A DNA stretch of 64,000 bases. It comes from Streptomyces sp. WAC 01529 (GTDB taxonomy: Bacteria > Actinomycetota > Actinomycetes > Streptomycetales > Streptomycetaceae). Within the stretch, counting starts at the first letter, position 1. Each line of letters opens with the position of its first letter. The translations under genes and the position numbers were made by a program. Under the pieces are notes generated by a model that saw nothing but the letters and a program-made list of their open reading frames with translations, searched no databases and had not been told where the DNA came from. Below, one piece after another: positions 1 to 64,000 of this stretch. Location: the NCBI RefSeq assembly GCF_003945545.1, contig NZ_CP029617.1, positions 2,243,001 to 2,307,000 of the forward strand, given 5' to 3'.

Positions 1-101
1 GGAACGCCGTCCTCCAAGAGCCGCACCACGCCCTCGATGATGGCCTGCTCCACGGCCTCGCTCCGGGGCCGCCCCCGGCCGCCCTTGGCGATGTGGACCA
101 C
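1..101 (-). CDS. TetR-family regulator, N-terminus only (cut by window edge)
   Basis: Only the first 33 codons are present. They read MVHIAKGGRGRPRSEAVEQ and on to VVRLLEDG, which is the basic N-terminal arm and first helix typical of TetR DNA-binding domains. I chose the GTG at 101 because a GGAG lies just upstream with good spacing and no better start is seen. The gene follows the MFS exporter on the same strand after about 78 bases, so the two are probably co-transcribed, the usual arrangement for an exporter and its repressor. Ligand unknown; the rest of the gene lies outside the window. Confidence 0.7.
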   Translation of the reverse strand, partial: MVHIAKGGRGRPRSEAVEQAIIEGVVRLLEDGV

Positions 102-178
102 GTCGTCTCCGCTCTCTCCGCGCCTGCTGCCGGGCCGATTCTCCCTCAGCCGCCTCCCCCCGCGGCCGCTCGGCTCCC

Positions 179-1777
179 TCAGTGGCCTGCCGCGCCCACC
201 GGCTCGGCCTCCTTCTCCTGGGGGCGGGACTCCGGCGGCGTACGCCCGGGCAGGAAGAGGAAGACGACCAGCGAGCCGATCACCGCGACGCCCGCGCCCC
301 ACAGCGCCGTGACGTGCATGGCGTGCAGGAACGAGTCGTTGGCGGCGGCCACCAGGGGCTCGCCGCGCGGCCCGAGGCGTGCCGCGGCGCCCAGGGTCGC
401 CTCGATGGACTCCCCGGCGGTGTGCCGGGCGCTCTCGGGCAGCAGTGTCAGCTTGTCCTCGACGCCGTTGCGGTAGGCGGTGGAGAGCACCGAGCCGAGG
501 ACCGCGATGCCGAGCGCGCCGCCGACCTGGCGGAAGGTGTTGCTGAGCGCGGAGGCGGAGCCGGCCTTCTCGCGCGGCAGGGCCTGCATGATCACGACGC
601 TGGTGGGCGTCATGATGTGCGCCATGCCGGTGCCCATGAGGAAGAAGATGACCTCGAGGATCCAGATCGGCGTATCGGCGTCGAGGATCGTGAAGGACGC
701 GAGCGTCGCCATCACCAGGAGCAGCCCGCCGGTGCACACGGCCCGTACGCCGAAGCGGTCGACGACCAGGCGGGCGCGCGGCGCGAAGATGAGCTGGGCC
801 GCGGCGAGCGGCAGCATCAACAGGCCGGTCTGCAGCGGCGAGTAGCCCCGCACGCTCTGGGTGTAGAAGACCGAGAAGAAGGTCACGCCCATCAGCGCGA
901 AGAAGACCAGCGCGATGGCGCTGATCGCCGCCGAGAAGACGCGGTTCTTGAAGTACGAGATGTCGACCGACGGGTGGTCGCAGCGCTTCTCGTACAGCAC
1001 GAAGGCGACGAGGACGGCGAGGCCCGCGAGGACGGTGCCGAGGACCGCCGGGTCGGTGAAGTCGGCGAGCTGGCCGCCCTTGATGATGCCGTAGACGAGC
1101 AGGACGAGGCCGACGACGGAGAGCGCGACGCCGACGAGGTCGACGCGGCCCGGCTTCGGGTCGCGCGAGTCGGGCACCAGCCAGACCATCAGGGCGACCG
1201 CGACGATCACGATCGGTACGTTGATGAGGAAGACCGAGCCCCACCAGAAGTGGTCGAGGAGCACGCCGCCGGTGATCGGGCCGATGGCGATGGCGAGGCC
1301 GACGCCGCCCGCCCAGATGCCGATGGCCTTGGGCTGCTCCTCGCGTTCGAACACGTTCATCAGGACGGCGAGCGTGGCGGGCATCACGAAGGCCGCGCCG
1401 AGGCCCATCAGCGCGCGGAACACGATGAGTTGGACGGGTGAGCCGGACTGCGCGGCGAACGCCGAGCCGATGCCGAAGACGACGAGCCCCGCGATCAGGA
1501 CCTTCTTGCGGCCGAGCCGGTCGCCGAGCAGGCCCGCGGTGAAGAGCAGGCCCGCGAAGACGAGCGTGTAGGAGTTGATCGCCCACTCCAGCTCGCCCTG
1601 GGTCGCGCCGAGTCCGGTCGGCTCGGGGGTGGAGATCGTCTTTATGGCGACGTTCAGGATCGAGTTGTCGAGTACGACGATCAGCAGGCTCAGCATCAGG
1701 ACGCCGAGGATCGCCCAGCGGCGCCGGTGCACGGCCTCCGGTATGCGGGGCTGGGTGGGGAGGGCGGTAGTTGACAT
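179..1777 (-). CDS. MFS exporter, DHA2 (EmrB/QacA) 14-TM family
   Basis: Predicted 532-residue proton-driven multidrug exporter of the inner membrane. TM1 carries the DHA2 signature LDNSILNVA (near residue 36). Motif A, GDRLGRKK, sits after TM2 (about 85-92), and a motif C-like GPITGGVL occurs in TM5. Length and hydrophobic pattern fit 14 TM helices. The frame stays open to 1858, but the ATG at 1777 (MSTTALPTQ) fits family N-termini, and a TetR-type operator lies between the two positions. The downstream TetR gene suggests local repression with release by an exported drug. Substrate cannot be told from sequence. Confidence 0.9.
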
Positions 1778-1801
1778 ACGGACCAGCGTAGGGCCCTTTC
1801 G

Positions 1802-1820
1802 ATACGATACCGTCTCGTAT
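1802..1820. promoter_or_regulatory. Putative TetR operator upstream of MFS exporter
   Basis: Perfect inverted repeat ATACGA-N7-TCGTAT, 25 bases upstream of the exporter start and divergent from panB. Position and symmetry fit the operator of the TetR regulator encoded downstream of the exporter. Inference only; binding is untested. Confidence 0.55.
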
Positions 1821-1830
1821 TGGAAAGACT

Positions 1831-1890
1831 TTACTGAACGCGTTACTGAACGCGTCACCGAACGCGTTGCTGAAGGGATGACGAACGGAT
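1831..1890. repeat. Five 12-base iterations upstream of MFS exporter
   Basis: Two exact copies of TTACTGAACGCG (1831-1842, 1843-1854) are followed by TCACCGAACGCG, TTGCTGAAGGGA and TGACGAACGGAT, each exactly 12 bases. The array lies next to the TetR operator in the divergent region between the exporter and panB. It may be an iterated protein-binding site or slippage-derived sequence. Confidence 0.6.
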
Positions 1891-2001
1891 TGGACGGATT
1901 ACCTGTGGGCGCACTAGCCCCGGGGCGGCACGTGGTGCCACCATGGAGGTGATCCGGGGACGCCGACAGGGCGCCTCGAGATGACAGAAGGAGCCGTTGC
2001 G

Positions 2002-2883
2002 ATGACGCAGCTTTCGGCTGCCCAGAAGAGCGCCGACGCCCAGCGGGGCCCCGACAGCGGCAAGGCGCTGTACGGCGGCAAGGGCACGCGACGCATCACT
2101 GTGCGCGACATCACCGCCGCCAAGGAGCGGGGCGAGAAGTGGCCCATGCTCACCGCCTACGACGCGATGACCGCGTCCGTCTTCGACGAGGCGGGCATCC
2201 CCGTCATGCTCGTCGGGGACTCGGCGGGCAATTGCCACCTCGGGTACGAGACCACCGTGCCCGTCACCCTCGACGAGATGACCATGCTGTCGGCCGCGGT
2301 CGTGCGGGGCACCTCGCGCGCCCTGATCGTCGGCGACCTGCCGTTCGGCTCCTACCAGGAAGGCGCCGTGCAGGCGCTGCGCTCGGCGACCCGCCTGGTG
2401 AAGGAGGCGGGTGTCGGCGCGGTCAAGCTGGAGGGCGGCGAACGCTCCCTGGCCCAGACCGAACTCCTCGTCCAGTCCGGCATCCCCGTCATGTCCCACC
2501 TGGGCCTGACCCCGCAGTCCGTGAACACCATGGGCTACCGCGTCCAGGGGCGCGGCGAGGAGGCGGCCCACCGCCTGCTGCGCGACGCCAAGGCGGCGCA
2601 GGACGCGGGCGCGTTCGCGGTCGTCCTGGAACTGGTCCCCGCGGACCTGGCCGCGGAGGTCACCCGCTCCCTGCACATCCCGACCGTCGGCATCGGCGCG
2701 GGCGCCGAGTGCGACGCGCAGGTCCTGGTCTGGACGGACATGCTGGGCCTCACGGGCGGCAAGATGCCGCGCTTCGTGAAGCAGTACGCGGACCTGCGGG
2801 GCGTGATGGCCGGCGCGGCCAGGGCGTTCGCGGAGGACGTGGTGGGCGGAACGTTCCCGACGGAAGAGCACTCGGTCCGCTAG
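2002..2883 (+). CDS. panB: 3-methyl-2-oxobutanoate hydroxymethyltransferase (pantothenate synthesis)
   Basis: Cytosolic enzyme that transfers a hydroxymethyl group from 5,10-methylene-tetrahydrofolate to 2-oxoisovalerate, giving ketopantoate for pantothenate and CoA. The 293-residue TIM-barrel protein shows the PanB signatures [24 protein letters not shown] (Mg-binding Asp), GDLPFGSY and KLEGG. An upstream in-frame ATG exists at 1981, but AGAAGGAG ends 8 bases before the ATG at 2002, so 2002 is preferred. The N-terminal ~30 residues before the barrel are low-complexity, as in other actinomycetes. It is followed by an intrinsic terminator. Confidence 0.95.
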
Positions 2884-2998
2884 GCAGCGGGGCCGCCGGC
2901 CCGCGTCCACTGGTCCGGTAGGCCGCCGCTGGGCCGCGCCCGCTGGTCGGCTCGGGCCGAGGTGGCGGCCGTCCCGGCGTACGAACCACTGCGGCACC

Positions 2999-3040
2999 AA
3001 GGCAGCCCGTTGGCCGTCCCCCGTCGACGGGCTGCCTTTT
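2999..3040 (+). terminator. Intrinsic terminator after panB
   Basis: AAGGCAGCCCGT (2999-3010) pairs perfectly with ACGGGCTGCCTT (3027-3038), a 12-bp stem with a 16-base loop, followed by a T-run. It lies 115 bases after the panB stop and is the clearest rho-independent terminator in the window. Confidence 0.85.
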
Positions 3041-3053
3041 CTCGCCCCTGGGC

Positions 3054-3249
3054 GATTGGGCGGGCCCTTTCCCTGAGCTGGAAGCGGGCTCGCCCTGAGT
3101 GGCTGGGCCGGGCCTTTCCCAGGGGCTGGACACGGCTCGCCCTGAACGGCTGGGCCGGGCCTTTCCCAGGGGCGGGACACGGCTCGCCCTGCACGGCTGG
3201 GCCGGGCCTTTCCCAGGGGCTGGATGCGGCTCGCCCTGAACCCCTGAGC
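3054..3249. repeat. 47-base tandem repeat, about four copies
   Basis: Copies start at 3101, 3148 and 3195 with an exact 47-base period, and a degraded copy begins near 3054. Each unit begins GGCTGGGCCGGGCCTTTCCC and contains GGCTCGCCCTG. The third copy has an 8-base insertion. All frames through it are low-complexity Pro/Gly/Arg with no start context, so I treat it as non-coding. Confidence 0.85.
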
Positions 3250-3280
3250 GGCTGGGCGGGGCCGACTGGTCACCTGCGGC

Positions 3281-3552
3281 GCCTGTCCCGCCCGCTTCGC
3301 GGCGGATCTCTCCCACCCACCCACCCGTTCACCCCGTACCGGGTGGGGCCGTAGGAGCCTCAAGCTCCCGCCCTCCGCGGTGACGCCCGCAACCCCGGCG
3401 CGAAGGGACGGGTGGGGCGGTCCGGGGCTAGCGCCGGGCGCCGGGCGGGTGGGTGGGAGACATCCGGCGCGAAGCGGCGGGACAGGGCATCGCGCCGGGT
3501 GCCGGGCGGGTGGGTGGGGAACATCCGGCGCGAAGCGGCGGGACAGGGCTTG
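3281..3552. repeat. GGGTGGGTGGG/GCGAAGCGGCGGGACAGG repeat: one inverted and two direct copies
   Basis: A ~46-base element occurs at 3443-3487 and 3504-3548, in tandem with a 61-base period, and again in inverted orientation at 3281-3327. A further inverted-orientation relative lies at about 20152-20188. Each copy contains a GC-rich hairpin (CGCTTCGCGGCG or its complement) beside a run of CCCACC units. The whole 2884-3682 interval holds no credible gene: only the terminator, the 47-base repeat and this element. Confidence 0.75.
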
Positions 3553-3682
3553 GGGCCGGGGGCGGGGGCATTCGGCGAGGCGGTGGTCGGCTCGCGCCCC
3601 GTTGGGGGCAGGGGCAGAGGGAGGCCCCGGCCTGTCGGTGGGATGTCGGTGGTTTGTCGGTGCCGCCTGGCACCTTGTACCC

Positions 3683-4702
3683 ATGACGCGAATCAACGAG
3701 AACCCCGGCGGCGCAGGGAGCGCGGTCACCGTAAGGGGACTGGTCAAGCACTACGGCGAGACCAAGGCACTGGACGGCGTGGACCTGGACGTACGCGAGG
3801 GCACCGTCCTCGGCGTGCTCGGGCCCAACGGCGCCGGCAAGACCACCCTCGTACGCTGCCTGTCCACCCTCGTCACCCCGGACGCCGGCTCGGCCCTGGT
3901 CGCGGGGTACGACGTGGTCCGCCAGCCCCGCCAGCTCCGCCGCGTGATCGGCCTCACCGGCCAGTACGCCGCGGTGGACGAGAAGCTCTCGGGCCGCGAG
4001 AACCTGTACATGATCGGACGCCTGCTCGACCTGTCCCGCAAGGAGGCCAGGTCCCGGTCCGACGGCCTGCTTGAGCGGTTCTCCCTCACCGAGGCCGCCA
4101 AGCGCCCCGCGGGCACGTACTCCGGCGGTATGCGCCGCCGCCTCGACCTGGCGGCGTCGATGATAGGCAGCCCGGCCGTCCTCTACCTGGACGAGCCGAC
4201 GACCGGCCTCGACCCCCGCACCCGTAACGAGGTGTGGGCCGAGGTCAAGCGCATGGTCGGCGACGGCGTCACCGTCCTGCTCACCACGCAGTACATGGAA
4301 GAGGCCGAGCAGTTGGCCTCCGAGCTGACCGTCATCGACCGCGGCAAGGTCATCGCGAGCGGCGGCATCGACGAGCTGAAGGCGAAGGTCGGCGGCCGCA
4401 CGCTGCGGGTCCGCCCGGCCGACCCGCTGGAGCTGCGCCCGCTGGCCAACGCCCTTGACGACCTGGGCCTCACCGGCCTCGCCACCTCGACCGTGGACGT
4501 CGCGACGGGCACGGTCCTGGTGCCGATCCTCAGCGACGAACAGCTGACGGCCGTGGTCGGCGCGGTCACCGCCCGCGGCCTCACGATCGGCTCGATAGCC
4601 ACCGAACTGCCCAGCCTGGACGAGGTGTTCCTCTCCATCACCGGCCAGAAGGCCAGCGCCCCGCAGGACGCCCGCCCCGAACTGGAGGAGGTTGCCGTAT
4701 GA
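3683..4702 (+). CDS. ABC exporter ATP-binding protein, DrrA type
   Basis: Cytoplasmic ATPase of 339 residues that powers the permease encoded directly downstream. Walker A GPNGAGKTT (47-55), signature motif YSGGMRRRLDL, Walker B VLYLDEPTTGLDP and a switch histidine-region variant (LLTTQYMEE) follow in order. The C-terminal ~90 residues resemble the DrrA regulatory extension (ending in PSLDEVFLSITG). The frame is open from 3380, but the ATG at 3683 (MTRINENPGG) gives the family length. It overlaps the permease gene by 4 bases (ATGA), so the two are translationally coupled. Antibiotic or lipid export is likely; substrate unknown. Confidence 0.93.
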   Translation: MTRINENPGGAGSAVTVRGLVKHYGETKALDGVDLDVREGTVLGVLGPNGAGKTTLVRCLSTLVTPDAGSALVAGYDVVRQPRQLRRVIGLTGQYAAVDEKLSGRENLYMIGRLLDLSRKEARSRSDGLLERFSLTEAAKRPAGTYSGGMRRRLDLAASMIGSPAVLYLDEPTTGLDPRTRNEVWAEVKRMVGDGVTVLLTTQYMEEAEQLASELTVIDRGKVIASGGIDELKAKVGGRTLRVRPADPLELRPLANALDDLGLTGLATSTVDVATGTVLVPILSDEQLTAVVGAVTARGLTIGSIATELPSLDEVFLSITGQKASAPQDARPELEEVAV

Positions 4703-5529
4703 GCACCACCACTCTCACGCCGCCCCTCACCAAGGGCGAGACGGACGACGCCCGCATCAGCCTGCGCGGCCACGTGCGGCACACCAGCGCGCTCGTGCGC
4801 CGCAATCTGCTCTGGATCCGCCAGGACCCCGAGTCGATGTTCGACGCGGTCCTGATGCCGATCGTGTTCACGCTCCTGTTCGTGTACGTCTTCGGCGGCT
4901 CGATCGGACAGGCGCTCGGCGGCGGTCAGGACCAGTACGTGCAGTACGTGGTGCCGGGCATGATGGCGATGATGAGCATGAACATCGCCATGGCCGTCGG
5001 CACCGGCTTCAACCAGGACTTCCAGAACGGCATCATGGACCGCTTCCGCACCCTGCCGATCGGCCAGGGCTCGGTGCTCTTCGCCAAGATCGTGGTGGAG
5101 CTGATGCGGCTGCTCATCGCGACGACGATCATGATGATCGTCGGTGTTCTCGTGGGCTTCGACATCACCGACTGGGGCGGCCTGCTGGCCGCCGTGGGCC
5201 TCTCCGCGCTCTTCGGCACGTCCATCATGTGGATCTTCCTGGTACTCGGCGTCTCGATGAAGAGCGCCCAGTCCGTGCAGGCGATGGGCTTCCTGGTCCT
5301 GATGCCGTTGCAGTTCGGCTCGTCGATCTTCGCGCCGACCAAGTCCATGCCGGGCTGGCTGCAGGGCTTCACCGACTACAACCCGCTCTCCTCGCTCGCG
5401 GACGCCGCGCGCGGCCTGATGGTCGGCGGCCCCGTCGCGCACGACGTGTGGGTGACGGTCGGCTGGTCGGCGCTGATCACGCTGGTGATGGCGCCGATCG
5501 CGATCCACAAGTTCCGCACCAAGAGTTGA
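4699..5529 (+). CDS. ABC-2 type exporter permease, DrrB type
   Basis: Membrane subunit (276 residues) that pairs with the upstream ATPase. A cytoplasmic N-terminus of ~45 residues precedes about six TM helices of the ABC-2 fold. The conserved region between helices includes FNQDFQNGIMDRFRTLPI, the usual coupling-helix segment of DrrB/NodJ-type permeases. The ATG overlaps the stop of the ATPase gene. The operon ends at a symmetrical hairpin shared with the convergent regulator gene. Confidence 0.93.
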   Translation: MSTTTLTPPLTKGETDDARISLRGHVRHTSALVRRNLLWIRQDPESMFDAVLMPIVFTLLFVYVFGGSIGQALGGGQDQYVQYVVPGMMAMMSMNIAMAVGTGFNQDFQNGIMDRFRTLPIGQGSVLFAKIVVELMRLLIATTIMMIVGVLVGFDITDWGGLLAAVGLSALFGTSIMWIFLVLGVSMKSAQSVQAMGFLVLMPLQFGSSIFAPTKSMPGWLQGFTDYNPLSSLADAARGLMVGGPVAHDVWVTVGWSALITLVMAPIAIHKFRTKS

Positions 5530-5547
5530 TCACCGCTCATACCAGGC

Positions 5548-5568
5548 ACCGTGCATGCGGTGCACGGT
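5548..5568. terminator. Bidirectional hairpin between convergent genes
   Basis: ACCGTGCA (5548-5555), loop TGCGG, TGCACGGT (5561-5568): a perfect 8-bp stem. It lies 18 bases after the permease stop and directly abuts the stop codon of the convergent AfsR-like gene. No T-run follows, as is common in high-GC terminators. Confidence 0.6.
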
Positions 5569-8500
5569 TCACGCGGTGCACAGGGCGGCGGCCTCGTCGA
5601 GAGTGAGGCCGCCGCCCTCGGCGTACGCGGCCTCGTACGCCTCGGTGCCGAGCGCGGCACGGGCGAGCCGGGCGGCGTTCTCGTAGATCTCCCGCTCGAT
5701 CGCGTTCGGGAAGTGGCCCGCCGGATGCTCCCGTTCGGCCACCGCGAGCAGCCGGGCGGCGTCCGCCGCGCGGCTGCCGCCGTCGAGTTCGGCCAGCGCG
5801 CGGGCCGCGATCCGCAGCTGCACGGTGACGGCCTGCGGCGCGACCATCAGCGACAGGGGCGCGCGGGCCTCCTCAAGGGCGGCGCGGGCCACGGCGACGC
5901 CCCGCGCGTACCGGCCGCCCAGGGTGTCGAGCCAGGCCTGGAGGCCGAGCACGAAGCTGTCGAAGACCGGGTACCCCACCACGCTGAACTCCTCGCGCAG
6001 CCGCGAGATGTGCTCGCGCGCCTCGTCGAGGCGCCCGGTGCGGCCGAGCACGCCGACGAGGAAGAGCCGGGCGGCGGGCACGGCCTCGCCGGTGTGGGCG
6101 CGCCCGCTGTTCGCCAGGACGTCGCGGAGGATCGCCTCGCCCCGCTCCAGGCTGTCCGGCGACTCCGTGAGGACCGAGCCGAGGCGGGCCTTGAGCACGG
6201 CCGCCTGGCTCTGGGCGCCGAGCTGTTCGGCGTAGGTGATGGCGGCCTCGAAGTCCTCGGCGGCGAGGGCGAACTCCCCGCACCGCTCGCGTGACTCGCC
6301 GCGCGCGGCGAGCGCCTCGGCCATGCCCCAGGCGTCCCCGAGCCGCTCGAAGCCCCGCAGCGCCTCGTCGGCGTCCTGGCGTGCCTCGCCCGCCCAGTCG
6401 GTGTGGTTGGTGAGGATGTTGGCGCGCAGTTGCAGCGCGGTGGCCAGTTCCCAGGCGTAGCCGAGCCTGCGGCAGGTGTCGACGGTCGCGTCGAGGGTGG
6501 TGCGCAGCAGCTCCGCGTCGCCGCCCAGCATCACGGCGAAGAACCAGAGGCTGCCCGGCACTCGGCAGGTCTGCGGCAGGCCGGGGCGGTAGGTGTCCCG
6601 GATGCCTCGCAGCCGCTCCTCGGCCTCCTCCGTCCGCCACGCGTCCATGTCCATGTCCATGCAGGCGAGATCGAGCAGGCGCACCCCGCGGCGGGCCTCT
6701 TCCAGCACTTCGGGGCGCATCGGCGGGGGCTCGGCCGTGCACGGTTGGTTCAGCGGGGGCGCGGGGGTGACGGGCGGGGCGAAGGGGTCGGGGCCGAGGG
6801 CCATGACGTCGCGGGCCCAGTTGCGGGCCTCCAGGCGCAGGCCGCGGATCTCCCAGAACCAGCACAGGGAGAGCACCAGGCAGAGCGCTTCCTGTTCGTC
6901 CCGCGCGGCCACGGCGTGGCGCAGGGCGGTGCGCAGGTTCTCGTACTCGGCCTCCAGCCGTTCGACGGCGGCGAGCTGGCCGCGCCCGCGCAGTTCGGGG
7001 TCGGTGGTCCTGGCGACCTCGCGGTAGTGCACGAGGTGCCCGCGCTCGGCCCCGGGCCGGTCCCCCGCCTCGTCGAGGCGTTCGCCCGCGTACTCGGCGA
7101 CGGTTTCGAGCAGCCGGTAGCGCATGCCCGTCCCCGCCATGGGTGAGGGGGCGGCGACGACGAGGGACTTGTCGACGAGGGAACCGAGCACGTCGGCGAC
7201 GTCGTACGGGCTGTCGCTGTCCGCGTACGAACTGCCCCTGCCCGCATACGAGCTGCCCCTGCCCGCGCAGACCGCTTCCGCCGCCGCGAGGTCGCAGCCG
7301 CCCGCGAAGACGGAGAGGCGGCGCAGGACGGCGCGTTCGGGTCCGTCGAGCAGGTCCCAGGACCAGTCGACGACGGCCCGCAGGGTCTGCTGGCGGGGCA
7401 GGACCGTGCGGGCGCCGTTGGTGAGCAGCCGGAAACGGTCGTCCAGGCGGTCGGCTATCTGGCGCGGGGTGAGCATCCGCAGGCGGGCGGCGGCCAGTTC
7501 GATGGCGAGCGGCAGGCCGTCGAGGCGCCGGCAGATCTCGGCCGCGGCGGCGGGGTCCTCGCCGACGGTGAACCCCGGCCGCGCGGCGGCCCCGCGCTCG
7601 GCGAACAGGCGGACCGCGACGGGCTCGGGCAGCGGCTCGACGGGCCGCAGCAACTCACCCGGCACACCGAGGGGTTCGCGGCTCGTGGCGAGGATCGTGA
7701 GGCCGGGGCAGCGGGCGAGGAGTTCGTCGGCGAGGCGGGCGGCGGCCGCCACGACGTGCTCGCAGTTGTCCAGGATGACCAGCATGCGGCGCCCCGCGCA
7801 GTGCTCGACGAGACGGACGACGGGGTCCTCGCCGTGCCGCTCCGACATGACGCGCATCTCCTCCGCGCCGACGCCGCGCAGCACGGTCTCGCGGGCGCCG
7901 AGCGCGGTGAGCACGGCCTCGGGCACGTCGTCGGGGCCTTCGACGGGGGCGAGTTCGGCGAGCCACACCCCGTCCGCGAAGCCTGTGCCGACGCTCTCGG
8001 CGGCCTCCTGCGAGAGGCGTGTCTTGCCCGCGCCGCCGGGGCCGAGCAGCGTGACGAGGCGGGCTCGCGCGAGGTCGTCGCGCAGGGCGTCGATGTCGGC
8101 CTCGCGGCCGACGAAGGAGGTGAGGCGGGCGCGGAGGTTGCCGGGTACGCGCGGCGGGCGCTCGGTCGGTGGGTGCTCGGCCTGCGGGTGCTCGGCCTGC
8201 GGGGCGTGCAGCAACTCGTCGTGCAGGGCGCGGAGTTCGGCCCCGGGGTCGGCCCCGAGCCGGTCCGCGATCTCCCTTCGTACGTCCTCGTAGGCGGCCA
8301 GGGCCTCCGCCGGGCGGCCGGTGTCCCGCAGCGCGCGCAGGCGCAGGGCCTGGAGCGGTTCGTCGAGGGGGTGGGTGTCGCAGAGCGCGGTGAGTTCGGG
8401 CAGGGCCTGTTCCGCCTGGCCGAGGGCGAGGGCGGCGGTCAGGCCGGCGCGGCGGGCGTCGAGGCGGCGGGCCTGCCAGCGGGCGCTCTCCGCGGTGCGG

Positions 8501-8919
8501 TCCGGCAGGTCGGCGAGGGCTTCCCCGCGCCAGAGCGCGAGCGCGTCGTCGAGCAGGGCGGCCGCCTTCGCCGGGTCGCCGTCGGCGAGGGCCCGGCGGC
8601 CCTCGCCCGCCAGCCGGTCGAAGCGGAACAGGTCTATGTCGTCGGGGCTCGCGTCCAGCCGGTAGCCGCCGTCCGCCGAGACGACGGCGTCCGCGCCGAG
8701 GGTGCGGCGGAGCCGGCCGACCAGGGCCTGGAGGGCGCCGGGGGCGTCGGCGGGCGGGTCGGCGGCCCAGACGTCGTCGACGAGGGCGGGTACGGGGGCC
8801 GGTCGGCCGGCGCGGAGGGCGAGTGCGGCCAGCAGGGCGCGCAGGCGGGGGCCGCCTACGGGGACGGGGGTTCCGTCGGGGTGGGTGGCTTGGGTGGGCC
8901 CCAGGACGCGGTAACGCAC
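5569..8919 (-). CDS. AfsR-like regulator: SARP/BTAD + NB-ARC ATPase + TPR
   Basis: Large (1116-residue) transcription activator of the SARP-STAND class. Residues 1-95 form an OmpR-like winged helix (MRYRVLGPTQ, then GGPRLRALLAALAL). The BTAD domain spans about 100-240 (DRLAGEGRRAL through LGADPGAELRALHDELL). The NB-ARC ATPase has a P-loop GPGGAGKT at 293-300, a Walker B-like MLVILDNCEHV and GLPLAIELAAARLR. The remaining C-terminal half is a long TPR-like helical array. The start is GTG. It lies 105 bases downstream of the methylisoborneol operon on the same strand, so it may be read from the same transcript and may govern it, but such regulators can act on distant clusters. Confidence 0.9.
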   Translation of the reverse strand: MRYRVLGPTQATHPDGTPVPVGGPRLRALLAALALRAGRPAPVPALVDDVWAADPPADAPGALQALVGRLRRTLGADAVVSADGGYRLDASPDDIDLFRFDRLAGEGRRALADGDPAKAAALLDDALALWRGEALADLPDRTAESARWQARRLDARRAGLTAALALGQAEQALPELTALCDTHPLDEPLQALRLRALRDTGRPAEALAAYEDVRREIADRLGADPGAELRALHDELLHAPQAEHPQAEHPPTERPPRVPGNLRARLTSFVGREADIDALRDDLARARLVTLLGPGGAGKTRLSQEAAESVGTGFADGVWLAELAPVEGPDDVPEAVLTALGARETVLRGVGAEEMRVMSERHGEDPVVRLVEHCAGRRMLVILDNCEHVVAAAARLADELLARCPGLTILATSREPLGVPGELLRPVEPLPEPVAVRLFAERGAAARPGFTVGEDPAAAAEICRRLDGLPLAIELAAARLRMLTPRQIADRLDDRFRLLTNGARTVLPRQQTLRAVVDWSWDLLDGPERAVLRRLSVFAGGCDLAAAEAVCAGRGSSYAGRGSSYADSDSPYDVADVLGSLVDKSLVVAAPSPMAGTGMRYRLLETVAEYAGERLDEAGDRPGAERGHLVHYREVARTTDPELRGRGQLAAVERLEAEYENLRTALRHAVAARDEQEALCLVLSLCWFWEIRGLRLEARNWARDVMALGPDPFAPPVTPAPPLNQPCTAEPPPMRPEVLEEARRGVRLLDLACMDMDMDAWRTEEAEERLRGIRDTYRPGLPQTCRVPGSLWFFAVMLGGDAELLRTTLDATVDTCRRLGYAWELATALQLRANILTNHTDWAGEARQDADEALRGFERLGDAWGMAEALAARGESRERCGEFALAAEDFEAAITYAEQLGAQSQAAVLKARLGSVLTESPDSLERGEAILRDVLANSGRAHTGEAVPAARLFLVGVLGRTGRLDEAREHISRLREEFSVVGYPVFDSFVLGLQAWLDTLGGRYARGVAVARAALEEARAPLSLMVAPQAVTVQLRIAARALAELDGGSRAADAARLLAVAEREHPAGHFPNAIEREIYENAARLARAALGTEAYEAAYAEGGGLTLDEAAALCTA

Positions 8920-9024
8920 GGGGCCATTGTCGCGGGTTCCCCCGCCCGCCTGCCCGTTGCCCCGCGCCTCATCGTGCCGCAGGGGGTTTTCCCACCCACC
9001 CCCCGTTTCCCCGTGCCGGAAGCG

Positions 9025-9915
9025 TCAGACGCGGTCCGCTGCGATCAGGACGTACTGGAAGGAGCCGTCCTTGTACGACTCGATGAAGGCCTCTTCGATG
9101 CCGGTGACCAGGGACGACGTGGCCCGCAGCTCCCAGTAGGGCAGGGTCGCGGGAGTCAGGTCGACGACGGCCTGCGGTACGAGGCGGTTGTCGGCCATGG
9201 CGCGCAGATACTCCCGGCGGGAGTGGATGTTGCACTCGAAGTGGGCGTTGATCTGGGAGACCCACTTCGACGGCTGGCCGTAACGCGGGTTCCAGCAGCC
9301 GGTGATGGTCACATAGCGGCCGCCGACCTCAAGGATCCGGGAGTGCTCGGCGAAGAGGTCGTGCAGGTCGACGTACATGCTCGATTCGTTGTTCCACGAG
9401 CCCGCCACCTGCCCTGTCCCGAAGGGCATGTCGAGCATGTTGCACACCCGGGCGCGGACGTGGTCGGGAATGCGCAGTTCCTGGGCGCGCCGGTTGGCGA
9501 AGTCGGCCTGCTTGGCCGAGAGGGTGACGCCCTCGACCTTGCATCCGAAGCGCTGGTGGGCCATGACCATGGAACCGCCCCGGCCGCAGCCGGCGTCCAC
9601 GAGCGTGTCGTCGCGCCCGATGTCGCCGAGGTGATCCAGGAGCACCTCGGTCTGCGCCGACTCCAGGCGGTGGAGTTCGGCGATCAGCTTCTTCTCGTGC
9701 TCGGAGTCGTCGGCTTCGCCCAGGGCGGCGTGGTCGACGTCGCCGATGCCGTAGTGGTGGTGGTAGAGGCCGTCGACGTCGCCGAGGCGCAGGTTGACGG
9801 GCCTGGCCTCCCCGTCCCAGTAGCGGGCGATGTCGCCCTGGTAGGGCGTCGCCGGGCCGGGGATGCGCGGGCGGGTGTCGGCGGAGGTGGCGCTGAGCCG
9901 GGTGCTGCTGGTCAC
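9025..9915 (-). CDS. Geranyl diphosphate 2-C-methyltransferase
   Basis: SAM-dependent enzyme (296 residues) that methylates C2 of geranyl diphosphate, giving 2-methyl-GPP, the substrate of the adjacent synthase. SAM motif VDAGCGRGG is at 106-114. The HHHYGIG segment, EGVTLSAKQADFANRRA and the tail NIHSRREYLRAMADNRLVP match the known GPPMT family. The start codon appears to be GTG at 9915; the ribosome site is weak. Third gene of the operon, 31 bases after the synthase. With the synthase it makes the earthy odorant 2-methylisoborneol. Confidence 0.95.
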   Translation of the reverse strand: MTSSTRLSATSADTRPRIPGPATPYQGDIARYWDGEARPVNLRLGDVDGLYHHHYGIGDVDHAALGEADDSEHEKKLIAELHRLESAQTEVLLDHLGDIGRDDTLVDAGCGRGGSMVMAHQRFGCKVEGVTLSAKQADFANRRAQELRIPDHVRARVCNMLDMPFGTGQVAGSWNNESSMYVDLHDLFAEHSRILEVGGRYVTITGCWNPRYGQPSKWVSQINAHFECNIHSRREYLRAMADNRLVPQAVVDLTPATLPYWELRATSSLVTGIEEAFIESYKDGSFQYVLIAADRV

Positions 9916-9946
9916 AGATGAGTCCGTTCTCTTGCCGCGAGTTCTC

Positions 9947-11275
9947 TTACCAGAAGTCGGGCAGGCTGTATCGGTAGGTGTTGGTCCGGTGCCAGTAGTG
10001 GTTGCCGTCGACCCATGCGGCCACGCCCTTCAGGAAGCGCGGCACGCTCGGGACGGGGCACGCGGCGGCCAGGGCCGCGGCCTCGGCCTCGAATTCGTTC
10101 ATGAGGTCGTTGTGGACCTCGACGGCCTTCAGGTAGGCGTCCCGCTCGGAGAGGCCCTCGCGGTCGGCGAGCACGGTGGGCAGGTTCAAGTGCCTTCCGG
10201 GGGCGTCGAGTTCCTTGGTGTACGAGTACAGGTCGTTCACGATGGTCGTCGCGTTGCCGGCGAGCGCGATGACCTTCTGCATGTCGGGCCGGGCGTGCAG
10301 GTCCGCCGGCAGTTCGTAGCCGCCGACGGTGTCGGTGATGGTCGGGCAGGGGCGGAAGTTGTTGAACTGGCGCATCGCCAGGTACTCCCACACCTCGGGT
10401 ACGTACTCCGTCTGGGCCCAGGCGGCCTCGGCGAGGTATCCCATGTGCAGTCGGGCCATGTCGTGCCGGTACCGGTCGGCCTGGGCGGGGCTGGCCGTAC
10501 CGACGAAGTACTCCATGGCGGAGCGGTAGGCACGCCGAGGGGCGTCCGCGTGCAGCGACTGTGCCCACCGCGGCTGGTACTCCCGCGTCGTGTACAGGGG
10601 GTCGAGGGCGGTGTGCGCGAGGAGGAGGCGCCCTCCGAGGCCGATGGGTGAGCCTCCGTGGTCCTCGCAGTAGCAGTCGTCCACCGCGTTCTCGGCGACC
10701 ATCAGCCGGGTGGCGACCATCAGGTGGTCGATGCTCGGGGCGTCCGGGTGGCAGGCCACCATGTAGCGGCCCACGGAGAAGCCGTCGAACTGCTCCTCCC
10801 AGTCATCGGGATACAGGGTTACCTCGTCCAGCGCCCAGGATTTGATCCTGCGGCTGACCTCCTCGACCTTCGCCGGGTCGGGCTCGGGCACCGGGTGGTG
10901 GTAGAGACCCGGAACGGCCGGGCCCTGCGCCGGGGCCGCCGACGGTTCCGAAGGCGGCGCCGGCTCCTCGCGCCGGAACAGGCGCAGGCCCGCCGTCCCC
11001 AGACCGCTGGGTCCGCGCAGGGCCCGCTCCAGGGCGGCTCCCGGCGCCGGCACGTCGGCCACCGGAGCACTGGGGGGAGCATCGAGCGCAGGCGGGGCCG
11101 GGGGGGCCGGCGGGGAGATCGGGGGCGGGCCGGGCGAGGAGGACGCACGAGTCGGGCCGCCGACAGCGGCCTTGATGTCGTGGGCTCGGGCCGCGGCGTC
11201 AGCGAGGACGTGCGCCCCGAAGGGCGCGGCCTCCGGCAGGCCGGACCGCGGAGGTGTCAGCTCGGGCGCGGGCAT
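9947..11275 (-). CDS. 2-methylisoborneol synthase (class I terpene cyclase)
   Basis: Mg-dependent monoterpenoid cyclase (442 residues) converting 2-methyl-GPP to 2-methylisoborneol. The Asp-rich motif is DDCYCED (199-205), the NSE motif NDLYSYTKE (N347, S351, E355), and the C-terminus ends NHYWHRTNTYRYSLPDFW. Residues 1-120 are not part of the cyclase fold. They are rich in Pro/Ala and look disordered, with one ordered-looking island GPSGLGTAGLRL (88-99). AAGGAG sits 6 bases before the ATG at 11275. Second gene of the operon, 41 bases after the shell-protein gene. The N-terminal tail is likely the segment that loads the enzyme into the encapsulin. Confidence 0.95.
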   Translation of the reverse strand: MPAPELTPPRSGLPEAAPFGAHVLADAAARAHDIKAAVGGPTRASSSPGPPPISPPAPPAPPALDAPPSAPVADVPAPGAALERALRGPSGLGTAGLRLFRREEPAPPSEPSAAPAQGPAVPGLYHHPVPEPDPAKVEEVSRRIKSWALDEVTLYPDDWEEQFDGFSVGRYMVACHPDAPSIDHLMVATRLMVAENAVDDCYCEDHGGSPIGLGGRLLLAHTALDPLYTTREYQPRWAQSLHADAPRRAYRSAMEYFVGTASPAQADRYRHDMARLHMGYLAEAAWAQTEYVPEVWEYLAMRQFNNFRPCPTITDTVGGYELPADLHARPDMQKVIALAGNATTIVNDLYSYTKELDAPGRHLNLPTVLADREGLSERDAYLKAVEVHNDLMNEFEAEAAALAAACPVPSVPRFLKGVAAWVDGNHYWHRTNTYRYSLPDFW

Positions 11276-11316
11276 CCATGGCTCCTTGTGGGGTGGGCGG
11301 CTGGCCGGGTCCGGCC

Positions 11317-12729
11317 CTAGCTGGGCCAGTGGGCGATCTGTACGTTCTCCAGTACGCCGACCGCGTCCGGTACGAGGATGGCGGCGGAGTAGTAGGCGCT
11401 GACGAGGTATGAGGTGATCGCCTTCTCGTCGAGACCCATGAAGCGGACCGACAGACCCGGTTCGAACTCCTCCGGCAGGCCGGTCTGGTGCAGCCCGATG
11501 ACTCCCTGGTTCTCCTCTCCGGTACGCATGCAGAGGATCGAGCTGGTCCGCTCCTCGGTGATGGGGATCTTGTTGCAGGGGAGGATCGGGACCCCTCGCC
11601 AGGCCGGGACCTGCTGACCGCCGAGGTCGACGTGGTCCGGGTAGAGCCCGCGCGCGTTGAACTCACGTCCGATCGCCGCGATCGTCCTGGGGTGCGCCAG
11701 GAAGAACTTCGACCCGCGGCGGCGGCAGAGCAGATCGTCGAGGTCGTCCGGGGTCGGCGGGCCGGAGTGCGGCTGGATCCGCTGCTTGAAGTCGGCGTTG
11801 TGGAGCAGCCCGAACTCCCGGTTGTTGATCAGCTCGTGCTCCTGGCGCTCGCGCAACGCCTCGATGGTGAGCCTGAGTTGCTCCTCCGTCTGGTTCATCG
11901 GCCCGTTGTAGAGGTCGGCGACCCGCGTGTGGACGCGCAGAATGGTCTGCGCGACGGAGAGTTCGTACTCGCGCGGCTTCAGTTCGTAGTCGACGAAGGC
12001 GCCGGGCAACTCGTGCTCGCCGGTGTGCCCGGCCGACATCGCGATCTCCGCCTCACCGCGATGGTTCTGCCGCCGGCGGGAGCGCGACTTGAACTCTTCG
12101 AGGTGGTCCCGCAGGCTCGGCGCCGTGGACAGCACGGCCGCGAGGTCGGCGCGTGACAGGGTCAGCAGCGTGCCGGGCGTCTCGGCGGTCGCGGTCTGCT
12201 CCCACCTGGCGTCCTCGTCCAGCAGAGCGTGCGCTCCGAAGTGGTCGCCGTCGGCGAGTACGTCGAGGGCGACCTCGCCGCCGTAGTTGCCGACGGTGGT
12301 CTGGCCGATGCGGCCGTGGGCGATCAGGTACAGCTCGCCCGCGGGCCTGCCGCGCTCCACCAGCCTCTCACCGCTGCGGAAGTCGCGTTGGACGCACCGG
12401 TCGGCGAGGGCGGTCAGCACCTCCACGTCGTCGAAGCCGCGCAGCGGCGCCAGTTCACCCAGTTCGCGGGGGATCACCCGGACGTCGGCGCCGTCCTGGA
12501 CGAACTCCACGGACCCGTCGCCGACGGTGTAGCTCAGACGCCGGTTGACGCGGTAGGCGCCGCCCTTGGTCTCCACCCAGGGGAGCATCCGCAGCAGCCA
12601 GCGGGAGGTGATCTCCTGCATCTGCGGGGCGGACTTGGTCGTGGTGGTGAGGTTGCGGGCAGCGGCCGTGCCCAGGCTGGACTGCCGGGGCAGCTCCAGC
12701 CGCGTATCCGGGCTCGAGTCAACAGTCAT
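11317..12729 (-). CDS. eshA: EshA-type family 2B encapsulin with cyclic-nucleotide-binding-like domain
   Basis: Shell protein of 470 residues. The first ~90 residues form an N-arm and start of the HK97-type fold. A cNMP-binding-like insertion follows (about 90-205: [43 protein letters not shown]). Then comes the E-loop/P/A-domain region ([55 protein letters not shown]). The protein was once annotated as a Crp-like regulator, but no helix-turn-helix is seen. Heads the methylisoborneol operon, with AAGGAGA 10 bases before the ATG. Family knowledge assigns it as the compartment that houses the synthase. Ligand of the cNMP-like domain uncertain. Confidence 0.9.
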
Positions 12730-13170
12730 CGGGCGAGGTCTCCTTGGTCAGGGGTGTGACGCGCGTACGCGGGCAGGGCCGGGCACCAGAGGGAAGGAGG
12801 AAAGGGGCAAGGGAAATAGAAGGGGATATATGGGCGGGAGCCCGCCCGGATCCAGAAGAACGCTAAAGGCCGCCTCGCCCGCCGCACCAAGGAAAGTCGG
12901 GGAGTTAGCTCGATGCGATGATCCGGCCCGCGCGATGTTTGCCCGGGTACCGGCGGGATTCAGCCGTAGTTGGCGGCGCGCCCCGGCGAGCGACGAGTTG
13001 GCTCTCGCGGTGCGGGACCGCGGGTTGAGGGCCCGGCGGAGGCGCCGTACGCGGCGGCCGATCTCATGGCGTGGGGTCGGAAACACGACTGGGCCCGGTC
13101 GGGCTCCGTCACGGCTGCGGCGATACTCCGGTGCGGACTCGCGGACTCGGGACTAGGGAACGGGACCTCC
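12730..13170. other. Divergent intergenic region of the methylisoborneol operon
   Basis: No gene is supported here. Just upstream of the shell gene is a purine-rich stretch (12788-12835) that becomes a polypyrimidine leader on the minus strand, with GATATATGGG at 12825-12834, the only clear A/T-rich patch and a possible -10 region for the operon. The rest is ordinary high-GC sequence leading to the FAD oxidoreductase. I did not find a convincing operator. Confidence 0.4.
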
Positions 13171-14544
13171 ATGGCCAAGAATCAGCACAACTCGTCGCCC
13201 CGCGCCCGCTGGGAGCGGGCCGTCGTCATCGGTGGCGGCTACGCCGGGCTCGTGACCGCGCGGGTCCTGGCCGATCACTTCGACGAGGTACTCGTCCTGG
13301 AGCGCGATCCGCTGCGCTCGGACACGGGTGTGCACCCCCACGTCCCCCAGGGCTACCACGCGCACGCGTTGCTCGCGCGGGGCGGCGACGCGCTGGAGGG
13401 TCTCTTTCCCGGACTGCGGGAGGAACTGGCGGACGTGGGAGCGCCCGTGTTCGACTACGGCGAGCGGATCAGCTTCCTGCTGCCGACCGGCTACGCGCCG
13501 ACCGACCCGGTGGGCGTACCGGTCCAGAGCTTCACGCGCGACGAACTCGAACGCCGCCTGCGGCAAAGGGTGTCGGCCCTCGCGGCGGTGCGGCTGCTCG
13601 CGGCGACCCACTGCGAGACGGTGACGGCGAGCGCCCCCGGCCGCCTGGACCGGGTCCGCTACCGCGCCCATGGCGCCGACGAGTCCACCGAAGTCACCGC
13701 TGATCTGGTCGTGGACGCCTCGGGCCGCTCCACGTCCGTCGACCGGTGGCTCGCCGACGCGAAGCTGCCGGTCTCCGCCAGGACCGTCGTCCGAGCGAAG
13801 ATCACCTACACCTCGGCGTGCTACGTACGCCCACCGCAGGACCAGCAGGACTTCGACGTCGCGTACCAGATGACCTTCGCGCCCGGCGTTCCGCGCGGCG
13901 GGGTGGTGCTGGCCGTGGAGCACCATCGCTGGATGTACTCACTGTTCGGCTTCGATCAGCAGGTGCCGCCCACCGACGACGAGGGGTACCTCGACTTCGC
14001 CCACAGCCTCGGCAATCCCCGTCTCGCCGAACAGATCAAGCGCGGTACCCGGCAGGGAGAGATCCACCGCTACACCAACCCCGGCAACGAGTGGCGCCTC
14101 CACCACAAGAACCCCCGCTGGCCCGAACGCCTGATCGCGGTCGGCGACTCGCTCTGCGTCTTCAACCCGGTCTACGGACAAGGGCTCACGGTCGCCGCGC
14201 TCGAAGCGGAGCTGCTCGGCCGTCTGCTGCGCCGCCGCACGGCCGGCGCGTCCGGCCTCGACGGCCTCAGCCGCGCCTACCACCGTGCCGCGGCCCGTGT
14301 CGTCCATGTCCCATGGACCATGGCCACCAGCTCCGACCTCATGTGGGCCCCCACCGGGCAACCCATACCCGCACGCTTCGCCCACTGGTACAACCAGCAG
14401 ATCTTCGCGCTCGCCGTGCACGACCCGGGCATATGGGCGCGGTTCGTCCGCGTGCTGAACATGACGGCCGCGCCCTCGCTGCTGTTCCGTCCGGCCGTGC
14501 TCGCCAAGGTGCTGCGCCGCGCACTCACGCGCCGCGCGAGCTGA
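13171..14544 (+). CDS. FAD-dependent oxidoreductase / monooxygenase-like protein
   Basis: 457-residue flavoprotein. The FAD Rossmann motif VVIGGGYAGLVTARVL lies at about 18-33 with the acidic strand-2 end VLERD. The second FAD motif is AVGDSLCVFNPVYGQGLTVAALEAELL near residue 325 (GD for ribityl phosphate contact), typical of the PHBH/squalene-epoxidase-like group A monooxygenases. ATG at 13171 puts the Rossmann motif at the N-terminus; the frame is open further upstream but low-complexity. It is divergent to the methylisoborneol operon. Whether it acts on that terpene is not shown; another substrate is just as possible. Confidence 0.8.
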   Translation: MAKNQHNSSPRARWERAVVIGGGYAGLVTARVLADHFDEVLVLERDPLRSDTGVHPHVPQGYHAHALLARGGDALEGLFPGLREELADVGAPVFDYGERISFLLPTGYAPTDPVGVPVQSFTRDELERRLRQRVSALAAVRLLAATHCETVTASAPGRLDRVRYRAHGADESTEVTADLVVDASGRSTSVDRWLADAKLPVSARTVVRAKITYTSACYVRPPQDQQDFDVAYQMTFAPGVPRGGVVLAVEHHRWMYSLFGFDQQVPPTDDEGYLDFAHSLGNPRLAEQIKRGTRQGEIHRYTNPGNEWRLHHKNPRWPERLIAVGDSLCVFNPVYGQGLTVAALEAELLGRLLRRRTAGASGLDGLSRAYHRAAARVVHVPWTMATSSDLMWAPTGQPIPARFAHWYNQQIFALAVHDPGIWARFVRVLNMTAAPSLLFRPAVLAKVLRRALTRRAS

Positions 14545-14598
14545 GGCGGCGACGCCCCTCGGATCCTGACATGTGCGGCGCCCCGGGCCACGGGTTGC

Positions 14599-14913
14599 TC
14601 AGTCCGCCTCCAGTCGGCGCAGGCAGTCATCCGCACGCGCGCGCCGTTCGGCGAGGGGCAGCTCCCACCACGCCGTGCCGCGTTCCCCCAGCCCCGTCTT
14701 CGCGAGCTGCACGCGGGATCGGGCCGCCTTGCGCGCGGCTTCGTCGTCGCGAGCGGCGGCGACCGCCCGGCGGGCCGCCATCAGATGGTGGACAAGCCGC
14801 TCCTTCACGTCCTCGGCGAGGCCGGGGTCCGTGGCCCGCCAGCGCCGCCCCTTGACGATGATGAAGTGACCGTCCTCGGTGTGTTCAACGCTCTCCGCGT
14901 TCTCTGCCGCCAC
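14599..14913 (-). CDS. Conserved hypothetical protein, 104 residues
   Basis: Soluble, charged, no signal peptide. It begins MAAENAESVEHTEDGHFIIVKGRRWRATDP, and the middle is a predicted long helix rich in Arg/Ala (LAEDVKERLVHHLMAARRAVAAARDDEAARKAARSR in outline), ending WWELPLAERRARADDCLRRL. I recognise the pattern as a common actinobacterial small protein of unknown function. Convergent with the FAD gene and divergent to the protease gene. No function proposed. Confidence 0.75.
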   Translation of the reverse strand: MAAENAESVEHTEDGHFIIVKGRRWRATDPGLAEDVKERLVHHLMAARRAVAAARDDEAARKAARSRVQLAKTGLGERGTAWWELPLAERRARADDCLRRLEAD

Positions 14914-15021
14914 GCGGGCATCATGCCCCGTCGGGCCGGGCCACGCGAGCGAGACGTGTTGGGCATACGAGCGCTACGGTCGGGCACGTTTCCCGTACCA
15001 GGACCACAGGAGCCCCGCCCC

Positions 15022-15825
15022 ATGACCACCGCCCCACTCCGCAGCAGCGACCGGCGGATCAGTCCCGTCTTTCTCGGGATCGCCGCCGTCACGGCGGTAT
15101 CCGGCTGGGCCGCCTGGACCGGCTTCGCGAGCAATCCCGGGCTCGCCGTCTTCCTGTTCGTGACGGCCGCCTGGATCGTCTCGCTCTGCCTGCACGAGTA
15201 CGCGCACGCGCGCACCGCCCTGCACAGCGGCGACATCTCGATCGGCGCGAAGGGCTATCTGACGCTGAACCCGCTCAAGTACACGCACGCCCTGCTCAGC
15301 GTCGTGCTGCCCGTGCTCTTCGTGATCATGGGCGGCATCGGCCTGCCCGGCGGCGCGGTCTTCATCGAGCGGGGGCGGATCCGGGGCCGCTGGCGGCACA
15401 GCCTGATCTCGGCGGCGGGCCCGCTGACGAACGTACTGTTCGCGCTGGTCTGCACGGCGCCTTTCTGGCTGGACGCCCTGGACGGCGTGCCGGACGCGTT
15501 CCGCTACGCGCTCGCCTTCCTCGCCCTGCTCCAGGTGACGGCGGCGATCCTGAACTCCCTGCCCATCCCGGGCCTGGACGGTTACGGCGTGATCGAGCCC
15601 TGGCTCTCGCACGGGATCCGCCGCCAGGTGGAGCCGTTCGCGCCGTTCGGGCTGCTCGCCGTCTTCGCCGTGCTGTGGATCCCGGAGGTCAACCACGCGT
15701 TCTTCGACGCGATCGACGCGATCCTGCGCGGCCTCGGCGTCAGCGACTGGGACAGCTACTGGGGCCAGGAGCTGTACCGCTTCTGGGAGGGCTCCGGGGA
15801 GGTCCCGCCCGCGATCAGTTCGTAG
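15022..15825 (+). CDS. Site-2 protease family membrane metalloprotein (M50)
   Basis: 267-residue integral membrane protein. TM segments flank the zinc motif HEYAH (58-62), and the third ligand region NSLPIPGLDGYG (LDG motif) sits in a later helix, as in SpoIVFB/S2P relatives. No PDZ or CBS domain is present. The ATG at 15022 follows AGGAG (15009-15013) at good spacing; the frame is open further upstream but without family sequence. The gene's last 11 bases overlap the convergent small membrane protein. Substrate unknown; intramembrane proteolysis or a chaperone-like role is possible. Confidence 0.85.
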   Translation: MTTAPLRSSDRRISPVFLGIAAVTAVSGWAAWTGFASNPGLAVFLFVTAAWIVSLCLHEYAHARTALHSGDISIGAKGYLTLNPLKYTHALLSVVLPVLFVIMGGIGLPGGAVFIERGRIRGRWRHSLISAAGPLTNVLFALVCTAPFWLDALDGVPDAFRYALAFLALLQVTAAILNSLPIPGLDGYGVIEPWLSHGIRRQVEPFAPFGLLAVFAVLWIPEVNHAFFDAIDAILRGLGVSDWDSYWGQELYRFWEGSGEVPPAISS

Positions 15826-16012
15826 GGCCGGTCGGGACCGCCGCGTCCCGCTGGAGCTTGGCGCGGCGCAGGTAGAACCAGGCCATGTTCGACGAGAGCC
15901 CCGCGAGCAGCACCCAGACGACGCCGAGCCAGCTGCCCTGCGCGAAGGAGAGCACGGCGGCGACGACGGCGAGCGCGCAGACCACGAGGGCGTAGAGAGC
16001 GAGGCGGGGCAT
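15815..16012 (-). CDS. Small two-TM membrane protein
   Basis: 65 residues beginning MPRLALYALVVCALAVVAAV, with two hydrophobic helices separated by a short loop (AQGSWLGVVW), and ending in a basic cytoplasmic tail (FYLRRAKLQRD). I chose the ATG at 16012 because AGGAG lies upstream at good spacing; a longer start at 16096 would add a non-hydrophobic leader. Function unknown. Its 3' end overlaps the protease gene tail-to-tail. Confidence 0.7.
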   Translation of the reverse strand: MPRLALYALVVCALAVVAAVLSFAQGSWLGVVWVLLAGLSSNMAWFYLRRAKLQRDAAVPTGPTN

Positions 16013-16109
16013 GGGGGTCGGCTCCTGTCGGATGAAGCGGGGGACGCCCGGGGGCGTGCGGTCGTACCCGTCCAGTCTCCCCCATGTGTCCCCCATGCCC
16101 GCCCGCGCC

Positions 16110-16838
16110 CTACACGTCGGTGACCCGCAGCCCCGCGTGCGCCTTGTAGCGGCGGTTGACGGAGATCAGGTTGGCGACCAGGGACTCGACCTGGTGGGCG
16201 TTGCGCAGGCGCCCGGCGAAGACGCCGCGCATGCCGGGGATGCGGGCGGCGAGCGCCTGCACCACGTCGGTGTCCGCGCGGCTCTCGCCGAGGACCATGA
16301 CGTCCGTGTCGATCTCCTCGATGGCGGGGTCCTGGAGCAGCACGGCCGACAGGTGGTGGAAGGCGGCGGTGACGCGGGAGTCCGGCAGCAGGGCGGCGGC
16401 CTGCTCGGCGGCGCTGCCCTCCTCGGGCTTGAGGGCGTAGGCGCCCTTCTTGTCGAAGCCGAGCGGGTTGACGCAGTCGACGACGAGCTTGCCGCGCAGC
16501 TCCTCGCGCAGGGCTTCAAGGGTCTTGCCGTGGCCGTCCCACGGCACGGCGACGATGACGATGTCGCTGCGCCGCGCGCACTCCGCGTTCTCGGCGCCCT
16601 CGACGCCGTGGCCCAGCTCCTCGGCGGCCGTCCGCGCCCGCTCCGCCGCGCGGGAGCCGATGATCACCTTCTGTCCGGCGCGGGCCAGGCGGTAGGCGAG
16701 GCCGCGCCCCTGGTCGCCGGTGCCGCCGAGGACTCCGACGACGAGCCCGGACACGTCGGGCAGCTCCCAGGGGTCCTTGGCCGGGGCCTTGGCGGGGGTC
16801 TCGGCGGGGGCGTTCTGCGCACTGTCTGTAGAGGTCAT
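16110..16838 (-). CDS. npdG: NADPH-dependent F420 reductase
   Basis: Cytosolic hydride shuttle between NADP(H) and coenzyme F420 (242 residues). The N-terminal Rossmann motif is GVLGGTGDQGRGLA, followed by VIIGSRAAERA, which reads the NADP phosphate. Then come IVIVAVPWDGH, VVDCVNPLGF and the C-terminal helical domain with GMRGVFAGRLRNAHQVESL. All are hallmarks of the NpdG/Fno family. Streptomyces use F420H2 in antibiotic and degradative redox steps. The neighbours give no further hint. Confidence 0.93.
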   Translation of the reverse strand: MTSTDSAQNAPAETPAKAPAKDPWELPDVSGLVVGVLGGTGDQGRGLAYRLARAGQKVIIGSRAAERARTAAEELGHGVEGAENAECARRSDIVIVAVPWDGHGKTLEALREELRGKLVVDCVNPLGFDKKGAYALKPEEGSAAEQAAALLPDSRVTAAFHHLSAVLLQDPAIEEIDTDVMVLGESRADTDVVQALAARIPGMRGVFAGRLRNAHQVESLVANLISVNRRYKAHAGLRVTDV

Positions 16839-16867
16839 GGGGCGACCCTACTCACCGGTCACAGGGC

Positions 16868-17977
16868 TTACGCGCCTTCCCGGGTGTTCACCAGTTCGGC
16901 CACCGGGATCCGCCGGAACGTGATCGTCTCGTACGCGCTGAAGTCCCCCGTCTCGTAGAGCAGCCCGACGGTCTCCTCGTCGAGGCGTACGAGGTCGGAG
17001 TAGGCCGCCGGGAGACCGTCGACGGTGTGGGCGGGTTCCCAGGTGGTGCCGCAGTCGAGGGAGCGGCGCACGGTCATCAGGGCGCGGAAGCCGGGGTCGG
17101 CGGGGCCGGAGAAGAGGAGCACGTCGGGGTCGCGCAGCTGGAGGACGCTGCCCTCGACGACGGGACCGGTGAGGGACGCCTGGGGGCGGAAGGGTTTGAC
17201 GAGGCTCCGGCCGCCGTCGCGGGAGTGGGCGTCGGCGCGGTTGCCCGGTGCCGGGGAGTCGTTGCGGGTGTTGAAGTACAGGCGGCCGTCGGGGAGTTCG
17301 GCGGCGGTGGTCTCGTTCACGTTGATGTAGCCGTTGGTGTTGTCGTCGATGTAGCCGATGCGCCAGGTGGCGCCGGAGTCGTCGCTGAGCAGGCAGTGGC
17401 CGCCGTTGTACTTGCCCTCGGTGCCGTTGTCCGTGCCGGTCGGGGGCAGCGAGTGGTTGGCGGGGACGACGATCCGGCCGCCGGTCAGCTGGATGGCGTG
17501 CCCGGGGGTGGTCGCGTACCACCGCCAGTGCGCCTTCTTCACCTGCGCGGTGATCTCGCGCGGCGCGGACCAGGTGAGGCCGGCGTCGTCGCTGTGCTGC
17601 ACCCAGACGCGCCGCCCGGCGGCCGCGGAGACCTTGCCGCGGCGGATGGCGTCCTCGGTGGCCGCGGCGGCGTTCCTGACGTGGACGAGCAGGATCCGGC
17701 CGGTGCCGAGGACGACGGGGGCGGGGTTGCCCGCGAGGTCGGTGCCGTTCTTGGCGACGACCTGGAGCGGGCCCCACGTGCGGCCGCCGTCGGCGGAGCG
17801 CTTGAGGACGATGTCGATGTCGCCGAAGTCCTCCTGGGAGCCGACGCGGCCCTCGCAGAACGCGAGGACGCTGCCGGGGGCGGTGGTGCCCGGGGCGGTG
17901 GTGACGACGGCCGGTATGCGGAAGCTCGCGTATCCCTCGCGCCCCGCGCGGAAGGGAACAGACGTCTCATATGTCAT
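16868..17977 (-). CDS. Exo-alpha-sialidase (GH33-like), no signal peptide
   Basis: 369-residue six-bladed beta-propeller. The FRIP motif (19-22) supplies the first Arg of the triad. Asp boxes are seen as SADGGRTW, SDDAGLTW, SDDSGATW and a degenerate SLDCGTTW. The protein begins MTYETSVPFRAGREGY with no secretory signal, so a cytoplasmic enzyme or unconventional export is implied. It would remove terminal sialic or related nonulosonic acids. Other propeller hydrolases share Asp boxes, but FRIP plus four boxes makes sialidase the best call. It lies close upstream of npdG on the same strand (29 bases). Confidence 0.82.
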   Translation of the reverse strand: MTYETSVPFRAGREGYASFRIPAVVTTAPGTTAPGSVLAFCEGRVGSQEDFGDIDIVLKRSADGGRTWGPLQVVAKNGTDLAGNPAPVVLGTGRILLVHVRNAAAATEDAIRRGKVSAAAGRRVWVQHSDDAGLTWSAPREITAQVKKAHWRWYATTPGHAIQLTGGRIVVPANHSLPPTGTDNGTEGKYNGGHCLLSDDSGATWRIGYIDDNTNGYINVNETTAAELPDGRLYFNTRNDSPAPGNRADAHSRDGGRSLVKPFRPQASLTGPVVEGSVLQLRDPDVLLFSGPADPGFRALMTVRRSLDCGTTWEPAHTVDGLPAAYSDLVRLDEETVGLLYETGDFSAYETITFRRIPVAELVNTREGA

Positions 17978-18056
17978 CCCCCGCCCTTCCCCACCGCGGG
18001 GGAATTCCGGGTGAACTTCCGGTCACGACTGGCCCGTTCGGGCAGGATGCGACGCC

Positions 18057-18749
18057 ATGGACGCCGTACGGGTCGCGCTGCTGCGCGAAGTGCTCGCTGG
18101 GACCGAGTGGCTCGGGGCCACGCGCCGCTTCGCGGGGACGCTGCGCTCGTCCGTGGTGCCGCACGGCGGCGGGCTGCTCCTGGTGGGCACGCGGGCGTAC
18201 GAACCGTGGCACCTGGCCGCCCACCTGGTGGACGAGGCGGCCTGGTCGGGCACGCCGGAGCTGACTCCGACACTCGTACGCCACCGGGTCCTCGCCTCCG
18301 ATCCGGCACATCTGTCGACCGGGCTCGGCCGGATCGAGGCCGCGCGGCGCGGCGAGACGCTGCTGGTCGTGGCGCCGGACGCGCCGGACGCGGAGCTGCT
18401 GACGCGCGTGCACGACGCGAGGCGGGCCGGGGCGACCGTCCTCGCGCTCGGCTCCGGGGACCGGGACCTGAGCGCGCTGTCGCACGAGGCGCTCGCGGTG
18501 CCGCGGGGGCCGGACGGACCGGACGGACCGGACGCGCCGGACTCGTCGGACTCGTCGGACTCGTCGGACTCGTCGGACTCGTCGGACGGTTCCACGGGTG
18601 CCGACCTCGATCTGGACACCGTGCAGCACCTGGTGAGCGCGGCCGCCGGTGAGAACGCGCTCCCCGTGGCGCGGGGCCGCCGACGCTTCCGTGACCGGCT
18701 CTCGCGCCTCGCCGACCAGCTGACGTCGCCGCCGACGGCGCGGTGGTGA
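18057..18749 (+). CDS. Hypothetical protein with Ser/Asp repeat, 230 residues
   Basis: Alpha/beta pattern over residues 1-150 (GGGLLLVGTRAYEPWHLAAHL, GETLLVVAPDAPDAELL, GATVLALGSGD), suggestive of a SIS-like or Rossmann-like fold that I cannot name. After PRGPDGPDGPDAPD comes a (SSD)n tract encoded by five exact 9-base repeats, then a helical tail with GRRRFRDRLSRLADQL. No membrane segment. Start ATG at 18057. Function unknown. Part of a Streptomyces-type conserved set in my judgement, without a named family. Confidence 0.7.
   Translation: MDAVRVALLREVLAGTEWLGATRRFAGTLRSSVVPHGGGLLLVGTRAYEPWHLAAHLVDEAAWSGTPELTPTLVRHRVLASDPAHLSTGLGRIEAARRGETLLVVAPDAPDAELLTRVHDARRAGATVLALGSGDRDLSALSHEALAVPRGPDGPDGPDAPDSSDSSDSSDSSDSSDGSTGADLDLDTVQHLVSAAAGENALPVARGRRRFRDRLSRLADQLTSPPTARW
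18539..18583 (+). repeat. Five exact tandem copies of GGACTCGTC inside a gene
   Basis: 9-base unit repeated five times without mismatch (18539-18583), preceded by related GGACCGGAC-type units from 18511. The period is a multiple of three, so copy changes would lengthen or shorten the Ser-Ser-Asp tract without a frameshift. Confidence 0.9.
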
Positions 18750-18841
18750 GCGCGGCCGGTCCCGGCGCCGGTGAGGTCGCGAGAAGGGCGCGCGGTAAAT
18801 CGTTTGCCCGAGGCACCGGTCGCCGCTGAGCATGGTTTCCC

Positions 18842-20119
18842 GTGCCTCTCTCCGCGATACTGCCCGACCTCTCCCCCTGGCGCTCCACCCGGGATTTCCG
18901 GCTGCTGTGGGTGCAGGGGCTCGTCACGAACTTCGGCGGTTTCATGGCGCTCGTCGCCCTGCCGCTGCAGATCAAGGAGTTGACGGACTCACCGGTCGCG
19001 GTCGGCGCGATGGGCGCCGTCGAGCTGGTGCCGCTGATCGTCTTCGGGCTGTACGGCGGCGCGCTCGCCGACGCCGTCGACCGGCGCAAGGTGATCCTCC
19101 TGAGCGAGGCGGGCCTCGGCCTGCTGGCCGTGCTCCTCCTGGTGAACGCGCTGCTTCCGTCGCCGCTGCTGTGGCCCTTGTACGTCGTCGCGGCCGGTGT
19201 CTCCGCGCTGGCCGGGCTGCAACGGCCCGCGCTCGACTCGCTGATGGCCCGGATCGTGCCGCACGACCAGCTGACGGCCGCCGCCGCGCTGAACTCGTTC
19301 CGCTGGAACGTGGGCGCGATCGCGGGGCCGTCGCTCGCGGGCCTGGTCGTCGCCTACGCCGGGCACGCGGCCGCGTACGCGGTGACGATTCTCGGCTTCG
19401 CCGCCTCGGTCCTGCTGTGCACCCGGCTCTCGCCCGCGCCCGCCGCGCACGACGCGGAGAAGCCGTCGCTGCGGGGCCTCGCGGAGGGCGCGCGGTACGC
19501 GTGGTCGCGGCCGGTGCTCCTGGGTACGTACGCGATCGACATGGCGGCGATGTTCTTCGCCTTCCCGAACACGATCTTCCCGTTCCTCGCGGACGAGCTG
19601 GACGCCCAGTGGTCGCTCGGCCTGATGTACGCGGCCGGGGCGGTCGGCTCGCTGCTGCTCAGCCTCACCAGCGGGTGGACGTCCCGGGTGCGGCGGCACG
19701 GGCTGCTCGTGGTGTTCGGCGCGGCGGGGTGGGGGCTCGCGATCACGGCGGCGGGCTGGTTCGCGAACGTATGGGTGGTGCTCGGGTGTCTGGCGCTCGC
19801 GGGCGCGGGGGACATGCTGAGCGGGCTCGGGCGCTCGACCATCTGGAACCAGACGATCCCCGACGAGCTGCGGGGGCGGCTCGCGGGGATCGAGGTGCTG
19901 TCCTACAGCGTCGGGCCGCAGCTGGGGCAGGTCCGCGCGGGTGCGGCGGCGGGCTGGACCGGGACGCGGTCGGCCATCTGGTCCGGCGGCCTGGCCTGCG
20001 TGGCCTCGGTCGCCGTCCTCACGGCGGTGCTGCCGCGGCTCGTCTCGTACGACGCCCGGACGGACGCGGACGCGAAGCTTCGCCGTGAGCGGGGCCTCAC
20101 GGAGCCGTCCACCCCGTGA
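18842..20119 (+). CDS. MFS exporter, EntS/enterobactin-exporter-like
   Basis: 425-residue 12-TM major facilitator. The N-terminus RSTRDFRLLWVQGLVTNFGGFMALVALPLQI and motif A variant GGALADAVDRRKV place it in the EntS/DUF894-like group that includes siderophore and macrolide exporters. GTG start at 18842; an alternative start is not obvious. The C-terminal ~35 residues are cytoplasmic and charged. Convergent with the secreted lectin-like gene. The substrate could be a siderophore, but there is no siderophore gene nearby. Confidence 0.85.
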   Translation: MPLSAILPDLSPWRSTRDFRLLWVQGLVTNFGGFMALVALPLQIKELTDSPVAVGAMGAVELVPLIVFGLYGGALADAVDRRKVILLSEAGLGLLAVLLLVNALLPSPLLWPLYVVAAGVSALAGLQRPALDSLMARIVPHDQLTAAAALNSFRWNVGAIAGPSLAGLVVAYAGHAAAYAVTILGFAASVLLCTRLSPAPAAHDAEKPSLRGLAEGARYAWSRPVLLGTYAIDMAAMFFAFPNTIFPFLADELDAQWSLGLMYAAGAVGSLLLSLTSGWTSRVRRHGLLVVFGAAGWGLAITAAGWFANVWVVLGCLALAGAGDMLSGLGRSTIWNQTIPDELRGRLAGIEVLSYSVGPQLGQVRAGAAAGWTGTRSAIWSGGLACVASVAVLTAVLPRLVSYDARTDADAKLRRERGLTEPSTP

Positions 20120-20151
20120 GCTCGGGCCGGCGCCCGGTGCCCTTGCCTCTG

Positions 20152-20188
20152 GGCGCCGCTTCGCGGCGGTCTCCCACCCACCCACCCG
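20152..20188. repeat. Dispersed repeat copy between convergent genes
   Basis: GCCGCTTCGCGGCGG followed by TCTCCCACCCACCCACCCG, the same element as at 3281-3327. The GCCGC-TTC-GCGGC hairpin sits between two convergent stop codons and may serve as a bidirectional terminator. Confidence 0.65.
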
Positions 20189-20209
20189 TTACCCAGCACT
20201 CGGTTCCTG

Positions 20210-21259
20210 TTACTCCGCGTCTATGAAAAAGACCTGGTCCGTGCGGTCTGCCGTGCACGGCTCCTGTCTGGCCGTGGCGCCCTCCGTCGTGGCGCTGTTG
20301 GTGATGCCCACGCAGAACTTCCGCTCGGGGGTGTGGAGCGTGTAGATGCGGTAGGTGTTGGGCACCGGCGTGTCGACCGCCTCGATGTAGAAGACGTTGG
20401 CGCTCGCGCAGTCGCTCGTGGTCTCCAGCAGATCGGGCACCGTACTGACCGGGAACACCATGAGGCAGCGGACGCCCGCCTGCGCGCTGTGCCACTGGAG
20501 CTTGAACAGGCCGTTGCCCTGCGGCGCCAGATAGGTGCGCGGCGACGTGGCCTGCGCGCACGAGCGCTGCACGGCGACCGGGACGCTGAGGATCCCGGCG
20601 CGCCCCTCGGTCAGGCACTTGCCGGGCGCGCTGCCCGGGCGAAGCTTGATCCAGCCCTCCTTGAGGCCCCGGAAGTTGCCCTGGGTGAAGTCGGCGCCCG
20701 GCTGGTTGTCGCAGGTCCACTGGCGCAGCGCCGTACCGTCCGCGGTGGCGGAGGCGGTGACCTCCAGGCACTTGCGCGGGCTCGCCGTCATCGGCTGGAT
20801 CAGCGCGGCGTCCCCGTGGCTCTCGAAGAGGAAGCTCATGCCGGGCCGGTCGCCGCACTCCGCCTGCACGAGGGCCGCGCCGTTGTCGGCGCTGGAGTTC
20901 TCCACCGCCATGCACTTGCCGCTGAGGGCGCTGACGATCTGCACCGCCCCGCTGTGGACCGCGGACACCTTCAGGTACCAGAGCGCCCCTTCCCGCCCGG
21001 CGCAGCGCCGCTGCCTGACGGGTTCGCCGGTCTCCTGCCTGGCTACCTCCAGGCACATGCCGGTGTGGGTCGCGGCGATGTTGATCTGCTGGCCGGAGGC
21101 GGTGGCCGCCTGCCGGCCCGACGCGGTGGCCGCGGCCTCGGCCGTCCCGCCGCCGACCGGCAGCAGGGCCGAGGCCAGCGCCAGCACGAGGGCCAGGAGG
21201 AAGGTCGGGGCGAGGCCCGGGTCGGCCGCGCGCGGACGGGGTGAACGGAACCTCAGCAT
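20210..21259 (-). CDS. Secreted protein with ricin-type beta-trefoil repeats
   Basis: 349 residues. Signal peptide: a basic N-terminus (MLRFRSPRPRA), a hydrophobic core PTFLLALVLALASALL, and a probable cut after GTAEAAA. The mature part shows repeated trefoil-like units with Cys pairs (HTGMCLEVA, SGKCMAVEN, PRKCLEVTAS, PGKCLTEG, KFCVGITN) and QxW-like ends (ALRQWTCDN). This suggests one or two carbohydrate-binding trefoils without a catalytic domain. Extracellular lectin-like role inferred; ligand unknown. Confidence 0.75.
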   Translation of the reverse strand: MLRFRSPRPRAADPGLAPTFLLALVLALASALLPVGGGTAEAAATASGRQAATASGQQINIAATHTGMCLEVARQETGEPVRQRRCAGREGALWYLKVSAVHSGAVQIVSALSGKCMAVENSSADNGAALVQAECGDRPGMSFLFESHGDAALIQPMTASPRKCLEVTASATADGTALRQWTCDNQPGADFTQGNFRGLKEGWIKLRPGSAPGKCLTEGRAGILSVPVAVQRSCAQATSPRTYLAPQGNGLFKLQWHSAQAGVRCLMVFPVSTVPDLLETTSDCASANVFYIEAVDTPVPNTYRIYTLHTPERKFCVGITNSATTEGATARQEPCTADRTDQVFFIDAE

Positions 21260-21445
21260 GGGGAGCTCTCCATCCCTGGGGGATCGAGCCCGCGCGGTGG
21301 GCCGGGCCCCCGGGGGCCCGGCCGCCGCGGACGCGGGCGTGGCGGCCGCCCGATGCTGCCCGGCCCCGCTGATGCCGGGCTGACGCGGCCCGCGCCGCAG
21401 CCCGTTCCCGAAGCCCGGAAGGCAGGCCCAAGGGGCCGAGGAGGT

Positions 21446-21673
21446 CTACTCCTCGTCGCTCCGGGTGACCGAGTCGTGCCAGCGCGGATCGTTCTCCCAC
21501 TGGAGATTGCGCTCCGCGGCCGTCCGCATCGCCTGCTCCGCGTCCCCACGCGTGGCGTAGGGACCCATCCGGTCCTTGCCGGGGCAGTCGGGGCCCTCCT
21601 CCACCTTCCGGTGCTCCAGGCAGTAGTACCACTCCCCCGGCTTGCCGACCGTCCGCTTCTTGAACAGTGCCAT
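21446..21673 (-). CDS. Conserved small soluble protein, 75 residues
   Basis: Begins MALFKKRTVGKPGEWYYCLEHRKVEEG, then PDCPGKDRMGPYATRGDAEQAMRTAAERNLQWENDPRW. The CLEH and DC pairs could bind a metal, and the GPYATRGDAEQAM stretch is reminiscent of SPOR-like folds. The ATG at 21673 has GAGGAG upstream at suitable spacing. The much longer open frame upstream is the antisense of map and is rejected. Common in Streptomyces; function unknown. Confidence 0.75.
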   Translation of the reverse strand: MALFKKRTVGKPGEWYYCLEHRKVEEGPDCPGKDRMGPYATRGDAEQAMRTAAERNLQWENDPRWHDSVTRSDEE

Positions 21674-21734
21674 GTCCCGCTCCTCTCGTTCCTGACGCCA
21701 TCGTGCCCCGAGACCCCTGGCTAGACTCGCTGGC

Positions 21735-22592
21735 ATGTCTGGCCAGTCACTGCTCGTCCCAGGGGAGCTCTCCCCCATCCGTTCCGTACCGGGCAACATC
21801 AGGCGCCCGGAGTACGTGGGGAAACCCGCCCCCACCCCGTATACGGGGCCGGAGGTGCAGACCCCCGAGACCATCGAGCTGATGCGCACCGCGGGCCGCA
21901 TCGCCGCCCGCGCCATGGAAGAGGCCGCGAAGCACATCGCCCCCGGCGTCACCACCGATGAGCTGGACCGCGTCGCGCACGAGTACATGTGCGACCACGG
22001 CGCCTACCCCTCCACGCTCGGCTACCGCGGCTTCCCGAAGTCGCTGTGCAGCTCGATCAACGAGGTCATCTGCCACGGAATCCCGGACTCCACCGTCCTG
22101 AACGACGGCGACATCATCAACCTCGACGTCACGGCGTACATCGGCGGCGTACACGGCGACAACAACGCCACCTACCTCGTCGGCAACGTCGACGAGGAGT
22201 CCAAGCTGCTCGTCGAGCGCACCCGCGAGTCCCTCAACCGCGCCATCAAGGCCGTCAAGCCCGGCCGCCAGATCAACATCATCGGCCGCGTCATCGAGTC
22301 GTACGCCAAGCGCTTCGGCTACGGCGTCGTACGTGACTTCACCGGGCACGGCATCAACTCGTCCTTCCACTCCGGCCTGGTCGTCCCGCACTACGACAGC
22401 CCGCACGCGACGACCACCATCAAGCCCGGCATGACGTTCACGATCGAGCCGATGCTGACGCTCGGCACGCACGAGTACGACATGTGGGAGGACGGCTGGA
22501 CCGTCGTCACCAAGGACCGCAAGCGGACCGCGCAGTTCGAGCACACGCTGGTGGTGACGGAGACGGGGGCGGAGATCCTCACGCTGCCCTGA
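21735..22592 (+). CDS. map: Type I methionine aminopeptidase
   Basis: Removes the N-terminal Met from nascent proteins (285 residues). Metal ligands are visible in order: [17 protein letters not shown] (two Asp), GHGINSSFH (His), FTIEPML (Glu) and [10 protein letters not shown] (Glu). The ~40-residue N-terminal extension carrying Pro-rich [19 protein letters not shown] marks the type Ic subgroup, as in mycobacterial MapB, where the PxxP arm is thought to meet the ribosome. Actinomycetes usually hold a second map gene elsewhere in ribosomal-protein operons. Confidence 0.95.
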
Positions 22593-22654
22593 GTGGTTCC
22601 CCGGGACGGGAGTGGGTAGCTTTTTTACCGACAGGGCGTCGGGAACCAGTTGAC

Positions 22655-22668
22655 TTAGGTAAGCCTAA
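22655..22668. promoter_or_regulatory. Iron box (DmdR1/IdeR-type) at heme oxygenase promoter
   Basis: TTAGG-TAAG-CCTAA, a perfect inverted repeat matching the core of the actinomycete iron box. It overlaps a -35-like TTGACT (22650-22655), with CATGAT 18 bases on as a possible -10. Occupancy by iron-loaded repressor would block the promoter, so heme oxygenase should be induced in iron starvation. Confidence 0.8.
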
Positions 22669-22736
22669 CTTGCCATGATCTCCACACGGTCGCTGGTTCC
22701 CGCCACTCCGTCCCCCGGCTCCCCTGGAGGCCCCTC

Positions 22737-23405
22737 ATGGACACGCCGCGCACGCCGTTCTCGACGGTCATCCGCACCGCCTCGCACGAGCAGCACACCG
22801 AGGCCGAGACCTCGACCTTCATGAGCGACCTGCTCGGCGGCAAGCTCGGCGTCGACGCCTACGCGCGCTATACGGAACAGCTCTGGTTCGTCTACCGCGC
22901 CCTGGAGGACGGGGCCGAGGCCCTGGCCGACGATCCCGTCGCGGGGCCGTTCATACGGCCCGAGCTGGCGCGCGTACGCGAACTGGAGCGCGACCTCGCG
23001 CATCTGCGGGGCGCCGACTGGCGCGCGGGCCTCGCCCCGCTGCCCGCCACGGCGGCGTACGCGGCCCGGGTCGCGGAGTGCGCGCGCACCTGGCCCGGCG
23101 GCTATGTCGCCCACCACTACACCCGCTACCTCGGCGACCTCTCCGGCGGGCAGATCATCCGCGGCAAGGCCGAGCAGACCTGGGGCTTCGCGCGCAAGGG
23201 CGACGGTGTGCGGTTCTATGTGTTCGAGGGGATCCCCAACCCGGCCGCGTTCAAGCGGGGGTACCGGGAGCTGCTCGACGGGATCGACTCGGTCGTCACG
23301 GACGAGCTGGAGAGGAAGCGGATCGTCGACGAGTGCCGGCGCGCGTTCGCTTTCAATACGGCGGTTTTCCGGGAGTTGGGGCAGGAGTTTCCGCTGAGCG
23401 CGTGA
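22737..23405 (+). CDS. Heme oxygenase (biliverdin-producing)
   Basis: Opens heme to biliverdin, CO and ferrous iron (222 residues). His20 within QHTEAETSTFMSDLL aligns with the proximal heme ligand His20 of corynebacterial HmuO (AHEKAEHSTFMSDLL). The distal helix carries YLGDLSGGQIIRGKA with the conserved glycines, and FYVFEGI follows. GGAGG precedes the ATG. Preceded by a strong iron box and located near the heme import genes, so it likely releases iron from imported heme. No redox partner is encoded next to it. Confidence 0.95.
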   Translation: MDTPRTPFSTVIRTASHEQHTEAETSTFMSDLLGGKLGVDAYARYTEQLWFVYRALEDGAEALADDPVAGPFIRPELARVRELERDLAHLRGADWRAGLAPLPATAAYAARVAECARTWPGGYVAHHYTRYLGDLSGGQIIRGKAEQTWGFARKGDGVRFYVFEGIPNPAAFKRGYRELLDGIDSVVTDELERKRIVDECRRAFAFNTAVFRELGQEFPLSA

Positions 23406-23418
23406 GGGGCTGAGCGAC

Positions 23419-23470
23419 TCGGGGGCTCTGCCCCCGGACCCCCGCTCCTCAAACGCCGGAGGGGCTGGAG
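23419..23470. repeat. Dispersed Streptomyces intergenic element with GGGGGC-TCT-GCCCCC hairpin
   Basis: GGGGGC (23421-23426), loop TCT, GCCCCC (23430-23435), then CTCCTCAAACGCCGGAGGGG. I recognise this string as a common repeat between Streptomyces genes. It lies between the convergent heme oxygenase and PhzF-like genes and may terminate both. Confidence 0.7.
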
Positions 23471-23472
23471 TG

Positions 23473-24129
23473 TCAGTCGGTGGGGCTGGGGTGCCAGCCC
23501 CGTACCCTTCCGCCCACCTCGATCTCACCGTCCGGGCCCGGGGCCGTCAGGATCTGGGAGCCGCGGCCCTGGGTGATGTTGAGGGCGCGGCCCAGTTCGT
23601 GGGTGAGCAGGAGCGCCGCCGCGCCCGTCGCCTCGTCCTCCGTGATGCCGTCGTCCCTGCCGGGGAACGCCCTGGCGCGGACCCGCCCGGCCGCCTCGTC
23701 CTCCCACGCCCAGGCGTAGATCCACTCCCCGGGCGGCGGCACGTCGAGCGCGTCCACCTCCGCCGCCGTCCCGTACCGCCGCAGCGTCCTCGGCGGCGCC
23801 CACCGCGCGTATGCCGTGATCCAGCTGAACTCGCCGTCCTGGCGGGCCTGCACCACGCCCGCGGGGGTGACCAGTTCCGGCACGTCGAGCAGCCAGGCCG
23901 TGCCGACGCAGGGGTGGCCCGCGAAGGGCAGGCGCAGGGTCGGGGTGTAGATGTCGATGACGCCCCGCTCGGGGTCGTCGACGAACACCGTCTCGCTGAA
24001 GCCGAGTTTCGCCGCGAACGCCTGCCGGTCCTCCTGGGCGGGCGTACGGGCCCCGTCGCGCACGACACCGAGTTCGTTGCCGTGCCGACCGTCGGGCCCG
24101 CAGAAGACGCGCAGTACGTCAAAGGTCAC
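23473..24129 (-). CDS. PhzF-family epimerase/isomerase-like protein (short)
   Basis: 218 residues versus about 260-300 for typical PhzF proteins. PhzF features: MTFDVLRVFCGPDGRHGNELGVV (normally F-x-GNPLAVV), RLPFAGHPCVGTAWLL, and a C-terminal repeat of the fold with GRGSQILTAPGP (the G-R-x-S-x-I substrate-phosphate-like motif). The usual catalytic Glu of an AxETAF-type motif is replaced by KLGFSETVFV, where the SET keeps a Glu. The shortness seems to come from reduced loops, not from a frameshift. Substrate unknown; not evidence for phenazine synthesis. Confidence 0.75.
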   Translation of the reverse strand: MTFDVLRVFCGPDGRHGNELGVVRDGARTPAQEDRQAFAAKLGFSETVFVDDPERGVIDIYTPTLRLPFAGHPCVGTAWLLDVPELVTPAGVVQARQDGEFSWITAYARWAPPRTLRRYGTAAEVDALDVPPPGEWIYAWAWEDEAAGRVRARAFPGRDDGITEDEATGAAALLLTHELGRALNITQGRGSQILTAPGPDGEIEVGGRVRGWHPSPTD

Positions 24130-24144
24130 CCCGGCATTGAAGCA

Positions 24145-25623
24145 TCACAGCGCTTCGGTGCCCCGCGTACGCCGTGCCGCGTACACCGCGCCCGCGCCCG
24201 CCGCCACGGCCGCGCCCGCCACGCCGAGCAGCGCGGCCGAGGGGGCGTCGGCGCCGGTGGCCGCCAGCGAGTCGGCGTCGCCGAGCGCACCGCCGACCGA
24301 GCCGCCGCCGCCCACGGAACCGGACCCTGCGGCACCGGTGCCGCCCCCGGCCTCACCGCCGAACTGGGCGCCTCCGGAGGGGAGTTCCGCACCCTCGGAG
24401 AGGGAGAGGGCGACCGTCACCGGGTCCAGCTTCTGGCCCGGCTTGTAGATGGAGCCGACCGCGCCGTTGGCGAACTGCTTCGCACCGGCCGCCGTGAAGG
24501 CCGCGGGGACCTTGTCGAGGCGTACGACATCACCCTTCGCCTTGTACGAGGCCTTGGAGAGGTCGAGGGTCGCGAACTTCACGTTGTTGTTGGTGCCCTT
24601 GGGCGTGGTGACGTCGACGAGAAGGGTGCCCTTGGCGCCGTTCGCCCGCACCTTGAAGTCGCTGAACTTCATGTCGATGCCGTGTGCCTTGTACGCGAAG
24701 CGGACGCTGCCGCCGAAGGAGGCGTCGATCTTCTTGGCGCCTGAGTCCACGTCCGCCTTGGCGTGGGGGAAGGTGTAGCCGCCGGTGATCTTCTTGGCGC
24801 CGCCCTCGACGGTCACCTTGCCGCCGCTGGAGATATAGGCGCGGAAGCTCTTCTTCAGCCCCCAGGAGAGCCTGCCGTCGACGGCTTCCCCCGGACCGGG
24901 CGTGCCCGGCGTGCCGGTGGGCGTGGCGGTCGGCTTCGGGGTCCCGGTGGGCTTCTCGGTCGGCTTGTCGGTGGGCTTGTCCGTCGGCTTGTCGGGGAGC
25001 GGGGCGCCCGCCTTCACCGTGAGCGTGGCCGGGTCGAGCTTCTCGCCCTCCTTGTACATGTCGTTGAACGCCTTGGCGCCGGCCGCCGTCAGCGTCGCCG
25101 GGATGTCCTTGAGGACCATCGCGCCGCCCTCGCCCTGACCGGGCCTGATCCCGGTCATGTCGAGGCGGGCGAGGTCGATGTCGTTCTGGGTGGCGCCGTT
25201 GAGCGTGACGTCGGCCTGGATGGCGCCGGCGTTGCCCCCGGTGCGCACCTTCACGTCGGCGATCCTGATGTCGAAGCGGTGGGCGGTGGAGACGAAGCGG
25301 ACGGCTCCTTTGAAGGCGGTCTCGGTGGCGTGCGTGCCGGTGTCGTAGGCCCCCGTGCCGCCGGTGAAGGTGAACACCCCGTTGTCCGGCGCCTGCTTGG
25401 CGCCGTCCGTCGCCTCGATCTTGCCCATGGCGATGCCCGTGACGTACTTGCGGAAGGTCTCCTTCACGCCCCAGTCCAGCGTGCCGTCCTTCAGCTCCAG
25501 CCTGGGCGGTGCGGCCGCGCCACTGTCGGCGGCCGTCGCCGGGAGGGCGAGGGCGGTCGCGCCGAGCGTGACGACGGTGGCGACGGCTGCCGCGAGGGTT
25601 ATGGGGCGAGGGGTAGCGGCCAT
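24145..25623 (-). CDS. htaA: Cell-wall HtaA heme-binding protein with LAxTG sorting signal
   Basis: 492 residues. Signal peptide (ITLAAAVATVVTLGATALALPATAA). HtaA domain 1 starts LKDGTLDWGVKETFRKYVTG (about 40-205). A Pro/Thr/Lys spacer with PTDKPT repeats follows (about 210-245). HtaA domain 2 starts VDGRLSWGLKKSFRAYISS (about 250-410). The tail is SLAATGADA, a hydrophobic helix, then RRTRGTEAL: a sortase class E signal (LAxTG) for covalent wall attachment. HtaA domains bind heme through conserved Tyr/His. Only 52 bases after the other htaA gene, so one operon; both lie divergent to hmuTUV. AAGGAGA precedes the ATG. Confidence 0.92.
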   Translation of the reverse strand: MAATPRPITLAAAVATVVTLGATALALPATAADSGAAAPPRLELKDGTLDWGVKETFRKYVTGIAMGKIEATDGAKQAPDNGVFTFTGGTGAYDTGTHATETAFKGAVRFVSTAHRFDIRIADVKVRTGGNAGAIQADVTLNGATQNDIDLARLDMTGIRPGQGEGGAMVLKDIPATLTAAGAKAFNDMYKEGEKLDPATLTVKAGAPLPDKPTDKPTDKPTEKPTGTPKPTATPTGTPGTPGPGEAVDGRLSWGLKKSFRAYISSGGKVTVEGGAKKITGGYTFPHAKADVDSGAKKIDASFGGSVRFAYKAHGIDMKFSDFKVRANGAKGTLLVDVTTPKGTNNNVKFATLDLSKASYKAKGDVVRLDKVPAAFTAAGAKQFANGAVGSIYKPGQKLDPVTVALSLSEGAELPSGGAQFGGEAGGGTGAAGSGSVGGGGSVGGALGDADSLAATGADAPSAALLGVAGAAVAAGAGAVYAARRTRGTEAL

Positions 25624-25675
25624 GATCAGGCTTCTCCTTGGGAGAGGGGGTGTGAGGGGTGAGGGAGGAAAAACG

Positions 25676-27169
25676 TCAGGAGTCCGAGGCGTCGGAGGCG
25701 TCCGCCCCCCGCCTCTTGCGTACGACGCCGAAGGCGACCGCCGCCGCGAGCAGCACCGCCACGCCCGCGCCCACGCCGATCGGCACGGCGTTCGAGGAGT
25801 CGGAAGAGGCCGGGGGGGCGTCCGCCGCCTTCTCCGTCTTCCGCTCGGAGCGCGCGGTGTCCTCGGACCGCTCGGCCCTCGCGGAGCGCGGGGCGGGCGA
25901 TGAGCCGAGGTCCGGCAGCGCGGGCAGCTTCGCGTCGGCGTCGACTGCCACGGCCAGGGAGAGCGGGTCCATGGCGGAGCCCGCCTTGTACATGCCGCCG
26001 AAGGCCCTGGCCCCGTCGGCGGTGAGCTTCGAAGGCACCTCGGTGAGCGAGACGAGACCGCCCTTCGGCTTCAACTGCCCCTCGGGCGCGGCGAACGTGA
26101 CCAGCGGGGCGTTCCGCAGGGTGACGCCCCGGTCGCCCTTGCTGTCGACGTCCGCCGAGAGCGTGCCCTTGCCGTCCTTCACCTCCACGGCCACCTTGCT
26201 CAGCGCGAGGTCGAGGCCGTGCTTCCCGGTGAAGCGGACCGCCCCGGCGAAGTCCGCGTCCAGCTTGCGCTTCTTCGCGTCGTACGAGCCCTCGCCCCTG
26301 GGGAAGCGGAAGAGCGCGCCCCCGTCCTCGGCGCCGCCGGTCAGCTTCCAGCGGCCCTTGGCGATGGGACCGGTCACGTACTCGCGGAAGGTGCGGCGCA
26401 CGCCCCAGTCGACGGCGGCGTCCTCGATGCGGCCCGCCTTCGCCCTCCCACCGGACGGCTCCGGCCGCTCCGAGCGCTTCGGCGAAGGCTCGCCCGATCC
26501 TCCGGACTTCGTGGCAAGGTCCGTCGACAGGCTCACCGGGTCGAGCGCGGTACCCGCCGCGTAGTACCCGGCGAAGGCCTTCGCGCCCTGCGAAGTGAGC
26601 TTGGCGGGGAGGTTGTTGAGGGCGATGGGGCCGGTGCCGCCCGTCATGTCGATGCCGCTGACATCGAGCGAGGCGAGCGGCACCCGCGCGGCCGATGTGA
26701 CCTTGCCGCTGCCCTTCCGCTTGCTGACCATGTCGGCGTAGAGCGTGCCGGAACCGCCCGCGACCCGCACCGTGGGGTTACTGATCGTCAGGTCCAGTTC
26801 GTACACCCCGCCCTTCTTGTGCCCGGTGAACCGCACGCCCCCGGAGAACCCGGCGCTGAACTTCCCGCTTTCCGGGTCGTACGCGCCCTTCGCCGAGTGG
26901 AAGCGGAACTGGCTGCCGCCGACCGTGGCCGCCCCGCCCTGGAGGGTCGATCCGCCCCGGGCGATGGGTCCGGTGACGTAGCTCTGGAAGGAGGACTTGA
27001 TGCCCCAGTCGAGCCGTCCGCCCCGGACCGCGCGGTCCTCGGCGTGCGCGGCGGCCGCCGGGAGCAGCGCCCCGGTGAGCGCGGTGAGTACGGCCACGGC
27101 TCCGGCGCGGGTGGCGACACCACGCGCCCGCCCCGACGATGACGACCACCGCGTACACGACGACGGCAT
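25676..27169 (-). CDS. htaA: HtaA heme-binding protein with C-terminal TM anchor
   Basis: 497 residues. Signal peptide with core AVAVLTALTGALLPAAAAHA. Two HtaA domains begin VRGGRLDWGIKSSFQSYVTG (about 45) and IEDAAVDWGVRRTFREYVTG (about 245), joined by a short charged linker. The C-terminus is a single TM helix (VPIGVGAGVAVLLAAAVAFGVV) with basic stop RKRR and an acidic tail. No LAxTG is seen, unlike its neighbour, so it stays in the membrane. Ribosome site GGAGGGGG. First gene of the operon, facing hmuT across the iron box. Together they could pass heme from wall to membrane to HmuT. Confidence 0.92.
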   Translation of the reverse strand: MPSSCTRWSSSSGRARGVATRAGAVAVLTALTGALLPAAAAHAEDRAVRGGRLDWGIKSSFQSYVTGPIARGGSTLQGGAATVGGSQFRFHSAKGAYDPESGKFSAGFSGGVRFTGHKKGGVYELDLTISNPTVRVAGGSGTLYADMVSKRKGSGKVTSAARVPLASLDVSGIDMTGGTGPIALNNLPAKLTSQGAKAFAGYYAAGTALDPVSLSTDLATKSGGSGEPSPKRSERPEPSGGRAKAGRIEDAAVDWGVRRTFREYVTGPIAKGRWKLTGGAEDGGALFRFPRGEGSYDAKKRKLDADFAGAVRFTGKHGLDLALSKVAVEVKDGKGTLSADVDSKGDRGVTLRNAPLVTFAAPEGQLKPKGGLVSLTEVPSKLTADGARAFGGMYKAGSAMDPLSLAVAVDADAKLPALPDLGSSPAPRSARAERSEDTARSERKTEKAADAPPASSDSSNAVPIGVGAGVAVLLAAAVAFGVVRKRRGADASDASDS

Positions 27170-27195
27170 GGGAGACCCCCTCCAGCTCTAGCTAA

Positions 27196-27214
27196 TAAGG
27201 TAAGGCTAACCTAA
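27196..27214. promoter_or_regulatory. Iron box between htaA and hmuTUV
   Basis: TAAGGTAAGGCTAACCTAA matches the actinomycete 19-base iron-box consensus TTAGGTTAGGCTAACCTAA at 17 positions. It lies in the 85-base divergent gap, placed to control both operons through a DmdR1/IdeR-type repressor. Confidence 0.88.
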
Positions 27215-27254
27215 ACTACGAACCCTCAACAGCTCGACAGGACGGTGGATTTCG

Positions 27255-28274
27255 GTGCGAATGCCGCGCTCACTCCGCATCACCGGCGCCTGGGCCGCCG
27301 CGCTCGCCCTCGGCCTGACCGGATGCGGGACGTCCGACGGCGGCACCGGCGCGCAGCCGCGGAAGGCGCCGACGCACGCCGCCGCGCCCGACCGCGTGGA
27401 GCCGCTGAAGGCGCCTCCCGAGGCGAGACTCCCCGCCACCGTCACCTCGGCCGACGGCCACAAGGTGACGGTGAAGGACACCAGCCGCATCGTGCCGCTC
27501 ACCGGCAGCCTCAACGAGATCGTCTTCACTCTCGGCCTCGGCGAGCACGTCGTCGCCCGAGACATCACCGCCACCTTCGAACAGGCCGAGAAGCTGCCGG
27601 TGGTGACACGTGCCCACGACGTCTCGGCGGAGAGCGTGCTCTCGCTCAGGCCGACCGTCGTCCTCGCCGACACCACCACCGGCCCCGCCGAGGCCATCGA
27701 CCAGATCCGCGACGCGGGCGTCCCCCTCGTCGTGTTCGACCCGGCGAAGGGCCTGGCTGACGTGAGCCCCCGGATCGAGGCGGTGGCCAAGGCGCTGGGG
27801 GCCGAGAAGGCGGGCGCCGAGCTGACGGAACGTACGGAGAAGCGGATAGCGGCGGTCCGCAAAACCATCCCCGCCGGGGCTCGCGCGAAGAAGCCGCGCG
27901 TCGCCTTCCTCTACCTGCGCGGCTCCGCCTCCGTCTATCTGCTCGGCGGCCGTGACTCCGGGGCCAGTTCGCTCCTGGAGGCGGCGGGCGCGGTCGACGC
28001 GGGCAAGGAGTCGGGGCTGACGAAGGACTTCACGGCGATCACCAGCGAGGCGCTCGCCAAGGCCGCGCCCGACGCGATCCTCGTGATGACGAAGGGCCTG
28101 GAGTCGGTGGACGGCGTCGACGGACTGCTGAAGGTCCCGGGCGTCGCCGAGACCCCGGCCGGTCTGGACCGCCGCGTCGTCTCCGTCGACGACGGGGTGC
28201 TCCTCAACTACGGGCCGCGCACCGACCAGGTGCTCAAGTCCCTGGTGGAGCAGCTCTACGGGGACACCGAGTGA
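27255..28274 (+). CDS. hmuT: Heme ABC transporter, substrate-binding lipoprotein
   Basis: Heme receptor lipoprotein of 339 residues. Signal peptide with lipobox LTGC at about residue 23. The class III binding-protein fold then follows with RIVPLTGSLNEIVFTLGLGEHVVARD and, late, PGVAETPAGLDRRVVSVDDGVLLNYGPRT, typical of HmuT/BhuT. GTG at 27255 or ATG at 27261 are both possible starts, two codons apart. The stop overlaps the permease start (GTGA), so the three import genes are coupled. Iron-regulated by the upstream box. Confidence 0.93.
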   Translation: MRMPRSLRITGAWAAALALGLTGCGTSDGGTGAQPRKAPTHAAAPDRVEPLKAPPEARLPATVTSADGHKVTVKDTSRIVPLTGSLNEIVFTLGLGEHVVARDITATFEQAEKLPVVTRAHDVSAESVLSLRPTVVLADTTTGPAEAIDQIRDAGVPLVVFDPAKGLADVSPRIEAVAKALGAEKAGAELTERTEKRIAAVRKTIPAGARAKKPRVAFLYLRGSASVYLLGGRDSGASSLLEAAGAVDAGKESGLTKDFTAITSEALAKAAPDAILVMTKGLESVDGVDGLLKVPGVAETPAGLDRRVVSVDDGVLLNYGPRTDQVLKSLVEQLYGDTE

Positions 28275-29365
28275 GCCTGCTGACCGAACCCGGGGGCCGG
28301 ACCGCTCCCACGGCCCGCGAAGAGGCGCCCCGGACCCGCCGTGGCGCGGCCCTCCCCCTGACCGCCGGGCTCGTCGCCGTACTCGTACTGCTCTGCCTGC
28401 TCTCGGCGGGCATCGGCGCGTACGGCATTCCCCTCGGGGACGTCATCGCCTCGGTCCAGCACCGCATCGGGCTCGGCGGGGCCCCGCTCGACCGGGTCGG
28501 CGAGAGCGTGCTGTGGAACGTGCGGCTGCCGCGCGTGGTGCTCGCGCTGCTCGTCGGCGCCTCGCTGGGGTGCGCGGGCGCTCTGATGCAGGGCGTGTTC
28601 GGCAATCCGCTCGCCGAGCCCGGCGTCATCGGGATCTCCTCGGGCGCGGCGGTCGGCGCGGTCGCCTCCATCGCGCTCGGCCTGAGCTTCCTCGGGAACT
28701 GGACCGTCACCGTCTGCGCGTTCGTCGCCGGGCTGGCGACCGTCCTGCTCGTGTACGTGATGTCGCGCGAGGGCGGCCGTACGGAGGTCGTCACGCTGAT
28801 CCTCACCGGCATCGCCGTGAACGCCTTCGCGGGGGCGCTGATCGGCCTGTGCCTCTTCTTCGCCGACAACGCGCAGCTCAGCCAGATCACCTTCTGGCAG
28901 CTGGGCTCGCTCGCGCAGGCGACCTGGCCGAAGGTGCTCGCCGTGCTGCCGTGCGCGCTGCTCGGCCTCGCCGTCGCGCCCCTCTCCGCGCGGAAGCTGG
29001 ACCTGCTCGCGCTCGGCGAGCGGCCCGCCCGGCATCTGGGCGTGGACGTGGAGCGGCTGCGGCTCGTGCTGGTGCTGGTGGTGGCGCTGCTGACGGCGGC
29101 CGCCGTTGCCGTCGCCGGGATCGTCACCTTCGTGGGACTCCTCGTGCCGCATCTGCTGCGGATGGCCGCGGGTCCCGGGCACCGCTTCCTGGTCCCCGGC
29201 AGCGCGCTCGGCGGGGCGCTCGTGATGGTGGCGGCCGATCTGGCGGCGCGCACGGTGGCCGCGCCCGCCGAGCTGCCGCTGGGCGTGCTCACCGCGCTCT
29301 TCGGCAGCCCGTTCTTCTTCTGGCTGTTGCGCAGGACCCGGCGCAGGCAAGGGGGTTGGGCGTGA
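28271..29365 (+). CDS. hmuU: Heme ABC transporter permease (FecCD/BtuC family)
   Basis: 364-residue integral membrane protein with about ten TM helices. Family signatures: WNVRLPRVVLALLVGASLGCAGALMQGVFGNPLAEPGVIGISSGAA and, near the C-terminus, VGLLVPHLLRM, with the ATPase-contact helix preceding it. GTG start overlaps the hmuT stop by 4 bases and its own stop overlaps hmuV. Works as a homodimer with HmuV to import heme delivered by HmuT. Confidence 0.94.
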   Translation: MSLLTEPGGRTAPTAREEAPRTRRGAALPLTAGLVAVLVLLCLLSAGIGAYGIPLGDVIASVQHRIGLGGAPLDRVGESVLWNVRLPRVVLALLVGASLGCAGALMQGVFGNPLAEPGVIGISSGAAVGAVASIALGLSFLGNWTVTVCAFVAGLATVLLVYVMSREGGRTEVVTLILTGIAVNAFAGALIGLCLFFADNAQLSQITFWQLGSLAQATWPKVLAVLPCALLGLAVAPLSARKLDLLALGERPARHLGVDVERLRLVLVLVVALLTAAAVAVAGIVTFVGLLVPHLLRMAAGPGHRFLVPGSALGGALVMVAADLAARTVAAPAELPLGVLTALFGSPFFFWLLRRTRRRQGGWA

Positions 29366-30219
29366 TCGGGCGGCTGGGCAGGAGGCTCTTCGCGGGCCGC
29401 GAGCGTGCGCTGCCGGAGCCGGGCGCGGCCGGTGACGTGCTCGCCGAGGCCGAGGGGCTGCGGGTGCGGCTCGGCGGGCGCGAGGTGCTCGCCGGGGTGT
29501 CGGTGGCCGCCCGCGCGGGCGAGGTGCTGGCGCTGGTGGGGCCCAACGGAGCGGGGAAGTCGACGCTGCTCGCCGCGCTCGCCGCGGATCTGCCCGCCGA
29601 CGCGGGAATCGTGCGCGTCTGCGGGCGCCCGGCGGCCGACTGGTCCGCTCCCGAACTGGCCCTGCGCCGGGCGGTGCTGCCGCAGTCCGCCGCGCTGTCC
29701 TTCCCCTTCGCGGTGGAGGACGTCGTACGGATGGGCCGGGCGCCGTGGGCCGGGACGCGTGCGGCGGACGACGACGACCGGGCGGTGCGCGAGGCGATGG
29801 CGGCCACCGAGGTGGGCGAGTTCGCCCGGCGGCCCTTCTCGGCGCTCAGCGGCGGCGAGCGGGCGCGGGTCGCGCTGGCCCGCGTCCTCGCCCAGCGCGC
29901 CCCGCTGCTCCTGCTCGACGAGCCGACCGCCGCGCTCGACCTGCGCCACCAGGAGCTGGTCCTCGGCATCTGCCGGGAGCGGGCCGCCGCCGGTGACGCG
30001 GTCGTGGTGGTGCTGCACGACCTGGGGCTCGCGGCGGCGTACGCGGACCGGGTCGCGGTGCTGCGGGGCGGGGTCCTCGCGGCGGAGGGCGCCCCCGGTG
30101 ACGTATTCGAGGAGGAGCTGCTGTCGCGGGTGTACCGGCAGCCGGTGGAGGTCTTCCCGCATCCGCGCACCGGCGCCCCGGTGGTCACTCCCCGCAGGAG
30201 CCCGGCCACCCCGGCTTGA
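29362..30219 (+). CDS. hmuV: Heme ABC transporter ATP-binding protein
   Basis: 285-residue ATPase. Walker A GPNGAGKST, Q-loop VLPQSA, signature LSGGERARVALARVLAQ, Walker B LLLLDEPTAALD, and switch His in VVLHDLGLAA. HmuV-type features include RRAVLPQSAALSFPF and VVRMGRAPW. GTG start at 29362 overlaps the hmuU stop by 4 bases; the open frame continues far upstream but only as antisense/shadow of hmuU. A ~20-residue N-terminal basic extension precedes the ABC domain. Confidence 0.93.
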   Translation: MIGRLGRRLFAGRERALPEPGAAGDVLAEAEGLRVRLGGREVLAGVSVAARAGEVLALVGPNGAGKSTLLAALAADLPADAGIVRVCGRPAADWSAPELALRRAVLPQSAALSFPFAVEDVVRMGRAPWAGTRAADDDDRAVREAMAATEVGEFARRPFSALSGGERARVALARVLAQRAPLLLLDEPTAALDLRHQELVLGICRERAAAGDAVVVVLHDLGLAAAYADRVAVLRGGVLAAEGAPGDVFEEELLSRVYRQPVEVFPHPRTGAPVVTPRRSPATPA

Positions 30220-30341
30220 CCTGCGCTTTACCCGGCCATGGGCCGTCCATCAGCCGCCCGTGATCGGCCCGTGAGCGGTGGCCCCGCTTGAGAGCTGAAT
30301 CACGGAACGGGCGGGTATCACCGAGGTAAGGGTCGGTTAAG

Positions 30342-30355
30342 TTAGGTCCGCCTCA
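30342..30355. promoter_or_regulatory. Degenerate iron box upstream of efeO
   Basis: TTAGG-TCCG-CCTCA differs from the perfect TTAGG-N4-CCTAA arrangement at one arm position, and has the same 5-4-5 layout as the box before heme oxygenase. It lies 65 bases before efeO. Weaker than the other two boxes; iron control is likely but not certain. Confidence 0.55.
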
Positions 30356-30419
30356 CCGGTATGCGGTGGGGTTCGTCCGTCTCTGATCCCGTTGTCCGTG
30401 ATCCGTCTGGGAGTCCTCT

Positions 30420-31592
30420 ATGCGACCCGTGCGACCCGCCCGCCTGTCCGTCGTCACCGCCGTCGCCACCGCGGCGGCCCTGACCGCCGTCACGGGCTGC
30501 ACGGAGAAGAGCGACGCCAAGGGCGGCGCGAACAGCGTGAGCGTGACCGCCACCGACGACTCGTGCCAGGTCTCCAAGAAGGAGCTGTCCGCCGGACACG
30601 TCGAGCTGGCCATCGAGAACAAGGGCTCCAAGGTCACCGAGGTCTACATCCTCTTCCCCGACGACCGCATCGTCAGCGAGCGCGAGAACATCGGCCCGGG
30701 CACGAAGCAGAAGCTCACCGCCGAGGTGAAGGCCGGTGCGTACGAAATCGCCTGCAAGCCCGGCATGAAGGGCGACGGCATCCGCCAGAAGATCACCGTC
30801 ACCGGCGGCGGCAAGGCCGCCAAGCGCGACCCCCGCCTGGACAAGGCCGTCGCCGCCTACCGCGAGTACGCGCAGGAGCAGGCCGACGCGACGCTGCCGA
30901 AGACGAAGGTCTTCACCGACGCCGTGCGCAAGGGCGACCTGGCGGCCGCGAAGAAGGCGTACGCCGACTCCCGCATCGGCTGGGAGCGCACCGAGCCGGT
31001 CGCCGAGTCCTTCGGCGACATCGACCCGAAGGTCGACCTCCGCGAGGACGGCCTCGAAGACGGCCAGGACCTGGAGAAGGACTGGACGGGCTGGCACCGT
31101 CTGGAGCGAGCCCTGTGGCAGGACAAGAAGATCGGCAAGCGCGAGAAGGAGCTGGCCACCCTCCTCGACAAGGACCTGCTGGACTGGCAGAAGCGGGTCG
31201 GCAAGGCAGTGATCACCCCGACCTCCATGGCCAACGGCGCCAAGGAACTCCTCGACGAGGTCGCCACCGGCAAGGTCACGGGCGAGGAGGAGCGTTACTC
31301 CCACACCGACCTGGTCGACTTCAAGGCGAACGTGGAGGGCGCCGAGAAGTCGTACGAGCTGCTGAAGCCCGTGGCCGCCGAGAACGACCCGAAGCTCGCC
31401 GAGGAGCTGGACAAGCAGTTCGCGGCCCTGGACAAGCTCCTGGAGAAGTACCGCGAGGGCGGCAAGGACTCCTACGACTTCGTCTCGTACGACAAGGTCG
31501 GCAAGGCGGACCGCAAGGAGCTGCAGGACGGCGTGAACGCGCTCGCGGAGCCGCTGTCGAAGCTGGCCGCGGCCGTCGTGAAGTCCAAGTAG
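30420..31592 (+). CDS. efeO: EfeO: iron uptake lipoprotein, cupredoxin + M75 domain
   Basis: Periplasm-side component of the EfeUOB ferrous/ferric uptake system (390 residues). Signal peptide ending in lipobox VTGC. An N-terminal cupredoxin-like domain (about 30-130; YEIACKPGM carries a Cys and a Met) is followed by the M75 helical domain (about 135-390) with the putative metal motif HRLE in GWHRLERALW. GGGAG upstream of ATG. Immediately followed by efeB and efeU with short spacings, forming an operon in the order O-B-U. Confidence 0.93.
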   Translation: MRPVRPARLSVVTAVATAAALTAVTGCTEKSDAKGGANSVSVTATDDSCQVSKKELSAGHVELAIENKGSKVTEVYILFPDDRIVSERENIGPGTKQKLTAEVKAGAYEIACKPGMKGDGIRQKITVTGGGKAAKRDPRLDKAVAAYREYAQEQADATLPKTKVFTDAVRKGDLAAAKKAYADSRIGWERTEPVAESFGDIDPKVDLREDGLEDGQDLEKDWTGWHRLERALWQDKKIGKREKELATLLDKDLLDWQKRVGKAVITPTSMANGAKELLDEVATGKVTGEEERYSHTDLVDFKANVEGAEKSYELLKPVAAENDPKLAEELDKQFAALDKLLEKYREGGKDSYDFVSYDKVGKADRKELQDGVNALAEPLSKLAAAVVKSK

Positions 31593-31608
31593 CGGCTGGG
31601 GGGAACCG

Positions 31609-32856
31609 ATGCCTGAGGACAACACCCGCGCCCCGTCGCGGCGTTCGCTGATCGGCTGGGGCGGCGCCGGGCTCGCGCTCGGCGCGGCCGCGGCCGGCGG
31701 CGCGGTGGCGATGACCCGCTCCGGCGACGAGGTGGCGCCCGCCGGGGACGCGGGCGCGGCCGTCCCCTTCCACGGCGCGCACCAGGCGGGCATCGCGACC
31801 GCCGTCCAGGACCGGCTGCACTTCGCGGCGTTCGACGTGCGGACGGACGACCGCGCGGAGTTCGTGCGGCTCCTCAAGGACTGGACGCGGGCGGCCGCGC
31901 GGATGACCGCGGGGCACACGGTCGGCGAGGGCGCCTACGGCGGGCTCGCCGAGGCGCCGCCGGACGACACCGGTGAGGCGCTCGGGCTCAAGCCGTGCCG
32001 GCTGACGCTGACGATCGGCTTCGGCCCCTCGCTCTTCGACAGGTTCGGCCTCTCCGGCCGGCGCCCGGAGGCGCTCGTCGACCTCCCCAAGTTCCCCGGC
32101 GACAACCTCGACAAGGCCCGCAGCGGCGGCGACCTGTGCGTGCAGGCCTGCGCCGACGACCCGCAGGTGGCGGTGCACGCCATCCGCAACCTCGCCCGCA
32201 TCGGCTTCGGCAAGGTCGCCGTGCGCTGGTCGCAGCTCGGCTTCGGCAAGACCTCCTCCACGACGCCGGACGCGCAGACGCCCCGCAACCTCTTCGGTTT
32301 CAAGGACGGCACGCGCAACGTCTCCGGGCAGGACGGCTCGGCGCTCGCCAAGCACGTGTGGGTGGGCGAGAAGGACGGGCCGGACTGGATGGCGGGCGGC
32401 TCCTACCTCGTGGCGCGGCGCATCCGCATGAACATCGAGACGTGGGACCGCACCTCGCTCGGCGAGCAGGAGGACGTGTTCGGGCGCGACAAGGGTGAGG
32501 GCGCCCCGGTCGGCAAGGCCAAGGAGCACGACGAGCCGTTCCTGAAGGCGATGAAGCCCGACGCGCACGTGCGGCTCGCACACCCCGACGCCAACGACGG
32601 GGCGACGCTCCTGCGCCGCGGCTACTCCTTCACCGACGGCACCGACGGGCTCGGCCGGCTGGACGCCGGTCTGTTCTTCCTCGCCTACCAGCGGGACGTG
32701 CGCACCGGTTTCATCCCGGTCCAGCGCAATCTGGCGCGCTCCGACGCGCTCAACGAATACATCCAGCACGTGGGTTCCGCGGTCTTCGCGGTCCCGCCGG
32801 GCGTCCGGGACAAGGACGACTGGTGGGGCAGGGGCCTGTTCACCGGGGAGGCGTGA
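31609..32856 (+). CDS. efeB: EfeB: Tat-exported DyP-type heme peroxidase
   Basis: 415 residues. Tat signal RRSLIGWGGAGLALGAAAAGG. DyP-type fold with the key distal motif GFKDGTRN (Asp of GXXDG) and, later, HVRLAHPDANDG with the candidate proximal His; ends in RDVRTGFIPVQRNLARSDALNEYIQHVGS. EfeB/DyP proteins oxidise substrates using heme and have been proposed to aid iron release or oxidation for the EfeU channel. 16 bases after efeO and 4 bases before efeU. Confidence 0.93.
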   Translation: MPEDNTRAPSRRSLIGWGGAGLALGAAAAGGAVAMTRSGDEVAPAGDAGAAVPFHGAHQAGIATAVQDRLHFAAFDVRTDDRAEFVRLLKDWTRAAARMTAGHTVGEGAYGGLAEAPPDDTGEALGLKPCRLTLTIGFGPSLFDRFGLSGRRPEALVDLPKFPGDNLDKARSGGDLCVQACADDPQVAVHAIRNLARIGFGKVAVRWSQLGFGKTSSTTPDAQTPRNLFGFKDGTRNVSGQDGSALAKHVWVGEKDGPDWMAGGSYLVARRIRMNIETWDRTSLGEQEDVFGRDKGEGAPVGKAKEHDEPFLKAMKPDAHVRLAHPDANDGATLLRRGYSFTDGTDGLGRLDAGLFFLAYQRDVRTGFIPVQRNLARSDALNEYIQHVGSAVFAVPPGVRDKDDWWGRGLFTGEA

Positions 32857-32860
32857 GCCG

Positions 32861-33715
32861 ATGTTCGGCAACTATCTGATCGGCCTGCGCGAGGGGCTCG
32901 AGGCCAGCCTCGTCGTCTGCATCCTCATCGCCTACCTGGTGAAGACCGGGCGGCGGGACGCGCTGGCGCCGATCTGGAGCGGCATCGGTGTCGCGGTGGC
33001 GCTCGCGCTCGGCTTCGGCTGCGCGCTCACCTTCGGTTCGCAGGAGCTGACGTTCCAGGCGCAGGAGGCGCTCGGCGGCTCACTGTCGATCATCGCCGTG
33101 GCCCTGGTGACGTGGATGGTCTTCTGGATGCGGCGCACGGCGCGGCACCTGAAGGCCGAGCTGCACGGGAAGCTGGACTCGGCGCTCCAGATGGGGACGG
33201 CCGCGCTGGTGGCGACGGCGTTCCTCGCGGTGGGCCGGGAGGGCCTGGAGACGGCCCTGTTCGTGTGGGCGTCGGTGCGGGCCTCCAGCGACGGTTCGCA
33301 CGGGCCGCTGCTCGGCGTGGCCCTCGGGCTGCTGACGGCGGTCGTGCTCGGCTGGCTGTTCTACAAGGGCGCGGTCCGCATCAACCTCTCGAAGTTCTTC
33401 ACCTGGACCGGCGCGATGCTGGTCGTCGTGGCGGCGGGCGTCCTCGCGTACGGCGTGCACGACCTCCAGGAGGCGGAGTTCGTCGGCGGGCTCCAGGACA
33501 AGGCGTTCGACATCAGCACGACGATCCCGCCGGACAGCTGGTACGGCACGCTCCTGAAGGGCGTCTTCAACTTCCAGCCCGACCCGACGGTGCTCCAGGT
33601 CGTGGTCTGGCTGCTGTATCTGGTGCCGACGCTGGTGTTCTTCTTCGCGCCGGGGCGGAGCGCGGCCGTGAAGCCCGCGGCGGCGACCGAGGCGGCCGTC
33701 GCCGAGAAGAGCTGA
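32861..33715 (+). CDS. efeU: EfeU: FTR1-family iron permease
   Basis: 284-residue, seven-TM permease. Two REGLE iron-binding motifs: LREGLEASLVV in TM1 and GREGLETALFV in TM4, as in the Ftr1/EfeU family. GGAGG of the ribosome site lies inside the end of efeB. Takes up iron passed from EfeO. The order O-B-U differs from the enterobacterial U-O-B order. Confidence 0.94.
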   Translation: MFGNYLIGLREGLEASLVVCILIAYLVKTGRRDALAPIWSGIGVAVALALGFGCALTFGSQELTFQAQEALGGSLSIIAVALVTWMVFWMRRTARHLKAELHGKLDSALQMGTAALVATAFLAVGREGLETALFVWASVRASSDGSHGPLLGVALGLLTAVVLGWLFYKGAVRINLSKFFTWTGAMLVVVAAGVLAYGVHDLQEAEFVGGLQDKAFDISTTIPPDSWYGTLLKGVFNFQPDPTVLQVVVWLLYLVPTLVFFFAPGRSAAVKPAAATEAAVAEKS

Positions 33716-33824
33716 GCCAACCCCGGCCCGGGGACCCGCGAACCCGCCGCTGACGCCCGGAACGGTCCCGGTAGGGTTCGGGCCCGGGAACGGCGTTGGT
33801 GAAGGGCCTAGGTGAAGGGACCCC

Positions 33825-34814
33825 ATGAGTAAGGCGCGCAGGCTTCGCGGTCTTTGCCGTCCGGTCGCGGTGGCGGCGACGGTGACCGCCCTGTCGGTGA
33901 CGGCGACCGGTTGCGTGACGGTGCACGGCGAGCGGGAGGTCCTTCCCACGGCGACGAAGGCCGAGGCCGCGAAGGCGCTGAAGGACTTCCTCACCGCGTA
34001 CAACAAGGCGGACAAGGCCTACGACCCGGCCCTGGACGCCGCCCGCATCACCGGCCCGCTGGGCGCCATCAACCAGGGTGGCCTGAAGGCGCGTCACGCG
34101 CAGTACCCCGAGGGCAACCCCAAGCACGTGCCGCTGGTGCTCACGGACGTGAAGTACTCGATCCCGAAGAAGGCCGGCTGGCCCCGCTGGTTCATGGCCG
34201 ACACCAAGGCCAGCCGCCGCTCGGACCTGCGCTGGCTGTGGGTCTTCACCAAGAGCGGCCCCGACGCGCTGTGGCGGGCCACTTATCTGAACCTGGTGGC
34301 GCCGCAGAAGGTGCCACGGCTGAAGAAGGACAAGGACGGCTGGGCCGAGCCGGTGGGCGTGGGCGCGGAGGATCTCGCGATAGCCCCCTCGGATCTCGGC
34401 GAGAGGTACACGTCCTTCCTGAAGGCGGGCGGCAAGGGCTTCGCGCCGGGCGACCACACGACGCGCTGGAAGGCCCTCCGCGACAAGAACTCCAAGCGGG
34501 CCGGTCTGGTGGTGCAGTACATCGACGAGCCGCGGAACGGCGGCCCGTTCGCGCCGCTGGGTCTGCGCACCGAGGACGGCGGCGCGCTGGTGTTCTTCTC
34601 CACGCACCACTACGAGAAGCAGACCGCTGCCAAGGGCCTCAGCCCGAGGGTCGACGCGAACGCGAAGGCCCTGCTCAAGGGCGAGGTGCGGCAGTCACTG
34701 CTACTGACCCGTGCCGGCAACCAGGTGGCCGTCGACCCGAAGAAGTCCGGCGGCGACAGGGTCACCGTCCTCGGCCGCATGCAGGGGCTCACGGGCGCCA
34801 AGGGCGACCAGTAG
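33825..34814 (+). CDS. Conserved actinomycete lipoprotein, unknown function
   Basis: 329 residues. Signal peptide RLRGLCRPVAVAATVTALSVTATGC with lipobox ATGC. The mature part is a mixed alpha/beta domain beginning LPTATKAEAAKALKDFLTAYNKADKAY, resembling many Streptomyces lipoproteins with NTF2-like or MCE-associated-type folds, with a conserved VPLVLTDVKYSIPKKAGWPRWFMADT stretch. GAAGGGACCCC precedes ATG. It follows the efe operon by 109 bases, and the gap shows no iron box, so it is probably separate. Confidence 0.75.
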   Translation: MSKARRLRGLCRPVAVAATVTALSVTATGCVTVHGEREVLPTATKAEAAKALKDFLTAYNKADKAYDPALDAARITGPLGAINQGGLKARHAQYPEGNPKHVPLVLTDVKYSIPKKAGWPRWFMADTKASRRSDLRWLWVFTKSGPDALWRATYLNLVAPQKVPRLKKDKDGWAEPVGVGAEDLAIAPSDLGERYTSFLKAGGKGFAPGDHTTRWKALRDKNSKRAGLVVQYIDEPRNGGPFAPLGLRTEDGGALVFFSTHHYEKQTAAKGLSPRVDANAKALLKGEVRQSLLLTRAGNQVAVDPKKSGGDRVTVLGRMQGLTGAKGDQ

Positions 34815-34844
34815 GGCCGTCCCGCACCGGAGCGCGGGCGGCCG

Positions 34845-35570
34845 TCAGCCCCGCAGGGGCCAGGCGGCGGTGTCCTGCTGGGGCTCCCCCGCGACCCGCG
34901 CGCACTCGTCGGTGAGCGTCTCCAGGAGCGTCAGCGGGTCCGGCAGCGGATGCTCGGGGCCGCGCACCCAGCGCACGTCCAGGTCGCCGGGGAGCTTGGC
35001 GGGCGGCACCAGGACGTACGAACCGCGGCAGTGCCAGCGCAGGCCGGGGTGCTCGTCCATCGTCTCGGGGTGGCAGTCCAGCTCGCAGGGCCACCACTCG
35101 TCCTCGTCCTCGGGGGTGCCGCGGGTGGCGGTGTAGAAGAGCATCCGGTCGTCGCCCGACTCGGCGACGGGGCCCACCTCGATGCCGGCCGCGAGCAGCC
35201 GCCGCAGCGCCTCGCGCCCGGCGTCCAGGGGCACGTCGAGCACGTCGTGGACCATGCCGGTCGCGGTGATGAAGTTGGCCTGCGGCTGGTGGCGGGCCCA
35301 GCGCTCGATCTGGCCGCGGTCGGTCGTGGACTGCGTCTGCCAGGCGAAGGAGACGGGGTGCCGGGCCGGGGTGGGGCAGCCGATGCGGTCGCACGAACAT
35401 CGGTACGCCGAGGGATACGCGGCCGGGGCGAGCGGCAGACCGGCGCCCGCCGCGGCCAGCAGCAGGTCCTCCCGGGCCCGGTCATCGGCCGTCGTGTCCT
35501 TGGGACGACGGCGCAGCCACTGGGAAATCCTGCCCTGCCCGCCGGACCGGCTGCCGAACTCCGCGCCCAT
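34845..35570 (-). CDS. Primase/polymerase-like (prim-pol) domain protein
   Basis: 241 residues annotated by resemblance to the N-terminal bifunctional DNA primase/polymerase family common in Streptomyces. Seen: ADDRAREDLLLAAAGAGLPLAPA, a Cys cluster CSCDRIGC near residue 60, HPVSFAWQTQSTTDRGQIERWARHQPQANFITATGM, and GSYVLVPP near the C-terminus. The catalytic DxD of active prim-pols is not obvious; VHDVLDVPLD may be the degenerate site. No helicase or mobile-element gene nearby, so probably a domesticated, possibly inactive paralogue. Confidence 0.65.
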   Translation of the reverse strand: MGAEFGSRSGGQGRISQWLRRRPKDTTADDRAREDLLLAAAGAGLPLAPAAYPSAYRCSCDRIGCPTPARHPVSFAWQTQSTTDRGQIERWARHQPQANFITATGMVHDVLDVPLDAGREALRRLLAAGIEVGPVAESGDDRMLFYTATRGTPEDEDEWWPCELDCHPETMDEHPGLRWHCRGSYVLVPPAKLPGDLDVRWVRGPEHPLPDPLTLLETLTDECARVAGEPQQDTAAWPLRG

Positions 35571-35737
35571 CTAGCCCCTCACCTCGCCGTTGTGCCGAAA
35601 GCATGACCCATGGTCCCACCATCCTGCGCCTCCGGGGGCCGGAGCCCACATCCGGGGTACCCGGGGTGATGCCAGCCGCCGGATGACATCACGCCCCATC
35701 GCGGACTAAGTGGTGAATTGCCCTTTACCCCCCTACG

Positions 35738-36595
35738 GTGTCGCCCATGGTCATTACGACTGCGCTGACAGGCCTCACGGCGCTGACCCTCACGGCTCCG
35801 AGCGGCTTCCTCGCCCCGATCGAGTGGGGCCGCGGGCCCCTGACCCTGGACGCGCTCCCCCGCGTCGTCTACACCGCGCACCGCGGCGGGGCCCTGGAGG
35901 TCCCGGAGAACAGCATGGCGGGGCTCCTGACGGCGTACGAGCGCGGCACCGCCCAGGTCATCGACTTCGATACGCGGATACTGCGCGACGGCACGCTGGT
36001 GGTCATGCACGACAAGACCCTGGACCGCACCACGTACGCGACGGGCCCGGTGCGGCTGCTCGACCGGATCCAGTGGCACGGCGTCCTGGTGCGGCCCGAC
36101 AGCTCGCTGCCCGGCCGGTGGCGTCCGGAGCGGGCGCCGACCGTCGAGGAGGTCCTCGACCGGTTCGGCGGGCGGATCATGCTGATGCTGGAGGCCAAGG
36201 ATCCACGGAGCGTGGGGAAGCTCGCCGCGATGATCCGCGCCCGCGGCCTGACCCGCTCGGTCTTCGTGAACACCAACAGGCCCGCGGTCGCGCGCCGCGC
36301 CCACGAGCTGGGCCTGCTGGCGCAGCTGTGGCGCTCCAAGGTCCAGATGCGCACCGACCGGCCCGAGCGCTGGGCGTCGTACGTGGACGTCCTGGACGTG
36401 GACTACAAGGCGCGCGACAGCGATCTGCGGCGCGCGGTGAACTCGGGCGTGCCGCGGGTGTGGGCGCACACGGTGACGACGGCGAAGCAGCGCGACCGGG
36501 TGCTGCGGCTCGGCTGCAACGGCGTCATCACGGACGCCCCGGGCCTTCTGTCGCGTACGCCGATCGAGCCCGCGAGGGCCGCCGGGCGGGTGTGA
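35738..36595 (+). CDS. Glycerophosphodiester phosphodiesterase
   Basis: Hydrolyses glycerophosphodiesters to glycerol-3-phosphate and an alcohol (about 285 residues). GDPD signatures: AHRGGALEVPENSMAGLLTAYERG (HRG..E..ENS), VIDFDTRILRDGTLVVMHDKTLDRTT (metal Asp and second His), MLEAKDP, and GVPRVWAHTV. The N-terminus LTGLTALTLTAPSG is mildly hydrophobic but not a clear signal. The GTG at 35738 and ATG at 35747 are both possible starts; no good ribosome site is seen. Convergent with the TetR gene after 19 bases. Confidence 0.88.
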   Translation: MSPMVITTALTGLTALTLTAPSGFLAPIEWGRGPLTLDALPRVVYTAHRGGALEVPENSMAGLLTAYERGTAQVIDFDTRILRDGTLVVMHDKTLDRTTYATGPVRLLDRIQWHGVLVRPDSSLPGRWRPERAPTVEEVLDRFGGRIMLMLEAKDPRSVGKLAAMIRARGLTRSVFVNTNRPAVARRAHELGLLAQLWRSKVQMRTDRPERWASYVDVLDVDYKARDSDLRRAVNSGVPRVWAHTVTTAKQRDRVLRLGCNGVITDAPGLLSRTPIEPARAAGRV

Positions 36596-36614
36596 GCGGC
36601 GCGGCCGGGGCGGG

Positions 36615-37259
36615 TCAGGACGCCGCGGGGCGCGGGGTGATGCCGTAGAGGGCGTACTCGACGAGCTTGTCCGCGTAGGCGTGGGTCAGGGGGCCCGAGC
36701 GCATCAGCCAGCGCTGGGCAAGGGGGCTCGCCCACAGCTCCAGGGCGATACGGGGGTCGACGTCGGGCAGGACGTGCCCGGCGTCCTGGGCGCGGCGCAC
36801 CCGGTTCACGAAGAGCTGGAGCTGCGGTTCGAGGAGCTTGGCCACGAACTCCTCGCCCAGCTCGGGGTTGAGCAGGCCCTCGGCGGCGAGCGCGCGGTAG
36901 GGGGCGTCGTACTTGGAGTCGTTGAACTCGTCGACGGTGGCCCGCATCACGAACTTGAGGTCGGCCTCCAGGTCCCCGGAGTCGGTGATCTCGGTCTGGA
37001 CGGCGTCCTGTCCCGCGTTCTCGCTCGCGGCCCGGGAGGCCTGCTCGGCGAGGTCGAGGAAGGCGTCGAGCAGGACGGCGCCCTTCGACGGCCACCAGCG
37101 GTAGATCGTCTGCTTGCCGACGCCGGCGCGGGCCGCGATGGCCTCGATCGTCAGCTTGGCGTACCCGGCCTCGGTGACGAGGGCGAGGGCGGCGTCGTAG
37201 ATCGCGCGGCGCGAGCGTTCGCTGCGGCGCGTGGAGTCGGGGGCGGTCTTCTGAGACAT
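36615..37259 (-). CDS. TetR-family transcription repressor
   Basis: 214 residues. N-terminal HTH: SRRAIYDAALALVTEAGYAKLTIEAIAARAGVGKQTIYRWWPSKGAVLLDAFLDL, with the recognition helix VGKQTIYRWW. The C-terminal ligand domain resembles the TetR_C subgroup (VDEFNDSKYDAPYRALAAEGL). ATG at 37259 gives MSQKTAPDSTRRSER; longer frames upstream are ignored. Three phased inverted repeats upstream are its likely operators, and the divergent DUF6243-type gene is the likely target. Ligand unknown. Confidence 0.9.
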   Translation of the reverse strand: MSQKTAPDSTRRSERSRRAIYDAALALVTEAGYAKLTIEAIAARAGVGKQTIYRWWPSKGAVLLDAFLDLAEQASRAASENAGQDAVQTEITDSGDLEADLKFVMRATVDEFNDSKYDAPYRALAAEGLLNPELGEEFVAKLLEPQLQLFVNRVRRAQDAGHVLPDVDPRIALELWASPLAQRWLMRSGPLTHAYADKLVEYALYGITPRPAAS

Positions 37260-37284
37260 GCCGTCGAATGTAGCAGCGCCGAAC

Positions 37285-37355
37285 CGAGACGTACCGTCTT
37301 GACAAGACGCGGCGTCTCGCTCAAAGTGGAGTCCTCGGCGAGACGATCCGTCTCG
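37285..37355. promoter_or_regulatory. Three TetR-type operators, CRAGACG-N3-CGTCTYG
   Basis: Sites at 37285-37301 (CGAGACGTACCGTCTTG), 37303-37319 (CAAGACGCGGCGTCTCG) and 37339-37355 (CGAGACGATCCGTCTCG, perfect). Their starts are 18 and 36 bases apart, multiples of one 18-base step. They fill the gap between the TetR gene and the divergent small gene. Confidence 0.75.
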
Positions 37356-37389
37356 TCGGTTCGGCGGAATTCGATGGAGGTGGGCACAC

Positions 37390-37575
37390 ATGACCCGAGG
37401 CGGATCCGGAAACATGCTGGGCGTCGGCGGCACCCGCAGCAACCTTCCCCGCAAGGCCCTGCGCGGCGCGGGCCGCGGTGGACGCGTCGGCGGCGGGCTG
37501 AGCCCCCAGGAGCAGAAGCGCGAACTGCTGCGCAAACTGCGGGAGGGGCGCGAGTCGGGCGGCGGCCGGGCGTGA
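37390..37575 (+). CDS. Small DUF6243-type protein, 61 residues
   Basis: MTRGGSGNMLGVGGTRSNLPRKAL, then a Gly/Arg-rich middle, then LSPQEQKRELLRKLREGRES. Basic, soluble, helical C-terminus. The GNMLGVGGTR motif is the hallmark I associate with DUF6243 proteins of Streptomyces. GGAGGTG lies 7-8 bases before the ATG. Divergent from, and probably repressed by, the adjacent TetR protein. Function unknown. Confidence 0.75.
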   Translation: MTRGGSGNMLGVGGTRSNLPRKALRGAGRGGRVGGGLSPQEQKRELLRKLREGRESGGGRA

Positions 37576-37669
37576 ACCGCGCGGGGCCGTGAGCGCGGAA
37601 GGCCGTGTCCCGCGATGGGCCGTGAGCACGGCTGCCCGGCGTCGGCAACCACCCGTTCGGTGCACAGCG

Positions 37670-37795
37670 CGAAGGCTCCTCACACCGCACTATGGGCAGC
37701 AACTGCCCCACGGGGGGCGGCAACTGCCGCACCATGGGCAGCAGCCCGCCCACACCGGGCGGCATCTGACCCCTGCGGTACGTGAGGAGCCTTCG
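37670..37795 (+). ncRNA. Structured leader RNA upstream of ddaH, sequestering its ribosome site
   Basis: 37670-37683 (CGAAGGCTCCTCAC) pairs with 37782-37795 (GTGAGGAGCCTTCG), 14 perfect pairs. After a 2-base bulge, ACCGCA (37684-37689) pairs with TGCGGT (37774-37779). The closing stem swallows GAGGAG (37784-37789), the ribosome site of the next gene. Inside are hairpins GGGCAG-CAA-CTGCCC (37694-37708), GCGGC-AACT-GCCGC (37717-37730) and CCGCCC-ACACC-GGGCGG (37746-37762), with a competing GGGC-AGCA-GCCC (37736-37747). ATGGGCAGCA and GCAACTGCC each occur twice. I do not recognise it as a known riboswitch class. Confidence 0.6.
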
Positions 37796-38629
37796 TTGTC
37801 CCGTTTTCCTCGCTCTCCTCGGCGCGCCACACCCCGGCGCTATCTGATGTGCCCACCGGCACACTTCAAGGTCACGTACTCCATCAACCCCTGGATGGAC
37901 CCCGCCAAGCCGGTCGACGTCCCGCTCGCCGTCGCCCAGTGGGAGGACCTGCGTGACCGCTACCGCTCGCTCGGCCACACCGTCGAGGAGCTGACCCCCC
38001 GCCCCGGCCTGCCGGACATGGTCTTCGCCGCGAACGGCGCGACCGTCGTGGAGGGACGCGTGCTCGGCGCGCGCTTCGCCTACCGCGAGCGCGAGGAGGA
38101 GGCGGCGGCCCACCTGGAGTGGTTCCGCGCGCACGGCTTCACCGAGATCCACGAGCCCACCCACATCAACGAGGGCGAGGGCGACTTCGCCGTCACCTCC
38201 TCCTACGTCCTCGCCGGGCGCGGCTTCCGGGCCAGCCCGCTCTCGCACGGCGAGGCACAGGAGTTCTTCGGCCGCCCGGTGATCGGGCTCGACCTCATCG
38301 ACCCCCGCTACTACCACCTGGACACCGCGCTCGCCGTCCTGGACGACGCGGCGGACGAGGTCATGTACTACCCGCCCGCCTTCTCGCCCGGCAGCCAGGC
38401 GGTCCTGCGGAGCCTGTTCCCCGACGCGGTGATCGCCGAGGAGCCCGACGCCGAGGCGCTCGGGCTCAACGCCGTCTCCGACGGGCTCCATGTGCTGCTC
38501 CCCCAGGCCGCTCTCGGGCTCTTCGAGCCGCTGCGGGCGCGCGGCTACGAACCCATCGGGATGGACCTGAGCGAGCTGCTCAAGGGCGGCGGCAGCGTGA
38601 AGTGCTGCACGCAGGAGCTGCGGGGCTAG
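37796..38629 (+). CDS. ddaH: Dimethylarginine dimethylaminohydrolase (amidinohydrolase family)
   Basis: 277 residues; hydrolyses N-methylated arginines (or a related guanidino compound) to citrulline and amine. Family marks: HFKVTYSINPWMDP, DMVFAANGATVVEGRVLGARF, EGEGDF (substrate-binding acidic loop), YYHLDTALAVLD (catalytic His) and GGGSVKCCTQELRG with the catalytic Cys near the C-terminus. TTG at 37796 is preferred, with GAGGAG 6 bases upstream; ATG at 37850 is the alternative. The frame is open upstream through the leader, but that part reads as low-complexity His/Gln/Pro. Its 3' end overlaps the convergent hydrolase gene by 4 bases. Confidence 0.87.
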   Translation: MSRFPRSPRRATPRRYLMCPPAHFKVTYSINPWMDPAKPVDVPLAVAQWEDLRDRYRSLGHTVEELTPRPGLPDMVFAANGATVVEGRVLGARFAYREREEEAAAHLEWFRAHGFTEIHEPTHINEGEGDFAVTSSYVLAGRGFRASPLSHGEAQEFFGRPVIGLDLIDPRYYHLDTALAVLDDAADEVMYYPPAFSPGSQAVLRSLFPDAVIAEEPDAEALGLNAVSDGLHVLLPQAALGLFEPLRARGYEPIGMDLSELLKGGGSVKCCTQELRG

Positions 38630-40656
38630 CCCTTTCGCAGCTCAGCCGGGCAGAGCCGGCGCGGCTTGTCGTCGCCCTTGAGGCGGGCGTCGGCACAGCC
38701 GCCCGGCAGTCCCCCGTACGCCTTGGTGCCGAAGTTGGCCGTCACCGTCAGCGCGCCCTTGCCGAAGACCGTGCGCTGGACGGTGCGGCCCTTGGTCAAC
38801 TGCCGGAAGGAGGTGAGCTGTTCGGTGCCCGCGGCCTTGTGCAGGGGCGAGAAGTACTTCTGGAGGGCGGCCAGTTCGGCGCCGTGCTTCTTCAGCGAGG
38901 GGCCGTCCAGGACGTAGTTGAGGGGGGTGTTGTAGAGCATGGCGAGCAGAGCGCGGGTGGTCTTCTGGGCGGGCAGCTTCTCGTACGAGAGTTCCCAACG
39001 CTCGGTGTTGACCAGCGAGCCGTGCAGCGCCGTCTCGTAGAGCGGGGCGCGGTAGCGGGGGTCGTACATCGCCTTGGCCAGGTCGGCGGGGAGGTCGACC
39101 GGCTTGAAGAAGACGCCGGGCGCGCCCTCGGGGTAGTAACCACCCCACTTCTCGCGGTCCTTCTGGAGCTTCCACATGCCGTCGGCGACCGGTGTCGCGC
39201 CGCCGTGGTCGAAGGCGAGCGTCTTGTTCGCCCAGGCCTGCGCGGTCTCCGAGCCGAGGACGAGGCCCCGGTCCGCGATGCGCCGCATGCGCGCGAGGCG
39301 GTGCTCGCGGTCCTCGGCCTTGGTCATCCGGTGGCCCTTGCCGTGGTCGCGGAAGAGTTCGCCGGTGGCGTCGACGTCGAGGAAGTAGCTGTCGGCGCCG
39401 TTCGCGACCATCCGGCGGGTGCGGTCGGCGAGGTAGTGGTGCGTCTTCTCCGCCTTCTCGAAGGCGCGCGAGCTGAGGTAGCAGCCGCGGCCGCCGAAGC
39501 CCGTCACCGGCTCGCCCTCGGCGTCACGGACGCAGAAGTCCGGGTAGACGGTGCCGGGCCAGACGGAGTTCGGGGCGTCGGCGGTCTCGGGGTCCTGGCC
39601 GTTGGCGAAGGAGTCGTAGGGGCCGATGAGGTACCCGGCCTTCTTCGCGGCGCGCACCGCCGCCTTGTCGGGGTGCGGCTCCCCGTCGTAGCCGAGCCAC
39701 ATGCGGTCGACGCCCAGCTCGCGCAGCTCCTCGATCCCGGCGCTCTTGCGGGCGTCGCCCCAGGTGTAGGCGTGGAAGGCGCCGAGGAGGCGGGCGGTGG
39801 CGGGGTTCTTCGCGATCTTCCGCTTGAGGCTGCCGAGCTGCCCGCGCTCGGTGAGGTAGGAGCGGTAGTCGGCGGCGGGCGCGACCGGGTTGCCGTCGGT
39901 CAGGGCGAAGGTGACGGAGTAGTCGCGGGTCTTGTCGCCGCCGTCGAAGGTGTGGTCGGCGGTGGCGCGCAGCCGGCCGCCGGGGGCGGTGAAGCCGAGG
40001 GTCGTGCCGATGTCGGTCGGGGTGAGGTAGCTGACGCCCGTGCGCCTGCCGAGGGAGTAGCCCCACAGCGGCAGGGTCAGATCGGCGCCGACGTCGACGC
40101 TGCTGCCCGCGAGGGCGCCCTTGCCGGTGGTCCAGAAGGCGTCCGTGACGGGGATGTCCAGGCCTTCCCCGCGCGGGAGTTGGAGGGCCGACGCGGCGGC
40201 GTCGGTGCCGGTGACGGGCCAGCTGACGGAGGTGTCGCGGTGCGCCCTCAGCGTCAGCGAGAGGCGGCCGTGGTCGGTGCGGGCGGTGACGTCGATGCCG
40301 CGCTCGGGGTAGCTCCAGCGGGCCCGCCCCTCGCCGGTACGCGTCACGGGGCCGGGCCTGCCGAGGTCGGTGTCGGAGGCGTCGGAGAGGGTGAGGGCGC
40401 GGCCGTCGCGGGTGTGGGCGCGTACGGCGAGGGAGGCGGTGTCGACGACGGCCGTACCGCCGTCGACGGCCAGTTCGACCTGCTTGCCGTGGGCGGGCCC
40501 GGCCCCGGCGGTGAAGGCGTAGGTGGTCGCTCCGGCCGCGGTGAGGGCCAGGGCGGCGGAGAGGGCGAGGAAGCGGCCCCGGGACCGCCTGCGGGCGTGA
40601 GCGCGGGCGCCGCCGGGCCGGCCGCCGCCCGCGGGTGAACTGATCTTGGTTGTCAT
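38626..40656 (-). CDS. Large secreted glycoside hydrolase-like TIM-barrel protein
   Basis: 676 residues. An N-terminal basic stretch (ARRRSRGRFLALSAALALTAAGATTYAF) acts as signal or membrane anchor. A beta-sandwich domain (about 60-270) is followed by a TIM-barrel (about 285-560) with MWLGYDGEPHPDKAAVRAAKKAGYLIGPYDSF, SYFLDVDATGELFRD (candidate nucleophile Asp) and VLGSETAQAWANK (candidate acid Glu), then a C-terminal beta domain. The layout resembles GH101/GH129-like alpha-N-acetylgalactosaminidases, but I cannot assign a family. No Shine-Dalgarno site; the promoter lies close to the ATG, suggesting a near-leaderless message. Confidence 0.75.
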   Translation of the reverse strand: MTTKISSPAGGGRPGGARAHARRRSRGRFLALSAALALTAAGATTYAFTAGAGPAHGKQVELAVDGGTAVVDTASLAVRAHTRDGRALTLSDASDTDLGRPGPVTRTGEGRARWSYPERGIDVTARTDHGRLSLTLRAHRDTSVSWPVTGTDAAASALQLPRGEGLDIPVTDAFWTTGKGALAGSSVDVGADLTLPLWGYSLGRRTGVSYLTPTDIGTTLGFTAPGGRLRATADHTFDGGDKTRDYSVTFALTDGNPVAPAADYRSYLTERGQLGSLKRKIAKNPATARLLGAFHAYTWGDARKSAGIEELRELGVDRMWLGYDGEPHPDKAAVRAAKKAGYLIGPYDSFANGQDPETADAPNSVWPGTVYPDFCVRDAEGEPVTGFGGRGCYLSSRAFEKAEKTHHYLADRTRRMVANGADSYFLDVDATGELFRDHGKGHRMTKAEDREHRLARMRRIADRGLVLGSETAQAWANKTLAFDHGGATPVADGMWKLQKDREKWGGYYPEGAPGVFFKPVDLPADLAKAMYDPRYRAPLYETALHGSLVNTERWELSYEKLPAQKTTRALLAMLYNTPLNYVLDGPSLKKHGAELAALQKYFSPLHKAAGTEQLTSFRQLTKGRTVQRTVFGKGALTVTANFGTKAYGGLPGGCADARLKGDDKPRRLCPAELRKG

Positions 40657-40676
40657 GGAGATGTGAATAGTCACAG

Positions 40677-40706
40677 CGTCTAAGAGGTTTATAAGGGGCG
40701 CGTCAA
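40677..40706 (-). promoter_or_regulatory. Promoter of the glycoside hydrolase gene
   Basis: On the minus strand: -35 TTGACG (40706-40701), 18-base spacer, -10 TAGACG (40682-40677). The expected start point lies about 14 bases before the ATG at 40656, matching the absence of a ribosome site. Inferred from consensus only. Confidence 0.5.
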
Positions 40707-40837
40707 CTCCACTCCACGCGCCTCCTCGTGGTACCAATACGGGCGCGCGGGAACAGACAGACGATTCCCGTGCGACGCACCACGACAACCAAACAGTCGG
40801 GCCCGTCCGGGCCCAGGGGGAAGAAGAGGTAAGCGCA

Positions 40838-41353
40838 GTGAACCGCATGCGCACGTCCGTCGCAGTCCTGGCCACCGCAGGGGCACTCACCGCAGCCCAG
40901 CTCGGCACCGCGGGGGCCGCGTCCGCGTCGGCCAAGCCGGAGCCGAAGCCGCGCGCCGCGTCGGCCGCTCCGAGCGCCGCTCCGCGCAGCTCCGGCTGCC
41001 CGATCGACATCGTCTACACCTCCCGTTTCCAGATCGACCGGAACGGCTGGGTGACCAACGGCGGTCTGTACTTCGGGCTGAAGAACAAGAGCAGCAAGAG
41101 CTTCAAGAAGGTCAGCTTCACGGTGACCAACGTCAAGAACATCCGCTTCGGCAAGGCCACGCCGAAGGGCGGCAAGGTCACCCGCAAGACGTCGAAGACC
41201 GTCACGGTGTACGACAAGAGCCTCGCGGGCAAGGCCAAGCTCGGCGTCAAGGTGCGCACGCACCTGCTGAACACCAGGTCCTACAAGGTGAAGTTCTCCG
41301 TGCGCGGCAACGGCTGGAACTGCTCCGTGGACCAGGGCACCTGGGGCGCCTGA
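40838..41353 (+). CDS. Secreted basic protein of unknown function
   Basis: 171 residues from a GTG start (ribosome site AGAGG). Signal peptide SVAVLATAGALTAAQLGTAGAASA, then a Pro/Ala/Lys linker (KPEPKPRAASAAP), then a ~115-residue beta-rich domain beginning SGCPIDIVYTSRFQIDRNGWVTNGG with Lys-rich strands (NKSSKSFKKVSFTVTNVKNIRFG) and a second Cys near the end (GNGWNCSVDQGTW), so one disulfide is likely. The pattern is of an immunoglobulin-like sandwich. Divergent from the hydrolase gene. No function proposed. Confidence 0.75.
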   Translation: MNRMRTSVAVLATAGALTAAQLGTAGAASASAKPEPKPRAASAAPSAAPRSSGCPIDIVYTSRFQIDRNGWVTNGGLYFGLKNKSSKSFKKVSFTVTNVKNIRFGKATPKGGKVTRKTSKTVTVYDKSLAGKAKLGVKVRTHLLNTRSYKVKFSVRGNGWNCSVDQGTWGA

Positions 41354-41354
41354 G

Positions 41355-42353
41355 TCACTGCTCGGACGGGGGCGGCCACGCGTCGCCCCAGTCCGTGTCG
41401 CGCGCCGCGCGGTAGAGGGGGCCGTGGCGCTTGGTCACGGTCTCCCTGCGCAGCTGCTCCTCGGCCCCGCACAGGTCGAGGAGCACCTGGCCCTTGCGGA
41501 TCTGGGGGCGGCGCACCACCCGGTTCGGCGGCGGGAGCGGGTCGAAGCGGGTCGCCGCGACGTAACTGAACTTCTCGTCCTCGTACGCCAGTGAGCCGCC
41601 CTTGACCTGGCGGTGCAGGGACGATCTGCTGACCCGCGCCGCGAAGTGGCACCAGTCTGTGCCGGGTTCGATGGGGCAGGCCGCGCTGTGCGGGCAGGGC
41701 GCGGCGACCTGGTATCCGGCGGCGATGAGCTGCTCGCGTGCCTCGATGACGCGCGTGTAGCCGTCCGGGGTGCCCGGTTCGACGATGACGACGGCCTGCG
41801 TGGCCGCGTGCGCCGCCGCGTCGACGACCGAGCGGCGGTCGGCGTCGGTCAGCTCCTTGAGGACGTACGAGATGGTGACCAGCTCGGCGCTTTCGACGGT
41901 GAGCGAGGCGCCGATGCGTTCGCGCTGCCAGCGGGTGGCGGCCAACCGGGGTTCCGCCGCCGCCAGTTCCCGTCCCAGTGCGAGGGCGGGCTCGGCCCAG
42001 TCGAGGACCGTGACGGGACGCTCGCCCAGCCAGGTCGCGGCGGCCGCCCAGACGGCGGCGCCGGTCCCGCCGCCGACGTCCACGTGGCTGCCGGGCGCCC
42101 AGCCCTCGGGGGCCGCGTCCGCGAGGGCCTCCAGCGCGGAGCGCGCCGCCTCGAAGGTGGCGGGCATGCGGTAGGCCGCGTAGGCGGCGACGTCGGCGCG
42201 ATCCCGCAGGATCGGGGCGGCGGTCGGGGTCCGCCCCCGGTAGTTCTCGATCAGCCGCGCCACGGCCTGCGAGGCCTGCGAGGGCGGCACGCCGTCCAGC
42301 GCCCTCGCGAGGGCGCCGCTCAGCTTTTCCACCGGGGAGTTCAGGTCGTTCAC
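41355..42353 (-). CDS. Rsm22-family small-ribosomal-subunit methyltransferase-like protein
   Basis: 332 residues. The SAM-binding motif HVDVGGGTGAAVWAAAATW lies near 90-105. Rsm22 marks: the Cys cluster CPHSAACP, then DWCHF and a later VLLDLCGAEE, matching the Fe-S ligand set of the bacterial/mitochondrial Rsm22 family, and SSLHRQVKGGSLAYEDEKFSYVA. Mitochondrial homologues assist small-subunit assembly; in bacteria the role is little known. It ends one base past the convergent secreted-protein gene. ATG at 42353 (MNDLNSPVEKL). Confidence 0.88.
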   Translation of the reverse strand: MNDLNSPVEKLSGALARALDGVPPSQASQAVARLIENYRGRTPTAAPILRDRADVAAYAAYRMPATFEAARSALEALADAAPEGWAPGSHVDVGGGTGAAVWAAAATWLGERPVTVLDWAEPALALGRELAAAEPRLAATRWQRERIGASLTVESAELVTISYVLKELTDADRRSVVDAAAHAATQAVVIVEPGTPDGYTRVIEAREQLIAAGYQVAAPCPHSAACPIEPGTDWCHFAARVSRSSLHRQVKGGSLAYEDEKFSYVAATRFDPLPPPNRVVRRPQIRKGQVLLDLCGAEEQLRRETVTKRHGPLYRAARDTDWGDAWPPPSEQ

Positions 42354-42438
42354 CCGCTGATCCTACGGGGGTACGGGGGCGGCGGTCTCGTCTGCCCACT
42401 GCCGCCGTCCGGCGGGTGCGGGCCGTCTCGGGCTGGTC

Positions 42439-42510
42439 GCGCAGTTCCCCGCGCCCCTACGGGGCGCGACCCCGGCCGAGCCCCGTCAGGGGCGCGGGGA
42501 ACGGCGCGAG
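42439..42510. repeat. Dispersed GCGCAGTTCCCCGCGCCCC element, inverted pair
   Basis: A direct copy (GCGCAGTTCCCCGCGCCCCT at 42439, with ACGGGGCGC) and a nearby inverted copy (GGCGCGGGGAACGGCGCG at about 42490-42507). Each contains a GGGGCGC/GCGCCCC hairpin. The pair lies in the 285-base gap between the Rsm22 gene and the serine hydrolase. Confidence 0.8.
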
Positions 42511-42598
42511 CAACCACGACGCACCCGCTGGGCAACCCGCCACGCGACCGCGTCTGCCTACTGCCGCCGTCCGGCGAGTGCGAATCGTCTTCGGCTGA

Positions 42599-42628
42599 GC
42601 GCGCAGTTCCCCGCGCCCCTTCGGGGCG
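42599..42628. repeat. Dispersed GCGCAGTTCCCC element, third copy with hairpin
   Basis: Same element; its tail GCGCCCC-TTC-GGGGCGC (42612-42628) is a perfect 7-bp hairpin ending 11 bases before the serine hydrolase stop codon, a likely terminator for that operon. Confidence 0.8.
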
Positions 42629-42639
42629 CTTTCGCGAGG

Positions 42640-43773
42640 TCAGCTGTCGCGGGCCGCCCTGGCCAGCCTCGTGGCGGCGGAGGCCCGAGGGGTGCTGTCA
42701 CCCGGACGGCGCCGGGGATGCACCGCGTTGGCCAGCAGGATCAGGAACGTATCCGTGGCGCGGTCGAGGACGAGGGACGTTCCCGTGAAGCCCGTGTGGC
42801 CCGCCGCGCCGCGCCCCGCCAGTTCGCCCATGAACCACGGCTGGTCGATGCCGAAGCCGAGGCCGGAGCCGGTGAGCATCAGCTCGACGTGGTCGGGGCC
42901 GAGGATGCGGGCCCGGCCGTACGAGCCCCCGCACAGCAGGGTGCGGCAGAACACCGCCAGGTCACGGGCGGTGGAGAAGAGCCCCGCGTGCCCGGCCACA
43001 CCCCCCAGCGCCCAGGCGTTCTCGTCGTGGACGACCCCCCGCAGCATCCCCCGGTCCACCTTCGCCCAGGGCCTGCGCTGGTCCTCCGTCGCGGCGGCGT
43101 CCGCCCGCGGCCCGAAGCCGGTGTCGTCCATGCCGAGCGGCCCCGTGATGCCCTCGCGGACGAGGGCGTCGAGGCGGCGCCCGGTGAGCCGCTCCAGGAT
43201 GTGCTGGAGGAGCAGCATGTTCAGGTCGGAGTAGACGTACGAGCCCGGCTCGGTGACCGGCGACTCGGCGCGCAGGGCGGCGAGCCGGGAGGCGTCGTCG
43301 GGGCAGTCGTACAAGGGGAGTTCGGGCCGCAGCCCCGAGGTGTGCGTGAGGAGCTGCCGCACCGTGACGCCGTGCTCGGCGGCGCCCCGGAACTCGGGGA
43401 CGTACGCACCGACGGGCGCGTCGATGCCGAGCGTGCCGCGCTCCAGCTGCTGCACGGCGGCGACGGTCGTGAAGAGCTTGGTGAGCGAGGCCAGGTCGAA
43501 GGGCGTGTCCGTGCGCATCGGCACCTGCCACTCGCGGGGCAGCTCGACGCCCGTTTCGGCCTCCGGGTCGTACGAGGCGTAGCGGACCGCCCACCCCGCG
43601 GCGGCCTCGGCCGCGATGACCGGGCCACGGCCCACGGCCACCACCGCACCCGCGCACCAGGGCCGCGGCCCGCGCGGCAGCTCGCGCACGTCGGCGACGA
43701 GGCGGTCGATCTCGTCCGGGTCGAGGCCCGCCCGGGCCGGGGTGCCGGTGCGCAGGAGCCGGGGTGCGCTCAG
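42640..43773 (-). CDS. Serine hydrolase (beta-lactamase class C / PBP4* family), CTG start
   Basis: 377 residues. Active-site SxxK is SLTK (S96-K99), YxN is YSD (181-183), and the third motif is GHTGFTG near residue 315: the EstB/class C fold. No signal peptide, so a cytoplasmic esterase or amidase is likely. The only start that fits is CTG at 43773. It overlaps the upstream exporter stop as CTGA, and GGAGGAGG (43788-43781) sits 7 bases before it. The next in-frame candidate, GTG at 43689, lacks a ribosome site and would delete the conserved RTGTPARAGLDPDEIDRL. Coupled to the Bcr/CflA exporter. Confidence 0.82.
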   Translation of the reverse strand: MSAPRLLRTGTPARAGLDPDEIDRLVADVRELPRGPRPWCAGAVVAVGRGPVIAAEAAAGWAVRYASYDPEAETGVELPREWQVPMRTDTPFDLASLTKLFTTVAAVQQLERGTLGIDAPVGAYVPEFRGAAEHGVTVRQLLTHTSGLRPELPLYDCPDDASRLAALRAESPVTEPGSYVYSDLNMLLLQHILERLTGRRLDALVREGITGPLGMDDTGFGPRADAAATEDQRRPWAKVDRGMLRGVVHDENAWALGGVAGHAGLFSTARDLAVFCRTLLCGGSYGRARILGPDHVELMLTGSGLGFGIDQPWFMGELAGRGAAGHTGFTGTSLVLDRATDTFLILLANAVHPRRRPGDSTPRASAATRLARAARDS

Positions 43774-45059
43774 TGGTCCGCCTCCTCCGTGGGCGCGTGC
43801 CGCCAGGGTCGGCACAGTCCCACGAAGCAGGTGAGGGCCGCCAGCGCGCAGACCAGTTGGACGACGGCCATCGGGACGGCCGTGTCCTCGCCCGCGATGC
43901 CGACGAGCGGCGAGGCGATCGCGCCGATGAGGAAGGAGGAGGTGCCGAGCAGCGCGGAAGCGGAACCGGCGGCGTGCGGGGTGCGGGTGAGGGCGAGGGA
44001 CTGGGTGTTGGGCATGGCGAGGCCCATCGCCGACATCAGGACGAAGAGCCCGGCGGCGACGGGGAGGAGACCCACATCGCCGAAGACGCCGGCCGTCATG
44101 AGCAGGAGCGCCGTCGCGGCGACGGTGATGGCCGTCAGTCCGAAGGCGAGCGCCTTGTTGAGGCTGACGCGGCCGACGAGGATCTTGCCGTTGATCTGGC
44201 CGACGGCGATCAGGCCGACGGAGTTGACGCCGAAGAGGAGGCTGAAGGTCTGCGGGGAGGCGCCGTAGATCTCCTGGATCACGAAGGGCGAGGCGGAGAT
44301 GTACGCGAAGAGCGCGGCGAACGCGAAACCGCCCGTGATCATGTAGCCGGTGAAGACGCGGTCGGCGAGGAGCGCGCGCATGGTCCGCAGCGCCTCCAGC
44401 GTGCCGCCGCCGTGCCGCTTCTCCGGCGCGAGAGTCTCGGGCAGGCGCCGCCACACCAGGAGGGTCAGCGCGATGCCGACGCCGGTGAGGACGGCGAAGA
44501 TGCCGCGCCAGTCGGTGAAGCGCAGGACCTGGCCGCCGATGAGGGGCGCGACGACGGGGGCGACGCCGGAGATCAGCATCAGGGTGGAGAAGAAGCGGGC
44601 CATCTCCACGCCGTCGTACAGGTCGCGGACGACCGCGCGGGCGATGACGATGCCCGCCGCGCCCGCGAGGCCCTGGAGCAGGCGGAAGCCGATGAGGAGT
44701 TCCGCGGTGGGGGCGAAGGCGCAGGTCGCGGTGGCGAGGACGTAGACGAGCAGGCCGATGAGGAGCGGGCGGCGCCGTCCCCACTTGTCGCTCATCGGGC
44801 CGACGACGAGCTGGCCGAGGGCCATGCCGAGCAGGCAGGCCGTCAGGGTCAGCTGCACGGTCGCGGCGGGCGCGTGCAGGGCGTCGGTGACCTCCGGCAG
44901 CGCCGGCAGGTACATGTCCATGGAGAGCGGGGGGACGGCCGTGAGGCCGCCGAGCACGAGGGTGACGAGGGCCCCGGTGCGGCGGAGGGCGGCGGGGCTC
45001 GCGGGGCCCGCCGCCTTCGGTATGTGGTGCTCTTCCGTTGTCCGCCCGCGCTCAGGCAT
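43770..45059 (-). CDS. Bcr/CflA-family multidrug MFS exporter
   Basis: 429 residues, 12 TM helices. DHA1 Bcr/CflA signatures: PLSMDMYLPALPEVTDAL in TM1, GQLVVGPMSDKWGRRRPLL (motif A) and FRLLQGLAGAAGIVIARAVVRD (motif around TM4). The N-terminal ~35 residues are cytoplasmic. ATG at 45059 follows GGAAGGGG; a longer frame to 45125 is less likely. Translationally coupled to the serine hydrolase gene, suggesting that export and hydrolysis act on related compounds, though this is inference. Confidence 0.9.
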   Translation of the reverse strand: MPERGRTTEEHHIPKAAGPASPAALRRTGALVTLVLGGLTAVPPLSMDMYLPALPEVTDALHAPAATVQLTLTACLLGMALGQLVVGPMSDKWGRRRPLLIGLLVYVLATATCAFAPTAELLIGFRLLQGLAGAAGIVIARAVVRDLYDGVEMARFFSTLMLISGVAPVVAPLIGGQVLRFTDWRGIFAVLTGVGIALTLLVWRRLPETLAPEKRHGGGTLEALRTMRALLADRVFTGYMITGGFAFAALFAYISASPFVIQEIYGASPQTFSLLFGVNSVGLIAVGQINGKILVGRVSLNKALAFGLTAITVAATALLLMTAGVFGDVGLLPVAAGLFVLMSAMGLAMPNTQSLALTRTPHAAGSASALLGTSSFLIGAIASPLVGIAGEDTAVPMAVVQLVCALAALTCFVGLCRPWRHAPTEEADH

Positions 45060-45183
45060 GCCGCCCCTTCCGTGGATCGATGCGCCGTCCATGGTCGCAG
45101 GTCGAGTGACGGCCCGGGGCCTCACTCGTTTGGCTCATCGCCGGGCAGATCTTACGGGCCCCGGCTTCGCGCGAGAAGCGGAG

Positions 45184-46560
45184 TTGCGTGCCATCGCGGA
45201 GATACGTGTCATTCACACCTACAAGTTCGTGCTGTCCGTCCTCATCGGGCTCGCCACGCTGGCATTCACCGTGCCCGCGCCGGACGATTCACCGGTCGGC
45301 GCGGAGTGCCGTGACACGACGCTGGTCGGTGTGGCGCACCAGGATGACGACCTCTTGTTCATCAATCCGGCGATCGCCGAGGACTTCGGGAAAGGGAAGT
45401 GCCTCCGCGTCGTGTACGTGACCGCGGGCGACGCCCATCTGGAATGGTCGGGCGGGTATGCCGTCCGCCGCGAATGGGGCGTACAGCAGGCGTACAGCGC
45501 TCTCGCCGGTATGCCGATGCGGCCGGGCGCGCCCAGCCCTTGGGAGTACGCGCCCGTGAAGGCGGGCGGGCGGACCCTGCACGGTGTGCGTCTGGACACC
45601 GGACCGCCGGGGCCCGACATCCGGCTGCTCTTCCTGCGGCTGCCCGACGGGGGCTGGAGCCAGGAATCGTCGCGGCGCCACAGCCTGCTCGCCCTCTTCC
45701 GGTCGAGGGTCCATTCGCTCGGCGCGGTGGACGGCTCCGCGCGTTACACGGAATCGGATCTGGTCGCCACCCTGGCCGCCCTCATCAGGCGTTTTCGGCC
45801 CGACACCGTCCGCACCCTGGACTTCGCCAACACCACGCTGAAGTCCTCCGGCGAGGAATGGGCCGACCACAGCGATCACGCGATCACCGCGCGCTATTTC
45901 CGTCTCGCGACCCTCCGCGCCCGAATGGAATCAGACCCTCCTCGACTGACCGGATACGAGGGATATGGGAATGCGCTGCGTCCGCCCAATCTCAGTGCCG
46001 CCCGAACCGCCCACAAAAGGGCCATTTTCGAGCATTACTACATTCATGACGAGAGGCTGGTGAACCGCTGCCCCGGACATTACTGCGCGCCCACCAGAAA
46101 GGCGGCAGATCATTACATCCGGTGGCTCGAAAGGAATTATCCGCGCCGCACACCCGTCGCCCGCCCCGGCACCATCGTCTCCTGGATCGGCTCCACGGAT
46201 TCCGGATTCACCGAGGCCGACCTCTGTCTGACCGGGGACGGCGGTGAGCACGGCGGCGAGATCCGCACCGCCCCTTGCACCGGTGCGCCCCAGCAACGGT
46301 GGCGCCTCGCGGACGGCCTGCTGCGGGCCGGGAGCGCGGGCGGCGGTCACCGATGCGTACGGGCCGAGGGCTCGGCCGTCGTCCTCGCGCCCTGCACCGG
46401 CGCACCTGCCGCCTGGTGGCTGGTCACGCGGTGGGGGCAGCTGCGTACCGCGGGCCGCTGCCTGACCCAGGACGATCCGCTGCGGCCGCACCCCCGGTTG
46501 CGGCTGGCCGCCTGCACCACGAAAGACCCCGGGCAGCGCTGGTTCACGCAATTCCCTTGA
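45184..46560 (+). CDS. Secreted PIG-L deacetylase with ricin-type lectin domain
   Basis: 458 residues. Signal/anchor segment YKFVLSVLIGLATLAFTVPAP. The PIG-L (LmbE) domain (about 40-310) has the zinc motif AHQDDDLLF (usual form AHPDDE), RVVYVTAGD and a later DHSDHAITARYF with the further His ligand. The C-terminal ~120 residues form a ricin-B trefoil (CLTGDGGEHGGEIRTAPCTGAPQQRW repeats, in outline). It would N-deacetylate a sugar or glycan outside the cell. TTG at 45184 is the best start I see; GTG at 45229 would still keep most of the signal. Followed by a glycosyltransferase, so a surface-glycan role is possible. Confidence 0.82.
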   Translation: MRAIAEIRVIHTYKFVLSVLIGLATLAFTVPAPDDSPVGAECRDTTLVGVAHQDDDLLFINPAIAEDFGKGKCLRVVYVTAGDAHLEWSGGYAVRREWGVQQAYSALAGMPMRPGAPSPWEYAPVKAGGRTLHGVRLDTGPPGPDIRLLFLRLPDGGWSQESSRRHSLLALFRSRVHSLGAVDGSARYTESDLVATLAALIRRFRPDTVRTLDFANTTLKSSGEEWADHSDHAITARYFRLATLRARMESDPPRLTGYEGYGNALRPPNLSAARTAHKRAIFEHYYIHDERLVNRCPGHYCAPTRKAADHYIRWLERNYPRRTPVARPGTIVSWIGSTDSGFTEADLCLTGDGGEHGGEIRTAPCTGAPQQRWRLADGLLRAGSAGGGHRCVRAEGSAVVLAPCTGAPAAWWLVTRWGQLRTAGRCLTQDDPLRPHPRLRLAACTTKDPGQRWFTQFP

Positions 46561-46701
46561 CGCCGGGGCGAGTCAACGCGGCGACCGCCCGTTCACCGTA
46601 CGGAGTGGCCATCACGCCCCCACGCGTGTGCTCACCGGAAAATCCGCCAAGACATGGAAAAGTGGGCTTCCCAGACAAATTGCCGATCCGGACAAGGCAC
46701 G

Positions 46702-48981
46702 ATGAAAATCTCCTTTCTGCTGCAGAACGCATATGGAATCGGTGGCACCGTCCGCGCCACCTTCAATTCCGCCGGTGCCCTCGCCGAGCGCCATGACGTT
46801 GAAATTGTCAGCGTCTGGCGGACGCACGACAGGCCCAGTCTGCCGCTCAGCGGAAAGGTCCGGCTGCGGCCGCTGATCGACAAGCGCCCGCACGCGCCGC
46901 GCAACGACCTCGGCAGCGCACTCCTTGGCGGGCCGACGGCGTGCGTCCCGCGCGTCGAGGCGCACGGCGCCGGTTTCGACGCGCTCACCGACCGGCGGGT
47001 GGCCCGTTTCCTCGGCCGTACGGACGCCGACGTGGTGGTGGCCACCAGGCCGGGCCTGGTGGTCTACCTCGCGGAGTTCGGCCGCGGCCACTATCTGCGG
47101 ATCGGCCAGGAGCACCGCGTCTACGGCACCCACGAGCCCGGCATCCGCGCCGCGCAGGACGCGGCCATCGCCTCGCTGGACGCGCACACCACCGTCACGG
47201 AGGCGGACGCCGTCACGCACCGCCGGGAACTGGCCGCCACGGGCACCCCGATCGTGTCCATCCCCAACTCCTCGCCGCCACCCGGCACCACCGCGTCGGA
47301 CGGCACGGCCCCGCTGGTCATCGCCGGTGGACGCCTCATCCCGGTGAAGCGGTACGGCCTGCTCGTGGACGCCTTCGCCACCGTGGCCGCCGCGCACCCG
47401 CACTGGAAGCTGCGGATCTACGGACGCGGCCCCAAGCACTCCGCGCTGCGCGCCCGCATCGACGAACTGGGGCTGAGCGACCACGTGTTCCTGATGGGCG
47501 CCACCCCCTCCCTCGCCACCGAGTGGGCCAAGGGGGCGATCGCCGCCGTCACCTCCCGCGAGGAGTCGTTCGGCATGACCATCGTGGAGGCCATGCAGTG
47601 CGGCACGCCCGTCGTCGCCACCGACTGCCCCCACGGGCCCGCCGAGATCATCCGGGACGGCGAGGACGGGCTGCTCGTCCGCTCGGGCGACAGCGCCGCC
47701 GTCGCCCGAGGGCTCCTCACGCTCATCGAGGACGCGGACCTGCGCCGCGCCATGGGCAGCGCCGCCCGCCGCAGCGCCGAGCGGTACGCGCCGGACCACA
47801 TCGCCCGCCGCTACGAGGAGCTGATCGCCGACCTGCGCGCCGCCTCCCCGCCCGCCCCGGCCCCTCTCGACCTGCGCGTGGCCGCCGGTGTCAGGCGCGC
47901 CGGAGCCGCCACGCGCCGGGCGCTCGGGCGGACCGTGCGCAAGGTGGGGCGCGGGCGCGCGGCGCGGCTCGGCCCGCTGCGGCCGAGGTCGGCCTGTTCC
48001 GTGAACGCCGCCGGCGATGTCGTCGTACGGCTGGAGCGCGCCGGGATGCGGGGCAGCGCGTTCACGCTGACCGCGACGCGGCGCGGCACCGAAGGCCGGG
48101 GCGAGGATCTGCTCGCGGTTCCCCTGCGCGGGCCCGAGACCGACGGGGCCCCGTGGACGGCCGTGCTGGAACGCCGTGCCCACCGGCTCGCCGAGGGCCG
48201 CTGGGACTTCCATGTCGTCCGGTCGGACGACGGCGTACGGCGCCGCGTGGCGTGCACGACCGTCGAACAGCGCGACCTGCTGGGCCTCGCGGCCCTGCCG
48301 GGGACGCCGTTCGGCTGGTGGATCCCCTATCCGACCGTCAAGAACAACCTCTCCCTGCGCACATGGCACCGCCCCGCGCACGCCGAGGCCCACACGCTGA
48401 CGGCCGACGCGGCGTCGTGCGCGGTGGAAGGCACGCTGTACGGCGCGGAGTTCGCCCACGAGGAGCGCCCCCGCCTCCTCGCCGTACCGCGCCGGAATCC
48501 CGCCTCCGCCTTCGAGACCGACGTGACGACGTGCGGGCCCGACCGCTTCCGCTTCCGCGTGCCCTACACCCGGCTCCTTGACGCCGGTGACGGAGAGCCG
48601 GAGACCTGGGAGCTGGCCCTGCGGCTCTCCCCCGGTGCCGAGCCGGTGCGGGTGGCGCGCGTCATCGGCGATGTCGTCGACCGCAAGCGGACGGACGTGT
48701 ATCCGGCCGCCGAGTACCCGTATCCGGCTGCCGGGACGCCCGGCGGCCGGGCCGGTGCCACCGCCTCCGTGCGTCCCTTCTTCACCGCGGACAACGATCT
48801 GGCGCTGGCTCTCAGGACGCCGGAGGCCGCCGACGGCGGCTACGCGGGCCGCAGCCCCGGGTCGCCCGACTCGGTCACGAAGGACGCCGCGGTCTTGATG
48901 GGGGCACCCGGCGTCGTGACCGCCGAGACCGTCTTGAAGTCGGCGCGCGCCTCGTCCCGGCCGAGGCCGACCGTCACGTAG
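46702..48981 (+). CDS. GT4-like glycosyltransferase with C-terminal accessory region
   Basis: 759 residues. The GT-B fold (about 1-390) begins MKISFLLQNAYGIGGTVRATFNSA. It carries the donor-side motif LVIAGGRLIPVKRYGLLVDAF and the E-x7-E motif in ESFGMTIVEAMQCGTPVVATDC. Residues 390-700 form a beta-rich region without a family name that I can give, seen in Streptomyces glycosyltransferases of this type. ATG at 46702 fits the fold; 46654 is an upstream alternative. The last ~47 codons are antisense to the end of phoD, a 142-base tail overlap, and look like read-through sequence, not conserved protein. Confidence 0.85.
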   Translation: MKISFLLQNAYGIGGTVRATFNSAGALAERHDVEIVSVWRTHDRPSLPLSGKVRLRPLIDKRPHAPRNDLGSALLGGPTACVPRVEAHGAGFDALTDRRVARFLGRTDADVVVATRPGLVVYLAEFGRGHYLRIGQEHRVYGTHEPGIRAAQDAAIASLDAHTTVTEADAVTHRRELAATGTPIVSIPNSSPPPGTTASDGTAPLVIAGGRLIPVKRYGLLVDAFATVAAAHPHWKLRIYGRGPKHSALRARIDELGLSDHVFLMGATPSLATEWAKGAIAAVTSREESFGMTIVEAMQCGTPVVATDCPHGPAEIIRDGEDGLLVRSGDSAAVARGLLTLIEDADLRRAMGSAARRSAERYAPDHIARRYEELIADLRAASPPAPAPLDLRVAAGVRRAGAATRRALGRTVRKVGRGRAARLGPLRPRSACSVNAAGDVVVRLERAGMRGSAFTLTATRRGTEGRGEDLLAVPLRGPETDGAPWTAVLERRAHRLAEGRWDFHVVRSDDGVRRRVACTTVEQRDLLGLAALPGTPFGWWIPYPTVKNNLSLRTWHRPAHAEAHTLTADAASCAVEGTLYGAEFAHEERPRLLAVPRRNPASAFETDVTTCGPDRFRFRVPYTRLLDAGDGEPETWELALRLSPGAEPVRVARVIGDVVDRKRTDVYPAAEYPYPAAGTPGGRAGATASVRPFFTADNDLALALRTPEAADGGYAGRSPGSPDSVTKDAAVLMGAPGVVTAETVLKSARASSRPRPTVT

Positions 48982-50474
48982 CCCCGCCGCCCGTTGTAGA
49001 ACTTCAGGTGCGGGTTGGCCTTGGTGTACGTGTCCCAGTTGGCCGGCTTGTCCGCGCCGTCCTTGCCGCTCGCGATGGACGTCGCGACGATCTCCGTGCC
49101 CACGGTCCTCGACGAGGGGTCGTCGAAGTCGGCCTTGATGTCGAAGGCGTAGCCGACGTGCACGTCTCCGGTGAGGACCATGAGGTTGTCGAGGCCGGCC
49201 GCCTTCGCGCCCGCGAGGACCCGCTTGCGGGAGGCGCGGTAGCCGTCCCAGGCGTCCATGGAGAGCTTGGCCTGCGCGGTGAGGTCCAGCTTGCGCTGGG
49301 AGAAGGTGACCTGCTGCGGGACCACGTTCCACAGCGCGCGCGAGCGGCGCCAGCCGTCGAGGAGCCAGCGCTCCTGGGTGGCGCCGGTGATGGTGCGCCT
49401 CGGGTCGTCCGACTCGGGTCCCGGGGCGTGCGCCTTGTCGCCGTACGCCTGGTCGGAGCGGTACTGGCGGGTGTCGAGGATGTCGAACTGGGCGAGGCGG
49501 CCCCAGACCAGGCGCCGGTAGAGCTGCGCGTCGGGGCCCTTGGGCAGCTGCGGGCGGCGCAGCGGGAGGTTCTCCCAGTACGCGCGGTAGGCGGAGGCGC
49601 GGCGCAGCAGGAACTCGGCGGGCGGGTTGCCGTTCTCGTCGATGTCGTCGGCGTAGTTGTTCTCGGTCTCGTGGTCGTCCCAGGTGACGACGAAGGGGTG
49701 CGCGGCGTGGGCGGCGCGCAGGTCGGGGTCGGACTTGTAGAGGGCGTACCGCAGGCGGTAGTCCTCCAGGGTCTGGGTCTCCTTGTTGTAGTGGGCGGGC
49801 AGCGTCCGGTCGGTGTAGTTGCGTGCGCCGCCGGTCGCGTTGACCGCGTACTCGTAGAGGTAGTCGCCGAGGTGGAAGACGACGTCGACGTCATCCTGCG
49901 CGAGGTGCTTGTACGCGGTGAAGTAGCCGTCGTGGTACGCCTGGCAGGAGACCGCGGCGAGGGTCAGGGACCCGGGGCGGCTGCCCGGCGCGGGGGCGGT
50001 GCGGGTGCGGCCGGTGGCGCTGGTCCACTGACCCGCGCGGAAGCGGAAGTAGTAGCGGCGGCCCGCGTCCAGGTGGTCGACCTCGACGTGCACGGTGTGG
50101 TTGTACTCGGGGTGCGCGGTGGTGACGCCGCGTCTGGCGACGCGCCGGAAGCGGGCGTCGTGGGCGAGTTCCCAGTGGACGGTGACGCGCTCCTTGGGCA
50201 GGCCGCCGCCGGGCTCGTAGGGGGCGGGGGCGAGGCGGGTCCACAGCAGGACCGAGGAGGGCAGCGGGTCCCCGGAGGCGACGCCGAGGGTGAAGGGGTT
50301 CTCCTTGATGCGGCGGGCGTCCAGCTCGGCGGCGCCCGCGACGCCCGCGGTCGGCAGGTTGGTGGCGAAGGCGAGCGTGGCGGCGGCACCGGTGACGGTG
50401 AGGAAACGGCGGCGCCCCAGGTGCTGGGCGGCGGCCCGGAGTTCGGGTGCGTGCTGCTGGGCTGCGGGTGTCAT
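48840..50474 (-). CDS. phoD: PhoD-family alkaline phosphatase/phosphodiesterase, Tat-exported
   Basis: 544 residues. Twin-arginine signal [19 protein letters not shown]. The PhoD metallophosphatase core follows: [53 protein letters not shown] and [14 protein letters not shown] supply the Ca/Fe ligands. The N-terminal Ig-like PhoD_N domain spans about 55-150. Releases phosphate from phosphoesters outside the cell. I looked for a PHO box upstream and did not see clear GTTCACC repeats. A perfect inverted repeat overlaps the ribosome-site region. Confidence 0.94.
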
Positions 50475-50482
50475 GTGGCCCT

Positions 50483-50505
50483 CCCCTGACGATTGGTGTC
50501 AGGGG
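50483..50505. promoter_or_regulatory. Perfect 8-bp inverted repeat at the phoD ribosome site
   Basis: CCCCTGAC (50483-50490), spacer GATTGGT, GTCAGGGG (50498-50505). On the phoD strand its 3' arm is part of GGGGAGGG, the ribosome site just before the ATG at 50474. It could be a translation-blocking hairpin or a dimeric operator. Confidence 0.6.
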
Positions 50506-50607
50506 CATGTAAGTGGCGGGGGACGTCCTGCGCCTGTCACGTACACAACAGCCATATGGCGGTCGGATGATGTCCACGTGCCCGCGCCTCCCGTACGCTG
50601 CGGGGCC

Positions 50608-51570
50608 ATGAACGCTGAGCGAACTGCCTCATCGAACGCGGCCGGGACCGAGGGGGAGACGGCGGTGAGGACCGTCGGGGACGGTTCCGTCGGCAGCACC
50701 GTGGAGGCCGACCCGGAGGGGGTCACGGCGGGGGTGGCGAGGACCGCCGTGGTCGCCGCCGCGGAGAGCGTCGTGGAGACCGCCGCGGAGCACCTCGCCG
50801 AGCCCGCCGCGCCGGACTCCCCCAGGGTCGCCCTGGTGACCGGGGCCGGTTCCGGGATCGGCCGTGCCGTCACCCTCGAACTGCTCGCCGCCGGCTGGTC
50901 GGTGGCGCTCGCGGGCCGCCGCCTGGAGACCCTGGAGGAGACGGCCTCCCTCGCCCCCCTCAAGGGCGAGGCCCCCCTGTGCGTACGGACCGACGTGTCG
51001 AACCCGGAGGACGTGGCGGCGCTCTTCGGCGCCGTGCGCGAGCGGTTCGGACGCCTCGACCTGCTCTTCAACAACGCCGGCACGTTCGGCCCGGGCGGCG
51101 TCCCCGTCGAGGACCTTCCCTACGACGCCTGGCGCCACGTCGTCGACGTCAACCTCAACGGCGCCTTCCTGTGCGCGCAGGCCGCCTTCCGGCAGATGAA
51201 GGAGCAGGACCCGCGGGGCGGACGGATCATCAACAACGGCTCGATCGCGGCACACACGCCGCGTCCCAACTCGGTCGCGTACACGGCCACGAAGCACGCG
51301 CTGACCGGCCTGACCAAGTCACTCTCCCTGGACGGGCGCCCCTACCGGATCGCCGTCGGGCAGATCGACATCGGCAACGCCGCGACCGACATGACCGAGC
51401 GCATGCAGTCCGGCATCCTCCAGGCCAACGGCCAGTTGGCGAGCGAGCCGGTGATGGACGTGGCCGACGTGGCGCGGACGGTGCGGCACATGGCGGAGCT
51501 GCCGCTGGAGGCGAACGTGCAGTTCGCGACCGTGCTCGCGACCAACATGCCGTACATCGGGCGGGGTTGA
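50608..51570 (+). CDS. Short-chain dehydrogenase/reductase with N-terminal extension
   Basis: 320 residues. Classical SDR core from about residue 70: [15 protein letters not shown] (NAD(P) site), FNNAGTFG, catalytic NNGSIAAH (Ser) and YTATKHA (Tyr/Lys). Residues 1-70 are an Ala/Val/Glu/Thr-rich stretch absent from ordinary SDRs. The ATG at 50608 has no good ribosome site, and no better start is present near the core. The extension may be real or the start may be wrong. Substrate unknown. Confidence 0.82.
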
Positions 51571-51708
51571 GACCTGCGGAGTGCCAGGGCGGGATCAGGG
51601 CGGGGCCGGGATCTCCCCAAGTGGAATCGGAGGTACCGCCTCAAGGCGGGCGCAGGCGCCCCGTATGCTCAGCTCCTCTCCACGAGAACTTCACACTGGG
51701 AGCACTCC

Positions 51709-52179
51709 TTGCGCATACGCACCATGGCCCCCGCGGCGCTCGCCGCCACCGCCCTCTCGGCCTCCCTGCTCGCCGCGTCGCCCGCCTCCGCGGCGACCGC
51801 GCGCCACCAGGGCGGGCTGCACCTCGGCACCATCCAGTACGACAGCCCGGGCCGGGACACCCGCTCGAACTCCTCGCTGAACGCGGAGTGGGTGAACATC
51901 CACAACAGCACGCGGTCCGCGATCCAGCTCAAGGGCTACAAGCTCAAGGACGAGACCGGCTACACGTACACCTTCGGCAGCTACAACATCGGCGCGGGCA
52001 AGACCGTCAAGGTCCGCACGGGCCAGGGCACCAACGCCTCGGGCGTGCGCTACTGGGGCCAGAGCAACTACGTCTGGAACAACACCAGCGACAAGGCGCG
52101 CCTGCTCAAGCCGAGCGGTTCGCTCCAGGACTCCTGCTCGTGGACGACGAGCGACGACGGGACCAAGAGCTGCCACTGA
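51709..52179 (+). CDS. Secreted lamin-tail-domain (LTD) protein
   Basis: 156 residues from a TTG start with GGGAG upstream. Signal peptide MAPAALAATALSASLLAASPASA. The mature protein is essentially one Ig-like LTD domain: LNAEWVNIHNSTRSAIQLKGYKLKDETGYTYTFG, then the GAGKTVKVRTGQG and YVWNNTSDKARLL strands that define bacterial LTDs. Two Cys near the end (SCSWTTSDDGTKSC) likely pair. Small free-standing LTD proteins are common in Streptomyces; role unknown, perhaps surface or DNA-associated binding. Confidence 0.87.
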   Translation: MRIRTMAPAALAATALSASLLAASPASAATARHQGGLHLGTIQYDSPGRDTRSNSSLNAEWVNIHNSTRSAIQLKGYKLKDETGYTYTFGSYNIGAGKTVKVRTGQGTNASGVRYWGQSNYVWNNTSDKARLLKPSGSLQDSCSWTTSDDGTKSCH

Positions 52180-52190
52180 CCGGCGCCGGC

Positions 52191-52222
52191 CGCCTCCGAG
52201 GGTGCTTCGGGGCCTGGAGGCG
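52191..52222. terminator. Hairpin between convergent LTD and SnoaL-like genes
   Basis: CGCCTCC (52191-52197) pairs with GGAGGCG (52216-52222), with further G/C pairing in the loop. It lies 11 bases after the LTD stop and abuts the stop of the convergent gene. No T-run. Confidence 0.45.
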
Positions 52223-52549
52223 TCAGGCCTGGCCCGTTTCGAAGCGGGTGATCCGGCCCGCGTCGTCGACGGTGAAGCGCCACTTCGTGCGCATCTCGCC
52301 CCAGGTGTCGTTGCGGTAGCTGACGAGCAGCGTGCGGCCGCCGTCCGACTCCGACTCGACGTCCATGTGGCCGTTGGAGGAGAAGACCTCACGCTCGGTC
52401 CACTCGGCGATGTCCCGGTCGGAGCCGTCGTCGGACATGCTCGCGCCGGGGGCGAGCAGCGCCTCGAAGGCGGCCCGGTCGTGGGAGTTCACCGCGGTGA
52501 CGAACGCGCGTACGGCGGGGTCGCCCAGCCGGTTTACCTGAATGCTCAT
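52223..52549 (-). CDS. SnoaL/NTF2-like small protein
   Basis: 108 residues from ATG at 52549: MSIQVNRLGDPAVRAFVTAVNSHDRAAFEALLAPGASMSDDGSDRDIAEW. An N-terminal helix pair followed by strands (RTLLVSYRNDTWGEMRTKWRFTV) is the cone-shaped NTF2-like fold. Cytoplasmic, no partners nearby. Could be a ligand-binding or stand-alone enzyme of this very broad family; function unknown. Confidence 0.75.
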   Translation of the reverse strand: MSIQVNRLGDPAVRAFVTAVNSHDRAAFEALLAPGASMSDDGSDRDIAEWTEREVFSSNGHMDVESESDGGRTLLVSYRNDTWGEMRTKWRFTVDDAGRITRFETGQA

Positions 52550-52704
52550 GGGCCCACGCTCACATCGGGCCGTCCGGGCCGCCACCGGGCGGGGCGGGGC
52601 CCTCACCCGTACGGCCGCGCGGGCCGGGTGCCCGGCGCCGGTCCGTCGGACGGTGGGAGGGTCACCCCCTCGGCGAGAGCCGACCCATCGACCTGGGAGC
52701 CCCC

Positions 52705-53229
52705 ATGACCTGTTCGTGCCCGGACCGACGTGACCTCGGGCTGCTGCTTCTGCGCGTGGGGACCGGGGGTGTGCTGGCCGCGCACGGCACGCAGAAGCTG
52801 TTCGGCTGGTTCGGCGGGGGCGGCCTCCAAGGTACGGGGGCCTGGATGGAGTCCATCGGATACGTGCCCGGCAAGATGAACGCCCTGGTCGCGGGGGTCG
52901 CCGAAGCGGGCGGCGGCACGCTGCTCGCGCTCGGCCTCGCGACTCCGGCGGCCGGTTCGGCCGCGGCGGGGGCGATGGCGGGCGCGTCGGCCGTACACGC
53001 CCCGAACGGCTTCTTCAGCCAGGGCGGCGGTTACGAGTACCCGGCGTTCCTCGGCATGGTCTCCGCGGCGCTCGCCGTCACGGGGCCCGGCCGCTACTCC
53101 GCGGACCATGCGCTCGGCCACTCCCTCAATCGCGCCTGGATGGTTCCGGCGGGGCTCGCGGGCGCGGCGGTGGGGGTGCTTGTGACTCTGGGAGCGCGGC
53201 GGAGGGCGCGGCGCTCGCCGGAGGCGTAG
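52705..53229 (+). CDS. DoxX-family membrane protein
   Basis: 174 residues, four TM helices: DLGLLLLRVGTGGVLAAHGTQKLFGWFGGGG, ALVAGVAEAGGGTLLALGLATP, then two further helices and a basic tail (RRRARRSPEA). The HGTQKLFGWFGG motif is diagnostic of the DoxX/YphA group. GGGAG before ATG. Members are linked loosely to redox and thiol stress; no specific role can be given here. Confidence 0.88.
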   Translation: MTCSCPDRRDLGLLLLRVGTGGVLAAHGTQKLFGWFGGGGLQGTGAWMESIGYVPGKMNALVAGVAEAGGGTLLALGLATPAAGSAAAGAMAGASAVHAPNGFFSQGGGYEYPAFLGMVSAALAVTGPGRYSADHALGHSLNRAWMVPAGLAGAAVGVLVTLGARRRARRSPEA

Positions 53230-53282
53230 TCGGGCCGGGGGGCCTTGGGTGTGGGGTGCCTGCGGGTTCGTTGGGGCTGGGC

Positions 53283-53360
53283 GCGCAGTTCCCCGCGCCC
53301 CTTTGGGGCGCCTCGTGCGGGCCGCACCCCGCGCCCCCTTGGGGCGCCTCGTGCGGGCCC
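53283..53360. repeat. Dispersed GCGCAGTTCCCC element, fourth copy, with partial duplication
   Basis: GCGCAGTTCCCCGCGCCCC at 53283-53301, then TTTGGGGCGC. The tail GGGGCGCCTCGTGCGGGCC recurs 37 bases later (about 53342-53360). Same family as 42439 and 42599. The gap 53230-53409 holds no gene. Confidence 0.78.
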
Positions 53361-53409
53361 GTGAAAAGTGGTGGTCCGGGTGGGGAAGGGCGGGATAGCG
53401 TCCGGTCGT

Positions 53410-54177
53410 ATGAGCCTTGACTCCGATCTTCCGCCGCGGCTTGGTCATCTCGCCTTTCACGGGCCCCTCTCCGACGCCCGCGCGCGGCGGCTCGTCGGGC
53501 GGCTCGCGGCCACCGGGCCCCGTACCGTTCTCGACATCGGGTGCGGCTGGGGCGAGTTGTTGCTCCGGGTGCTCGAAGCCGCCCCGGGAGCCACCGGCGT
53601 CGGCGTCGACATCGAGGCCGACGACCTGGCCCGCGGCCGCGCCCTCGCCAAGGAGCGCGGGCTCGACGAGCGGGTCGTCTTCGTCGAGGAGTCCGCGAGG
53701 GACACCACGCGCGACCCGGCGGACATCGTGCTCTGCCTCGGCGCGAGCCAGGCGCTCAGCGCCGCCGCGCCGCCCCTCGCGACGGTCGAGGCCCTGCGCG
53801 CCCTGCGCGGCCTGGTGACTTCCGGGGGCCGGGTGGTCCTCGGGGAGGGCTTCTGGCAGCGGACCCCCACCGAAGGCGAGCTCGCCGGGATGTGGCCGGG
53901 CGCCCGCGCGGACGAGCATCTGTCGCTCGGCGACCTGGTGGACGCGGCGATCGAGGCGGGGTTCCGCCCGCTGTGGGTGGAGACGGCGAGCGAGGAGGAG
54001 TGGGAGGAGTTCGAGTCGGGTTACCGCAGCGGCGTCGAGGAGTGGCTCGCCGCGCACCCGGACCACCCCTCGGCCGCCGAGACGCGCGCGAAGGTCGACG
54101 CCCAGCGCTCCACGTGGCTGCGCGGCTACCGCACCCTGCTCGGCCTCGCGTATCTGACCTTGGTGCCCGTCGGCTGA
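53410..54177 (+). CDS. Class I SAM-dependent methyltransferase
   Basis: 255 residues. Motif I VLDIGCGWGELLLRVLE (about 40-56), acidic end of strand 2 GVGVDIEADD, motif post-II ADIVLCLGASQAL, and motif III LVTSGGRVVLGEGFW. ATG at 53410 (MSLDSDLPPRLGHLAF) gives a full Rossmann core; the frame is open 42 bases further upstream. Closely followed by the MOSC gene (19 bases). Small-molecule substrate unknown. Confidence 0.85.
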   Translation: MSLDSDLPPRLGHLAFHGPLSDARARRLVGRLAATGPRTVLDIGCGWGELLLRVLEAAPGATGVGVDIEADDLARGRALAKERGLDERVVFVEESARDTTRDPADIVLCLGASQALSAAAPPLATVEALRALRGLVTSGGRVVLGEGFWQRTPTEGELAGMWPGARADEHLSLGDLVDAAIEAGFRPLWVETASEEEWEEFESGYRSGVEEWLAAHPDHPSAAETRAKVDAQRSTWLRGYRTLLGLAYLTLVPVG

Positions 54178-54196
54178 GGCGGGTTAGGGTCGTGCA

Positions 54197-54739
54197 ATGG
54201 ACGCGAGAGTCACGGCTGTCAGCGGCAACGCCGCGTACTCCTTCAGCAAGCCGAACCGCGAGAGCGTCACGCTGGTCGCCGGGTTCGGCGTCGAGGGGGA
54301 CGTACACGCCGGTGAGAAGGTCAAGCACCGCTTCCGCGTACGGCAGAACCCCGACCAGCCGAACCTCCGCCAGGTCCACCTCATCCACGAGGAGCTCTTC
54401 GACGAGCTGGCGGCGGACGGCTTCACCGTGGCCCCCGGCGAGCTGGGCGAGAACATCACCACGTGCGGCGTCGACCTCCTCGGCCTGCCCACGGGGACAC
54501 TGCTGCGCCTCGGCGGTTCCGCCGTCGTGGAGGTCACGGGTCTGCGCACCCCGTGCCGCCAGATCGACACATTCCGGGCGGGGCTCATGAAGAAGCTCGT
54601 CGGACGCGACGCCGACGGCGCCGTCGCCCACAAGGCGGGCATCATGAGCGTGGTCGTCCAGGGCGGCGAGATCCACCCCGGCGACCCGATCGAGGTCGTC
54701 CTGCCCGAGGGTCCGCACCGCCCGCTGAGAACCGTCTGA
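54197..54739 (+). CDS. MOSC-domain protein
   Basis: 180 residues, a stand-alone MOSC beta-barrel. The N-terminal VAGFGVEGDVHAGEKVKHR, RQVHLIHEELFDELAADGF, LGENITTCGVDL and the key Cys in VTGLRTPCRQIDTF match the YiiM/YuaD-like group. This Cys is thought to bind molybdenum or carry sulfur. Probably acts in molybdopterin-dependent N-hydroxylated-compound detoxification; no redox partner is present next door. Confidence 0.9.
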   Translation: MDARVTAVSGNAAYSFSKPNRESVTLVAGFGVEGDVHAGEKVKHRFRVRQNPDQPNLRQVHLIHEELFDELAADGFTVAPGELGENITTCGVDLLGLPTGTLLRLGGSAVVEVTGLRTPCRQIDTFRAGLMKKLVGRDADGAVAHKAGIMSVVVQGGEIHPGDPIEVVLPEGPHRPLRTV

Positions 54740-54771
54740 GGCATCCCCTGTAAGGGCCCTTGCGAGGGGCG

Positions 54772-55278
54772 TTACTTGATGGTGGTGTCGCCGAGGGCCT
54801 CAAGTACCCGCCGGAGACCGTCCCCCGCCGCATCGACCAGCTCGCGGTCCACGTCGGCGAGCAGCAGTTCGTAGTTGGCCAGGTGGTCGGCGAAGGCGGC
54901 CCGCACGACCTCGTGCCCGCGCTCGGTGAGGCGGATCTTGACGCTGCGCCGGTCCTCCGTGTCGCGTACGCGCTCCACCAGGCCCTTGGCCTCCATCTTG
55001 TCGACGCGGTTGGTGATGGTTCCGGACGACACCATGGACGCCTTGAGGAAGGTGCCGGCGGTCAGGGCGTAGGGCGGGCCGGAGCGCTGGAGCGTGGTGA
55101 GGACGTCGAACTCCCCGACGTCCAGGCCGTGTCGGCCCGCGATGGTCTTGACCGACTTGTCGACCACGAGGGCCAGCCGCTGGATGCGGCCGAAGAGCTG
55201 CACGGGCCACAGCTCCTCCTCCAGGTCGGGCCGCTCCTTGGCCCACTGACCGATGATCGCGTCCACGGCGTCACTCAT
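54772..55278 (-). CDS. MarR-family repressor
   Basis: 168 residues. MarR fold: an N-terminal dimerisation helix, then LDVGEFDVLTTLQRSG, a recognition region FLKASMVSSGTITNRVDKMEAKGLVERV, and the wing RDTEDRRSVKIRLTERG (the conserved D-x-R-D/S motif). ATG at 55278 has GAGGAG upstream; a GTG three codons earlier is possible. Divergent from the nitroreductase-MFS operon, whose promoter overlaps a matching inverted repeat. Confidence 0.92.
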   Translation of the reverse strand: MSDAVDAIIGQWAKERPDLEEELWPVQLFGRIQRLALVVDKSVKTIAGRHGLDVGEFDVLTTLQRSGPPYALTAGTFLKASMVSSGTITNRVDKMEAKGLVERVRDTEDRRSVKIRLTERGHEVVRAAFADHLANYELLLADVDRELVDAAGDGLRRVLEALGDTTIK

Positions 55279-55305
55279 CGCTGCCACTCCTCTCGATACG
55301 CGCTA

Positions 55306-55395
55306 TCTCAGTAGAGACTCTATCAGTCCTGGTTCTCTTAGTTTCGAGATACTTGACTCTGGGATAGTCGAATGCTTTTATCTCACTACTGAGAT
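55306..55395. promoter_or_regulatory. MarR-controlled divergent promoter region
   Basis: A consensus-like promoter drives the nitroreductase: TTGACT (55353-55358), exactly 17 bases, TTTTAT (55376-55381). A perfect inverted repeat ATCTCA-CTAC-TGAGAT (55380-55395) overlaps its -10 end. A second repeat, TCTC-AGTA-GAGA (55306-55317), lies near the marR start. Both share the ATCTCA/TGAGA-type core, so the repressor likely controls both directions. Confidence 0.65.
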
Positions 55396-55434
55396 TGTCG
55401 AGTCCGAGCGACAACCGAACGACAGGAGTACGTC

Positions 55435-56028
55435 ATGTCCGAGCTGTCCCTCCACCCCGCCGCCCAGGACCTGCTCTTCCGCGAGGCGCGCACCGCGAAC
55501 ACCTTCACCGACGAGCCGGTCACCGAGGAGCAGGTCCAGGCCATCTACGACCTGGTGAAGTACGCCCCCACCGCCTACAACATGTCGCCGCTGCGGGTGG
55601 TCCTCGTCCGGTCCACCGACACCCGCGAGCGGCTCGGGGAGCTGATGGCCGAGGGCAACAGACAGAAGACGCTGGCCGCCCCGCTGGTCGCGATCCTCGC
55701 CACCGACAACGAGTTCCACGAGGAACTGCCCTCGCTGCTCCCGCACTTCCCGCAGGCCAAGGACCTCCTCTTCGCCGACCGCGCCGTCCGGGAGGAGTCC
55801 GCGCTGGTCAACGGCGTGCTCCAGGCCGCCTACTTCATACTCGGCGTGCGCGCGGCGGGGCTGGCCGCGGGGCCCATGACCGGCTTCGACTTCCCGGGCG
55901 TACGCAAGGAGTTCCTGGACGACGACCACACCCCGCTGATGGTCGTGAACATCGGCCGGCCGGGCCCGGACGCCTGGTTCCCGCGTTCACCGCGGCTCAG
56001 CTACGGCCAAGTCGTCACCTCCGTCTGA
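55435..56028 (+). CDS. Nitroreductase-family protein, RutE/HadB-like
   Basis: 197 residues, FMN-dependent fold. LHPAAQDLLFREARTANTFTDEPVTEEQVQAIYDLVKYAPTAYNMSPLRVVLV matches the malonic semialdehyde reductase (RutE)-type N-terminus, with SPLRVVLV contacting FMN. FNIGRPGP-like VNIGRPGPDAWFPRSPRL closes it. AGGAG precedes ATG. With its MarR repressor and a downstream exporter it forms a typical stress cassette against quinones, nitroaromatics or aldehydes. Confidence 0.9.
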   Translation: MSELSLHPAAQDLLFREARTANTFTDEPVTEEQVQAIYDLVKYAPTAYNMSPLRVVLVRSTDTRERLGELMAEGNRQKTLAAPLVAILATDNEFHEELPSLLPHFPQAKDLLFADRAVREESALVNGVLQAAYFILGVRAAGLAAGPMTGFDFPGVRKEFLDDDHTPLMVVNIGRPGPDAWFPRSPRLSYGQVVTSV

Positions 56029-56070
56029 ACCCCTCCGCCTGAACCCCCCGACCCGATCGGAGCCGCCAGC

Positions 56071-57324
56071 ATGTCCGTGCTCACGCAGACCCGTCCCGGC
56101 CCCGCCCCGCAGGCGGCATCCGTCACCCCGCCCCCGGCCGCCGTACGCCCCACGCGCCAAGTCCCTGCCCTCTGGCTGGCGTTGCTGGCCACCCCGGTCG
56201 CCGCGAGCGCCAACAGTCCCGTGCTGATACTCCCCGACATGGCCGGCTCGCTCGGGGTCCGTACGGCCACCGCGACCTGGCTCGTCACCGTGTTCGCCTG
56301 GGCCATGGCCGTCGGCACCCCGCTGATGGCGGCACTGCTGCGCCGCCGCGGCCTCGGCACCACGCTCAAGCTGAGCGCCGCCCTGGTCGTGGCCGGCACC
56401 GCGGTCCTCGCCGCGGCGCCCTGGCTGCCGCTCGCCATGGCGGGGCGGGCCGCGCAGGCCGCGGGCGGCGCGGGCCTGGTGACCGCGGCGATGAGCCTGG
56501 CGGGCTCGGTCCGCCGGATGGGCGTGATCACCGCGGGCTTCGGCACGCTCGGGGCGGTCGGGCCGCTCCTCGGCTCGGCCGTCGCGGGCACCGCCTCCTG
56601 GCGGGTGTCCCTGGCCGTCGGCGCGGTCGCCCTCCTCGCCCTGCCCGCGGTCGTACGCCGCGCCGACCTGTCCGCACCGCGAGGGAGCACCCCGTTCGAC
56701 GGCCGGGGCGCCGCCCTGCTGGTCCTGACGGCGACGGCCCTGGTGCTCATCCCGCGCTATCCGCTCCCGGCCCTGGCCGCCGCACTGGCGACGGCCGTAC
56801 CGCTGGCCCTGCACATCCGCGCACACCCCACCGGTTTCGTGCCGACGGCCCTGCTGCGCACCCGCGCCTTCGTGCTCTCGGCCGCGCTCGCCTGCACCTT
56901 GGCGACCTCGTACTTCACCCTGCTCTTCACGGTCCCGCAGCTGCTGGGCGAGCGCACCGACTGGTCGGCCGCCACGATCGGCACCGGCCAGCTGGTGGCC
57001 CTCCTCGCCGGCTCCGCGCTCTCCATGGCGCTGGCCGCGGCCTCGGCCCGGATGACCCGGGCACGGGTCCTGACGATCCTGCTCACCGTCGGCGCGCTCG
57101 CACCGCTCACCGCCGCGCTGACCCCCTGGGCGCCGCTGCTCCTGCTGGTCGCGACGCTGGCCGTCTTCACGACCAGCGCCGGCCAGGCGACGCTCATGGT
57201 GTACGCGACCAAGGACGCGCCGGACGCCCAACGCCCCACCGGCATCGGCCTGTTCAACCTCTGCTACCAGCTCGGCGGCGCCTTCGGCCCGGCGATCGCG
57301 GCGGCCGTCGCACTGGGCGGCTGA
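56071..57324 (+). CDS. MFS exporter, AraJ/Cml-like (DHA1)
   Basis: 417 residues, 12 TM helices after a 30-residue cytoplasmic Pro-rich N-terminus. TM1 LATPVAASANSPVLILPDMAGSLG, and the loop after TM2, LLRRRGLGTTLKLS, replaces a classic motif A. GGAG upstream, 42 bases after the nitroreductase stop, so a two-gene operon under MarR control. Exports the inducing compound or its product; substrate unknown. Its stop is 37 bases from the convergent megasynthase stop. Confidence 0.87.
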   Translation: MSVLTQTRPGPAPQAASVTPPPAAVRPTRQVPALWLALLATPVAASANSPVLILPDMAGSLGVRTATATWLVTVFAWAMAVGTPLMAALLRRRGLGTTLKLSAALVVAGTAVLAAAPWLPLAMAGRAAQAAGGAGLVTAAMSLAGSVRRMGVITAGFGTLGAVGPLLGSAVAGTASWRVSLAVGAVALLALPAVVRRADLSAPRGSTPFDGRGAALLVLTATALVLIPRYPLPALAAALATAVPLALHIRAHPTGFVPTALLRTRAFVLSAALACTLATSYFTLLFTVPQLLGERTDWSAATIGTGQLVALLAGSALSMALAAASARMTRARVLTILLTVGALAPLTAALTPWAPLLLLVATLAVFTTSAGQATLMVYATKDAPDAQRPTGIGLFNLCYQLGGAFGPAIAAAVALGG

Positions 57325-57361
57325 GGCGGGGGGCCGGTGAGCGGCCGGTGAGCCCGGCCGC

Positions 57362-60300
57362 TCAGCCCTCCTCCCCCTCCCCCGCCCCGGGGGCAGTGAC
57401 GGACTCCGCCAGGAGATCGACGTACGCGGTGGTCCACGCCTCGACCGTGGCGCGGTCCCACAGGTCGGTCGAGTACTCCAGGTAGCCGGAGAGGACATCG
57501 CCCGTGGGGATCAGGCCGAAGTTGAACTCCGAGCGCGCGCCGGGCACCGCGAGGTCCTCCACCGCCGTGGTCACGCCGGGCAGTTCGATGTCCGTCTCCA
57601 GCGAGCTCTGGTACTGGAAACCGAGCGGCAGCCGGTCGGGGACCTCGGTCCCCAGCGCCTCCCGCAGCTCCTCCGCCACCGCCCGAATCGGCGCGGCGTG
57701 GTCGATGGCCCCGACCACACCGCGCGCCACCTGGTCCACCAGCGCGCCGAACGTGTCGGCCTCGCCGCCGCGGACCCGGAGCGTGAAGGACGACACCGTG
57801 CAGGCCGCGAGGGCCTCGAACTCGCGCCGCTCGCGGTTGGCGTAGGAGATGCCGAGTACGACGTCCTGTTCGCCGGTCACCTTCGCGACCAGGCGGGCCA
57901 GGGCGGCCGCCGTCACCGCGAAGGGCGTCGTCCGGTGCCGCCGCGCCAGCGCCTCCACGCCGGCCCGCACCGCGCTCCCCACGGTGAACAGCACCACGTC
58001 GCCCTCCCCGCTCAGCTGCTCGGGGCGGGGCCGGTCCAGTGGCAGCGCCAGGTCGAAGGGGGCGCCTTTCAACTGCCGTGCCCAGTAGTCGACGAGGCGG
58101 CCCCTGTCCTGGGTGCGGCCGCGGTCCTGCTGCCAGCGCGCGTACTCGCTGGGCTGCGGCACGGTCTCCGGCAGGCCGTGGGGCTCTCCGGTGACCGCCG
58201 CCCGGTACAGCGCGGCCAGTTCGCGCAGCAGGACGCTGACCGACCAGCCGTCGCAGGCCGAGTGGTGCAGGACGAAGAGGAGCGCCCAGCGGTCGGCGCC
58301 GGTGCGCAGCAGCCGGAACACCGGGGCGAGTTCGGCCCGGATGTCGAACGGCTCGGCCGCCGTCTCCGCCGCCAGACGCTCGGCCTCCGCCTCCGTGTCG
58401 GCCACGTCCGCGGGGTCCGGGCACGCGACCAGATCCTCCTCGGGCAGCTCGACCGGCCGTGGGGCCAACGCCTCCTGCCACCACTCCCCCGTCCCCTCGT
58501 CCTGCACGAGGCGGGTGCGCAGCGCCTCGTGGCGGGCGACCAGTTGGGTCAGTGCGGCGCGCAGGGCGGGTACGTCGAGCGCGCCCGTGAAGGTGAGGCG
58601 CATCGCCACGTTGTAGATCTGGGGGCGGGGGTGGGTCAGGTGCCGGGTGATGAAGGCGCTCTGCTGGGCGGTGACGGGGGCGCGCCCGAGTACGTCGGCG
58701 GCCGTTCCGCTCCTGCTCCCGTTCTCGTCCTCTCCCTCGCCCTCGCCCTCGCCCTCACTCTCGCTTTCGGTTTCGCTCTCGTCGCCGTTCGCGGAGAGGT
58801 ACTGCGCCATGGCGCCCAGCGTGGGCTGCTCGTAGAAGCGGGCAACGGGGTACTCGACGCCGAACTCCTCCCGCACGCTGTTGACGAGGCGGATGGCCGT
58901 GAGCGAGTGCCCGCCAAGCTCGAAGAACGATGCGTCGGCCCCGACCATGGCGGGATCGATCTCGAATTCGTCGGCCCACAGCCGCCGCACGCGCGCCTCC
59001 ACGTTCTCGGGGGCCGGGCGGACGGGAGCGGCGGAGGGCGGGGTGTCGCCGGGTGCCATGGGGTTCGTCACCGTCGTGAGGGACGGGGCGGGCAGCGCCG
59101 TTCGGTCCAGCTTTCCGTTGGCGGAGAGGGGGAGCGCGGGCAGTACGGACCAGGCGCGCGGGACCAGGTGGTCGGGGAGGCGTGTCGCCAGTTCCGCCGT
59201 CAGGCGGGCGGCCAGTTCCTGGGGGCTCGACGTCGGCGTCGCGGGCACCACGTAGGCCGCGAGGCGGGCCTCCCCCCGGTGGTCCCGGTGCGACAGGACC
59301 ACCGCCTCGGCGACCTCCGCGAGGCCGTTGAGGGCGTGCGAGACCTCTTCGGGCTCCACGCGGAACCCCCGTATCTTCACCTGGTCGTCCGACCTGCCCC
59401 GGAACTCCAGGGCCCCTGAAGCGTCCCAGCACACCAAGTCGCCCGTGCGGTACATCCGTTCCGTGCCGTCCGGGCCGTCCGGGCCGCCCGTGCGGGCCAG
59501 CGGGTCGCGGACGAAGCGTTCCGCGGTCAGGTCGGGCCTGCCCAGGTAGCCGGTGGCCACCCCGGGGCCGCCCACGTACAGCTCCCCCACCTCCCCGGCG
59601 GGCACCTCGCGGCCCTCCGCGTCGAGCACCCGCAGCGTGACGTTGTCGACCGGGCGCCCGACCGGGATCGGGGCCGGGGCCTCGGAGGGGGCGGGGGCGG
59701 GCTCCACCGTGTGGACCGTGCAGAGCACCGTCGCCTCCGTGGGGCCGTACACGTTCACCGTCTCGTACGGCGCGCCCGGGCGCGGCCTGGTGCGCAGTAC
59801 GTCGCCGCCGAGCAGCAGGTGCCGCAGCGGGGGCTGCCGGTCGTCGGGCAGGGCGAGGACGGCCTCGCCGAGGGCGGTCGGCAGGATGGTGAAGGTGACG
59901 GCGTGCTCCGCGTACCAGCGGGCCAGCGCGGCCGGGTCCTTGCGGACCGTGTCGTCGGCGACGACGACCGTGGCGCCCGCCGTCAGCGCGGGCCAGATCT
60001 CCAGGACGGCCGCGTCGAAGCTCTGCCCGCACACGGCGGCGCTGCGGTCGTCCGCCGTGAAGCCGAAGCGCTCGTGGTGCCACTGGCACAGGTCCACGAC
60101 CGCCCGGTGCGGGATGGCCACGCCCTTGGGAGCGCCCGTGCTGCCCGAGGTGTAGATCGCCATGCACAGGGACTCGGGGTCGGGAGCGGATCCCGGCGGC
60201 GCGTCCGTGGACGCGAGTGGCGCGGCGTCGACCTCCACCACGGCGGTCCCGGACGGCGGTGTCGGCCTCCCCTCGGCCTCCCCGTCCACCACGAGCGTCC

Positions 60301-63300
60301 GCGCCCCGCTCTCGGCGAGGATCGCCTCGGCCCTCGCCCGGCCCTGTCCGGGGTCCAGCGGCACATAGCCGTGGCCCGACTTGAGCGCCGCCAGCATGGT
60401 GACGACGAGGTCGATGCCGCGCGGCAGCCACAGGGCGACCGGCCCGTCACCCCGGCCCCGCTCGCGCAGGACGGCCGCGAGCCGCTCGGCGCGCTCGTCC
60501 AGCTCCCGGTAGGTCAGCGTCTGTTCGCCGCTGATCACGGCGGTGCGGCCGGGGGCCGCCTCGGCCCACCGTGACGCGAGGGCGTGGACGGTGCTCCGGG
60601 TCCGCTGCCGGGCCCGCCCGCGCCGCCACGCCTCGGGCACCGCGCCCGGTCCCGGGGCGCCCACCGCTTCCGTGAGGACGTCACGGAAGGTCCCGAAGAG
60701 CGCGTCGACGGTCGCCTCGTCGAACAGGTCGGTGTTGTACTCCAGATGGCAGCGGACGCCGTCCGGCTGATCGGTGAAGTACACGCTGAGGTCGGTCAGC
60801 GCCTTGTCGGGCCCCGAGTCGAGCGGTGTCGCCCGCACCCCGGGCAGGTCGAAGCGGAAGGGGTCGCCGGTCTCGTACTCGGCGAGCGTCTGGAAGACGG
60901 GCGTCCTGTCGAGTGCCCGCGCGGGGGCCAGCTCCCGGACGACGGCCTCGAAGGGCACGTCCGCGTGGTCGTACGCGTCCAGGGCGACCGCGCGCACCCG
61001 GTCGAGAAGGGTGCCGAAGTCCGGGTCGCCGGAGAGGTCGAGGCGCAGCGCGAGGGTGTTCACGAAGAAGCCGACGACATCCTCGTACGGGGGCCTGCGG
61101 TCGGACATCGGGGTGCCGATGACGAGGTCGTCCTGGCCGGTGACGCGGCGCAGGGCCGCCGCGTATCCGGCGAGCAGCGTCATGAAGAGCGTACTGCGCC
61201 GCTCGCGGCTGAACTTGCGTACGGCGTCGGAGAGTTCGGGGGTGAGCGTGCGGAACAGGGCGCGGCCGTTCGACGTCATCACGGCGGGCCTCGGCCGGTC
61301 CGTGGGCAGGTCGAGGACGGGCAGGTCGCCGTCGAGCGCCTTCTTCCAGTACGCGAGGTCCTCCGCCGCCTTCGCGTCGCCGAGGGAGTCGAGCTGGCGG
61401 CGGGCGTGGTCGGCGTAGGTGTGGGTGAGGGCGGGCAGTCCGGCGGCGGCCGGGGCGCCCGCGGGCTCGCCCGTGGTCTCGCCCGCGCTCTCCGCGCGGT
61501 AGAGGGCGGACACGTCGCGGGCGAGGACGGCGGCCGACGCCGCGTCCATCACGATGTGGTGCAGGGAGAGGACGAGGACGTGCCGCTCGGCGCCGAGGCG
61601 GACCAGGCGCGTGACGAACAGGGGGCCGTTCGCGAGGTCGAAGCGGCGCTCGCTCTCCGCCTTGAGGGTGTCGGCGACCGCGTCACGCCCGGGGGCCGTC
61701 CCGTCGACGACCTCGAAGTCCACCCCACTGGCCTCTTGGGCGAACTGCCGCGCCTCGCCCGCCACTTCGCGGAAGACCGTGCGCAGCTGCTCGTGCCGGG
61801 CGACGAGCGCGCGCAGGGAGTTCCGCAGCGCGTCGACGTCCAGCGGGCCGTCGAGGTCGATGGCCTTGACCTCGTTGTACGCGGTGCGGCCCGGCAGCAT
61901 CCGCTCCAGGAACCAGATCCGCTGCTGGCCCGGCGAGAGGGGCGCTCCGGAGGCGGGCGGCACGGTGGCGGGTGGCGCGGTGGCGGCCGGCGCGGCGGTG
62001 GGCGTCGTGCAGGAGCGGCGCAGCGCGTCGAGGTGGACCAGACCGGCGCGCATCGCGGCCGGCTCCACGCCGAAGTCGACCAGCGCGACGACCTCGTCGG
62101 CGCCCGCGGCCCGCACCTCGTCCACGACGAGCCGCACGCTCTCGGGGCTGCCGATGAGGGCGCGCTGGTCGCAGTAGCGGTCGTAGGCGCGGCGGAACAC
62201 GACGTCCAGGTCGTCCTCCGTCATCGCCGACAGGTCGACCTGGTGGCCCAGGCTGTTGGCGACGCCGCCGAACAGGGACAGGGACGCCCGCATGTACCGG
62301 GACAGCGGCTCGCGGGCCTCGGCGCGGGCCGCCGCGTGGTCCTCGGCGAGGTAGGTGTGCAGGAGCACGGCGACGTGCCCCGCGTCCGGGTCGAGGCCGT
62401 GCTCGGCGCGCGTACGGCGGTAGAGCGCGATGTTCTCGCGGAGCTGGTCGACGCCCTGGGTCATGAGGTTGGTGACGATGCCGAGGTCGTGGCGTGCGGC
62501 CTGTTCGTACGAGGCCGGGTTGCCGACCACGGCCGTATACATGGGCGGGGCGTCCTGCACCGGGCGCGGGAAGAGGCACAGGGCCTTCTCGCCGTCGCCG
62601 GTGGTGCGGCGCACGGGGTCGCCGCGCCACAACTGCCGCACCTGCGCCACCTGTTCGTACATCGTCTCCTTGTGGGTGCCGAAGCGCTCGGGGAAGAAGA
62701 CGAAGTCGTTGGCGTGCCAGCCGCTGGCGCAGCCGATGCCGACGCGGCCCCCGGAGAGGTTGTCGACCATCGACCACTCTTCGGCGACGCGGATCGGATC
62801 GTGCAGCGGCAGGACGACGGAGCCCGCGTTGATGCGGATGCGGTCGGTCTCGCGGGCGAGCGCGGCGGCGAGTACCACCGGGTTCGGGAAGAGGCCGCCG
62901 AAGGAGTGGAAGTGCCGCTCGGGGATCCACAGGGAGTGGAAGCCGTTGCGGTCGGCGAAGCGGGCGGTCTCCAGGAGGTGGTCGTACTTGCCGTGCCGGG
63001 GCGCCTGCTCGTCCTGCGGGTAGTCGCCGAAGAAGTAGACGCCGAAGTCGAGGGGGCGGGTGCGCGCCGCTGCGGCTCGGGGGGCGGGCACGGCAGCGGC
63101 CGCGGCGGCGTTCCAGGCCATGGCCTGCGGCTTCGCCTTCGGCTTCGGTTTCGGTGTGGGCTTAGGCGTCGCCTTCGCCTTCGCCTTCGTACGGAAGAAG
63201 CCCGCAGCGCGCAGCTCCCGCAAGGAGCCCTTCACCGCGTCGACGATGAACTCGACGTCGCTGTCGGAGTGTTCGGTGGAGAGGAAGAAGTTGCGCCACT

Positions 63301-64000
63301 CCCACACGTGGACGCCGCGCAACATCAGGTGGTGGTAGAGCAGCTCCATGTCCGCGCGGTGCTCGAACCGGAACATCGAGCCGAAGTGGCTCATGCTCAG
63401 GGCGAACTCCTCCGCCTCGAAGAAGGAGTTGAGCGCGCCCGCCAGCTCGTCGGTGCGGGCGTTCAGCCGCTCCTGGAGGCGCGGGCTGTGCTCCTTGAGG
63501 TGGGTGAGCACGGCGCGGGCCGCGACCATCGACACGGGGTGCTGGATGTACGTACCGCCGAAGAAGGTCGTGTCGGCCGCCGGGTAGCTGTCGTCCCCGT
63601 AGCTCCAGTATCCGCCGTCGATGCCGTCCATGATGTCGGCGCGGCCCGCGATGGCCCCGATGGGGAAGCCGCCGCCGAGCAGTTTGCCGTAGGTGGCGAG
63701 GTCGGGGGTGACGCCGTAGAGGTCCTGGGCGCCGCGCGGCGCGGGGCGGAAACCGGTCAGCATCTCGTCGAAGAGCAGCACGATGCCGTGGCGCGCGGTC
63801 AGCTCGCGCAGCCGTCGCACGAAGGCCGCGGGCTGGAGCGCCGGGTGGCGGCTCTGCACCGGCTCGACGACGACCGCCGCGATGTCGCCCGCCTGCGCCT
63901 CGATGACGGCGAGGCTCTCCTCGCTGCCGTAGGGGAGGACGAGCAGATCGGCGACGGCGTTCTGCGGGACGCCCGCGGACATGGGGACCGTGGTCAGGCC
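57362..64000 (-). CDS. Hybrid megasynthase, C-terminal part: aminotransferase-LLM-C-A-PCP-C (partial)
   Basis: Open through the right edge, so the N-terminus is missing; residue numbers count from codon 63982. Class III PLP aminotransferase (1-263; LLFDEMLTGFRP, candidate PLP Lys K100 in YGKLLGGGFP). Lys/Pro linker (265-290). FMN luciferase-like monooxygenase of the MupA type (310-655). Condensation domain with HHIVMDA (808-814). Adenylation domain (1125-1630; YTSGSTGAPKG, VYGPTE, YRTGD, NGKLDR). Carrier domain with S1693 in GGHSLTAIRL. Acidic Glu/Gly linker (1733-1755). Terminal condensation domain with HHSACDGW (1906-1913). No thioesterase. The 10-residue code read by eye begins D-A-L-T-L-G-V-V-L; I cannot assign the amino acid. 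Confidence 0.9.
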   Translation of the reverse strand, partial: GLTTVPMSAGVPQNAVADLLVLPYGSEESLAVIEAQAGDIAAVVVEPVQSRHPALQPAAFVRRLRELTARHGIVLLFDEMLTGFRPAPRGAQDLYGVTPDLATYGKLLGGGFPIGAIAGRADIMDGIDGGYWSYGDDSYPAADTTFFGGTYIQHPVSMVAARAVLTHLKEHSPRLQERLNARTDELAGALNSFFEAEEFALSMSHFGSMFRFEHRADMELLYHHLMLRGVHVWEWRNFFLSTEHSDSDVEFIVDAVKGSLRELRAAGFFRTKAKAKATPKPTPKPKPKAKPQAMAWNAAAAAAVPAPRAAAARTRPLDFGVYFFGDYPQDEQAPRHGKYDHLLETARFADRNGFHSLWIPERHFHSFGGLFPNPVVLAAALARETDRIRINAGSVVLPLHDPIRVAEEWSMVDNLSGGRVGIGCASGWHANDFVFFPERFGTHKETMYEQVAQVRQLWRGDPVRRTTGDGEKALCLFPRPVQDAPPMYTAVVGNPASYEQAARHDLGIVTNLMTQGVDQLRENIALYRRTRAEHGLDPDAGHVAVLLHTYLAEDHAAARAEAREPLSRYMRASLSLFGGVANSLGHQVDLSAMTEDDLDVVFRRAYDRYCDQRALIGSPESVRLVVDEVRAAGADEVVALVDFGVEPAAMRAGLVHLDALRRSCTTPTAAPAATAPPATVPPASGAPLSPGQQRIWFLERMLPGRTAYNEVKAIDLDGPLDVDALRNSLRALVARHEQLRTVFREVAGEARQFAQEASGVDFEVVDGTAPGRDAVADTLKAESERRFDLANGPLFVTRLVRLGAERHVLVLSLHHIVMDAASAAVLARDVSALYRAESAGETTGEPAGAPAAAGLPALTHTYADHARRQLDSLGDAKAAEDLAYWKKALDGDLPVLDLPTDRPRPAVMTSNGRALFRTLTPELSDAVRKFSRERRSTLFMTLLAGYAAALRRVTGQDDLVIGTPMSDRRPPYEDVVGFFVNTLALRLDLSGDPDFGTLLDRVRAVALDAYDHADVPFEAVVRELAPARALDRTPVFQTLAEYETGDPFRFDLPGVRATPLDSGPDKALTDLSVYFTDQPDGVRCHLEYNTDLFDEATVDALFGTFRDVLTEAVGAPGPGAVPEAWRRGRARQRTRSTVHALASRWAEAAPGRTAVISGEQTLTYRELDERAERLAAVLRERGRGDGPVALWLPRGIDLVVTMLAALKSGHGYVPLDPGQGRARAEAILAESGARTLVVDGEAEGRPTPPSGTAVVEVDAAPLASTDAPPGSAPDPESLCMAIYTSGSTGAPKGVAIPHRAVVDLCQWHHERFGFTADDRSAAVCGQSFDAAVLEIWPALTAGATVVVADDTVRKDPAALARWYAEHAVTFTILPTALGEAVLALPDDRQPPLRHLLLGGDVLRTRPRPGAPYETVNVYGPTEATVLCTVHTVEPAPAPSEAPAPIPVGRPVDNVTLRVLDAEGREVPAGEVGELYVGGPGVATGYLGRPDLTAERFVRDPLARTGGPDGPDGTERMYRTGDLVCWDASGALEFRGRSDDQVKIRGFRVEPEEVSHALNGLAEVAEAVVLSHRDHRGEARLAAYVVPATPTSSPQELAARLTAELATRLPDHLVPRAWSVLPALPLSANGKLDRTALPAPSLTTVTNPMAPGDTPPSAAPVRPAPENVEARVRRLWADEFEIDPAMVGADASFFELGGHSLTAIRLVNSVREEFGVEYPVARFYEQPTLGAMAQYLSANGDESETESESEGEGEGEGEDENGSRSGTAADVLGRAPVTAQQSAFITRHLTHPRPQIYNVAMRLTFTGALDVPALRAALTQLVARHEALRTRLVQDEGTGEWWQEALAPRPVELPEEDLVACPDPADVADTEAEAERLAAETAAEPFDIRAELAPVFRLLRTGADRWALLFVLHHSACDGWSVSVLLRELAALYRAAVTGEPHGLPETVPQPSEYARWQQDRGRTQDRGRLVDYWARQLKGAPFDLALPLDRPRPEQLSGEGDVVLFTVGSAVRAGVEALARRHRTTPFAVTAAALARLVAKVTGEQDVVLGISYANRERREFEALAACTVSSFTLRVRGGEADTFGALVDQVARGVVGAIDHAAPIRAVAEELREALGTEVPDRLPLGFQYQSSLETDIELPGVTTAVEDLAVPGARSEFNFGLIPTGDVLSGYLEYSTDLWDRATVEAWTTAYVDLLAESVTAPGAGEGEEG
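58737..58793. repeat. Hexanucleotide-type repeat encoding the acidic linker
   Basis: Imperfect CCTCGC/TTTCGC-type units (CCTCGC three times in a row near 58740-58757). On the coding strand they give the Glu-Gly/Glu-Ser linker between the carrier and terminal condensation domains. In-frame slippage could change linker length. Confidence 0.7.
63123..63190. repeat. Imperfect hexamer repeat encoding the Lys/Pro/Ala linker
   Basis: TTCGCC/TTCGGC/TTCGGT-type hexamers. On the coding strand they give alternating Lys-Ala and Lys-Pro dipeptides between the aminotransferase and monooxygenase domains. A basic counterpart of the acidic linker near the other end of the protein. Confidence 0.7.

Follow-up and report, generated by a model that had tools for sequence, protein, structure and literature searches.

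The closest described parallels to the leader considered here come from phage T4 and from a transposable element. In the account given of T4 gene e, which encodes lysozyme, the longer early transcripts fold in such a way that the ribosome site is hidden (PMC3014915). For I-TevI, a structure is described that forms only on transcripts initiated upstream, the late transcripts being too short at the 5' end to form it (PMC2988022). In both cases, according to the passages of these papers that deal with the two genes, the late promoters are placed so that their transcripts miss the 5' part of the structure (PMC3014915, PMC2988022), and a passage of the second paper attributes arrangements similar to that of I-TevI to the homing endonuclease genes I-TevII, I-TevIII, segB and Aeh1 mobE (PMC2988022). 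The insertion sequence IS200 is described in the relevant part of another paper as having two structures, one stem-loop that terminates impinging transcripts and a second that occludes the ribosome site (PMC3196728). In the analysis presented below, we argue that a stem in front of the Streptomyces gene ddaH is, on balance, probably a device of the same general kind, namely a read-through silencer (insulator) that keeps ddaH silent on mRNA arriving from a neighboring gene.

The locus lies in the window, by which we mean the whole 64-kb stretch of DNA that was analyzed, from a genome of 8.27 Mb. The ddaH gene (37796-38629, + strand) begins with TTG, and its reading frame encodes a dimethylargininase (NF045659, 424.9 bits against a cut-off of 300) whose nearest named relatives are those of Streptomyces. 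A small co-directional gene of 61 residues (37390-37575, + strand), with a match to DUF6243 (PF19756, E 2.4e-14), lies upstream, and divergent from both is a TetR-family regulator gene (36615-37259, - strand), recognized by its frame and start and by a Pfam TetR_N match in the first 84 residues. The palindrome GAGACGATCCGTCTC (37340-37354), in the intergenic region from which tetR and DUF6243 diverge, is probably a TetR operator; some relatives have similar strings close to tetR, on the 5' side of ddaH. Elsewhere, the window contains a full-length match to Rfam Sernc350 (RF02735, 139.9 bits; 12188-12698, + strand), which Rfam describes as a Saccharopolyspora sRNA of the antisense type, as well as two imperfect inverted repeats, one of 36 nt at 92% (3292-3327 with 3442-3477) and one of 28 nt at 89% (42431-42458 with 42488-42515). 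A search of the open-licence literature in PMC found nothing on the ddaH leader or on DUF6243.

The stem itself can be read directly from the DNA. The 5' arm CGAAGGCTCCTCAC (37670-37683, + strand) and the 3' arm GTGAGGAGCCTTCG (37782-37795, + strand) form 14 perfect base pairs, also present in the fold, and beyond a 2-nt bulge (37780-37781) the pairing continues for another 6 bp between the upper extensions ACCGCA (37684-37689, + strand) and TGCGGT (37774-37779, + strand), just as the earlier note had it. That note was equally right about the ribosome site: the Shine-Dalgarno sequence GAGGAG (37784-37789, + strand), the sole good ribosome site of ddaH, is inside the 3' arm and 6 nt 5' of the TTG at 37796, and the 5' arm is an anti-Shine-Dalgarno sequence. 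The same GAGGAG or a near form, at a similar spacing, occurs in the other leaders listed. The perfect arms enclose 98 nt. The predicted fold of 37650-37820 has an energy of -88.1 kcal/mol against a mean of -66 for shuffled versions (z -5.52), and none of 200 shuffles equals it. The window contains, at 3 places, 6 pairs of perfect inverted 14-mers whose arms are separated by 20-150 nt, the ddaH stem among them, compared to a mean of 0.43 and a largest value of 3 in 30 shuffles; a general repeat search of the window did not have the ddaH stem among its output. When upstream complements were sought for 134 matches to a ribosome motif plus start codon, the ddaH site had the strongest in the window (-39.7 kcal/mol, the median being -24.6), with overlapping matches counted apart and the ddaH site occupying ranks 1 and 2. 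The next-best ribosome site reaches -38.5 kcal/mol in this G+C-rich DNA, and so duplex energy alone is not decisive for the stem.

The interior is a different matter. The repeats noticed there are real, with copies of ATGGGCAGCA at 37692-37701 and 37734-37743, but the three to four hairpins attributed to this region are not firm, since the minimum free energy and centroid structures disagree inside the stem and the interior is not conserved. The pair of ATGGGCAGCA copies (37692-37743, + strand) has the look of a local duplication, with no conserved aptamer, and is uncommon among the relatives: L012 has one shorter segment, and L011 and L040 have altered ones.

What is conserved across Streptomyces leaders is a pair of short elements around the 5' arm. 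The leader set was assembled from 111 matching loci (L001 and L009 both being the window's own) and 100 more loci, giving 211; a ribosome site together with both elements, called blocks A and C, was found in 207 of the 211, with 4 failing, and 182 leaders remained after identical leaders and those with a block A score below 10 were dropped. Block A (37647-37670, + strand) is a 24-nt element with the consensus AACCACCCGWTCGGTTCACTGCGC, and is a putative activator site plus -35 region. Block C (37688-37693, + strand), a putative -10 element, is a hexamer of the form [CG]A[CT][CGT]AT, which reads CACTAT in the window, at a near-fixed distance from block A. The distance from the start of block A to the start of block C is 41 nt in 157 of the 207 leaders, 42 nt in 30, 40 nt in 18 and 39 nt in 2, the hexamer pattern and an allowed distance of 39-42 nt having been part of the rule by which leaders were selected. 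An earlier search, which allowed 33-42 nt and placed the anchor two bases later, failed for 11 of the 111 leaders; among the other 100 it gave a distance of 39 nt in 69, of 40 nt in 18 and of 38 nt in 13. In a later set of 150 leaders (see below), the distance is 41 nt in 108. The spacing of the two blocks is thus conserved; block C and the ribosome site, by contrast, are anywhere between 23 and 155 nt apart in the 100 leaders of the earlier search. Conservation ends 5' of block A, and the spacer between the blocks is less conserved than either block.

Judged by their sequence and placement, blocks A and C look like promoter DNA, which could be activator-dependent, with A over the -35 region and C at the -10 position. 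The base found 12-13 nt beyond the first position of block C tends to be an A or a C, and this preference together with the distance to block C places the predicted start of the ddaH transcript at 37698-37701 (+ strand). The two elements flank the 5' arm at their near-fixed spacing, as would suit a transcript without that arm, but the promoter consensus is poor: CACTAT fits the housekeeping -10 sequence badly, and a consensus scan for promoters found none. With regard to block A, the genome contains a single copy and no second match at 3 or fewer mismatches, so that the idea of a block A regulon was dropped; the block is perhaps the only target site of one regulator. Because the 5' arm of the stem lies between blocks A and C, within the presumed -35/-10 spacer, a transcript from such a promoter would lack the 5' arm. 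A start inside or after the 5' arm, which the earlier note had considered incompatible with its own reading of the leader, is what these conserved promoter-like elements predict.

Block C also contains an ATG in 118 of the 150 leaders of the later set, and this opens a short peptide (MGSNCPTGG... in the window) which in 36 leaders ends in a TGA overlapping the ribosome site. These features could suggest an attenuator in which translation of the upstream reading frame controls ddaH. However, the frame from the ATG to the ribosome site is random (45, 37 and 36 of the 118), 35 of the frames are open through in frame with ddaH, and 32 of the 150 leaders keep block C without an ATG. A translated attenuator peptide, in which the frame should be conserved, was rejected on the random frames, and we consider it extremely unlikely.

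The distribution of the stem is quite unlike that of the two blocks. The stem was scored as present when at least 11 of 13 core pairs could form between positions -17 to -5 before block C and positions -2 to +10 of the ribosome site, and by this measure it is present in 25 of the 182 leaders. Watson-Crick pairing at this ribosome-site register is 0.46, as compared to 0.18-0.35 at 21 other registers. On the DdaH tree the stem-bearing leaders are scattered (22 of 97 rows, with at least 12 changes), and some of the stems are built from different but matching bases, as in L074 with 19 perfect pairs, L109 with 15, and L024, where the run is 18 long and includes a single GU and a single mismatch. 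Two near relatives with DdaH proteins 97-98% identical, L011 and L040, are stemless, with 8 and 6 of the 13 pairs, respectively.

The presence of the stem goes with gene order: it is frequent where a same-direction DUF6243 gene is upstream and rare otherwise. Upstream context was compared for 179 of the 182 leaders, omitting 3, one of which has the stem, whose DUF6243 match is distant. In this first sample, where the association was noticed, the stem is present in 17 of 34 leaders with DUF6243 just upstream and in 7 of 145 without it (Fisher 1.5e-9). A later set was then formed with 60 added loci, 34 from genomes not used before (among the matches listed) and 26 from earlier genomes carrying DUF6243 or their kin; it comprised 170 loci, of which 164 passed and 6 were dropped, and 150 non-identical leaders. 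After the loss of 1 locus with a low block A score and 4 identical to earlier leaders, the 34 loci from unused genomes gave 29 new leaders, none identical to an earlier one and several of them close relatives, and by the same criterion the stem is present in 5 of 6 with DUF6243 and in 0 of 23 without. The corresponding counts for new leaders less than 95% identical to any earlier one are 3 of 4 and 0 of 18, and for those less than 90% identical, 2 of 2 and 0 of 10. Over all 150 leaders the stem is found in 22 of 40 with DUF6243 and 8 of 110 without (p 1.5e-9), a raw table to be read in the knowledge that the 26 loci were picked for DUF6243 or kinship and the set is therefore enriched by choice. 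The 8 stem-bearing leaders of the second group are exceptions to the association.

The association was also examined on a tree of ddaH DNA for the 150 leaders, on which the 40 occurrences of DUF6243 require 18 changes. Of 18 edge-disjoint pairs of nearest leaders, one with and one without DUF6243, drawn on the best tree irrespective of branch support, 15 have the stronger duplex in the member with DUF6243 (Wilcoxon p 0.0007, sign p 0.0075), and the 7 pairs discordant for presence of the stem are all in the expected direction (7:0). Over 59 jittered pairings, the result for the stem has a median of 6:0 and a median p of 0.03, with a worst p of 0.22; for a duplex threshold of -28 or lower the worst p is 0.375. 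A strict test confined to well-supported branches of the protein tree had only 5 pairs and no power. The nearest contrast is between L010, which has both DUF6243 and the stem, and L011, whose DdaH is 97% identical and which has neither.

These comparisons bear directly on the idea, put forward in the earlier note, that the leader is a multi-branch riboswitch or protein-binding RNA with a sensor inside the closing stem and the ribosome site as its expression platform. In riboswitches that sequester the ribosome site, this site is found inside the closing stem, and the ddaH ribosome site is likewise within one; the strong fold of the leader and the matched changes in the DUF6243 group would also fit. 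The ddaH leader differs, however, in having no conserved aptamer and in a 5' arm that the transcript of ddaH itself probably lacks. The interior varies in both length and sequence (in the 25 leaders with the stem, block C and the ribosome site are 24-90 nt apart); the stem is itself missing from most of the 182 leaders and from the near relatives L011 and L040; and the conserved block A is almost entirely outside it. Zero Rfam families match the ddaH leader at gathering thresholds. Covariation of the stem is not significant over the 182 leaders, with 159 of 2000 permutations reaching the observed value. Furthermore, there is no obvious reason for a sensor to follow the presence of DUF6243. With an unconserved interior, no Rfam match and a stem that is not itself conserved, the riboswitch was rejected, and we regard it as very unlikely. 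The narrower part of the earlier claim, that an RNA stem sequesters the ribosome site, has fared better, being supported by prediction and by matched changes above chance in the DUF6243-bearing genomes. Permutation tests at the ribosome-site register show matched pairing beyond expectation in the DUF6243 group (0 of 5000 permutations), where kinship can inflate it; the other leaders show no such excess (1579 of 5000).

The lack of genus-wide covariation might also be taken to mean that the stem is an inert by-product, in which a G+C-rich promoter spacer resembles the complement of the ribosome site by chance and is kept by ancestry, and the spacer consensus does resemble that complement in many leaders. 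Chance and ancestry accord poorly, however, with stems of 15-19 bp that are built from different matching bases in separate lineages (L074, L109, L024), and with a tie to gene order that is seen in two samples and in the tree pairs. We judge this reading to be very unlikely indeed.

We favor instead the silencing of ddaH on incoming transcripts, and the predicted accessibility of the ribosome site differs between long and short transcripts in the corresponding way. Long transcripts were modeled with starts at most 10 nt before block A, and short ones from a point 12 nt downstream of where block C begins. The predicted cost of opening GAGGAG on long transcripts has a median of 16.6 kcal/mol in leaders with DUF6243 and 6.3 kcal/mol in those without, while on short transcripts the medians are 6.0 and 6.1 kcal/mol. 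A long-minus-short difference of at least 6 kcal/mol is predicted for 19 of 34 leaders with DUF6243 and 4 of 145 without. In the window, the predicted opening costs are 20.9 kcal/mol for the long transcript and 9.2 kcal/mol for the short one. A cost of 9.2 kcal/mol implies that the short form is not fully open either, and on this predicted short transcript, itself structured, the ribosome site has a mean unpaired probability of 0.04.

A second type of structure is found in the leaders that have DUF6243 and lack a strong stem (duplex weaker than -28). Another strong hairpin, starting at or right after block C, is present in 13 of these 16, in comparison with 9 of the 110 leaders without DUF6243 and 1 of the 24 with a strong stem; an example, from L086, is TTGGGCACGCACG(ATCCA)CGTGCGTGCCCAA. 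Hairpins of the TTGGGCACG type, with 13-14 bp perfect or nearly so, lie 3' of block C and ahead of the ribosome site in L085, L086, L088, L089, L242, L256, L257, L258 and L261, all DUF6243-bearing loci without the ribosome-site stem, and also in L274 and L235, both of which are without DUF6243. With thresholds chosen after the data had been seen, one or the other device is present in 37 of 40 leaders with DUF6243 and 19 of 110 without (p 1.3e-17); by the same thresholds the discordant tree pairs are 10:0 (worst p 0.07 over the 59 jittered pairings), and the later genomes give 6 of 6 and 2 of 23. The 3 of 40 DUF6243 leaders with neither device are L070, L259 and L264. The second hairpin type may cause termination, or it may keep ribosomes off.

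The local hairpins at 13 of 16 such loci are what might be expected if the inverted repeat were mainly a terminator or 3'-end stabilizer of the DUF6243 message and its overlap with the ddaH ribosome site a secondary matter, and this explanation would also account for the tie to DUF6243. For stems of the type found in the window it is less apt. The loops are long (the 98 nt noted above for the window), and a search of 37200-37900 for terminator-like sites, defined as a G+C-rich hairpin with a short loop and a downstream T run, found 0. In addition, the arms hold one register on the ribosome site (0.46 versus 0.18-0.35, as above), for which a terminator would have no need. We therefore think a terminator rather unlikely as the main role.

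The insulator that we propose for ddaH would operate as follows. The promoter of ddaH would consist of blocks A and C, with an anti-ribosome-site arm embedded in it between the -35 and -10 regions. Transcripts from the DUF6243 promoter would run through into ddaH; such read-through is suggested by the same-direction neighbor, whose 3' end is 71 nt before block A, with no terminator-like site between. The read-through RNA, with both arms, would then fold and hide the ddaH ribosome site, silencing translation. RNA started at the ddaH promoter would begin past the 5' arm, making the stem impossible, and would be translated. Since its own RNA would be translated and read-through RNA silenced, ddaH would obey its own promoter and be deaf to the DUF6243 transcription unit. 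Where DUF6243 has been lost and the divergent tetR has become the upstream neighbor, there would be no incoming read-through and the stem would accordingly decay, as exemplified by L011 beside L010. The presumed order of evolutionary change is loss of DUF6243 followed by loss of the stem.

The general question raised by this locus is how an independently regulated gene remains independent when its neighbors often read through. We see about even chances that Streptomyces uses promoter-embedded anti-ribosome-site arms as insulators, such that transcripts from outside are translationally dead and the gene's own are live, with the arm, or a hairpin that replaces it at the start site, being maintained only while a same-direction neighbor is upstream. 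The upstream gene varies many times between close relatives in the genus, which makes it possible to test, by statistics as well as at the bench, how gene order and RNA structure are linked. If the proposal is true, the folding of genomic DNA has in some cases yielded riboswitch-like leaders that are in fact promoter DNA, folded only in read-through RNA.

The placement of a promoter inside the 5' arm of a stem that hides a ribosome site is already known from phage T4; at ddaH, the gene that it appears to guard is a metabolic one on the chromosome. In its action this leader would be like those of T4 gene e, I-TevI and IS200, and the likeness is one of arrangement, with no homology implied. As with gene e and I-TevI, the stem is predicted to hide the ribosome site on the long transcript (at 20.9 kcal/mol in the window). 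Gene e differs in being a phage gene whose regulation is demonstrated and serves a temporal purpose, whereas the regulation of ddaH is predicted and its purpose is apparently insulation from a neighbor. The genes of the I-TevI group are mobile phage genes, whereas ddaH and DUF6243 are bacterial neighbors, and the device is mostly absent when the upstream gene is. By analogy, the two types of structure among ddaH leaders recall the two stem-loops of IS200, but IS200 is a transposable element with both structures together, while ddaH is a host gene that usually has one or the other.
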